Positions 1-32,011 of a stretch of 32,011 nt of DNA are shown here, one piece after another. The position numbers and the translations under genes are program-made. The stretch spans positions 1 through 32,011 of the forward strand of contig JACQVB010000265.1 in assembly GCA_016209985.1 (NCBI GenBank), written 5' to 3'. Positions within the stretch are counted from its first letter, which is position 1; every line of letters starts with the position of its first letter. The stretch comes from Gemmatimonadota bacterium. Its GTDB lineage: Bacteria > Gemmatimonadota > Gemmatimonadetes > Gemmatimonadales > GWC2-71-9. The notes under the pieces are model-generated. The model had not been told where the DNA came from, made no database searches, and saw only the letters and a program-made list of their open reading frames with translations.

Positions 1-246
1 CCACTGAGCCGGGTGGCGCGCGCGATCGAGCGGAACGAAACCGCCGGGCTGATGAAGGTCGTGGTCGATGCCGAGACCAGTCGCATTTTGGGCGCAGCGA
101 TTCTCGGGACTGGCGGTGGCGAGTTGGTTCAAACGTTGATGGCCCTGATGATGGCAGACGCGCCCTGGACGCTGTTCCGCCAGGCCGTCTTCATCCATCC
201 CACGATGACCGAGGGCTTCTTCGCCCTGATGGAGAGCGTCAAATAG
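1..246 (+). CDS. Pyridine nucleotide-disulfide oxidoreductase, C-terminal end (partial)
   Basis: The window opens inside this gene; the last 81 codons are visible and end at TAG 244-246. The residues match the C-terminal dimerisation domain of class I flavoprotein disulfide reductases (mercuric reductase, dihydrolipoamide dehydrogenase, glutathione reductase types). Visible marks are the strand pattern around GLMKVVVDAETSRILGAAI and the terminal H-P-T-M-T-E stretch, where the family has the His-Glu pair that acts on the partner subunit's active-site disulfide. The FAD- and NAD(P)H-binding domains lie upstream of the window, so the substrate cannot be told. Being next to thiol-redox genes, it may belong to the same physiology, but that is inference. 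Confidence 0.88.
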   Translation, partial: PLSRVARAIERNETAGLMKVVVDAETSRILGAAILGTGGGELVQTLMALMMADAPWTLFRQAVFIHPTMTEGFFALMESVK

Positions 247-251
247 GCGCC

Positions 252-281
252 GGGAACTTAAACCCGGCTCACGGCCTTGTC
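252..281 (+). promoter_or_regulatory. Candidate ECF-type promoter before the sigma gene
   Basis: GGGAACTT at 252-259 resembles the -35 element of ECF sigma factors, and CTTGTC at 276-281 could be the -10. Transcription would then start at or next to ATG 289, giving a leaderless message, which fits the absence of a Shine-Dalgarno sequence there. Similar arrangements occur before trx (3197) and the second Sec-peroxiredoxin (17414). Autoregulation by the adjacent sigma factor is inferred; no start-site data are available. Confidence 0.4.
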
Positions 282-288
282 CCTGTGC

Positions 289-888
289 ATGGCCGACCAA
301 GCCGATAAACGAGAGAAGGACCGGCGTTTCCAGGAAGCGGCGCTGAGCTGCCTGCCGGACGTGGCCCGCTTCGCGCTCTCGCTCACTCGCGATGAGCCGG
401 ACGCGGACGATCTGGTTCAGGAGACCTATCTCCGGGCGTACCGAAGTTGGGACACCTTCGAGCCGGGGACCGAGTGCCGCGCGTGGCTATTCACCATTTG
501 TCGCAACGCGTTCTATCGTATGCACAAACGCGAGGAACGTACGGTCCAATGCGATGATGCGGAGCTGGAGTCGCTCGCGGCGGCCGCGGTTCATTCCTCG
601 GCCGAGCATGCGGGTTTTGGCGATGTCTTTGCCCGGGCCGACCTCCATGAGGCGCTCGAGCAGGCCCTCAACGAATTACCAGATCAGTTTCGGGAGGCGG
701 TAGTGCTGGTCGACGTGCAGGATCACTCGTATGAAGACGCCGCAACGGTGATCGGAGTGCCGATCGGCACTGTCCGGTCCCGCCTGTACCGCGCCCGGCG
801 GCTTCTGCAAGAGAGGCTGCTCACCTATGCCAAGGACGCGGGCATAGCACCCAAGGAGGGGCCGTCTGGCCTGGAGCGTAATCCATGA
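289..888 (+). CDS. ECF-family RNA polymerase sigma factor
   Basis: This 199-residue sigma-70 family protein has the two-domain ECF layout. Region 2 lies roughly at residues 18-85, with the DADDLVQETYLRAYRSWDTF stretch. Region 4 lies roughly at 125-180 and contains an LPDQFREAVVLVDVQDHSYE-type start followed by a helix-turn-helix ending in GTVRSRLYRARRLL. ATG 289 is preferred to an in-frame TTG at 277 because it starts directly in the family-like part. It has no ribosome-binding site and may be leaderless. The stop overlaps the next start (ATGA at 885-888), so sigma and anti-sigma are translationally coupled. The RsrA-like partner suggests a thiol-oxidation response of the SigR kind, with the downstream thioredoxin/peroxiredoxin genes as natural targets. 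The family call is firm; the regulon is inferred. Confidence 0.93.
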   Translation: MADQADKREKDRRFQEAALSCLPDVARFALSLTRDEPDADDLVQETYLRAYRSWDTFEPGTECRAWLFTICRNAFYRMHKREERTVQCDDAELESLAAAAVHSSAEHAGFGDVFARADLHEALEQALNELPDQFREAVVLVDVQDHSYEDAATVIGVPIGTVRSRLYRARRLLQERLLTYAKDAGIAPKEGPSGLERNP

Positions 889-1136
889 AACCCATGCTGG
901 ATTGTGACACCGTGATGAGACAGCTCTGGGCCTACTTGGATCAGGAGCTGACGGAAGACCGCATGGAGGCGATCCGGGAGCACCTGGCTGTCTGCGCCCG
1001 CTGTTTTCCGCAGCTTGAATTCGAGCGGACCTTCCTGGAACAGTTGGGGAAGCTCCGCCGCGAGCACCCGAACCCCCAGACCCTGCGAACCCGGCTGGTC
1101 GCCGCCCTGGCGGCGGAGGGGTTCACAGCCTTCTAG
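885..1136 (+). CDS. Zinc-binding redox-type anti-sigma factor (RsrA-like)
   Basis: An 83-residue cytosolic protein with no membrane segment, coupled to the sigma gene by a 4-base overlap. It carries the ZAS/zf-HC2 signature H33-x3-C37-x2-C40, plus Cys7 near the N-terminus. The spacing C7, H33, C37, C40 is the same as C11, H37, C41, C44 of Streptomyces RsrA, where oxidation of these cysteines expels zinc and frees the sigma factor. This supports a thiol-stress switch rather than a membrane-signal anti-sigma. The C-terminal helices (about 45-80) are charged and would clamp the sigma factor. The function is inferred from motif spacing and gene order. Confidence 0.85.
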   Translation: MKPMLDCDTVMRQLWAYLDQELTEDRMEAIREHLAVCARCFPQLEFERTFLEQLGKLRREHPNPQTLRTRLVAALAAEGFTAF

Positions 1137-1250
1137 CGACTGCCTGTGGCGCTCACCGGCGGGCCGCTGTTGCCTCACGCGGCACCATCATGAGGTGCTC
1201 GAGAGGCCAGGTCGTTCTCCAAAAGAAAGGTGCGGATGGCGGGCCGGTCT

Positions 1251-3137
1251 CTAATGGGCGAGGTGCGCTAGACCGGAATGAACCGGCCCGTCCTGGTCCA
1301 GCTTCCGCACCCGCTCCAGTTGCGCGATGACTTCGTGGAGCTCGAAGGGCTTGGTGACATAGGGACAGCCGGTCTCCTCGATGAAGGCCGCGACTTCCGG
1401 TCCCAGCACGTCACCGGTCATGAGAATGAACCGATGGGCCAGCCTGTTCCCGCGGGCCGTTAGCGTCCGGAAGAAGTCCATCCCCGAGGCTCCCGGAAGG
1501 TGGACATCTGACAACACCGCTTCGAACGATCGCCGTTCCAGCAGATCGAGCGCCGGCCCCACCGCCGCAACGGCGGTAATCTCGAGGCCGCGGGCCTGGA
1601 GTAACCGGCCGAGCGACTTCCGAATGGCCGGCTCATCGTCTACCAGAAGGACCGACATCGCTGCGGTGGCAGCGAGGGAAGACGATGTCCTCGGCACGGC
1701 GCCGTCCGGTTCCCGTCCATCGCCGGCAATCGGCAAGCGCAGAGAGAATGCTGCGCCGCCCGCCGCCCGATTGGCAGCCGTGAGCTCGCCTCCGTGCGCT
1801 CCCGCGACACGCCGCGCGATCGCCAGACCGAGGCCGGTGCCGTCGGCGCCTTTGGTGCTGAAGAAAGGATCGAAGATCCGCGGCAGGTTCGCTTCCGGAA
1901 TTCCGGGACCGTCGTCCTCGACGACGACCTCGACCCACTTTCCGTGTCGCCGACTGGTGAGCCTCAAGGTTCCTTGTCCATGGGCCTGGTACATGGCTTG
2001 CTGAGCGTTGGCCAGCAGGTTCGCCAGGATCTGCTCGATCTCGCCGGAGCTACCGGTGACTGCGGGAAGGGATGGGTCGTGCGCCCGGACGACGGTGATC
2101 GAGTGCGCGGCGAACTGCGGTGCTCGGGCTTGAAGTGCGTGCTCGATGAGCTCGCTCAGATCGAGCGACTTGCGGTTTTCCGAACGCTTCCGCACCCGGT
2201 CCAGCAACTGCCGCACGATGCCGGCCGCCCGCCTGCTCTCGTGGGCGATCGCTTGCATCGACTCCCGCACCTCCGGTGACACTGACGCCTCGTGATCCAT
2301 CAGCAGCTCGCCATAGGCCGCGACCGCCGCGAGCGGGTTGTTCAGCTCGTGCGCCACGCCAGCCACCGCCGTACCGAGCTCGCTCAGCGCCTGGCTGCGC
2401 CGGTCGGCTTCCTCATGCTGGAGCTCCTGGGTCCGGTCTCGAACGGTGACCAACCAGCCGGTGATCGTTCCCGTTTCGCCGGTGATGGGTGAAGAGCGGA
2501 TCTCCGCGGGGAACCCGACGCCCGAACCGGATTTCGCCACAGTCTCCCAGCGGCCGGGGGTCTGGCCGGCAATGGCCGACCCGATCAGTTGGTCCGGCAT
2601 CAGTCCCCCAACCTCACGCCCCAGCAGGTGGCCCCCGTCGGCTTCGAACAGTTTCGCCGCGGCAGGATTGGCATAGCGAACTCGCGCGGTTCCATCTAAC
2701 AGTAGGATGCCATCGAGTGAGGCGTTCAGCGCGGTGGTCGCGAGCCGCTCAAGCTCTGCGCGCCGGCGCTCCTCCGTCCGGATCCATTGCGCAAAGCCGC
2801 TGACGAGCGCCGCGGTCATCCCCACCGCAGTGACCAGGGCCCAGCGGGTAGCCTCATCTGCTCCGTGACCATACCCCGCACCGAAGGTCGCCTCGCCCCA
2901 CAGCACGCCGGCGGCGCTGGCGAAGACCGCCAGCACCGCTCCCGGAGTGCCCCAGACGTAGGAAGCCCACGCCACCGGAAACACGTGCACGAACCAGAGC
3001 AGGTGGGAGGGCGGTCCCAGGGCCGGCCGGAAGATTGGGTGAATAACCGGAACGACGGCGAGAGCCACCGCGAGCAGCTTGGCGGTGCGGGAACGTTTCA
3101 CCTGGAGCAGGAGCGACTGACCGCGGCCGAGGTGCAT
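1251..3137 (-). CDS. Hybrid sensor histidine kinase with PAS and receiver domains
   Basis: A membrane-bound hybrid histidine kinase of about 628 residues. In order it has about four hydrophobic segments (residues 10-115), a PAS domain (about 130-245), a HisKA dimerisation domain with H-E-L-N-N and phospho-acceptor His263, a HATPase_c domain with DDGPGIP and GTGLGLAIARRVAGAHGG boxes (about 360-480), and a C-terminal receiver with phospho-acceptor Asp544 in LSDVHLPG. ATG 3137 has GGAGGAG 10 bases upstream; ATG 3164, nine codons earlier, is a second candidate. A longer reading frame continues to 3578 but would lie antisense to thioredoxin and is rejected. It is divergent from trx and convergent with the anti-sigma gene. 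No separate response regulator is adjacent. A link to redox control is possible from position only. Confidence 0.9.
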   Translation of the reverse strand: MHLGRGQSLLLQVKRSRTAKLLAVALAVVPVIHPIFRPALGPPSHLLWFVHVFPVAWASYVWGTPGAVLAVFASAAGVLWGEATFGAGYGHGADEATRWALVTAVGMTAALVSGFAQWIRTEERRRAELERLATTALNASLDGILLLDGTARVRYANPAAAKLFEADGGHLLGREVGGLMPDQLIGSAIAGQTPGRWETVAKSGSGVGFPAEIRSSPITGETGTITGWLVTVRDRTQELQHEEADRRSQALSELGTAVAGVAHELNNPLAAVAAYGELLMDHEASVSPEVRESMQAIAHESRRAAGIVRQLLDRVRKRSENRKSLDLSELIEHALQARAPQFAAHSITVVRAHDPSLPAVTGSSGEIEQILANLLANAQQAMYQAHGQGTLRLTSRRHGKWVEVVVEDDGPGIPEANLPRIFDPFFSTKGADGTGLGLAIARRVAGAHGGELTAANRAAGGAAFSLRLPIAGDGREPDGAVPRTSSSLAATAAMSVLLVDDEPAIRKSLGRLLQARGLEITAVAAVGPALDLLERRSFEAVLSDVHLPGASGMDFFRTLTARGNRLAHRFILMTGDVLGPEVAAFIEETGCPYVTKPFELHEVIAQLERVRKLDQDGPVHSGLAHLAH

Positions 3138-3196
3138 GGCCAACCAACTCCTCCGCTGCGGCATAAGTTCCCGCGTGCCGCTGGATATCCCTTCCC

Positions 3197-3227
3197 GGGA
3201 ACCAAACCGTGGTTTCGCGACTTGATC
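3197..3227 (+). promoter_or_regulatory. Candidate ECF-type promoter before the trx run
   Basis: GGGAACC at 3197-3203 is followed by CTTGATC at 3221-3227. The spacing is the same as between GGGAACTT and CTTGTCC before the sigma gene (18 bases between GGGAAC and CTTG). The start of trx lies about 60 bases further on. The -35 is part of the palindrome TTCCCGGGAA at 3192-3201, which could also be an operator. This is a pattern match only. Confidence 0.35.
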
Positions 3228-3285
3228 GCATGAACGGTCGGTCGTCCCTCGGCCCATTACCCCAGAGAAATGAAAGGAACCTTCG

Positions 3286-3624
3286 ATGTCGAATTTGACG
3301 ATCACCGAACTATCCGATGCGACCTTCGCTGAGGAGATCGAGCAACACCCCGGGGTCGCGGTGGTCGATTTCTGGGCCGGCTGGTGCGGTCCTTGTCGAA
3401 TGGTCGCGCCGACGGTAGAAGAACTGGCCGCCGAGTACGCGGGAACAATCAAGGTCGCCAAACTCGACATCGACGCCAATGGGGAGACGCCGCGCCGTTT
3501 CGGAATCCGGTCGATTCCCACGTTGCTGTTCTTTCGGAACGGCAAGGTGATCGACACCGTGGTAGGGGCCCTCCCCAAGGCGGTGCTCGATCAGCGATTC
3601 CGTGCTGCCGCGGATGGGCAGTAG
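3286..3624 (+). CDS. trxA: Thioredoxin
   Basis: A 112-residue cytosolic thioredoxin of normal length. The active site is W-C34-G-P-C37 inside the typical VDFWAGWCGPC strand-loop, and the cis-proline loop appears as RSIPTLLFF. There is no signal peptide. The start has an AAGGAA ribosome-binding site at good spacing. It heads a plus-strand run; the Sec-peroxiredoxin starts 29 bases after its stop. In such a set thioredoxin would be the cytosolic electron donor, directly to AhpD/peroxiredoxin-type proteins and through CcdA to periplasmic partners. Family assignment is very secure; its place at the head of the relay is inferred from gene order. Confidence 0.97.
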   Translation: MSNLTITELSDATFAEEIEQHPGVAVVDFWAGWCGPCRMVAPTVEELAAEYAGTIKVAKLDIDANGETPRRFGIRSIPTLLFFRNGKVIDTVVGALPKAVLDQRFRAAADGQ

Positions 3625-3653
3625 GAGTGTACTCTCCCAACGGAGGCGGACCT

Positions 3654-4256
3654 ATGCGCACAATCACTCTGGGCGCGGCTCTATCGCTGCTCGCTGTCAC
3701 GACATCGCTGACCGGGCAGCAGCGCCCGACGTTCGGGCCCAAAGACGGCCCGACGGCTCGCCCCGCCGACCTCGATCGGGTCAAGGTCGGTAGTCCGGCT
3801 CCGGAGTTCACGCTCGAGGCGCTGGATGGACCTGCGATCACGCTGTCCGACTACCGCGGCAAGAAGGACGTCATCCTGGTCTTCTATCGGGGCTGGTGGT
3901 GACCCTACTGCACCCGTCAGCTCGGCGAGCTGAGAGCGTTGTTGAGCGATGAGCAGAAGCGAAACACGGAGCTGCTGGTGGTCTCGATCGACCCCAAACC
4001 CGACCTGCAGAAGATGGCGGACAAGATCTCCAGGGAGGATGGCAGGAAACCGGATTTCCCGTTCCTGTCCGATCCGGGACATCGAGTCATCGATCGCTAC
4101 GGGTTGCTGAACCTGGACGATCCGCGCGGGATCCCGCATCCGACGACCTATGTCATCGATCGCCGTGGCATCGTGCGCTGGAAATTCACCGAGGTGAACT
4201 ACAAGGTGAGGCCGACGAACGAGATGATCCTGCACGCTCTTGAAGGACTTCGATGA
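3654..4256 (+). CDS. Selenocysteine-containing secreted peroxiredoxin (UGA-recoded)
   Basis: AhpC/TSA-type peroxiredoxin of 200 residues if TGA 3900-3902 is read as selenocysteine 83. A signal peptide (about residues 1-21) precedes a redoxin fold: VGSPAPEFTLEALDG (about 46-60), then VFYRGWW-U83-P-Y-C86. The TGA sits exactly where peroxiredoxins have the peroxidatic Cys, and C86 gives a UxxC redox motif. The frame stays open and conserved after the TGA (SIDPKPD, FLSDPGHRVIDRYG, GIPHPTTYVIDRRG) and ends at 4256, overlapping the tlpA-like start by ATGA. Read as a stop, the protein would lack its whole active site. A stem-loop at 3917-3933 fits a SECIS element. GGAGG lies 7 bases before ATG 3654. 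Likely role: reduction of peroxides in the periplasm. Three independent cases in the window make sequencing error unlikely. Confidence 0.92.
3917..3933 (+). promoter_or_regulatory. Candidate bacterial SECIS stem-loop for TGA 3900
   Basis: CAGCTC (3918-3923) pairs perfectly with GAGCTG (3927-3932), and T3917-A3933 extends the stem to 7 bp. The apical loop is GGC (3924-3926). There are 21 bases between the TGA and the loop, within the 16-37 range described for bacterial SECIS elements, and the first loop base is the expected G. It lies inside the coding sequence, as bacterial SECIS elements do. SelB binding is inferred. Confidence 0.8.
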
Positions 4257-4789
4257 TCCCGGTAGGGAGATCGCCCTTAGTCGGTGGGTGGACGGCAGTC
4301 GGCGGTCTGCTGATTGCCGCGGCCTGCGGCCGGGTTCCGGAAGCCGTTGGCGTTGGATCCAAGGCTCCGGAGTTTGAAGCGCGCACCATCGCCGCGCCGG
4401 CACAGGCGAAACACCTGGCCGATTATCGTGGCAGCGTAGTACTCCTGAATGTCTGGGCTACCTGGTGTGACCCGTGCCGGGAGGAAATGCCGAGCATCGA
4501 GCGCCTGTACCGGGATTTGGGCCCTCGTGGCCTCACGGTCGTCGCCGTGAGCGTCGACGATGGTGGGGCCGAATCGAGTATCCGGGAATTCGTGAAAGAA
4601 TACGGCCTCACGTTCGAGATCCTGCACGACCCGACCGGCCGCATCATGCAAACCTATCAGATGGTGGGGGTGCCGGGGACGTTCCTGATCGACCGGGGTG
4701 GCATCATCCGGCAAAAGACTTTTCAGGAAGATTGGTCCACGGATCAGAACCGTGCGTCGGTTGGCAAGCTCCTGGTGGACAATCAGTGA
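4253..4789 (+). CDS. TlpA-like thiol-disulfide reductase, probable lipoprotein
   Basis: A 178-residue TlpA/ResA-type thioredoxin-fold protein. Its N-terminus has a hydrophobic stretch ending in IAAAC25-G, a weak lipobox, so it is probably anchored on the periplasmic side. The redox motif is W71-C72-D-P-C75 after VVLLNVWAT, and the cis-proline region is VGVPGTFLIDRGG. The start overlaps the Sec-peroxiredoxin stop (ATGA 4253-4256), which implies that ribosomes read through the upstream TGA. The CcdA gene starts 15 bases after its stop. TlpA-like proteins keep periplasmic dithiols reduced using electrons from CcdA/DsbD, so the neighbouring Sec-peroxiredoxin is the obvious client here. That partnership is inferred. 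Confidence 0.93.
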   Translation: MIPVGRSPLVGGWTAVGGLLIAAACGRVPEAVGVGSKAPEFEARTIAAPAQAKHLADYRGSVVLLNVWATWCDPCREEMPSIERLYRDLGPRGLTVVAVSVDDGGAESSIREFVKEYGLTFEILHDPTGRIMQTYQMVGVPGTFLIDRGGIIRQKTFQEDWSTDQNRASVGKLLVDNQ

Positions 4790-4804
4790 TGCCGGAAGCA
4801 ATCC

Positions 4805-5539
4805 ATGGATAGTGTTCCCGTCCTCGCGGCGGCCGCGGCCGGCGTCCTCTCGTTCCTGTCCCCCTGCGTTCTCCCGCTGGTGCCCGGCTATCTCTCGTTC
4901 GTCTCCGGGCTTTCCTACGCCGATCTCGCCGGCGAGCAATCCGGAACCGGCCCTCGATCCCTGGTGCGGGCGGTGATGCCGAGTGCGGGGGTATTCGTGC
5001 TTGGCTTCACCACGATTTTCGTCGCGATGGGGGCCTCGGCTACGACTCTCGGACGGCTGCTCCTGGGCGGGTCCCCGGTGCTCACCCGGATCGCCGGTGC
5101 CGTCATCATCCTGTTCGGCCTGCACATCATCGGGGTGATCCGCATCCCGCTGCTGTACCGGGAGAAGCGGATTCACACCGAGACCGCACCACGAACCCTG
5201 CTGGGATCCTACGCGGTGGGGATGGCCTTCGCGTTCGGATGGACGCCGTGCATCGGACCCATCCTCGGTGGTGTGCTGACCATGGCCGCCACCCGCGAAA
5301 CCGTGACCCAGGGTATGGCTCTTCTGACCGTCTACTCCCTCGGACTCGGCGTCCCTTTCCTCGTGGCGGCGCTGGGTGTCAATTACGTGCTCGCCTTCAC
5401 CGCCCGCTTCCGGCGGCATGTCCGCACGGTGGAAATAGGCGGGGGAGTCCTGCTGGTCCTGGTCGGACTGCTGGTGTTCGCCGACAAGATGACGTGGCTG
5501 TCGCAGCAGCTCTCGTTTTTCCGTCGATTCGCGATCTGA
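4805..5539 (+). CDS. ccdA: CcdA-type transmembrane thiol electron carrier
   Basis: A 244-residue polytopic membrane protein with about six hydrophobic helices. It carries the two family cysteine motifs: S-P-C-V-L-P-L-V-P-G-Y near residue 20 and W-T-P-C-I-G-P-I-L-G near residue 150. CcdA carries reducing equivalents from cytosolic thioredoxin across the inner membrane to extracytoplasmic thioredoxin-fold proteins, including TlpA/ResA in cytochrome c maturation. No cytochrome c biogenesis gene is nearby here. Instead it lies between a TlpA-like lipoprotein and a Sec-AhpD-like gene, downstream of thioredoxin. The context therefore favours supply of electrons for peroxide defence; this is inference. 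Confidence 0.95.
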   Translation: MDSVPVLAAAAAGVLSFLSPCVLPLVPGYLSFVSGLSYADLAGEQSGTGPRSLVRAVMPSAGVFVLGFTTIFVAMGASATTLGRLLLGGSPVLTRIAGAVIILFGLHIIGVIRIPLLYREKRIHTETAPRTLLGSYAVGMAFAFGWTPCIGPILGGVLTMAATRETVTQGMALLTVYSLGLGVPFLVAALGVNYVLAFTARFRRHVRTVEIGGGVLLVLVGLLVFADKMTWLSQQLSFFRRFAI

Positions 5540-5581
5540 TCTCAATGGGGTCACGGCCCCGTCGGCCAATCCGGAGTCGTC

Positions 5582-6115
5582 ATGGCGTTCATTCGATACT
5601 TGAGCGAAGCGGAACTCGGCGCTGAAGAGCGCGTGCCCGACCGGGATAACATTCTCCAGATCCATGGCGTCCATCCGGCCGTTATGCATCAGCATTACCA
5701 ACTCTACCTGGAGCTGATGCACCGACCCGGCCCGCTGACGCGCCGCCAGCGAGAGACGCTTGCCTTCCGGGTCTCGGTGCTGAACCAATGCCACTATTGA
5801 ATCCACCATCACGGAGCGGGTCTCCGTCGGGTGCTGCGAGCCGATGGCGTGGATCCAACGCGTGAGGAAACCATTCTCTCGGCGTTGCAGGCTCCGCTGC
5901 TCGACGAATCAACTTTCGACCAAGTCGAGCTGTCGCTGTTGCGCTACGCGGAAAAACTCACGCTCGCGCCGGCCGGGGTAGGCGGCGACGACGTGGAGAT
6001 GGTGCGGGCCGCTGGCCTGGACGATCGAGCCATCCATGATGCTTGTGCGATCGTCGCGTACTTTGCATTCGTAAACCGCATCGCGGACGGTTTAGGGGTA
6101 GAACTCGAAGCCTGA
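5582..6115 (+). CDS. Selenocysteine-containing AhpD-like peroxidase-related protein
   Basis: Carboxymuconolactone decarboxylase/AhpD-fold protein of 177 residues if TGA 5798-5800 is read as selenocysteine 73. The family motif is normally N-x-C-x-Y-C-x-x-H-H; here it reads N-Q-C70-H-Y-U73-I-H-H-H, so the second catalytic cysteine is the UGA. The frame continues without another stop, and its end (AYFAFVNRIADGLGVELEA) matches the C-terminus usual for the uncharacterised peroxidase-related AhpD subfamily. GGAG precedes ATG 5582 by 8 bases. A SECIS-like hairpin lies at 5804-5833. AhpD proteins use this dithiol to pass electrons or act on peroxides, and CxxU would make it a selenol relay. It follows ccdA by 42 bases and closes the run. 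There is no signal peptide, so it should be cytosolic. Confidence 0.92.
5804..5833 (+). promoter_or_regulatory. Candidate bacterial SECIS stem-loop for TGA 5798
   Basis: ACGGAG (5811-5816) pairs perfectly with CTCCGT (5822-5827), with a CGGGT loop (5817-5821). A lower 4-bp stem (5804-5807 with 5830-5833) sits below a small internal loop. There are 16 bases between the TGA and the apical loop, and the second loop base is G, both as expected for a bacterial SECIS. The element is within the coding sequence. Confidence 0.82.
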
Positions 6116-6154
6116 CGGCGCTTGACTCTATACCTGCGTACAGGGTCTGTCTGG

Positions 6155-6178
6155 CCGTCCGGTCCTTGCGGCGGACGG
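6155..6178. terminator. Hairpin between convergent genes
   Basis: CCGTCCG (6155-6161) and CGGACGG (6172-6178) form a perfect 7-bp stem with a 10-base loop. It lies between the end of the redox run (6115) and the end of the minus-strand DinB gene (6194). There is no clear T-tract, so factor-independent termination is uncertain. A second 7-bp stem (6196-6202 with 6211-6217) falls within the last DinB codons. Confidence 0.45.
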
Positions 6179-6193
6179 AGAAGCGTAGTACCG

Positions 6194-6706
6194 CTACCCG
6201 CCCCGAATGAGGCGGGTCAGCGCCGGTTCCTTTCCCATCAATCGCGCGTAGACCGCGAGCTGCGCACGGTGGTATTCCTCGTGCGAGATCCCGTGGAACA
6301 GCCAGGCGAGCTTGGTCCCCGGCTTGCCGTCGAACCGTTTGAGAAACTGCAGGAGCGCGAGCTCGCCGGCCGCCCGGAATGTTCGCTCCCCGTCCTTCAA
6401 CTGACTCACCAGCAGCCGCAGCAGCGCCGGCTTGGTCTTGGCGCGCCACGCCGGCTTGGCGTACATCGCCAGAAGCTTGGGCCAGGGAGCCCGGTGCAGG
6501 TTGGTGTCGGAACGGGTCAGCTCGCCCGTCATCATCATCGCCACCTCGAGAATGTGCTGCACCATTTCGGCGACATTGCGCATCTCGGGCACCGGCCGGA
6601 AGTCGAAACGGGTGGCCGGGATATTCCGTACCTCGGCAATGAGCCCGTGGCGGGTGCCGTGCCAGGCTTCGAGTGCCTCTTCCAGCAGTGATGTCATCGG
6701 ACTCAT
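6194..6706 (-). CDS. DinB-family protein
   Basis: A 170-residue four-helix-bundle protein of the DinB/YfiT-like superfamily. A conserved histidine in VQHILEV and the HGISHEEYHRAQ segment near the C-terminus fit the three-histidine metal site of the fold. ATG 6706 is chosen because GGAGGAAG stands just upstream; a GTG six codons earlier lacks this support. Members include thiol-dependent transferases, for example bacillithiol or mycothiol S-transferases, but the substrate cannot be read from sequence. Its start lies 15 bases after the stop of the ABC permease gene on the same strand, so it may be the last gene of that operon. It converges with the redox run. Confidence 0.85.
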   Translation of the reverse strand: MSPMTSLLEEALEAWHGTRHGLIAEVRNIPATRFDFRPVPEMRNVAEMVQHILEVAMMMTGELTRSDTNLHRAPWPKLLAMYAKPAWRAKTKPALLRLLVSQLKDGERTFRAAGELALLQFLKRFDGKPGTKLAWLFHGISHEEYHRAQLAVYARLMGKEPALTRLIRGG

Positions 6707-6720
6707 GACTTCCTCCAGTC

Positions 6721-8268
6721 TCACTGGCGTTCGTCCTGTCGTGTGCCCGGGCGGCTGGTCCCGTCCAGGAATTCCGCCACCACGTTTTTGACATCCCGAT
6801 GGAGTACATCCACCTGGTAGTTCAGCCCCCGCATCGTCTCCGGCGTGATCGTCCCGCCGAGCGAATCGAGGACGACGCCCAGCGCAGGATAGCGGCGAAG
6901 CGCCGACTGCCGCACCACCGGTGCCGCTTCATAGGGCGGAAAATACCCGCGGTCGTCGGCCAGCTGAAACAGGTTCAGCGCCGGGATCTGGCCGTCGGTC
7001 GCATTGCCGGCGATGATATCCACCTTCCCCTCCGCCAACGCTCGATAGGTGAGTCCGAGGTCCATGACCGACGGCTTGGTGCGGAACTTGAGACCGTAGC
7101 GCGCGGCCAGACCGGGAAAGCCGTCGGCGCGCTCCATGAACTCGTAGCCGAACCCCGCTCGCCATGTCCCCGCGTGCCGCGCCGCGTCGGAGAGCGTCCT
7201 CAGGTGCAGGCGCTCGGCGTCCGCGCGACGCACCAGCATCGCGAAGGTGTTCTCGAATCCGAGCGGCGGGCCCCACCGCAGCTGCCATCGCGCGCGGTAG
7301 GTGCGGTCCACGATCTCCCGCACGCGGGCGATATCGCTGAGCGCCGGCCGCTGAAGCACGGCCGAGTAGGCGGTGCCGGTGTATTCCACGTAGGCGTCGA
7401 GCTGGCCCGCGATCATCGCCTGATGGCATACGAACGTGCCGCCAAGATTCAGCTTTCGCTCGACCGGAAGGCCGGCGCGCTCGAGCTTCTGCGCGAGCAG
7501 CTCTCCCAGGATCACGGACTCGGTGAAGTTCTTGGAGCCGATGACGATCGCTTGCCGCCGGGGGGAACACGCGATGAGGACGATCAGCGAGACAATCGCG
7601 AGAAAACGGCATGCCGTCATGCCGTTATGCCGTCGTGCTCGCCAATCCACTGCCCGTTCCACCAGATGCAGTAGCGCATCCAGCACCAGAGCCAGGAAGG
7701 CGGCGGGAATTGCCCCCAGCAGGATCACGCGGTGATCCACCATCGAGACCCCGCGGAAGATGAATTCGCCGAGCCCTCCGGCGCCGATGGCCGCGGCGAT
7801 GGTGGCAATCCCGACGCCGACCACCGTGGCGATCCGAATGCCGGCCAGAATCACCGGCGCCGCGAGCGGAAACTCCACCAACCGGAGCAACTCTCCATCC
7901 GTCATACCCATGCCGATCGCCGCGTCGCGCACCGCGGGGTCGACGGCCTGGATCCCGGCGTAGGTGTTCCGGATGATCGGCAGCAGAGCGTAGACCACCA
8001 GCGCCACGATCGCGGTGCGGGCGCCGATGCCTCCAATGAAGGGCAGCGGGATCAACAACCCGAAGAGAGCGAGACTCGGGATCGTCTGAAAGACGTTAGC
8101 AAGGCCTAGAATCGGCGCCCGGAGAACCGGCTGGCGGGTCAGCGCGACGCCGAGCGGCAGACCCACCGTGATGGCAGCTAGCGTGGAGGCGACCACCAGG
8201 CCCAGGTGTTCCAGTGTGTGGCGCCACACGTCCGCACCATTATTGGCGAAGAACACCCAGAAGGTCAC
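6721..8268 (-). CDS. ABC transporter permease fused to substrate-binding domain (choline/betaine type)
   Basis: A 515-residue fusion. Residues about 1-215 form a permease of the OpuCB/ProW kind, with several membrane helices and an EAA-type loop (around GMTDGELLRLVEFPLAAP). After a short linker a new hydrophobic segment ends in LIAC-S, which looks like a former lipoprotein signal. Residues about 240-515 form an OpuAC/OsmF-type binding domain (IVIGSKNFTES, YVEYTGTAYS). Such proteins import choline, glycine betaine or related osmolytes. GTG 8268 overlaps the ATPase stop by GTGA, so the two are coupled. In the fusion the linker helix would tether the binding domain on the outer face of the inner membrane. 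Substrate identity is a family-level guess. Confidence 0.92.
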   Translation of the reverse strand: MTFWVFFANNGADVWRHTLEHLGLVVASTLAAITVGLPLGVALTRQPVLRAPILGLANVFQTIPSLALFGLLIPLPFIGGIGARTAIVALVVYALLPIIRNTYAGIQAVDPAVRDAAIGMGMTDGELLRLVEFPLAAPVILAGIRIATVVGVGIATIAAAIGAGGLGEFIFRGVSMVDHRVILLGAIPAAFLALVLDALLHLVERAVDWRARRHNGMTACRFLAIVSLIVLIACSPRRQAIVIGSKNFTESVILGELLAQKLERAGLPVERKLNLGGTFVCHQAMIAGQLDAYVEYTGTAYSAVLQRPALSDIARVREIVDRTYRARWQLRWGPPLGFENTFAMLVRRADAERLHLRTLSDAARHAGTWRAGFGYEFMERADGFPGLAARYGLKFRTKPSVMDLGLTYRALAEGKVDIIAGNATDGQIPALNLFQLADDRGYFPPYEAAPVVRQSALRRYPALGVVLDSLGGTITPETMRGLNYQVDVLHRDVKNVVAEFLDGTSRPGTRQDERQ

Positions 8269-8993
8269 GTGAGGCCCCGCAGCGCAACCACCGGCGGCCG
8301 GTCCGTCGAGGCGAATTCCTCCACACTGCCCAGAAAGGCGATGCGGCCATCGTGAAACACGGCGATCCGGCTCGCCAGCATGAGCGCTTCCCGCACATCG
8401 TGCGTGACAAAGACGACCGTCTTCCCGAGACGCGCGATCAAAGCCGCGAATTCGCGTTGGAGATCGGCGCGGGTCGCGGTGTCCAGCGCCCCAAAGGGCT
8501 CGTCACACAACAGAATCGGCGGGTCGGCCGCCAGGGCGCGGGCCACCCCCACCCGCTGGCGCTGCCCGCCGGAAAGCTCGTGCGGGAGCCGATGGGCGAA
8601 ATCGGCCGGCGCCAGGCCCACGAGCTCGAGCAGCTCGGTCACGCGCGCGCCGACCCGGTCCCCCGGCCACCGCTCGAGCCGCGGTACCAATCCCACGTTG
8701 CGGGCGACGGTGAAGTGCGGGAGCAATCCTACGTCCTGGATCATATAGCCGATGCGGCGTCTGAGCCGTACCGGATCCCAATCCAGCGTGCTCCGCCCGT
8801 CGACCTGGACCGTGCCGGACGTGGGGACGAGCAGCCGGTTGATCAGGCGCAGGCTGGTGGTCTTGCCCGAGCCGCTCCGGCCAAGAAAGACCAGCGTCTC
8901 GCTTCGTCGGATCGTGAGGTCGAGCGGCCCCACGATGGTCCGCCCGTTCACGGCGAACCGCGTGCCGCAGAACTCGATGGCGAGATCGGGCAT
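8265..8993 (-). CDS. ABC transporter ATP-binding protein (choline/betaine type)
   Basis: A 242-residue ATPase with all ABC motifs: Walker A GRSGSGKT (about residue 38), Q-loop in MIQDVGLLPH, signature LSGGQRQR, Walker B ILLCDEPFGALD and H-loop VFVTHDV. The family is that of osmolyte importers (OpuCA/ProV), but there is no C-terminal CBS pair, so the osmosensing module of OpuA/OpuC is missing. It is the first gene of the minus-strand operon and overlaps the permease start by 4 bases. The 172 bases up to the divergent kinase gene at 9166 must hold both promoters. Confidence 0.94.
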   Translation of the reverse strand: MPDLAIEFCGTRFAVNGRTIVGPLDLTIRRSETLVFLGRSGSGKTTSLRLINRLLVPTSGTVQVDGRSTLDWDPVRLRRRIGYMIQDVGLLPHFTVARNVGLVPRLERWPGDRVGARVTELLELVGLAPADFAHRLPHELSGGQRQRVGVARALAADPPILLCDEPFGALDTATRADLQREFAALIARLGKTVVFVTHDVREALMLASRIAVFHDGRIAFLGSVEEFASTDRPPVVALRGLT

Positions 8994-9165
8994 CCGCTGA
9001 CGCTAGCCCCGGCCGTCCGCACGTGTCAAACTCGTGTGGATCGGCCGCAGCCGGTGAGATCCGCCCCTGACGGGACAAATTGAAGGAAGCCCAGATTCTC
9101 CTAAAGACTCCTTCACAAACGCCTAGAGGCTGCCTTAAGAAGGGACGCCAGATTGGGTCCCTTCA

Positions 9166-12075
9166 ATGAAGTGGTACTTCGGAATTCTCCGCCATCGAGG
9201 CGCTTTTGCCCTGTTGGCCTTGGGCGTCGTCGTCCTGGGGGGTGGGACGGCCGCCGCCGTATTGTGGCCAACCGAGCGCCGGCACGTGCTCAACGACGTG
9301 CAGTCATCGCTCAACACTATGGCGGACGACCGGGCGTATGCCGTTCGGGAGTTGGTGCAGGATGCTGCGAGCGTGGCGCGGACCGTGGCGGCATATCCCA
9401 CGGTCGCCTACTTGGCCGAGGAACGACGAGGGGGTCCGCACCCGTTCCCCCGAGACGAAGGCGCCGCCAGCCACCTCAACATTCTGCTCTCCACGGTGGC
9501 TCGAGAAAGTGGATACCGGTTCGCGGGGCTCTTCGACACCCGTGGCGTCATGCTGGCGCACAGCGACAGCGCCTGGCTGCTCGGTGAGTCGGTCGCTGCC
9601 CTACGAGCAGTAATCGCCCTCGATACCACCGTGCTGGCGCTCCCCAGCCTCCCCGATGGAAGCACGTCCACCCTGCTCATCGCCGTCCCGGTCCACGCCG
9701 AACGCAGGACGTCTCCGGGGCCGGTGGGTGCGGTGCTCGTGGCCCTGGATCTCAAGCGCGAGTTCTTCAACGTGCTGCACCCGGGCAGAAACGAAGGGCA
9801 TGTTGTCGAAGCCGCGCTCGTGGCGGCAGACCGCGACTCGATATTCGTCTTCTCACCCTCGCTGCTGCTCGACGGCCAGACCGTCGACATCCACATCCCG
9901 AACCTCGAAGGGCGGGCCGTGACCGCGGCGGCCAGCGGGCGGAATACGTTCGGCGAGTTTCTCGACTATCGCGGAACGCCGGTATTCGCCGCCACCCGGA
10001 AGCTGCCGGGATTTACCTGGGGAATCGTAGTGAAGACGGATCGAGCCCATGTGACGGGAGAGATCCGCAACCGCGTCCTTACCATCCTCTTCGCCCTTTC
10101 GGGCATCGTGATCGCCCTGCTTGGCGTGGCGTATGGAGTCTGGCGGAGCGCGGAGGCGGCATACCGGGACTCGCTGGCGCGGTCCCAGGCGCAATCGGCC
10201 GAACGGCTCCGGCTGCAGATTGAATACATGCCCATCGCCTGTGTCGTGGCCAATCCCAGGCTCGACGCCATCGTCGAATGGAATCAGGCGGCCGAGCGGA
10301 TTTTCGGATACACCAAGGAAGAAGTGATTGGCCGCAGCCCGTTCGGCCTCATGGTGCCGGAACGGGCGCGCGCGGCCATCGAGTCGGATATCGCCACGTC
10401 GAACCGGGCGGGAGAGATCCAGGCCCGGTTCGAGCAGAACATGACCAAGGACGGCCGCACCATCTTCTGCCGGTGGACCAACGTCCCCCTGCGGGACGAG
10501 AATGGCCGACTGGTCGCCGTGATGGGCATGGCGCAGGACGTCACCGCCCAGCGGGAGAACGAGGAGCAACTGCGGCTGTTGCTGCGGGCCGTCGATCAAA
10601 GCCCGGCCTCGATCGTCATGACCGACACCCGGGCGAGAATCCTGTACGTGAACCCCAAGTTCGAGGCCGTCACCGGCTACACCGCCGCGGAAGCCATCGG
10701 GCAGAACCCGCGCATGTTGCAGTCCGGCAGCCACCCGGCCGATTTCTATCGTCAGATGTGGGAGACCATTACCTCTGGACAGATCTGGCGGGGCGAGCTG
10801 CACAACCGCACGAAGGATGGGCGACTCTTCCGCGAGCGGGCCTCGATCGCTCCGGTCACGGACGCTTCGGGAACGATCACCCATTACCTCGCCATCAAGG
10901 AGGACATCACCGACCGGAAGCAGCTGGAGGATGAGCTGCGGCAGGCACAGAAGATGGAGGCGGTCGGCCGGCTGGCCGGCGGCGTGGCTCACGATTTCAA
11001 CAACCTGCTCACCGTCATCCTGGGCAACTGCGAAATCGTCCTGGCCGACATGAAGGACGATGACGAGATCCGCCGGGACCTGGTCGAGATCGAAGCGGCG
11101 GCACGGCGGGCGGCCTCCCTGACCCGTCAACTGCTCGCCTTCAGCCGCCGGCAGATCATTCAACCGCAGATCCTCGATCTCAATGCGCTGGTGGAAGGGA
11201 TCGGCAAGATGATTCGGCGGCTGCTGGGTGAAGACATCACCGTCGCCATGCAGTTGGCGAAAGACGTGGGGCGGGTCATCGCCGATCCGGGGCAGCTGGA
11301 ACAGGTGCTCCTCAACCTCTCCGTCAACGCCCGGGATGCGATGCCGGACGGTGGCAGGCTCGCCATTCAGACCGCGAATATGGACGTGGACCCGACCTTC
11401 CAGCGGGACCATCCCGGGGCCCAGGTCGGGCCGCATGTGAAGATCGCGATCACCGACACCGGTACCGGGATGACGCCCGAGGTCAGGGCGCACCTATTCG
11501 AGCCGTTTTTCACCACCAAGCCGGCGGGCAAGGGTACCGGATTGGGACTATCAACCGTCTACGGCATTGTCAAACAGAGCAACGGATCGATCTTCGTGCA
11601 GAGCGAGCCGGACCGCGGGTCCACGTTCACCATCCTGCTTCCCCGGTCCGACGCCGAGCCCACCAGCAGGGCTCCGGTGGCCTCGGAGATCTCCGGCGGC
11701 ACGGAAACCATCCTCATCGCCGAAGATGACGGCATCGTTCGCTCCATCGCGCGTCGAGCGCTCGAAGGCCGCGGCTATCGCATTCTCGAGGCGCGGGATG
11801 GCGAGGGCGCGCTGAAGCTGGCGAGCCAGGAGTCCGGGGCCATTCATCTGCTGCTGACGGACCTGGTAATGCCGGGCATGGGAGGGCAGGAGCTGGCCCG
11901 CCGGCTCACCGCCCAGTTTCCCGGCGTGAGGACGCTCTTCACCTCGGGCTACAGTGAGACGGCGGCCACCAATGGTGGGGTGTTGAGTCCGGACGTGGCG
12001 TTTCTCGCCAAGCCGTTTTCGGTCGAGGAGATTGCTCGGAAGGTGCGGGCGGTGCTGGACCAAGTCACCCCATAA
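9166..12075 (+). CDS. Large hybrid sensor histidine kinase with two PAS domains
   Basis: A 969-residue membrane sensor. In order: a TM helix (about 13-33), an extracytoplasmic sensor of Cache type (about 35-300, with GYRFAGLFDTRGVMLAHSD), a second TM helix (about 305-327), PAS 1 (about 350-470), PAS 2 (about 475-605, YVNPKFEAVTGYTAAEAIG), HisKA with His609 in GGVAHDFNNLL, HATPase_c (about 715-835, GTGLGLSTVYGIVKQSNG) and a receiver with Asp899 in LLTDLVMPGMGG. The H-D-F-N-N box is typical of the hybrid kinases common in environmental bacteria. No DNA-binding regulator is adjacent, so the output partner is unknown. A 7-bp hairpin follows the stop. NAD synthetase starts 150 bases downstream and is probably a separate unit. 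Confidence 0.95.
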   Translation: MKWYFGILRHRGAFALLALGVVVLGGGTAAAVLWPTERRHVLNDVQSSLNTMADDRAYAVRELVQDAASVARTVAAYPTVAYLAEERRGGPHPFPRDEGAASHLNILLSTVARESGYRFAGLFDTRGVMLAHSDSAWLLGESVAALRAVIALDTTVLALPSLPDGSTSTLLIAVPVHAERRTSPGPVGAVLVALDLKREFFNVLHPGRNEGHVVEAALVAADRDSIFVFSPSLLLDGQTVDIHIPNLEGRAVTAAASGRNTFGEFLDYRGTPVFAATRKLPGFTWGIVVKTDRAHVTGEIRNRVLTILFALSGIVIALLGVAYGVWRSAEAAYRDSLARSQAQSAERLRLQIEYMPIACVVANPRLDAIVEWNQAAERIFGYTKEEVIGRSPFGLMVPERARAAIESDIATSNRAGEIQARFEQNMTKDGRTIFCRWTNVPLRDENGRLVAVMGMAQDVTAQRENEEQLRLLLRAVDQSPASIVMTDTRARILYVNPKFEAVTGYTAAEAIGQNPRMLQSGSHPADFYRQMWETITSGQIWRGELHNRTKDGRLFRERASIAPVTDASGTITHYLAIKEDITDRKQLEDELRQAQKMEAVGRLAGGVAHDFNNLLTVILGNCEIVLADMKDDDEIRRDLVEIEAAARRAASLTRQLLAFSRRQIIQPQILDLNALVEGIGKMIRRLLGEDITVAMQLAKDVGRVIADPGQLEQVLLNLSVNARDAMPDGGRLAIQTANMDVDPTFQRDHPGAQVGPHVKIAITDTGTGMTPEVRAHLFEPFFTTKPAGKGTGLGLSTVYGIVKQSNGSIFVQSEPDRGSTFTILLPRSDAEPTSRAPVASEISGGTETILIAEDDGIVRSIARRALEGRGYRILEARDGEGALKLASQESGAIHLLLTDLVMPGMGGQELARRLTAQFPGVRTLFTSGYSETAATNGGVLSPDVAFLAKPFSVEEIARKVRAVLDQVTP

Positions 12076-12101
12076 TCACCCCCGCGATTCCTGCCAGCGG
12101 T

Positions 12102-12121
12102 CCGTTGCTCCCTCGCAACGG
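12102..12121 (+). terminator. Hairpin after the hybrid kinase gene
   Basis: CCGTTGC (12102-12108) and GCAACGG (12115-12121) make a perfect 7-bp stem with a 6-base loop, 26 bases after the kinase stop. No T-tract follows, so this may slow polymerase or protect the 3' end rather than terminate by itself. Confidence 0.45.
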
Positions 12122-12225
12122 TGCGCACCCCCCCGGCCAGTCCGTCTAAATTCCCCCGGAACGGTACGCCTACCATGGGATGGCGCTCCGGGTGATCGTT
12201 CCTTATTCGTGATGAAGGTCCGCTG

Positions 12226-14277
12226 GTGGATCGAATCTTCCATTCGCCCTACTCGCACGGGTTCGTGCGCGCGGCCGTGTGCGTTCCCTCCGTTCGGGTA
12301 GCCGATCCCGGGTATAACCTGGAGCGCATGCTGGGGCTGGCCCGCCGCGCCTCTGAAATGGGCGCGGCGGTGGCCCTCTTCCCGGAGCTCGGCATCTCGG
12401 CGTACAGCAATGAGGACCTGCACCAGCAGGACGCCCTGCTCGACGGGGTGCAAGCAGCGCTCGTACGGTTAGTCGAGGAGAGCCGAGGTCTGACGCCCGT
12501 GCTCCTGGTCGGAGCGCCGCTCAGGTTCGAAGGCAAGCTGTTCAACTGCGCGGTGGTGATTTACCGCGGGCGGGTGCTGGGCATAGTGCCGAAGAGTTAT
12601 CTCCCGAACTATCGCGAGTTCTACGAGGGGCGCCAGTTCACTCCCGCACGGGCCGCCGTGAGCCGAGAGGTGCGGTTTCTGGGCAACCTCGTCCCGTTCG
12701 GCAACGACCTGGTATTCCATGCAGTCAACATCCAGAACTTCGCGCTCTTCGTGGAGATCTGCGAGGACGTCTGGGTGCCGATCCCACCCAGCACCTGGGG
12801 CACATTGGCAGGGGCCACGGTGCTCGCCAACCTGTCGGCCAGCAATATCACCATCGGCAAGGCGGCCTACCGGCGCAGTCTTTGCGCCAGTCAGTCGGCC
12901 AAGTGCATTGCGGCCTATCTCTACTCGGCGTCGGGGTCGGGAGAGTCCACCACCGATCTCGCGTGGGATGGCCACGCGCTGATCTACGAGAACAACGATC
13001 TGCTGGCCGAGTCGCAACGATTCGCGCCCGAGGAGCAGGTCATTGCCGCCGATCTCGACCTGGACCGCCTGGCGCAGGAGCGTTCGCGCATGACCAGCTT
13101 CCACGATGCGGCGGGCGAATACGGGGAACGGGCGCGGCAGCTTCGTGAGGTCCCATTCGAGCTGGTGGTGCCCACAGGCCGGCTCGAGCTCCGACGCCGC
13201 GTGGACCGCTTTCCCTATGTGCCCAGCGATCCGCGCGATCTCGACGCCCGCTGCTACGAGGCGTACCACATCCAGGTGCAAGGTCTGGTGAAGCGGCTGG
13301 CGAGCGCCGGGATCGAGAAGGTCGTGATCGGTATTTCCGGTGGTCTCGACTCCACCCAGGCACTCATCGTTGCCGCGCGAGCCCTGGATCAACTTCACCT
13401 GCCTCGCACCAATATTCTCGCCTACTCGCTGCCGGGTTTCGCCACCAGCGAGGGAACGCGGAGCAACGCGCTCCGGCTCATGCGCGCGCTCCGGGTCACG
13501 GCGAACGAGATCGATATTCGTGCTTCGGCACTCCAGATGCTGCGCGATATCGGGCATCCGTTCGGACAGGGCGAGGCGGTCCACGATGTCACCTTCGAAA
13601 ACGTCCAGGCGGGTGAGCGTACCTCGCATCTCTTCCGCCTCGCCAACCTCCACGGCGCCCTGGTGGTCGGCACCAGCGACCTGAGCGAGCTGGCCCTGGG
13701 CTGGACCACCTACGGCGTGGGCGACCATATGTCGCACTACCACGTGAACGCCTCGGTACCGAAGACCCTGATCTCCTACCTCATCCGGTGGGTGGCCGGC
13801 ACGGATCAGTTCGATGACGAGGTGAACCAGACGCTGCGTTCGATTCTGGAGACCAAGATCTCACCGGAGCTGGTGCCCGTGGAATCGGGCGAGAGCATCC
13901 AGAGCACCGAAGCAGTCGTCGGCCCGTTTGAGCTGCAGGACTTCCATCTCTACTACATCACCCGCTTCGGCTTTCGACCCAGCAAGGTCGCCTACCTGGC
14001 CCTCCACGCCTGGGGTGACCGCGAGCGCGGGACGTGGCCCCAACTGATTCCCGCCCAGCAGCGGCGTGAATATGACCTCTCGACCATCAAGAAGTGGCTG
14101 GGCGTTTTTCTCCTTCGCTTCTTCAAGCTGAGTCAATTCAAACGCTCCGCGATCCCCAACGCACCGAAAGTGGGCTCGGGCGGCTCCCTCTCACCCCGCG
14201 GTGACTGGCGCGCACCGAGTGACGCCGAAGCCACGGTGTGGCTGGAGGAGCTGCGACGTAACGTGCCGGATGCCTGA
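12226..14277 (+). CDS. nadE: Glutamine-dependent NAD+ synthetase
   Basis: A 683-residue two-domain enzyme making NAD+ from deamido-NAD+, ATP and glutamine. The N-terminal nitrilase-like glutaminase (about 1-300) shows its catalytic triad: Glu54 in LFPELGIS, Lys123 in [14 protein letters not shown] and Cys179 in [10 protein letters not shown]. The C-terminal synthetase has the ATP-pyrophosphatase P-loop S371-G-G-L-D-S, followed by [12 protein letters not shown] and [12 protein letters not shown]. The length matches the long glutamine-dependent form. GTG 12226 is the start in this frame, with a weak AAGG upstream. DoxX follows after 113 bases on the same strand. Confidence 0.96.
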
Positions 14278-14390
14278 GAAGTAAACCGCCGGTCGCAGTT
14301 CACCACCGGTAAGCGGCAGCATTTGCGCTGGGCGGGGGAATTGCCAATCCTTCGGGCGGGAATTCGACCAACTATCGGGAGGTGCCTGTT

Positions 14391-14798
14391 ATGTACACGC
14401 AACTCTGGCCGTGGCTGCATCTGGTTTCCCGCATTCTCTTCGCCCTGCTGTTCCTGTCCAGCGGTTGGATGCACCTTACCAAGACTCAGATGCTGGTCGG
14501 CTACGCGGCGTCGAAGAAGGTTCCCGCCGCGCCGGTGATGGTACGAATCACCGGCGTGATGATCCTGGTCGGGGGTATTCTGGTGCTCCTCGGCTGGCAT
14601 CGGTTCATCGGTGCGGGACTCATCGCCATCTTCCTTTTCCCGACGGCCTTCCTGATGCACAATTTCTGGACGATGACCGATCCCACGGCTCGGGCGAACG
14701 ACCAGGCGCACTTCATGAAGGATCTCAGCCTGGCGGGTGCGGCACTCTACATCGCCGCGACCAGCGGATTCGCCTGGCCGTTAAGCCTGGGACACTGA
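14391..14798 (+). CDS. DoxX-family membrane protein
   Basis: A 135-residue inner-membrane protein with four hydrophobic helices (LVSRILFALLFLSSGWMH; VMVRITGVMILVGGILVLLG; LIAIFLFPTAFLMHNFW; LSLAGAALYIAATSG). This is the DoxX/SURF4-like fold, and the F-x-x-S-G-x-x-H-L motif in helix 1 is typical. ATG 14391 is chosen over GTG 14382 because GGGAGG stands 8 bases before it. DoxX proteins are tied to thiosulfate:quinone oxidation in archaea and to membrane-associated oxidant defence in some bacteria; the role here is not known. A strong hairpin and then the 21-bp repeat array follow. Confidence 0.88.
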   Translation: MYTQLWPWLHLVSRILFALLFLSSGWMHLTKTQMLVGYAASKKVPAAPVMVRITGVMILVGGILVLLGWHRFIGAGLIAIFLFPTAFLMHNFWTMTDPTARANDQAHFMKDLSLAGAALYIAATSGFAWPLSLGH

Positions 14799-14802
14799 CC
14801 CG

Positions 14803-14826
14803 GACGCCGCGTCGGATCGCGGCGTC
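14803..14826 (+). terminator. Hairpin after DoxX
   Basis: GACGCCGCG (14803-14811) and CGCGGCGTC (14818-14826) form a perfect 9-bp GC stem with a 6-base loop, beginning 4 bases after the DoxX stop. No T-tract follows. The position suggests a terminator or 3'-end stabiliser. Confidence 0.55.
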
Positions 14827-14835
14827 GAGATCAGG

Positions 14836-15145
14836 CGGTCAGGCCAATGCGGCGCCGACTTCACCGGCTGCGATTCTGACTTCAGTCGATGCGGAGGAGA
14901 CTTCAGTTGGGACACCTCAGACTTCAGGCAACGCACCTCAGACTTCAGTCAATGCGGATCAGGTGAAGACCGCATGTCTGTAAGTCTCATATGCGATGAC
15001 TGAAGTCTGATCCGTCACGGAGCGGATCTGAGCCGTGGCAACTGAAGTCTGATCTGGAAGGGATGAATTCAGCGAGGCGGCCGCTGAAGGCTGATCCGCG
15101 TTGGTTTAAGCTTCAAGTGCCTTGGGTGAAGTCTGAGCTGTGTTA
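14836..15145. repeat. Inverted array of degenerate 21-bp repeats
   Basis: This 310-base stretch between convergent DoxX and Uma2 genes holds no recognisable gene. The left arm has units at exact 21-base steps (14836, 14857, 14878, 14899, 14920, 14941) with core GACTTCAG. The right arm continues at 21-base steps (14999, 15020, 15041, 15062, 15083, 15104, 15125) with the complementary core CTGAAGTC. The arms face each other; a 14-bp perfect inverted repeat (14938-14951 with 14997-15010) flanks a centre that can itself pair (CGCAT/ATGCG). Read outward-in from either side, both arms encode a Q-T-S-V heptad pattern, for example TSVNADQ. The array could be two-helical-turn protein sites, a giant RNA hairpin or a decayed coding repeat. 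Confidence 0.85.
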
Positions 15146-15769
15146 CAGATCTTCTTCTTCTTCGTTCTCATCACCGTAACCTTCCCACTCCTCCTTAACC
15201 GCGAGCGGCGGAAGTGGGACGTCGTCGTAGATGTCATCCAGGCTGAGCTGGATACCCAGGGTCGGAATCGAGATCTCCCCGCTGCCCTGGATTTCCTCCC
15301 GCAGCCATTGGCCCTTGGCGTCTCGGGTGTAGGCGAACACCTGGCGCCGGCGCTGCTCCACGACCAGGTAGGTCCGCAGTGAGGGAATCCGCTGGTAGGC
15401 GTCGAGTTTTTCGCGGCGGTCGGTTGCCCGCGTACTGGGAGATGTCACCTCGGCCACCAGCGCCGGTTCCTGGACGATCCGCTCGACATCGGCTGCCTTG
15501 CCGCAGGCAAGGATGATGTCGGGATAATAAATCCGATCGGCCGCCGCCCGGAGCTTCACGTCCGTGGCGAATACCCTGCAACCACGGGAGCGCGCTGGTT
15601 GGTGAAGGTGCCTTGTAAGGTTGAGGGTGATCAGGTTGTGGCGGGTAGTTCCGCCAACCATGACGTAGACTTCGCCCGCCACGTACTCGTGCCGGAGCGG
15701 GCTCTTCTCTTCGAAGGCGAGGTATTCTTCCAGTGACATGAGGTGCCCAGCGGGCCGCGTCCGGTCCAT
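15143..15769 (-). CDS. Uma2-family endonuclease-like protein
   Basis: A 208-residue protein of the Uma2/DUF820 family, a PD-(D/E)XK nuclease fold found in many copies in some bacteria. Visible marks are SLEEYLAFEE, the HEYVAGEVYVM segment, YYPDIILACG (D in the nuclease core), LVAEVTSPST (E-x-T-S) and KLDAYQRIPSLRTYLVV (K and the following strand). The C-terminus is very acidic. The start is taken as ATG 15769, matching the usual 10-20 residues before EEYL; no ribosome-binding site is visible and two hairpins abut the start codon. A truncated second copy with the same leader lies at 21138-21287. The family's biological role is not settled. The stop falls in the last unit of the 21-bp array. 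Confidence 0.9.
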   Translation of the reverse strand: MDRTRPAGHLMSLEEYLAFEEKSPLRHEYVAGEVYVMVGGTTRHNLITLNLTRHLHQPARSRGCRVFATDVKLRAAADRIYYPDIILACGKAADVERIVQEPALVAEVTSPSTRATDRREKLDAYQRIPSLRTYLVVEQRRRQVFAYTRDAKGQWLREEIQGSGEISIPTLGIQLSLDDIYDDVPLPPLAVKEEWEGYGDENEEEEDL

Positions 15770-15771
15770 GT

Positions 15772-15818
15772 GCCGAGCTTACGCTCGGCGGCGCCGAGAA
15801 CGCAAGACCTGCGTTTTT
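15772..15818 (-). promoter_or_regulatory. Twin-hairpin leader of the Uma2 gene
   Basis: Directly upstream of ATG 15769 are two stem-loops. One is GCCGAGC/GCTCGGC (15772-15778 with 15783-15789). The other is AACGCA/TGCGTT (15799-15804 with 15810-15815), with five T on the plus strand after it. The same two hairpins at the same 27-base offset precede the truncated copy at 21239. In the first hairpin one base differs but pairing is kept as G-T. Conservation in both copies suggests a functional leader or operator. On the plus strand the second hairpin also looks like an intrinsic terminator. Confidence 0.55.
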
Positions 15819-15855
15819 ATGGTCCTCGGCGCGTTCCTGGCAGAGGCGGCCTGAC

Positions 15856-17097
15856 GTGATCGCGCGCCCCGTCGCCTATCCCGATGTGGAATCGTGCGTC
15901 GAGGCGACCCTCAGCAGGATAGGCCGGCGGATTTGCCTCGGCACTCCGCTGGAACTCGGCAAGGCGAACCACCTGGTCAACGAGTTTTTCCGGCGAGCCC
16001 GCGAAGACCCCGGCATCGAGCTGCACATCTTCACGGCGCCCACGCTTGGGAGGCCGCGCTGGAAAGGCGAGCGGGAGCGGCGATTCCTGGAGCCCCTCTC
16101 CCAACGGCTCGTCGGCGGCGATCCCGAGATCGCGTACCTGGAGCCGCTCCGGCGGAGCGAACTGCCCGCCAACATCCGGGTAAGCGAGTTCTATTTTCAG
16201 CCGGGAAGTATGCTGCGCAGCCCACTCGCCCAGCAGCAGTACGTCAGCAGCAACTACACCCACGTGGTACGCGACGTGCTCGATGCCGGACTCAATGTGC
16301 TCGCCCAACAGGTGGCGAAATCAGAAGAGGACGGAGCCACCCACCTGAGCCTGAGCTGCAATCCCGACCTGACACTCGACCTGGCACCCCAGATGCGCGC
16401 CGCGGAGCGGCGGGGCGGGAAGATCGCGCTGCTGGCTCAGGTCAACCGCCAGCTCCCCTTCATGTATGGCGATGCCGTCGTTACCCCCGACTACTTCGAC
16501 GGCATCGTGGACCAGCCGCGTTACGATTTTCCACTCTTCGCCCCACCCAACACCGCGGTGAGCACAGCGGATTACCTGATCGCGTTGCACGTCAGCGCGC
16601 TCATCCGCGACGGCGGCACGCCCCAGCTGGGAATCGGATCGCTGGGTGATGCGGTCACCTACCTCCTGAAGCTGAGGCATCAGCAGAACCAGATCTATGG
16701 GCAACTTCTATCGGAGGCTGGCGTGACCGGCCGGTTCGCCGAGTTGGTCCAGCAGGTGGGCGGAGCCGGGCCGTTCGAGCAGGGCCTCTATGGGGCGAGC
16801 GAGATGCTGGTCGACGGCTTTCTCGAGCTCTCTATCGGTGCGGGATTCTCAAACGTCGCGTACACGACCACGTGGGTATCCAACGCCCTCAACACGGGCG
16901 CCATCGGCTGCGAGGTCACCCCGGCGACCCTCGAGGCTAACGCACGGCCTTCGACGGCTCCGAGATATCTTCCAGCGCCTTTCCTACCAGTTTCTCATCA
17001 TGGGTTTCGACCGCCAGATCGCCGAGCGAGACAATCCCGGTCAGCCGCTTTTCGCGGTTCTAGACCGGCAGGCGGCGAACCTGCCTTTGGCGCATGA
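15856..17097 (+). CDS. Truncated acetyl-CoA hydrolase/transferase-like protein
   Basis: 413 codons. Residues 1 to about 325 resemble the N-terminal half of long (about 600 residues) acetyl-CoA hydrolase/CoA-transferase family proteins: GTPLELGKANHLVNEFF near the start, SNYTHVVRDVLDAGLNVLAQ, the SLSCNPD strand, VNRQLPFMYGDAVV, GIGSLGDAVTYLL and FEQGLYGASEMLVDGFLEL. After about base 16830 the similarity stops. The remaining codons look unrelated, and the last ones (from 16937) are antisense to the CBS gene. The C-terminal half, which carries much of the CoA-transferase active site, is therefore missing. This looks like a deletion joint or 3' truncation, and activity is doubtful. Start is GTG 15856 with GAGGCGG upstream. 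Confidence 0.72.
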   Translation: MIARPVAYPDVESCVEATLSRIGRRICLGTPLELGKANHLVNEFFRRAREDPGIELHIFTAPTLGRPRWKGERERRFLEPLSQRLVGGDPEIAYLEPLRRSELPANIRVSEFYFQPGSMLRSPLAQQQYVSSNYTHVVRDVLDAGLNVLAQQVAKSEEDGATHLSLSCNPDLTLDLAPQMRAAERRGGKIALLAQVNRQLPFMYGDAVVTPDYFDGIVDQPRYDFPLFAPPNTAVSTADYLIALHVSALIRDGGTPQLGIGSLGDAVTYLLKLRHQQNQIYGQLLSEAGVTGRFAELVQQVGGAGPFEQGLYGASEMLVDGFLELSIGAGFSNVAYTTTWVSNALNTGAIGCEVTPATLEANARPSTAPRYLPAPFLPVSHHGFRPPDRRARQSRSAAFRGSRPAGGEPAFGA

Positions 17098-17368
17098 CCT
17101 CGACGGCTTCCTTGACGTCCTGATCTTCGAAGCAGTAAAACACTTCGGGCGACATCGCCTCGCGGACTTGCTGCGTCCGTGGATCACGCCCTTCCGACAC
17201 CGAGCGCAGGGTGATATCCCGGTCGGTGAGTATGCCGACCAGGCGATCGCTGTCGCACACCGGCAGCGAGCCTACATCCAGCTCCTTCATCCGCTTCGCC
17301 GCATCGTAGAGAGTCGCATCAGGGCGGGTACACACGGCGCCCCGCGTCATCACTTCGTTGATTCGCAT
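16937..17368 (-). pseudogene. CBS-pair protein interrupted by an in-frame TAG
   Basis: ATG 17368 with GGAGGAGG upstream opens a tandem CBS-domain protein: MRINEVMTRGAVCTRPDATL, LVGILTDRDITLRSV, then VREAMSPEVFYCFEDQDV and VMRQRQVRRLPV. TAG at 17062-17060 stops it in CBS 2. The same frame continues with NREKRLTGIVSLGDLAVE and ends ALEDISEPSKAVR at TAG 16937-16939, giving 143 codons, the usual length. Homologues typically have Leu where the TAG stands, so one base (TTG to TAG) explains it. CBS pairs bind adenine nucleotides. Either a recent nonsense mutation, a sequencing error or amber read-through; the first two are likelier. The 3' part is antisense to the truncated CoA-transferase frame. 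Confidence 0.8.
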
Positions 17369-17413
17369 ACCGGCCTCCTCCACATACGTGGTCGTTGGGA
17401 CAGGTTGCTCCCG

Positions 17414-17444
17414 CGGAACTGTCCTTCCACTCCTATCCCGGTCC
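17414..17444 (+). promoter_or_regulatory. Candidate ECF-type promoter before the second Sec-peroxiredoxin
   Basis: GGAACT at 17415-17420 and CGGTCC at 17439-17444 repeat the arrangement GGAAC...GTCC seen before the sigma gene, with GTC at the same offset. The coding start is about 110 bases further on. The match is weaker than at 252 and may be chance. Confidence 0.25.
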
Positions 17445-17556
17445 TACCCCGGCGGATGATGCTCGTTGCTCCAACCGGCACGGCCGGGCGATGCGTTGAC
17501 GCGGCATCGGCGGCAGCCCTCAGGGCAACTAGAAGCCTGCGGCGGGTATCTGGGTC

Positions 17557-18039
17557 ATGGAATGCCTTCGCGTGGGGCACCGTTTTCCGTCGCTCACCGC
17601 CCGCGCGGTCGACGGCAGTACGCTGACCATTCCCGACGAGCTGCGCGACCTCACCGCGGTACTCATCTTCTATCGCGGGCACTGGTGAAGCCACTGCCGT
17701 CAGCAGTTGGCTGACTTCCAGCAGCACCACGCAGAGTTCAACGCCCTGGACACCCAGGTCGTGGCATTGTCCGCGGATATGGAAAGCGACGCACGCGAGA
17801 CGGTGGAGAAGCTGGGGCTCGACTTCACGGTCCTGTACGGCCTCGATCCCGAAAGCACCTCGCGCGCTATCGGCTGCTATACCGGCACGCGCGAGGTCCG
17901 GCCGATCATCCAGCCCGCGGGGTTTGTGCTGCGACCCGACGGCAGCATCGCCCACGCCGTGTATTCGAGCGGAAAAGTCGGCCGGTTCACGGCCGGCGAT
18001 GGGTTGACTATCGTGAAGGATCTTAGGAAGAAGCTATGA
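17557..18039 (+). CDS. Selenocysteine-containing peroxiredoxin-like protein (UGA-recoded)
   Basis: AhpC/TSA-type protein of 160 residues if TGA 17686-17688 is selenocysteine 44. ATG 17557 opens MECLRVGHRFPSLTARAVDG, then LIFYRGHW-U44-S-H-C47-RQQLADFQ. The UGA replaces the peroxidatic Cys of the F-Y-R-G-x-W-C motif, giving UxxC. The frame after the TGA is fully redoxin-like (VVALSADMESDARETVEKLG, FTVLYGLD, PAGFVLRPDGSIAHAVYSSG) and ends at 18039, overlapping the next start by ATGA. No signal peptide, so a cytosolic counterpart of the secreted enzyme at 3654. A SECIS-like hairpin lies at 17694-17721. Without read-through only a 43-residue stub would be made. Likely substrate: hydrogen or organic peroxides. 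Confidence 0.92.
17694..17721 (+). promoter_or_regulatory. Candidate bacterial SECIS stem-loop for TGA 17686
   Basis: GTCAGC (17699-17704) pairs perfectly with GCTGAC (17710-17715) around the loop AGTTG (17705-17709). A short lower stem CTG/CAG (17694-17696 with 17719-17721) closes an internal loop. There are 16 bases from TGA to the apical loop and G is the second loop base, the same geometry as at 5811-5827. Confidence 0.82.
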
Positions 18040-18566
18040 GAAATCCCCTGCAACTCTATCGCACCAAGCGGAACTTCCGGCGCACACCGGAGCCTCGGGG
18101 CCGGCGCCCACGACCCAGCGCCCGGCCGGTGTTCGTGATCCAGAAGCACGCCGCCACCACCCTCCATTACGATTTCCGACTCGAAGTCGGGGGCGTGCTC
18201 AAGTCGTGGGTGGTACCCAAAGGCCCGCCGAGTGGCGCCAAGACCAAGCGTCTGGCGATGGCAACCGAGGACCATCCCCTGGAGTACGCCGCGTTCGAGG
18301 GTGTGATCCCGCAAGGCGAATACGGCGCGGGGCCGATGATGATCTGGGACCGCGGGCCGTACCGAAATCTGATGGAAAAGGACGGCGAGCCGGTTCCTAT
18401 CGACCAGGCGCTGGAGGATGGGCACCTCGTGGTCGGGTTGGAAGGCAAGAAGCTCACCGGAGCGTACATTCTGAGGCGGATGGGCGGAGATCCGCGGAAG
18501 TGGCTGCTGATGAAACGGCCGCCATCTTCGCGCGCATCGCACTCGGAGAATCGGAGGAAGCGGTGA
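18036..18566 (+). CDS. LigD-type DNA 3'-phosphoesterase domain protein
   Basis: A 176-residue stand-alone version of the 3'-phosphoesterase module of DNA ligase D. Family marks are FVIQKHAATTLHYDFRLEVG (metal-binding His and Asp), LKSWVVPKGPP, EDHPLEYAAFEGVIPQGEYG and the closing RKWLLMKR. The module removes 3'-phosphate or ribonucleotide ends before non-homologous end joining. No ligase or Ku gene is in the window. It overlaps the Sec-peroxiredoxin stop (ATGA 18036-18039) and the M50 start (GTGA 18563-18566), forming a coupled three-gene unit. Pairing with a peroxidase fits repair of oxidised DNA ends, as inference. Confidence 0.92.
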   Translation: MRNPLQLYRTKRNFRRTPEPRGRRPRPSARPVFVIQKHAATTLHYDFRLEVGGVLKSWVVPKGPPSGAKTKRLAMATEDHPLEYAAFEGVIPQGEYGAGPMMIWDRGPYRNLMEKDGEPVPIDQALEDGHLVVGLEGKKLTGAYILRRMGGDPRKWLLMKRPPSSRASHSENRRKR

Positions 18567-19750
18567 CCGATCCGGCGGAAGGCTCGAGAGAACCTGGGCG
18601 GAAGAACCGGTTCGCGGTGAGGGCTCTGGGCGGCATTCGGCTCGGCAAGATCTTTGGGCTCGAGGTCCGGGTCGATTACTCCTGGTTCCTGATCTTTTTC
18701 TTGATCCTGTGGTCCCTCACCATGGGAGTTTTCCCGGCCGACTATCCGGGAAAACCGGCGGGCACCTACGTCGCGATGGGAATCGTCGCGACGCTGCTCT
18801 TCTTCGCCTCGCTGCTGGCGCACGAGATCTCCCACTCCATCGTCGCCCGCCGGCGCGGAATCCCGGTGGAGGGGATTACCCTCTTCATCTTTGGAGGAAT
18901 GGCGCACACCCGGATGGAGGCGGAAGAGCCGGCCGACGAATTCATCATCGCCGGCGTGGGACCCCTTTCCAGCCTCCTGATCGCCCTTTTGTTCGGCGTG
19001 CTGGGCGCCGTGGGAAACCGACTCGGCTGGAGCCCGGCTGCCACGATCGTCACCCGTTATCTGGCCTACATTAACGTAGCACTCGCGGTGTTCAACTTGC
19101 TGCCGGGTTTCCCACTGGACGGCGGCCGCCTCTTTCGCGCCGCAGTGTGGAAGTATACCGGAGACCTCACCAAGGCGACCCGCTATGCGACCAACGGTGG
19201 GAAGCTGCTCGGTTATGCGCTCATGGCAGTCGGTTTCCTGCAGATGTTCATGCTGCGGAACTTCGGCGGGCTCTGGTTCGTCTTCATCGGCTGGTTCGTA
19301 CGCACCGCGGCCGAGGCGAGCTTCGCCCAGCACCGGTTGCTGCGCTCACTCGAAGGCATCCGCGCGCGGGACGTCATGAGCAGCCCTCCCGAGACGGTTT
19401 CACCCGACCTCTCGGTCCAACAGTTCGTGGACGAGCATATCCTGCGAGGCCGTCATCGGGCGTATCCGGTGGTCGAGGATGATCATCCGGTCGGACTCAT
19501 CACCCTGGAGCAGGTCAAGGCAGTACCACGGGGGGAATGGGGAAGTCGGACCATCCGTGATGCCATGGCGCCGCTCGATGGAGTAGCCGTGGCCGAGCGG
19601 CAAGAAAAGATGACCGAGATTCTCCAGAAGCTTGCCCGCTCCACCGGTGGTCGCGTACTCGTGGTCAGCAACGGCCACGTCGAGGGCCTGATTACGCGGA
19701 GCGATTTGGCCCGGTGGCTGGAACGCGCGGAGCTCATCGGACGGAGCTGA
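18563..19750 (+). CDS. Site-2 protease family (M50) metalloprotease with CBS pair
   Basis: A 395-residue membrane protease. About six hydrophobic segments lie in residues 35-240. The zinc site is H87-E88-x-x-H91 in LLAHEISHSIVA, and the third ligand is Asp186 in NLLPGFPLDGGR. Two CBS motifs follow (about 265-390; IRARDVMSSPPETVSPDLSV and LITLEQV; LVVSNGHVEGLITRSDLARW). This is the SpoIVFB-like group with C-terminal CBS domains, where nucleotide binding is thought to control intramembrane proteolysis. GTG 18563 is chosen for the GGAGGAAG just before it and the overlap with the LigD-like stop. Substrate unknown; a membrane anti-sigma factor is a usual kind of target for the family. Confidence 0.93.
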   Translation: MTDPAEGSREPGRKNRFAVRALGGIRLGKIFGLEVRVDYSWFLIFFLILWSLTMGVFPADYPGKPAGTYVAMGIVATLLFFASLLAHEISHSIVARRRGIPVEGITLFIFGGMAHTRMEAEEPADEFIIAGVGPLSSLLIALLFGVLGAVGNRLGWSPAATIVTRYLAYINVALAVFNLLPGFPLDGGRLFRAAVWKYTGDLTKATRYATNGGKLLGYALMAVGFLQMFMLRNFGGLWFVFIGWFVRTAAEASFAQHRLLRSLEGIRARDVMSSPPETVSPDLSVQQFVDEHILRGRHRAYPVVEDDHPVGLITLEQVKAVPRGEWGSRTIRDAMAPLDGVAVAERQEKMTEILQKLARSTGGRVLVVSNGHVEGLITRSDLARWLERAELIGRS

Positions 19751-19868
19751 GCCACGCCGCGCTCTGAACTCCGCGCTCGCACTGAGGAAGGAGGGTAAAG
19801 AAGGTGACCTTCCCTCTTGTCCCTCGGCACTCGAGTACACCACCCTGGCCGAGAACTTAGTGATCGCA

Positions 19869-19898
19869 AAGTGAAACACTTGGTCCGTTACCAAGGAG
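19869..19898 (+). promoter_or_regulatory. Mutually exclusive hairpins at the GYD-gene ribosome-binding site
   Basis: Two stems overlap: AAGTG/CACTT (19869-19873 with 19877-19881) and CTTGGT/ACCAAG (19879-19884 with 19890-19895). They share 19879-19881, so only one can form at a time. The second hides the first base of the GGAG ribosome-binding site (19895-19898) of the gene at 19907. The layout could be a small translational switch, but short stems like these also arise by chance. Confidence 0.35.
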
Positions 19899-19906
19899 CG
19901 TGTGTC

Positions 19907-20194
19907 ATGACCACCTACATTATTCTGAGCCGCTTCTCGCCAGACGCCATCCGCGAACCCCAGCAAATCAAAGAATTGGCCGACAAGGTCTCTGCGAGAA
20001 TCAAGAGCGACTGCCCGGGAGTCAGGTGGAAGGATAGTTATGCGACCCTGGGGCGCTTCGACGTGATCGACGTGGTTGAGGCGGGGGATCCCAAGGAGAT
20101 CGAACGGGTTGCGATGATCATTCGCGCGATGGGGCACGCGAGCACGGAGACGCTGGTGGGAACGCCCTGGAAAGAGTTTCTCGCGGCAATGTAG
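19907..20194 (+). CDS. GYD-domain protein
   Basis: A 95-residue protein of the GYD family, a small dimeric ferredoxin-like alpha/beta barrel fold of unknown function. Visible marks are MTTYIILSRFSPDAI, the G-V-R-W-K-D-S-Y-A-T-L-G-R-F-D stretch that carries the family's G-x-(Y/F)-D signature, and the closing STETLVGTPWKEFLAAM. ATG 19907 has AAGGAG 8 bases before it. It is monocistronic by spacing: 156 bases follow M50, and 405 precede the next gene. Confidence 0.88.
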   Translation: MTTYIILSRFSPDAIREPQQIKELADKVSARIKSDCPGVRWKDSYATLGRFDVIDVVEAGDPKEIERVAMIIRAMGHASTETLVGTPWKEFLAAM

Positions 20195-20599
20195 CCTGGG
20201 GCGCGCGGCGGTCGGGCGATCCGCCCAGTGGTCTAGGCTTGCCCGATCCGGACCCGATCTTCGTTGCGGAGGGGTGGAGAGGGTTGGTGCCGATAGGGGC
20301 CGAGTGGCAGCCAAGACGACCGTGGTTGCGACGAGGGCGCTGGCGAACCTCGACATGTGGTTTTCTGGATTGATTCAGATGGTTTGATGCGTAGGGAAGG
20401 TGGAGGGTCGCAGGACTGCTATCGGATGCGGGGGCCTTTTCTCCGTGCGTAGTTGTTCATCTCGCCCACGGGCCTAGGACAAGCTGTCTCGCTCCGCTCG
20501 GCAGGGCGTCCGCGCTCCGCACCCCACTTACTAATTACCAACTGCCGCACCCCTCACTATGCTATCCGATGTCTCTCACCTGCCACAGGAGGCCAGGTT
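20195..20599. other. Gene-poor interval with one weak reading frame
   Basis: No family is recognisable here. On the minus strand ATG 20356 opens a frame starting MSRFASALVATTVVLAATRP, which looks like a signal peptide. It has no ribosome-binding site and runs antisense to GYD and M50, so it may be the stump of a lost secreted protein or chance. The right end holds the smbP promoter candidate. Confidence 0.4.
20535..20563 (+). promoter_or_regulatory. Candidate sigma-70 promoter of the SmbP-like gene
   Basis: TTACCA (20535-20540) and TATGCT (20558-20563) match the -35 and -10 consensus at four of six bases each, with a 17-base spacer, in a locally AT-richer patch. The coding start follows 37 bases after the -10. 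Confidence 0.35.
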
Positions 20600-21010
20600 A
20601 TGAAACTGCTGAACGCCGCACTGTCGGTCGCGCTGGTCGGCCTAATCGCTGCTCCCGCCGCCAGCGCTCAGGCGTACGGGAAGGGGGACACCACGAAAGC
20701 CAAGCCTGCCAGCCATCTCGCCCAAGCGAAAAACCACACCGAAGTGGCGATCAAGGAAGGCAAGGCGGGAAGGGCCGACGCGGTCGTGACGCATGCCCAG
20801 GAAGCCATGACCCACGCCAAGGCAGCGGATCAGGAAAAATCCACTGTGCATACTCAGGCCGCGATCAAGAGCCTGCAGGAAGCGATCGACCATGGCAAGA
20901 TGGGCCACGCCGACATCGCTACGAAAGCGGCACAGACGGCGCTGGAGCATCTCAACATGCAGAGCGGCGACAGGGAAAAAGGTGGGATGAGGAAAGCTCC
21001 GACGAGGTAG
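20600..21010 (+). CDS. SmbP-like small metal-binding protein
   Basis: A 136-residue exported protein. The signal peptide (about 1-23) ends in ASA-Q. The mature part is a helical bundle rich in spaced histidines: H-L-A-Q-A-K-N-H, VVTHAQEAMTHAKAAD, then AIDHGKMGHADIATKAAQ and ALEHL. This is the pattern of the small metal-binding protein SmbP first described in Nitrosomonas, a periplasmic copper-binding protein; HGKMGHAD is especially typical. ATG 20600 has AGGAGG at 7 bases. The role would be periplasmic buffering of copper or other divalent metals. The family call rests on the repeat pattern. Confidence 0.82.
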   Translation: MKLLNAALSVALVGLIAAPAASAQAYGKGDTTKAKPASHLAQAKNHTEVAIKEGKAGRADAVVTHAQEAMTHAKAADQEKSTVHTQAAIKSLQEAIDHGKMGHADIATKAAQTALEHLNMQSGDREKGGMRKAPTR

Positions 21011-21137
21011 GCATCAGCAGCCTCATGCGCTTCCAAGGTGCGCGGTCCCAGGTGCGCAAGTTCGAAAACCGCGCGCCTGCAACCGGGCCGCTACGGAATC
21101 CGGAGCCGCTGGGGCTCCAATTGCGGGTCGATGGTCT

Positions 21138-21239
21138 CACTTTGCCCGCGACGTACTCGTGCCTCAGCGGGCTCTTCTCTTCGACGGCGAGGTATTCCTC
21201 GAGCGACATCAGGTGCCCAGCAGGCCGCGGCCGTTCCAT
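21138..21239 (-). pseudogene. Truncated second copy of the Uma2 gene
   Basis: ATG 21239 opens MERPRPAGHLMSLEEYLA, then VEEKSPLRHEYVAGKV, nearly identical to residues 1-35 of the Uma2 protein at 15143-15769. Similarity stops at about 21138; the nuclease core is absent. The upstream 50 bases (twin hairpins at 21242-21248/21253-21259 and 21271-21274/21280-21283) also match the intact copy. This is the broken end of a duplicated gene. The stretch 21011-21314 holds nothing else recognisable. Confidence 0.85.
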
Positions 21240-21314
21240 ACGCCGGGCATAGGCTCGGCAGATCCGAGCGCGCAAGACCTGCGTTTTCTTGATCCAACGA
21301 GCAGCTACCTATAC

Positions 21315-21836
21315 CTAACTGGGCCGGTCGTGTCCGCCGACTCCTGACGCCGCTTCGGCAACCCATTGAACCGGGTCGCCTACGGCAATGACGCCGCTGT
21401 CGAGCACTTCGCCATATGCGCCACCCTTCCAGGGCAACCGCATCGCAACCTGCAATCCTGGATGCGCTTCCTCCATCCGCTCGCACGGCCGCGTCTCGCC
21501 GAGCACTCGCAGGCAACAGCCGCCGATCCGCAGGATGCGACCCCGCTGGCCCGCCAGCGAGAGTCCGCTCACCATGAGATTGGCCCGGCGCGCGGAAGCA
21601 TCGAGTCGGCCGCCGGTCTCCCCCATGAGGGATTCCCACATTTCCTTCTCGATGATCGTGACCTGACGTCGGCCGCGGAGGTCGGCGTTCCCCTTGATCC
21701 CCCAGCCGGCGAACAACTCGGCCGAGGAGACCGGATCCATCGGTCCGCGATGCGCACGCTTGATCCAGATGGCACTCAGCACCCTTGCACCAGCGTGAGT
21801 CGTATCCGCGGGATCCGCGGCCGCTTCAGAACGCAT
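21315..21836 (-). CDS. MOSC-domain protein
   Basis: A 173-residue MOSC (molybdenum cofactor sulfurase C-terminal) domain protein. Visible marks are IWIKRAHRGPMDPV, the GIKGNADLRGRRQVTIIEKE core, ARRANLMVSG and GETRPCERM, with the cysteine usual for the fold, then ending in VIAVGDPVQWV. MOSC domains are thought to carry or transfer sulfur for metal-sulfur centres or act on oxidised substrates. ATG 21836 overlaps the DUF983 stop by 11 bases. GTG 21782, at VLSAIWIKRAHRG, is an alternative start closer to the family's normal N-terminus. It is the last gene of a minus-strand set. Confidence 0.88.
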   Translation of the reverse strand: MRSEAAADPADTTHAGARVLSAIWIKRAHRGPMDPVSSAELFAGWGIKGNADLRGRRQVTIIEKEMWESLMGETGGRLDASARRANLMVSGLSLAGQRGRILRIGGCCLRVLGETRPCERMEEAHPGLQVAMRLPWKGGAYGEVLDSGVIAVGDPVQWVAEAASGVGGHDRPS

Positions 21837-22245
21837 AGTAGAACAGGTGCATCCACAGGATGCGCGAATACCGGAACAGCACGGGGACGAGAACCAGGAA
21901 GGCCGGCACGCTCACGGCCAGCGCCCATCCCGGCGAGTGCGACGGTAACAATGCGATGGTCACGGTCGCAAGGATGCTGAAGGTGATCAACGCCAGGGCG
22001 TAGCTCAGGTACATGGCGCCCTGGAAGTATCCCGGCTCGCGCACGAACTGGTGGCCGCAGCGCGTGCAGCGCTCCTTCATCTTGAGCGTTCCGGAAAAGA
22101 CCTGCCCTTCGAGGCACTGAGGGCAGCGCTGCCGCAGGATGGCGCGCAGTCGCGCGCGCGAAGGAAGCCTGAGCTTCAAGGTCAGAACGCCGAGGGTAGC
22201 ACCCGCATCAAGCCGGCGGTGAAATCCAGCGTGTGGCTCTGCCAC
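21826..22245 (-). CDS. DUF983-family membrane protein
   Basis: A small protein with a zinc-ribbon-like N-terminal part and two membrane helices. The marks are RQRCPQCLEGQVFSGTLKMK with a second C-T-R-C-G pair, then PGYFQGAMYLSYALALITFS and a second hydrophobic stretch before the end FRYSRILWMHLFYYAF. This is the DUF983 family, of unknown function and often near cytochrome oxidase genes. ATG 22245 would overlap the upstream barrel gene by 64 bases; TTG 22179 (LKLRLPSRARLRAILRQ) avoids this and may be the true start. Confidence 0.83.
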   Translation of the reverse strand: MAEPHAGFHRRLDAGATLGVLTLKLRLPSRARLRAILRQRCPQCLEGQVFSGTLKMKERCTRCGHQFVREPGYFQGAMYLSYALALITFSILATVTIALLPSHSPGWALAVSVPAFLVLVPVLFRYSRILWMHLFYYAF

Positions 22246-22703
22246 GGCTCGACCGACCTCGCCCGGGCTTCCATTCGGAATCCCCAGCCACGACCCAGCC
22301 GCACGCGAACTCCCGACACGGCATGGAGCGTGAGCTTACTCATGTTGGGGCCATGGGTGATGTTCGCGAACCCGATGCCGCCGCCCAAAAATGGCCGAAC
22401 CGGTCCGACATAGCCCTGGCCCTGGATGGAAATCTCGGGGAGGAGATAATCGGTTCGCCCGAACTGGGTCTTGTAGCTGAGAAACGCAAGCCCGGGCTCG
22501 ATCACCACGTACGGACCGATGAGCCCGTCAAAGCGTGCCACGAAGACGATACTGTTGCCCTTCGTGCCGTAGAAGTCGTACTTCGAGATCCCGGCGCCTA
22601 CCGTGATCAGCTGGGGAGAACGCATCTGCGCTTCTCCCCGCGCCACGGGGGCCGCGAGCAGGACGATGATCGCAAGACAGACTCGCAGACTTCTGAATTT
22701 CAC
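22182..22703 (-). CDS. Small outer-membrane beta-barrel protein
   Basis: A 173-residue exported protein. The signal peptide is about 1-25 (CLAIIVLLAAPVARGEAQ). The rest is a series of alternating hydrophobic strands with glycine and aromatic residues (LITVGAGISKYDFYG, YVVIEPGLAFLSYKT, RPFLGGGIGFANIT, FRMEARARSVEPW, LDFTAGLMRVLPSAF). The pattern and terminal strand fit an eight-strand outer-membrane porin-like barrel. No specific family is recognised, so the function is unknown. This also indicates a diderm cell. Confidence 0.72.
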   Translation of the reverse strand: MKFRSLRVCLAIIVLLAAPVARGEAQMRSPQLITVGAGISKYDFYGTKGNSIVFVARFDGLIGPYVVIEPGLAFLSYKTQFGRTDYLLPEISIQGQGYVGPVRPFLGGGIGFANITHGPNMSKLTLHAVSGVRVRLGRGWGFRMEARARSVEPWQSHTLDFTAGLMRVLPSAF

Positions 22704-22782
22704 GGTCGCATCCCGGCGCTAGAGTGTCGCGGGCAAAGATACCCGGTCCCGCGGGTTTGGTGCCTTGCAGGGGCCGCGCACC

Positions 22783-23328
22783 CTACCGCTTGAGCTGCTC
22801 GAAGAACGTTTTCCTCGCCTTCGCCACCTTGGGGGCGATCACCGCCCGGCAATAGGCCTGGTTCGGGTTCCGCTCGTAGTAGTCCCGATGGTACTCCTCC
22901 GCCGGGTAGAAGGCTTCGAGCGGAGCCACCTGCGTGACGATCGGATCGTCCCATAAGTGTGCCGCCTCCATTTCCCCGATCACCTGCTCCACCGCGGCCT
23001 TTTGCGCGGGAGAGTGGTAGAACACGGCGGACCGATACTGGGTACCGGCATCCGGGCCCTGGCGGTTGAGGGTGGTCGGATCATGGGTGGTGAAGAAGAC
23101 CCTGAGAAGCTCCGGATAGGAAATCACCGCGGGATCGAAAGTGATTTGCACGACCTCGGCGTGTCCGGTCGTACCGGTACACACTTGTTCGTAGGTCGGA
23201 TTCGCGCGAGTGCCCCCGGCGTATCCTGATTGGACCTGCTCCACCCCCTTGAGCTGGTCGAACACCGCTTCCAGGCACCAGAAGCAGCCGCCGGCCAAGG
23301 TCGCGACTTCGCGATCACCTTTAGTCAC
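22783..23328 (-). CDS. msrA: Peptide methionine sulfoxide reductase A
   Basis: A 181-residue MsrA that reduces methionine-S-sulfoxide in proteins. The catalytic cysteine is C15 in AGGCFWCLEAVFDQLKGV. Other family marks are SGYAGGTRANPTYEQVCTG, HAEVVQITFDP, FFTTHDPTTLNRQGPDAGTQ, YRSAVFYH and the C-terminal YYERNPNQAYCRAVIAPKVAK, with a possible resolving cysteine. GTG 23328 is chosen because GGGAG lies 6 bases upstream; the frame continues farther up without family similarity. There is no signal peptide. The catalytic residue here is an ordinary Cys, unlike the UGA-recoded peroxidases elsewhere in the window. It draws on thioredoxin for reduction. Confidence 0.96.
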   Translation of the reverse strand: MTKGDREVATLAGGCFWCLEAVFDQLKGVEQVQSGYAGGTRANPTYEQVCTGTTGHAEVVQITFDPAVISYPELLRVFFTTHDPTTLNRQGPDAGTQYRSAVFYHSPAQKAAVEQVIGEMEAAHLWDDPIVTQVAPLEAFYPAEEYHRDYYERNPNQAYCRAVIAPKVAKARKTFFEQLKR

Positions 23329-23352
23329 GTCACACTCCCATTGCGGAATGCG

Positions 23353-23378
23353 GACTTGTCCTGAGCGCAGCGAAGGAC
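23353..23378. repeat. Interspersed repeat with CCTGAGCGCAGCGAAGG core
   Basis: The 26 bases carry a sequence resembling one seen between genes in many GC-rich genomes, often as GTCCTTCGCTGCGCTCAGGAC. The core CTGAGCGCAGCGAAGG is partly palindromic. It lies between msrA and the GNAT-fusion gene, both on the minus strand. Recognition is from memory; copy number in this genome cannot be seen here. Confidence 0.5.
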
Positions 23379-23393
23379 GGCGGCCGCAATCGA

Positions 23394-24458
23394 CTAGACC
23401 GACACGGTGCCCGGCCTCTGCTCCGGCACGCCCACGAACATGCTCCAGACGATCGCGGCCAGCAGCGCGAAACCGATGACCAGCAGGATGATGTTGCCCA
23501 GCGAATAGTGGTCGTTCCTGGGGGCCGCGGGCGCCAGCCGCAGGTTGATGTCGTTCACCGTTCGTTGCACCGGAATGCTCGGCACGAATCCCAGCAGCGA
23601 CAGCATGGCCCAGGGCATGGGCAGCAGCCAACCGAGCCAGAGCCCGATCGTCGTCAGGGTGAGAAGCCCTACACTCCACTCCGCGCTCACCCCGGTCTCG
23701 CCGGCGGTTCGTTTGACCCGGTGGAACAGGCTATGGATCCAGAGGGGCGCGAAAAACGTCCGCCAGAACGGGCTCAAACGCTCGCCGGCACGGTCGCGCT
23801 CGTAGCGCCAGTTCCAGTACACCCACGACAAGTGATACAGTCCCAGCGAAAACAAGGACATGATGACGAACTTGCGCAACGAGACCGGAAAGAAGACCGG
23901 ACCGTAATTGCGCACCATCGGTACGAATCGGACTCCGCTGCGTACCTGCTCCGGAGCGATGATACGAAACCCCATCCTCCCGTACCCGGACACGGAGTCC
24001 GGGGGGGCGTTCACCGTCACCGTGAGCCCGCCTTGGGTAATGGAATCCGGGAACGCTGCCTCCAACAGCAAGCGCGCGATACCGCGATCCTGGTAGAAGC
24101 GGTCCATGAACAGTTGCGCGATGTGGGAAGGAGGCCGAACCTCGATCACCCCGATGATCCGTTCACCGGCGGTGGCGAGCATCAGCCGGTGGCCCTGCTT
24201 CAGCCGCTCAGCCAGGCGCTCTGCCGCCGCGTACTCGAAGAAATCGTGTTGGCCCTCCTCCGAATAGCGCGGCGCGACCGAATCTCGAAACGCCGTATAT
24301 ACCATGGCGGAGACCGCCGGCGCGTCTTCCAGGCGCATCGACCGAACGGAGATCTCCTCTCCCCTGTCCCCGCTCCCCTTCGCCCCGCTCAGGGCGGAGC
24401 CTTCGGGAGAGGGGGACGAGAGCGCACCCGAAGAGTCTGGAAGATCACCCACCGTCAT
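23394..24458 (-). CDS. GNAT acetyltransferase domain fused to a membrane domain
   Basis: A 354-residue protein. Residues about 35-175 look like a GNAT N-acetyltransferase (ISVRSMRLEDAPAVSAMVY; IIGVIEVRPPSHIAQLFMDR; YQDRGIARLLLEAAF as the acetyl-CoA P-loop region; VSGYGRMGFRI). After residue 185 come about four hydrophobic segments with a basic loop (GLYHLSWVYWNWRYERD), like the DUF4234-type membrane domain. ATG 24458 overlaps the preceding frame's stop (ATGA). Residues about 12-34 are encoded by a GC-rich interspersed repeat (24355-24420), so the N-terminus is unusual. Substrate unknown. The fusion could bring acetylation to the inner face of the membrane. Confidence 0.78.
   Translation of the reverse strand: MTVGDLPDSSGALSSPSPEGSALSGAKGSGDRGEEISVRSMRLEDAPAVSAMVYTAFRDSVAPRYSEEGQHDFFEYAAAERLAERLKQGHRLMLATAGERIIGVIEVRPPSHIAQLFMDRFYQDRGIARLLLEAAFPDSITQGGLTVTVNAPPDSVSGYGRMGFRIIAPEQVRSGVRFVPMVRNYGPVFFPVSLRKFVIMSLFSLGLYHLSWVYWNWRYERDRAGERLSPFWRTFFAPLWIHSLFHRVKRTAGETGVSAEWSVGLLTLTTIGLWLGWLLPMPWAMLSLLGFVPSIPVQRTVNDINLRLAPAAPRNDHYSLGNIILLVIGFALLAAIVWSMFVGVPEQRPGTVSV
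24355..24420. repeat. GC-rich interspersed repeat inside the GNAT gene
   Basis: The bases around CTTCGCCCCGCTCAGGGCGGAGCC resemble the interspersed motif at 23353 (both have CTTCG...GCTCAGG) and encode the low-complexity stretch S-P-S-P-E-G-S-A-L-S-G-A-K-G-S-G-D. It seems to have inserted in frame near the start of the coding sequence. The repeat call rests on resemblance to known low-complexity inserts. Confidence 0.45.
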
Positions 24459-24752
24459 TCCCCACTCTGGCTGTGTGTGCGCGATGGAGCCCGTCGGCTC
24501 CGTACCCGGGACCAGGTGCGCAGTGAAAACCAATGGAAGCTAGCGAGGGTTGCCGGTGCCAGCATGACCGAAGCCGCCGTGACGGTCAGATCGAATTGCG
24601 GTCTCGCCAATGCGCTCGCGAGTCCTCCGGCCGCGCCGGCCACCAGAAACATCCAGAGCGGAAGCCGCGCGGGCGCTGCCCCGAAGCGGCCGGTGGCCTT
24701 GAGCGCTGCGCCGAGAACCGCGATGTAGGTCGCGGCGCCGAGCGTCGCCGCG
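24455..24752 (-). pseudogene. Membrane protein fragment lacking its start
   Basis: Going leftward from about 24752, this minus-strand frame encodes LGAATYIAVLGAALKATGRF, PLWMFLVAGAAGGLASALAR and VTAASVMLAPATLASFHWF, three hydrophobic segments. It ends at TGA 24455, overlapping the GNAT start. No family is recognised. The frame stays open to ATG 24832, but that part is antisense to the ATPase Walker A region, so the true N-terminus is missing. With the ATPase also cut at the same place, this looks like a rearrangement joint. Confidence 0.5.
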
Positions 24753-25451
24753 GTGACCTTCTTCGTGGGCGAGAACGGTTCGGGAAAATCTACGCTGCTC
24801 GAATGTATCGCAGCAGCCGCCACCCTGCCCACGGTGGGCGCTCAGGAGACGGCGCGAGACGATTCGTTGACCGCCCAGCGAGCCCTGGCGGCGGCCCTGC
24901 GCCTCACCTGGAACCGGCGCACCCGCAAAGGGTTTTTCCTGCGCGCGGAGGATTTTTTCGGTTTTCAGAAGCGAGTGGTGCTGCAGCGGCGTGAGCTTCG
25001 GCAACGGGTCGAGGAAGTGGACGCCGCCTATGCGGGAGCATCCGACCTCGCGCGGGGACTGGCCAAGGGGCCGGCGGCCGGACAGCTCCAGGACATCGCC
25101 CGCCGCTACGGCGAAAATCCCGACGGGCGGTCTCACGGAGAGGCCTTTCTGGCTCTCTTCCAGGCACGGTTCGCGCCCGGAGGGCTCTACCTGCTGGACG
25201 AGCCGGAAGCGGCGCTATCGCCCCAGAGCCAGCTCGGGTTCCTCACAATGCTCCTCGACATGGTCAAACGGGACGCCCAATTCATCATCGCCACCCACTC
25301 GCCGATGATCCTGGCCTTCCCCGACGCGCGGATCTACAGCTTCGACGAGTTGCCGGTCCATCCGGTTGCATACCACGAACTGAATCACGTGCGGCTGATG
25401 CGGGATTTCCTCAACGACCCCGAAGAGTACTTGAGAAAACTGCGGAGTTAG
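24753..25451 (+). CDS. AAA-family ATPase missing its N-terminus
   Basis: 232 codons from GTG 24753, beginning inside the first strand of the P-loop: VTFFVGENGSGKSTLLECIA (Walker A). Then come a helical insert (about 55-125), SHGEAFLALFQARF (signature-like), LYLLDEPEAALSP (Walker B) and FIIATHSPMILAFPDARIYSF (H-loop), ending with EYLRKLRS. This is the OLD/RecF-like AAA group. Homologues carry about 35-40 more residues before Walker A; here an in-frame TAG at 24726-24728 closes the frame and the upstream DNA codes a different protein on the other strand. No ribosome-binding site is seen. Likely a 5'-truncated gene. The last two-thirds are intact. Confidence 0.78.
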   Translation: MTFFVGENGSGKSTLLECIAAAATLPTVGAQETARDDSLTAQRALAAALRLTWNRRTRKGFFLRAEDFFGFQKRVVLQRRELRQRVEEVDAAYAGASDLARGLAKGPAAGQLQDIARRYGENPDGRSHGEAFLALFQARFAPGGLYLLDEPEAALSPQSQLGFLTMLLDMVKRDAQFIIATHSPMILAFPDARIYSFDELPVHPVAYHELNHVRLMRDFLNDPEEYLRKLRS

Positions 25452-25455
25452 GAGG

Positions 25456-25509
25456 TCGGGATTCGGGTTTCGGGAAACCTGACGACCAGGCCCGATCTCC
25501 GAATCCCGA
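25456..25509. terminator. Long inverted repeat between convergent genes
   Basis: TCGGGATTCGG (25456-25466) and CCGAATCCCGA (25499-25509) form a perfect 11-bp stem. The left side of the loop holds its own 6-bp palindrome GGTTTC/GAAACC (25466-25479). It lies between the ends of the ATPase (+) and the P-loop kinase (-), a natural place for a shared terminator. Reiterated CGGGATTCGGG-like sequence also suggests an interspersed repeat. Confidence 0.55.
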
Positions 25510-25524
25510 ATTCCGAGTCCCGTT

Positions 25525-26064
25525 TCACAGCCGTGCCATTTCTTTCCCCGCCAGGATCTTCGCCACCGTGTCTTCGGGCGACAGCTTGCGGCTGTCTACC
25601 CAGAGCCCGATGCCCGTCAGAGCGTCGCGGATCTCGTGATAGAGGTGCAGCCAATCGGCGGCGACCGTTTTGTCCGGCCGATCGCGATCGCGCTGGACGG
25701 CCGCTTCGACCCCGGGATCCAGGGTCACCAGCCGCACCACCAATCCTTGCAGGTGCGAGCGATACTCATCCAGCCGCTCCCGGCTGGGAACGACGTAGTC
25801 GATGACGGGGAGGAATCCATCCTGCGCGAACGAGCGGGCGAGCAGGCACTGGTTCCGGATGTTGAGATGGATCTGGCGCTGCTGCTCGTCTACCGGCACG
25901 CTCCCCGGCGAAACCGAGCCGGTGACGATCATGTCCTGAAGCCGATCGGCTTCGATATGGCTCCCGCGGGGGTAGCGCGAGGCCAGCCTGTGGGCGACGG
26001 TGCTCTTCCCGACGCCTGGCATACCGTTGACGATCCAAATATCCGGCAATGGCGCTCCGAACAA
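25525..26064 (-). CDS. P-loop kinase-like ATPase
   Basis: A 179-residue P-loop NTPase. Walker A is G14-M-P-G-V-G-K20-S-T, followed by SRYPRGSHIEADRLQDMIV, where an acidic residue would position a substrate. FLPVIDYVVPSRERLDEY and an arginine-rich lid-like segment (AAVQRDRDRPDKTVAADWL) complete the picture. It resembles the small AAA/kinase family that includes chloramphenicol phosphotransferase-like and gluconokinase-like proteins; the phosphorylated substrate is unknown. The start is TTG 26064 or TTG 26049, neither with a clear ribosome-binding site; an in-frame TAG lies just upstream. The 9-bp repeat hairpin begins 22 bases upstream. Confidence 0.75.
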   Translation of the reverse strand: MFGAPLPDIWIVNGMPGVGKSTVAHRLASRYPRGSHIEADRLQDMIVTGSVSPGSVPVDEQQRQIHLNIRNQCLLARSFAQDGFLPVIDYVVPSRERLDEYRSHLQGLVVRLVTLDPGVEAAVQRDRDRPDKTVAADWLHLYHEIRDALTGIGLWVDSRKLSPEDTVAKILAGKEMARL

Positions 26065-26085
26065 GGTTGGAGACGTCTACAGGCT

Positions 26086-26183
26086 GTAGGGATGTAAGGG
26101 TTGTAAGGGTTCTAAGGGTTGTAAAGGGTTCGATCTTGAACCCTCGAGACCCTTACAACCCTTACAACCTTTACATCCCTTAC
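26086..26183. repeat. Hairpin of inverted 9-bp GTAAGGGTT repeats
   Basis: The left arm has GTAAGGGTT at 26094 and 26103, CTAAGGGTT at 26112 and GTAAAGGGTT at 26121. The right arm has the complement in ACCCTTAC units at 26149, 26157, 26166 and 26175. The arms pair over about 45 bases around a short centre (CGATCTTGAACCCTCGAG). A sister structure is at 30621-30719. It lies between two minus-strand genes, just past the end of the Nramp remnant, where it could end transcription or be a mobile repeat. Confidence 0.85.
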
Positions 26184-26194
26184 CTCCTCCCCTC

Positions 26195-26632
26195 TCATAT
26201 CCAACTCCATACCAACGCTCCGGCCGCGGCAAACATCGTCGCCACTGCCACGCCACCCGGGGCTTTTCGCTCAGTCCCCACTTCCAGCCGAAGGTCTCGC
26301 TCACCGCATAGCAGGAGGCCGGCGACCGCGGGATAGATCACCGCTGGGGAATAATGGTGCCGCAGGACACCGGCCAGCCCCCTTCCGGTCACCAATCCGA
26401 TTTGGGCGCAGACGAACTGGACCCCGATGTTGAGCGGCAGGGTGAGCAATGAAGTCCACAAGGGGGCGTACCCCAGCCGGGCGCCCGCCGCCGCATAGGT
26501 CGCGATCCCGGACGGGTCGTCATCCGAGGCGCCGGTGATGAGACCCGGGCCGAGCATCGAGAGGAAGCCACGAACCCGACCGCGGGGTGGCTGCCGGCCT
26601 CGCGAAGTCGGCTGCACCTCGGCCATCGTCAT
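26195..26632 (-). pseudogene. Nramp-family metal transporter with internal deletion
   Basis: 145 codons from ATG 26632. The first part is the N-terminus of an Nramp/MntH-like divalent metal transporter: LSMLGPGLITGASDDDPSGI (helix 1 with the D-P-S-G metal-site motif), YAPLWTSLLTLPLNIGVQFV and GRGLAGVLRHHYSPAVIYPA. After about residue 105 the sequence jumps to GVAVATMFAAAGALVWSWI, a single closing helix. Full-length members have about 400 residues and 11 helices, so most of the transporter is missing with the frame preserved. It cannot be a working transporter. GTG/ATG choice upstream is unclear and no ribosome-binding site is visible. Confidence 0.75.
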
Positions 26633-26645
26633 GTCAGTCGGATTG

Positions 26646-27314
26646 TTAGAGGGAATGCGAGGGTGTGTCGTCGCCGTCGTCCAGGAGCCGAGCCACGACC
26701 CGGAGATCTTCGATGAAGTGCTCCATTTCCCGTTCACGATCTCCGGACGTCTGCTGGCGCAGAATGGACGAGGGGTGCACGGTCGCGACCGTATGCGGCG
26801 CCAGCGGAGTGGAAATGTCCCGGCCTCGCTGGCGTGTCACCCGAAAGCTCGACCCCAGGAGTGCCTGCGCGGCGGTCGCGCCGAGCGGCACGAGTACCTG
26901 CGGGCGGACCAACGCCATCTCCTCGTCGATCCACGGACGACACGCATCCACTTCCCGCGCCGACGGCTTCTGATGAATCCGTCGCTTTCCCCGCGGCACC
27001 CATTTGAAATGCTTGACCACGTTGGTCACGTATGCATCCGCGGGATCGATGGCCGCCGCCCGGAGACCGTCCGCCAGGACCCGCCCGGCGGGCCCCACGA
27101 ACGGGAGCCCCCCCAAGTCTTCATCGTTGCCCGGTTGCTCTCCCACCAGCATGATCCGGGCCGACTCCGGTCCGCGACCAAACACGGTCTGCGTCGCGTG
27201 CTTGAACAAGGGGCAGGCGGTGCAGCCTCGCGCCGCTTCGCGGAGCGATTGCAACGTGATGCGCCCGGTGGGCCAGGGGCGGTCGGGTACGGGGAGGACG
27301 TCGAGAACCGGCAT
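26646..27314 (-). CDS. udgX: UdgX-type uracil-DNA glycosylase
   Basis: A 222-residue family 4-like uracil-DNA glycosylase. C31-x2-C34 in RGCTACPLFKHATQ starts the iron-sulfur site. MLVGEQPGNDEDLGGLPFVG is motif A, and ATVHPSSILR is the C-terminal motif. The segment K-R-R-I-H114-Q-K-P is the hallmark of UdgX, in which the histidine forms a covalent bond with the deoxyribose at uracil sites and the protein stays on the DNA. ATG 27314 opens the gene 4 bases after the stop of the FAD/Rieske gene, so the two are likely cotranscribed. The call is firm because of the KRRIH insert. Confidence 0.94.
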   Translation of the reverse strand: MPVLDVLPVPDRPWPTGRITLQSLREAARGCTACPLFKHATQTVFGRGPESARIMLVGEQPGNDEDLGGLPFVGPAGRVLADGLRAAAIDPADAYVTNVVKHFKWVPRGKRRIHQKPSAREVDACRPWIDEEMALVRPQVLVPLGATAAQALLGSSFRVTRQRGRDISTPLAPHTVATVHPSSILRQQTSGDREREMEHFIEDLRVVARLLDDGDDTPSHSL

Positions 27315-27318
27315 AACG

Positions 27319-28941
27319 CTATTTCTTTTCTGCGTCGCCGTCCTTCGTCACCGGTCTCAGATTCGCATTCGCCGGCCCATTGATCACGGTCCCCAGTTTC
27401 TCGAAGCGCGATCCGTGACACGGGCAATCCCAGCTCTGCTCGGCCGGGTTCCAGGAAACGATGCAGCCAAGGTGCGTGCATGACGCGTTGAAGCGGTGGA
27501 GCACACCCATGTCGTCGCGGTAGACCGCGATCTTCTTCATCCCCTGCCGCAGCACCGCCCCGGTTTCCGGCGGAATCTCGGCTTCAGATGCGACCTCGCT
27601 ACCGGTCAGCAGGTCCGCGTACTGCGCCACCATGTTCAGAGTCTCCTTGACCCATTCGCCGGCGGCCCCGATCGGCTTGCGGGATGGTTCGTAGGCCTCG
27701 GTCCAGGGATTCGGGCGTCCCGCGATCAGATCGGGCAGCAGAATGCTGGCGATGGTGCCGTGGGTCATCCCCATGCCCGAGTCGCCGGTTGCGATATAGA
27801 CGTTGTCCGCATCCAGCGGGTTCCGGCCGATGAACGCCACGCAGTCCACCGGCTCGATGACTTCACCGGCCCAGACGAATTCGATCTTTTCCATCATGGG
27901 GAAGCGGGCGCGGGCCCAGGCTTCCAACCGCCCGTGCCGCACATCGGTGTTCTCCGCCTGCCCGGTCTTGTGATCCTCGCCTCCCACGATCAGGATCTCG
28001 TGGCCCGGCCCGACCCGTTGAGTGCGGATGTAATGGTACGGGTCTTCCGTATCCCAGTAGAGCGCGGGAGTGACCGATCCCGGCGGAATGCGCGCGCCGA
28101 TCACGTAGGTCATATATCCCACCTGTTTCGTATGAATCGCGACCAGATCGTTGACGGGCGAATTGGTCGCGACGACGACCGCGTTGGCGGTGACGGTCCG
28201 GCGGCCTGCCTTCACGTGCGCCGGCTTGCCCCCTTTCACTTCGTCGGCGTGGGTACCAGTGAAGATCTGCCCGCCCTCCCGCACGATCGCTTTCGCCAGC
28301 GCCGCGAGGTACTTGAGGGGGTGGAATTGCGCCTGCTTGGGAAACCGGAGGCACGGGCCGGTCTCGAACCCAGTGAGAGGGGCGCGGGCCACTTTCTCGA
28401 CGCCGGTAAGGCCCGCGCGCTGGGCGGCCTCGAGCTCGCGCTCGAGAAAGGCCGGTGACCCGCCGGGAGGCAGAAACAGATAGCCATCCAGCCGCATGAA
28501 GTCGCAATCGATACCCTCCTCCTGGACGATCGTCTCGATGCGGTCGATGGCGGCGGTATGGCTCGCGGCCATGACCCGACTGGCATCCCTGCCGTGGAAT
28601 TCTTCGATCCGGAGGTAGCGATCGTCGATGGCATTGGTCAGGTGAGCAGTGGTAACGGTGGTCATACCCCCCGCCACCGGTCCGTCGTCCAGCACCGCGA
28701 CCGACTTGCCCTCCCGGCAGAGCGCGTAGGCCGTGCTGAGCCCCGCGATCCCCGCGCCCACGATGCAAACGTCCACGGTGAGGTCCCGATCGAGGGAATC
28801 GAACTCGGGCATCTCCTGCGTTGCAGCCCAGACCGAGTCGTGCTTCGCGGAGGCACTCGTGCCGCTCCTGCGCGGCGTGGGGATGGTGCGCTTCCGCGGT
28901 GCGCCTCGTTTTCCGGGGCCGGCCTTTTTCGGTCGTTGCAT
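27319..28941 (-). CDS. FAD-dependent oxidoreductase with C-terminal Rieske domain
   Basis: A 540-residue two-domain redox protein. After a basic, low-complexity N-terminal 30 residues comes an FAD-binding DAO-type fold (VDVCIVGAGIAGLSTAYAL, about 56-74) that continues to about 430, with YIATGDSGMGMTHGTI near the end of the FAD site. Residues about 455-535 are a Rieske [2Fe-2S] domain: C488-T-H490 and C506-x2-H509 as ligands, with C493 and C508 placed for the usual disulfide. It resembles the widespread 'FAD-dependent oxidoreductase, Rieske' family whose substrate is unknown. No twin-arginine signal is evident. Upstream, a small proline-rich gene ends 2 bases before its ATG, and udgX follows. 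Confidence 0.93.
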   Translation of the reverse strand: MQRPKKAGPGKRGAPRKRTIPTPRRSGTSASAKHDSVWAATQEMPEFDSLDRDLTVDVCIVGAGIAGLSTAYALCREGKSVAVLDDGPVAGGMTTVTTAHLTNAIDDRYLRIEEFHGRDASRVMAASHTAAIDRIETIVQEEGIDCDFMRLDGYLFLPPGGSPAFLERELEAAQRAGLTGVEKVARAPLTGFETGPCLRFPKQAQFHPLKYLAALAKAIVREGGQIFTGTHADEVKGGKPAHVKAGRRTVTANAVVVATNSPVNDLVAIHTKQVGYMTYVIGARIPPGSVTPALYWDTEDPYHYIRTQRVGPGHEILIVGGEDHKTGQAENTDVRHGRLEAWARARFPMMEKIEFVWAGEVIEPVDCVAFIGRNPLDADNVYIATGDSGMGMTHGTIASILLPDLIAGRPNPWTEAYEPSRKPIGAAGEWVKETLNMVAQYADLLTGSEVASEAEIPPETGAVLRQGMKKIAVYRDDMGVLHRFNASCTHLGCIVSWNPAEQSWDCPCHGSRFEKLGTVINGPANANLRPVTKDGDAEKK

Positions 28942-28943
28942 GG

Positions 28944-29144
28944 TCAGAAAGGCATTCCGGTTAAAGACGGAAACCTTTCCGGAACCGGGGAGCGCCCCGG
29001 GTCTCCTGGCGCTCCAGGCCGGGGCTCCGTCCGGCTGGGCACAGGAAGGGGATCGGGTCGCGGCACGCCGGGATTCGGATTCGGAGCTGGAGGAGGTTCA
29101 GGCTGCGGCACCCGGCCCCACTCTTCCAGATTGAGCCTCGTCAT
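28944..29144 (-). CDS. Small proline-rich hypothetical protein
   Basis: A 66-residue frame with ATG 29144 and GAGG at good spacing. After MTRLNLEEWGRVPQ it is almost all proline, arginine and glycine (PEPPPAPNPNPGVPRPDP), with no predicted fold. The stop is 2 bases before the start of the FAD/Rieske gene, so it could be the first gene of that operon. No family is recognised. GC-rich DNA gives such frames by chance, so the gene is uncertain. Confidence 0.4.
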   Translation of the reverse strand: MTRLNLEEWGRVPQPEPPPAPNPNPGVPRPDPLPVPSRTEPRPGAPGDPGRSPVPERFPSLTGMPF

Positions 29145-29564
29145 GTGCGCCTCACGAAGGAGCACGTTCTAAGAGGCGTACCCGTGGATGGAAGCGCGGG
29201 TCCACCAAGGGACGGTGCGCTCGATCGTGCCACCCCGTTGTGGAATCGGCGCCACGATCGTGTTCCGACCGCTACGAGTCTAGAGCAGCACCTCCCTCAT
29301 GTATTGATCCCGGGCGGACTTCCGCCGCGGGCAGCGCTGGCACTCTCCCGAGGCATCGGCACCCGCTTGATGTCTCCGAGGGCCGGTCTGCCCTCTGAAA
29401 ACTCCTGCGACAGTGGCCGTCGGCTCGCACCCACGACCCGCACGTTCACTCGGAGGCACAGATCGACAACGATGATCTGATGGTGCGCGCCGTTGGCCCA
29501 CCGTGTGCTCCAGCGCTGCGCGCGTGATGCGGCACGGTACGTCCCCCAAAGCCTGGAGACCCAC
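29145..29564. other. Interval without a recognisable gene
   Basis: These 420 bases separate divergent genes. Open frames exist on both strands but none has a start signal or familiar motif. Promoters for the flanking genes should lie here; no convincing -35/-10 pair or strong hairpin was found. Confidence 0.5.
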
Positions 29565-30065
29565 ATGAACCTACCCGATCCCGAGACGCGCGCCCGCGCG
29601 CGCGAAGACGAACGCCAAGGCAAGTCACCTTCGACCCAGGCGGGTGAATTCGTACGCGAGGAAATACACCACGTGCGCGAGGGGAAACACGGGGCTCGAT
29701 CCACCAAACAGGCCATCGCGATCGGGCTCTCCAAGGCCCGCCGCGCCGGCGTCAGGCTCCCTCCCGGCAAACGCACCTCAGCAAAAACTCGGACCAAAGC
29801 TCAACGCGACCTCGCCAAGGGGCGTCGCGGCACGCGCAAGACTTCACGGCGGCGCGCCCGTGCTGTTACCGGGGCTCTGAAGCGGGAAAGGCGGACCGCA
29901 GCCTCCCGACGGGCTCTCGCCCGCCAGACCCGCTCGGCGGCGCGACGTCGGAGCGCCACGGAGCGATCCCGCGCAGCCAGGAAGGCTGTCAGGACCAAGG
30001 GTAGTGCCGGCTTGTCGGCAGCGGGCCGCAAGGCGGCGCGGACCAGGGCACGGCACGCCCGCTGA
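29565..30065 (+). CDS. Basic DNA-binding-like protein with DUF6496-type N-terminus
   Basis: A 166-residue protein. Residues about 1-65 include GEFVREEIHHVREGKHGARS and TKQAIAIGLSKARRAGV, the pattern of the DUF6496 group. The C-terminal 100 residues are nearly all Arg, Lys, Ala, Ser and Thr (for example RRARAVTGALKRERRTAASR), like the tails of bacterial histone H1-like proteins. A role in binding or compacting DNA is inferred from the charge only. ATG 29565 has GGAG upstream. A second disordered basic protein follows after 60 bases. Confidence 0.78.
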   Translation: MNLPDPETRARAREDERQGKSPSTQAGEFVREEIHHVREGKHGARSTKQAIAIGLSKARRAGVRLPPGKRTSAKTRTKAQRDLAKGRRGTRKTSRRRARAVTGALKRERRTAASRRALARQTRSAARRRSATERSRAARKAVRTKGSAGLSAAGRKAARTRARHAR

Positions 30066-30125
30066 TGGCAGCCTAGCAGAAGGTCGATGGTACACGATTC
30101 ATTCCTAACCTACGCAGGAGATCAC

Positions 30126-30611
30126 ATGCTGCACCGTGACACGGAAAGACGCTCGCGCAACGATGAGGGTGAGGACAACTGGAACTTCGCCGATGACAGC
30201 AGTGATTTCGAGGGCGAAGGCGAGGGGATGGACGAAGGAAAACCTGGCCGCACCCTCTCCCAAGGGCGCAGCGCCGGTTCCCGCGGTCAGCAGATGAGCT
30301 CGGGCGACGACAGCGCGGAGAGCGACGAGAGCGAAGGGCTGGAGGAGGTCCCCGCCACGTCAGGTCAGCGCGCTACCGGCCGGACGAACGGCCAGACAGC
30401 CAAAAGCAGCAGTGGCAGCCAGAGAAAGAAGCGCTCCGGCCGGCAAACCAGCAACCGATCCAAGCAGACCAGCAGCGCCCGGACCAAGGGAAACCGGTCC
30501 ACCGGTCGCACCCGGGCCGCGGGCAAGCGTGGAAGCCGGCAGGCGAAGAGCAACAGCAGGAGAACCGCTAACGCTCGCGCAGCGGGAGCGGTGAGGGCCG
30601 GACGGCGCTAG
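30126..30611 (+). CDS. Disordered acidic-basic protein
   Basis: 161 residues, with ATG 30126 and a good GCAGGAG site. The first half is acidic and polar (NDEGEDNWNFADDSSDFEGE); the second is a string of Arg, Lys, Ser, Thr and Gly (KKRSGRQTSNRSKQTSSART). No fold is expected. The bipolar charge is like some nucleoid or desiccation-related proteins, but no family is recognised. It lies 60 bases after the DUF6496-type gene and probably shares its message. The gene ends 9 bases before the second GTAAGGGTT hairpin. Confidence 0.68.
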   Translation: MLHRDTERRSRNDEGEDNWNFADDSSDFEGEGEGMDEGKPGRTLSQGRSAGSRGQQMSSGDDSAESDESEGLEEVPATSGQRATGRTNGQTAKSSSGSQRKKRSGRQTSNRSKQTSSARTKGNRSTGRTRAAGKRGSRQAKSNSRRTANARAAGAVRAGRR

Positions 30612-30620
30612 CCAAGAGCC

Positions 30621-30719
30621 GTTGTAAGGGTTGTAAGGGTTGTAAGGGTCTGAAGGGTTCCAACGGTCAATCACGGCGCGACCCTTAGAACCTTTAGAAC
30701 CCTTACGACCCTTACAACC
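30621..30719. repeat. Second hairpin of inverted 9-bp repeats
   Basis: The left arm (30621-30661) has three GTAAGGGTT-type units and one diverged one. The right arm (30681-30719) has the complementary units (ACCCTTAGA, ACCTTTAGA, ACCCTTACG, ACCCTTACA). It lies between convergent genes and includes the stop codon of the methyltransferase gene (30712-30714). It is the same repeat type as 26086-26183, so this is a family, not a single event. Confidence 0.85.
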
Positions 30720-31191
30720 TTCTGTTCGGTATCCACCGATTCACCCGACTCTGATACTCCTCGTACTCAGACCCGAATATCCGTTTGAGGGTCGGTTCTT
30801 CGTAGAAGAGGACGAAGAGGTCGGTGATGATTCCGAAGGCCACCGCATAGCCGAACAGGGGAAGCGACCAGTAGAAGACGGCCGCTCCGAGAAGTGCCAG
30901 TCCCGCGCCGATATACATCGGATTGCGTGCGAATCGGTACGGCCCGCGCACCACCAGGCGCCGTGGGGGATCGAACGGCGCCGGCGTTCCCCGCCCCATG
31001 AACGCGAAGGCCAGAACACACCAGAGGGCCAGCGCACCCCCCGCCAGCACCATCAACGCACCGAGGATCTGTCCCGGTCCCAGGCGCTCCGGCCGGGTCA
31101 GCCCGGACCATTCCAGCAGCCGATACGGTACGAACACCAGCACGAACCCGATGAACAACGCGGCGTAGACGGCTGCGCGGAGGAGGGCCAT
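30712..31191 (-). CDS. Isoprenylcysteine carboxyl methyltransferase-like membrane protein
   Basis: A 159-residue membrane protein with about four to five hydrophobic helices. The marks are LVVRGPYRFARNPMYIGAGL and FYEEPTLKRIFGSEYEEYQ, the conserved core of the ICMT/PEMT-like methyltransferase family. Such proteins use S-adenosylmethionine on membrane substrates; the substrate here is unknown. ATG 31191 has GAGGTGA upstream. The last residues (NRWIPNRRL) and stop are encoded in the right arm of the 9-bp repeat hairpin, so the C-terminus may have been reshaped by the repeat. Confidence 0.9.
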   Translation of the reverse strand: MALLRAAVYAALFIGFVLVFVPYRLLEWSGLTRPERLGPGQILGALMVLAGGALALWCVLAFAFMGRGTPAPFDPPRRLVVRGPYRFARNPMYIGAGLALLGAAVFYWSLPLFGYAVAFGIITDLFVLFYEEPTLKRIFGSEYEEYQSRVNRWIPNRRL

Positions 31192-31332
31192 GGTTTCACC
31201 TCGGAACCAGCGAATACGACCTCTGGCATAGACTCGGGTCGCTGTGCATGTATTAGCCGCGCGGCAACCCAGCCGTAAGGGGCACGCTCACGCGGTCTTC
31301 ACTGCAACCCAGTCCACCAGTCCGAGGTCTGC

Positions 31333-32011
31333 ATGTTCACTCTGTTCGCCGTCATTGCTTCCACGATGCTCACGCCCGGTTCCCCGCCGAAAACCGGTGA
31401 AGAGCTGATTCGTGATATGCATCGGCGCTACGCCGGAAAATGGTACTCCAACCTCACCTTTACCCAGAAGACCACGCACCCCAACGGGACGGTGGAGACC
31501 TGGTATGAGGCGTTGAAGCTTCCCGGATTTCTGCGGATCGACATTGCGCCACTCGATTCCGGAAAGGCCATCATCTTTCGCAACGACTCGATCTACCAGT
31601 TGAACGGGGGCAAGATCCAGTCGTCGGCTCCCCTGATCCATCCCCTGATGGTGCTGGGATTCGACGTCTATTTGGATATGCCGGAACGGACCATCGAGAA
31701 GCTGCAGCGGCTGCAATTCGACCTATCCAAAATCCACACCGATGTCTGGCAGGGAAAGCCGGTGTATGTCGTGGGGGCGGACTCCGGAGACGTTACGAGG
31801 CCTCAGTTCTGGGTGGACCAGAAAGAGCTGCTGTTTGTGAGAACCCTTCGCCCCAACCAGCAGGGTGGCGTCAACGAGACCCAATTCAACAAATACGTCA
31901 AGTTGGGAGACGCCTGGCTCTCGCCGGAGGTGCTCTTCTTTACCAACGGCCAGCCGGGGACGAAGGAGGAGTACAGCGACTGGAAGGTCGGGACGAAGTT
32001 CGACGAAGGGC
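31333..32011 (+). CDS. Secreted LolA-like protein (partial, runs off the end)
   Basis: From ATG 31333 the frame is open to the window end (226 codons seen). It starts with a short hydrophobic segment (MFTLFAVIASTMLTPGS), likely a weak signal peptide, followed by GEELIRDMHRRYAGKWYSNL and FTQKTTHPNGTVETWYEALK. The beta-rich pattern and FWVDQKELLFVRTLRP resemble outer-membrane lipoprotein-sorting or sensor folds of the LolA/RseB kind, but the resemblance is weak. GAGG stands at 31324. The gene's end is not visible, so length cannot be judged. Confidence 0.7.
   Translation, partial: MFTLFAVIASTMLTPGSPPKTGEELIRDMHRRYAGKWYSNLTFTQKTTHPNGTVETWYEALKLPGFLRIDIAPLDSGKAIIFRNDSIYQLNGGKIQSSAPLIHPLMVLGFDVYLDMPERTIEKLQRLQFDLSKIHTDVWQGKPVYVVGADSGDVTRPQFWVDQKELLFVRTLRPNQQGGVNETQFNKYVKLGDAWLSPEVLFFTNGQPGTKEEYSDWKVGTKFDEG

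What the first reader, a model, noticed from the sequence alone, without database searches (positions are those of the whole stretch)
5582..6115. AhpD-like protein with a C-x-x-U redox motif
TGA 5798-5800 replaces the second cysteine of the AhpD/CMD motif (N-Q-C-H-Y-U-I-H-H-H). The C-terminus beyond it is a textbook match to the peroxidase-related AhpD subfamily, and a perfect 6-bp stem follows at the right distance. AhpD-like selenoproteins have been reported from marine metagenomes, so the family supports the reading.
Basis: partly seen in the sequence, partly recalled or inferred. Interest (0 to 1): 0.85.

Follow-up and report, generated by a model that had tools for sequence, protein, structure and literature searches.

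The report
Selenocysteine AhpD-like enzyme in redox operon
A stop codon inside this bacterial antioxidant-enzyme gene is really read as selenocysteine at the active site; it is a solid new example of a selenoprotein family known since 2005, and here it sits at the end of a likely redox operon that holds a second selenoprotein.

Summary
The in-frame TGA at 5798-5800 sits at the second position of a C-x-x-C site in a 177-residue protein that passes the curated TIGR01926 (peroxidase-related) cut-off. Forty-nine other homologues at >=40% identity, from several phyla, carry TGA in exactly this place. A 6-bp stem with a GGG loop follows 13 bases downstream. It is kept through synonymous codon choices that protein constraint cannot explain, and it is absent from the Cys forms. 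The genome encodes selA, selB, tRNA-Sec and a Sec-type selD. Across Gemmatimonadota, TGA forms go with selB over the cut-off (105 of 110 genomes) and Cys-only forms do not (0 of 11). It is therefore a selenoprotein with very high confidence. The family 'AhpD-like, TIGR01926, CxxU' is already catalogued, so this is a new member of a known kind. A third candidate selenoprotein lies at 17557-18039. The likely job is Sec-based peroxide or disulfide reduction; chemistry and electron donor are inferred, not shown.

The parts
5582..6115 (+). AhpD-like (TIGR01926) selenoprotein gene, 177 residues with Sec73; catalytic set Glu58, Cys70, Tyr72, Sec73, His77
   Evidence: E58, C70, Y72, position 73 and H77 invariant in 26 homologues
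5798..5800 (+). UGA read as selenocysteine (codon 73)
   Evidence: TGA at the same place in 65 of 81 homologues, Cys codon in the other 16
5811..5827 (+). bacterial SECIS stem-loop ACGGAG-CGGGT-CTCCGT
   Evidence: five inner pairs in 41 of 44 distinct Sec forms, 0 of 16 Cys forms; synonymous codon constraint
5565..5581 (+). ribosome binding site region (GGAG at about 5572-5575)
   Evidence: sequence
4805..5539 (+). CcdA/DsbD_TM-like membrane electron carrier
   Evidence: Pfam PF02683 46.1 bits
4253..4789 (+). TlpA/ResA-like thiol-disulfide oxidoreductase (WCDPC), N-terminal signal or lipoprotein-like segment
   Evidence: Pfam PF00578 102 bits, ResA model 112 bits
3654..4256 (+). peroxiredoxin-like selenoprotein, UxxC (FYRGWW-U-PYC), Sec at TGA 3900-3902; N-terminal signal-like segment; its stop TGA 4254-4256 overlaps the tlpA ATG at 4253
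   Evidence: homologues at 53-73% identity, TGA in six (five full-length) and TGC in one at the same place; stem TCAGCTC-GGC-GAGCTGA downstream
3286..3624 (+). thioredoxin (WCGPC)
   Evidence: TIGR01068 120.2 bits, cut-off 96.8

Best explanation
Window 5582-6115 encodes a cytosolic AhpD-like oxidoreductase of the TIGR01926 subfamily in which UGA 5798-5800 is decoded as selenocysteine by SelB, tRNA-Sec and the stem-loop at 5811-5827. Sec73 takes the place of the peroxidatic Cys133 of M. tuberculosis AhpD, Cys70 that of the resolving Cys130, and Glu58, Tyr72 and His77 those of the proton relay Glu118/His132/His137. Proposed cycle: the selenolate attacks a peroxide or a disulfide partner, Cys70 resolves it as a selenenylsulfide, and a dithiol donor (the thioredoxin of the same operon, or a lipoyl protein as for classical AhpD) reduces it. 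The gene is the last of a probable operon trx - prx-like(U) - tlpA - ccdA - ahpD-like(U) that would supply reducing power inside and, through CcdA, outside the membrane. Shown here by sequence: Sec coding, SECIS, machinery, active-site residues, predicted fold, gene order. Inferred: reaction, substrate, electron donor, cellular location, operon transcription.
For: Family: TIGR01926 over cut-off; the AlphaFold model (pLDDT 88, pTM 0.83) matches D. radiodurans AhpD 6k40 best (E 9e-9, TM 0.77). E58, C70, Y72, position 73 and H77 are invariant in 26 homologues, with the spacing of the M. tuberculosis / PA0269 relay (PMC3141380). Sec: TGA or Cys only at this site in 81 homologues; third-position-rich divergence continues past the TGA; SECIS constraint; selA, selB, selC and Sec-type selD in the genome. 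SelB co-occurrence 105/110 versus 0/11, Fisher p 3e-12 without phylogenetic correction. Peroxide role: loss of the D. radiodurans AhpD-like gene raises H2O2 sensitivity and the CxxC matters (PMC8945050). Operon: spacing and ATGA overlap; prx-like(U) next to ahpD-like(U) in G024.
Against: No expression or biochemical data. The full five-gene order was found only in this genome; the partial pairs (prxU-ahpDU in G024, prxU-tlpA in G019 and G031) are few. CMD-fold proteins include members with other chemistry (Bmp8 debrominase, sestrins). The apparent SECIS contrast with Cys forms is partly confounded because the Cys forms differ in protein sequence there; the codon-choice test is the cleaner one. 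The same-genus genome G001 has no homologue.
Confidence: 0.85

Rival explanations
1. A selenoprotein, but its main job is not to destroy peroxide: it works as the dithiol/selenol electron donor (adaptor) for peroxiredoxins, as classical AhpD does for AhpC, possibly for the Prx-like partner.
For: Classical AhpD is an adaptor between lipoyl enzymes and AhpC (PMC8945050); a Prx-like selenoprotein is encoded three genes upstream and directly next to it in G024; PA0269 has only weak H2O2 reductase activity (PMC3141380).
Against: The Prx-like partner has a signal-like N-terminus and the AhpD-like protein has none, so they may be in different compartments; most homologues have no prx neighbour within the flanks held.
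Confidence: 0.3
2. The TGA is an ordinary stop and the gene is a recent pseudogene or makes a 72-residue fragment.
For: TGA is used as a real stop by the neighbouring genes (4254, 4787, 5537, 6113).
Against: The same TGA in 65 homologues of wide divergence, with downstream sequence under codon-position constraint, SECIS codon bias and full Sec machinery.
Confidence: 0.01
3. A selenoenzyme for another reaction of the CMD fold, such as reductive dehalogenation, by analogy with Bmp8 debrominase and with Sec deiodinases.
For: Bmp8 is among the structural matches (E 9e-4, TM 0.75); Sec suits dehalogenation (own knowledge).
Against: Much closer matches are peroxidase-related proteins; nothing seen in the immediate neighbourhood suggests organohalide metabolism.
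Confidence: 0.04
4. Assembly or base-call error that turned TGC/TGT into TGA.
For: The genome is a fragmented assembly (289 contigs).
Against: Independent assemblies of many taxa carry the same TGA.
Confidence: 0.005

Closest known systems
AhpD-like selenoprotein family (TIGR01926 / COG2128, CxxU), Sargasso Sea and GOS 'AhpD-like 1' / 'AhpD-like 2' (PMC1088965, PMC2398784, PMC13188914 table)
   Same: Same curated model, same CxxU motif, Sec at the second position, SECIS with loop G, Cys homologues widespread
   Different: From an uncultured Gemmatimonadota genome; in a multi-gene redox cluster. I did not align it with the published example MCB9421940.1, so the exact subclade match is untested
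D. radiodurans AhpD-like DR_1765 (PDB 6k40) and D. geothermalis 2oyo
   Same: Best structural and sequence matches, CxxC active site, peroxide-related phenotype
   Different: Cys instead of Sec; about 28-31% identity in the structural alignment
M. tuberculosis AhpD (1gu9, 1knc)
   Same: Relay residues Glu, Cys, x, x, Cys, x3, His with identical spacing
   Different: Different chain topology for the motif, low identity (about 15%), Cys enzyme, TIGR00777 model not met
AhpD_rel_CFYUT (NF041238) and YciW-related NF053654 (seleno)proteins
   Same: Related CMD-fold selenoproteins; NF041238 aligns over the core
   Different: NF041238: 60 bits against a cut-off of 175, so not a member; NF053654 was not among the window protein's listed matches
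Prx-like / AhpD-like neighbouring selenoprotein genes in one GOS read (PMC2398784)
   Same: Same two kinds of selenoprotein side by side
   Different: Here three genes apart, with thioredoxin, TlpA and CcdA in the cluster

Membership tests
AhpD-like selenoprotein (TIGR01926, CxxU) | Match to TIGR01926 over the curated cut-off | tested here: met
   91.5 bits vs 81.8
AhpD-like selenoprotein (TIGR01926, CxxU) | In-frame TGA aligned with the second Cys of CxxC in Cys homologues | tested here: met
   65 TGA, 16 Cys codons, nothing else at the site
AhpD-like selenoprotein (TIGR01926, CxxU) | SECIS stem-loop just downstream of the TGA with G in the apical loop | tested here: met
   5811-5827, loop CGGGT; conserved through codon choice
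AhpD-like selenoprotein (TIGR01926, CxxU) | Host decodes Sec (selA, selB, selC, selD) | tested here: met
AhpD-like selenoprotein (TIGR01926, CxxU) | Sec actually present in the protein | not testable with these tools
   needs mass spectrometry or 75Se labelling
Classical AhpD (TIGR00777) | TIGR00777 over cut-off | tested here: not met
   19.9 bits vs 191.95
Classical AhpD (TIGR00777) | Glu-Cys-x-x-Cys-x3-His relay | tested here: met
   E58, C70, U73, H77; a shared mechanism is plausible, membership is not
AhpD_rel_CFYUT (NF041238) | NF041238 over cut-off | tested here: not met
   60.2 vs 175 bits
Peroxidase activity | Reduces peroxides with a thiol donor | not testable with these tools
   inferred from PMC8945050 and PMC3141380

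The most novel reading that the evidence does not exclude
The cluster trx - prx-like(UxxC) - tlpA - ccdA - ahpD-like(CxxU) is a dedicated selenium-based redox relay: cytosolic thioredoxin feeds CcdA, CcdA reduces TlpA and the exported seleno-peroxiredoxin outside the membrane, and the seleno-AhpD does the matching job inside.
Probability: 0.25. Interest if true: 0.5.

Novelty: new member of a known kind. Interest (0 to 1): 0.33.

Why it matters
Standard gene callers end this gene at residue 72, so the active site and the rest of the enzyme are lost from annotation. It adds Gemmatimonadota, where about 70% of sampled genomes have selB over the cut-off, to the lineages rich in AhpD-like selenoproteins; I found no paper in the library that describes this phylum's selenoproteome. 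The prx-like/ahpD-like cluster gives a concrete, testable hypothesis on who reduces whom, which is open for AhpD-like selenoproteins.

Tried and rejected
Ordinary stop, pseudogene, sequencing error and general TGA reassignment were rejected (conserved TGA, neighbouring genes end with TGA, Sec machinery present). Rfam gave no SECIS match; as far as I know it holds no general model of bacterial SECIS elements. The MFE fold of 60 bases from the TGA was not informative for most homologues; a short window was. tlpA and ccdA were not found next to ahpD-like genes in other genomes. My first family scans of the second AhpD copy used the wrong frame and were replaced. An alignment call failed because some loci lie on the minus strand and was redone. 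Antisense ORF 4277-5812 (-) was taken as a GC-rich artefact because it lies opposite genes with curated family matches; it was not searched itself.

Full report
What was claimed and what is there. The gene 5582-6115 (+) reads through one in-frame TGA at codon 73 to give 177 residues, MAFIRYLSEAE...NQCHYUIHHHGAGLRR...GLGVELEA. The coordinates are exact. The protein (Sec written as Cys) matches Pfam CMD (44.6 bits, cut-off 23) and NCBIfam TIGR01926 'peroxidase-related enzyme' over its cut-off (91.5 vs 81.8), and falls short of classical AhpD TIGR00777 and of NF041238.

Comparative test of the TGA. A scan of genome contigs gave relatives from records labelled Acidobacteriota, Planctomycetota, SAR324, Neomarinimicrobiota, Krumholzibacteriia, Gemmatimonadaceae and Myxococcales; nearly all carry TGA at the same place. 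Searches of relatives and of 395 genomes of the phylum extended this. In 81 aligned homologues the site is TGA in 65 and a Cys codon in 16, with no other state. A tree needs about five Sec/Cys changes, and one Cys form, L080, lies inside the clade with the window. Divergence past the TGA is concentrated at third codon positions, as it is before the TGA, so the downstream part is translated.

SECIS. Starting 13 bases from the T of the TGA lies ACGGAG-CGGGT-CTCCGT (5811-5827). The five inner pairs form in 41 of 44 distinct Sec sequences and in 0 of 16 Cys sequences, but the Cys forms also differ in protein there. A cleaner test is codon choice at the conserved Gly-Ala-Gly-Leu-Arg: GGA/GGG 40 of 41 (background 44%), CTC 42 of 44 (42%), CGT 36 of 43 (11%). 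That is constraint on RNA, not on protein. The p values ignore shared ancestry. L006 has a compensated stem (CGAAG/CTTCG) and L012 a shifted one with the loop GGTCT.

Machinery. The genome (4.64 Mb, 95% complete) has selA (503 bits), selB (363 bits), a tRNA-Sec confirmed by ARAGORN with anticodon TCA, and selD that itself carries a TGA in an SLSHGAG-U-ACK context. In the phylum sample, genomes with a TGA form have selB over the cut-off in 105 of 110 cases, genomes with only Cys forms in 0 of 11 (Fisher p 3e-12, no phylogenetic correction; three genomes whose form was not listed or that may hold both were left out; counts were made by hand from the tables).

Organism. The window is contig C233 of G000. 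G149, of the same order, has a contig with the same length and the same homologue as WYBP01000008.1, labelled Gemmatimonadaceae, so the window is most likely from Gemmatimonadota, order Gemmatimonadales (inference from a record label).

Structure and mechanism. The model from 26 homologues (pLDDT 88, pTM 0.83) is all-helical and matches 6k40 (D. radiodurans AhpD) first, then 2oyo, 3c1l, 2prr, 2pfx. Glu58, Cys70, Tyr72, position 73 and His77 are invariant and have the spacing of Glu118, Cys130, His132, Cys133, His137 of M. tuberculosis AhpD and of Glu36, Cys48, Tyr50, Cys51, His55 of PA0269 (PMC3141380). The D. radiodurans homologue protects against H2O2 and needs its CxxC (PMC8945050). The best reading is a selenolate that attacks peroxide or a disulfide, resolved by Cys70. 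Peroxidase versus adaptor is not settled.

Neighbourhood. Upstream on the same strand lie thioredoxin (3286-3624; TIGR01068 120 bits), a peroxiredoxin-like gene with TGA 3900-3902 in FYRGWW-U-PYC (3654-4256), a TlpA/ResA-like protein (4253-4789; overlaps the prx stop by ATGA), a CcdA-like protein (4805-5539), then the AhpD-like gene after 42 bases. Homologues of the prx-like gene in relatives carry TGA at the same place in six cases, one of them with an incomplete upstream part (L113), and one has TGC; a stem of the type CAGCTC-GGC-GAGCTG follows in the Sec forms and is degraded in the Cys form. In G024 prx-like(U) and ahpD-like(U) are direct neighbours on one strand; in G019 and G031 prx-like and tlpA are neighbours. 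So the cluster is partly conserved. Common transcription is inferred from spacing; signal peptides were judged by eye, not predicted with a tool.

Known or new. AhpD-like CxxU selenoproteins were described from the Sargasso Sea (27 sequences) and GOS (299 and 70 sequences), and a 2026 review lists 'AhpD-like protein, TIGR01926, CxxU' (PMC1088965, PMC2398784, PMC13188914). GOS also noted one read with neighbouring Prx-like 1 and AhpD-like 2 genes. The finding is therefore real, and it is a new member of a known kind. The added value is the operon context and the phylum-wide Sec/Cys pattern.

Noticed in passing
window 3654-4256, TGA 3900-3902: Second selenoprotein gene: peroxiredoxin-like UxxC protein with signal-like N-terminus; TGA conserved in homologues of relatives; SECIS stem downstream. 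Ordinary ORF lists miss it.
   Followed up: yes
window 17557-18039, TGA 17686-17688: Third candidate selenoprotein: AhpC/TSA-like protein with FYRGHW-U-SHC (PF00578 71.9 bits).
   Followed up: partly
L086 2038-2514 (-) = G000:C266:6537-7013: A second AhpD-like protein of the same genome with TGA at the second active-site position (CRYU-I-R-A-H), TIGR01926 140 bits, about 34% identical to the window protein.
   Followed up: partly
L030 (G000:C114:56746-57675): selD of this genome is itself a Sec form (SLSHGAGUACK).
   Followed up: yes
Gemmatimonadota sample: selB over the cut-off in 282 of 395 genomes; several AhpD-like selenoprotein subclades (HHGAGLR, AHAHDLR, SHAEFLR, GAHG, LASHTAL types) in the phylum. 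No paper on this phylum's selenoproteome was found in the library.
   Followed up: partly
L080 (G164:C49): A Cys form nested inside the Sec clade, with the SECIS stem broken, in a genome whose selB match (E 4.9e-56) looks too weak to pass the cut-off: a likely Sec-to-Cys change.
   Followed up: partly
L013: Closest relative by identity (81% over the first 58 residues) but its contig ends before the TGA, so it says nothing on the codon.
   Followed up: yes
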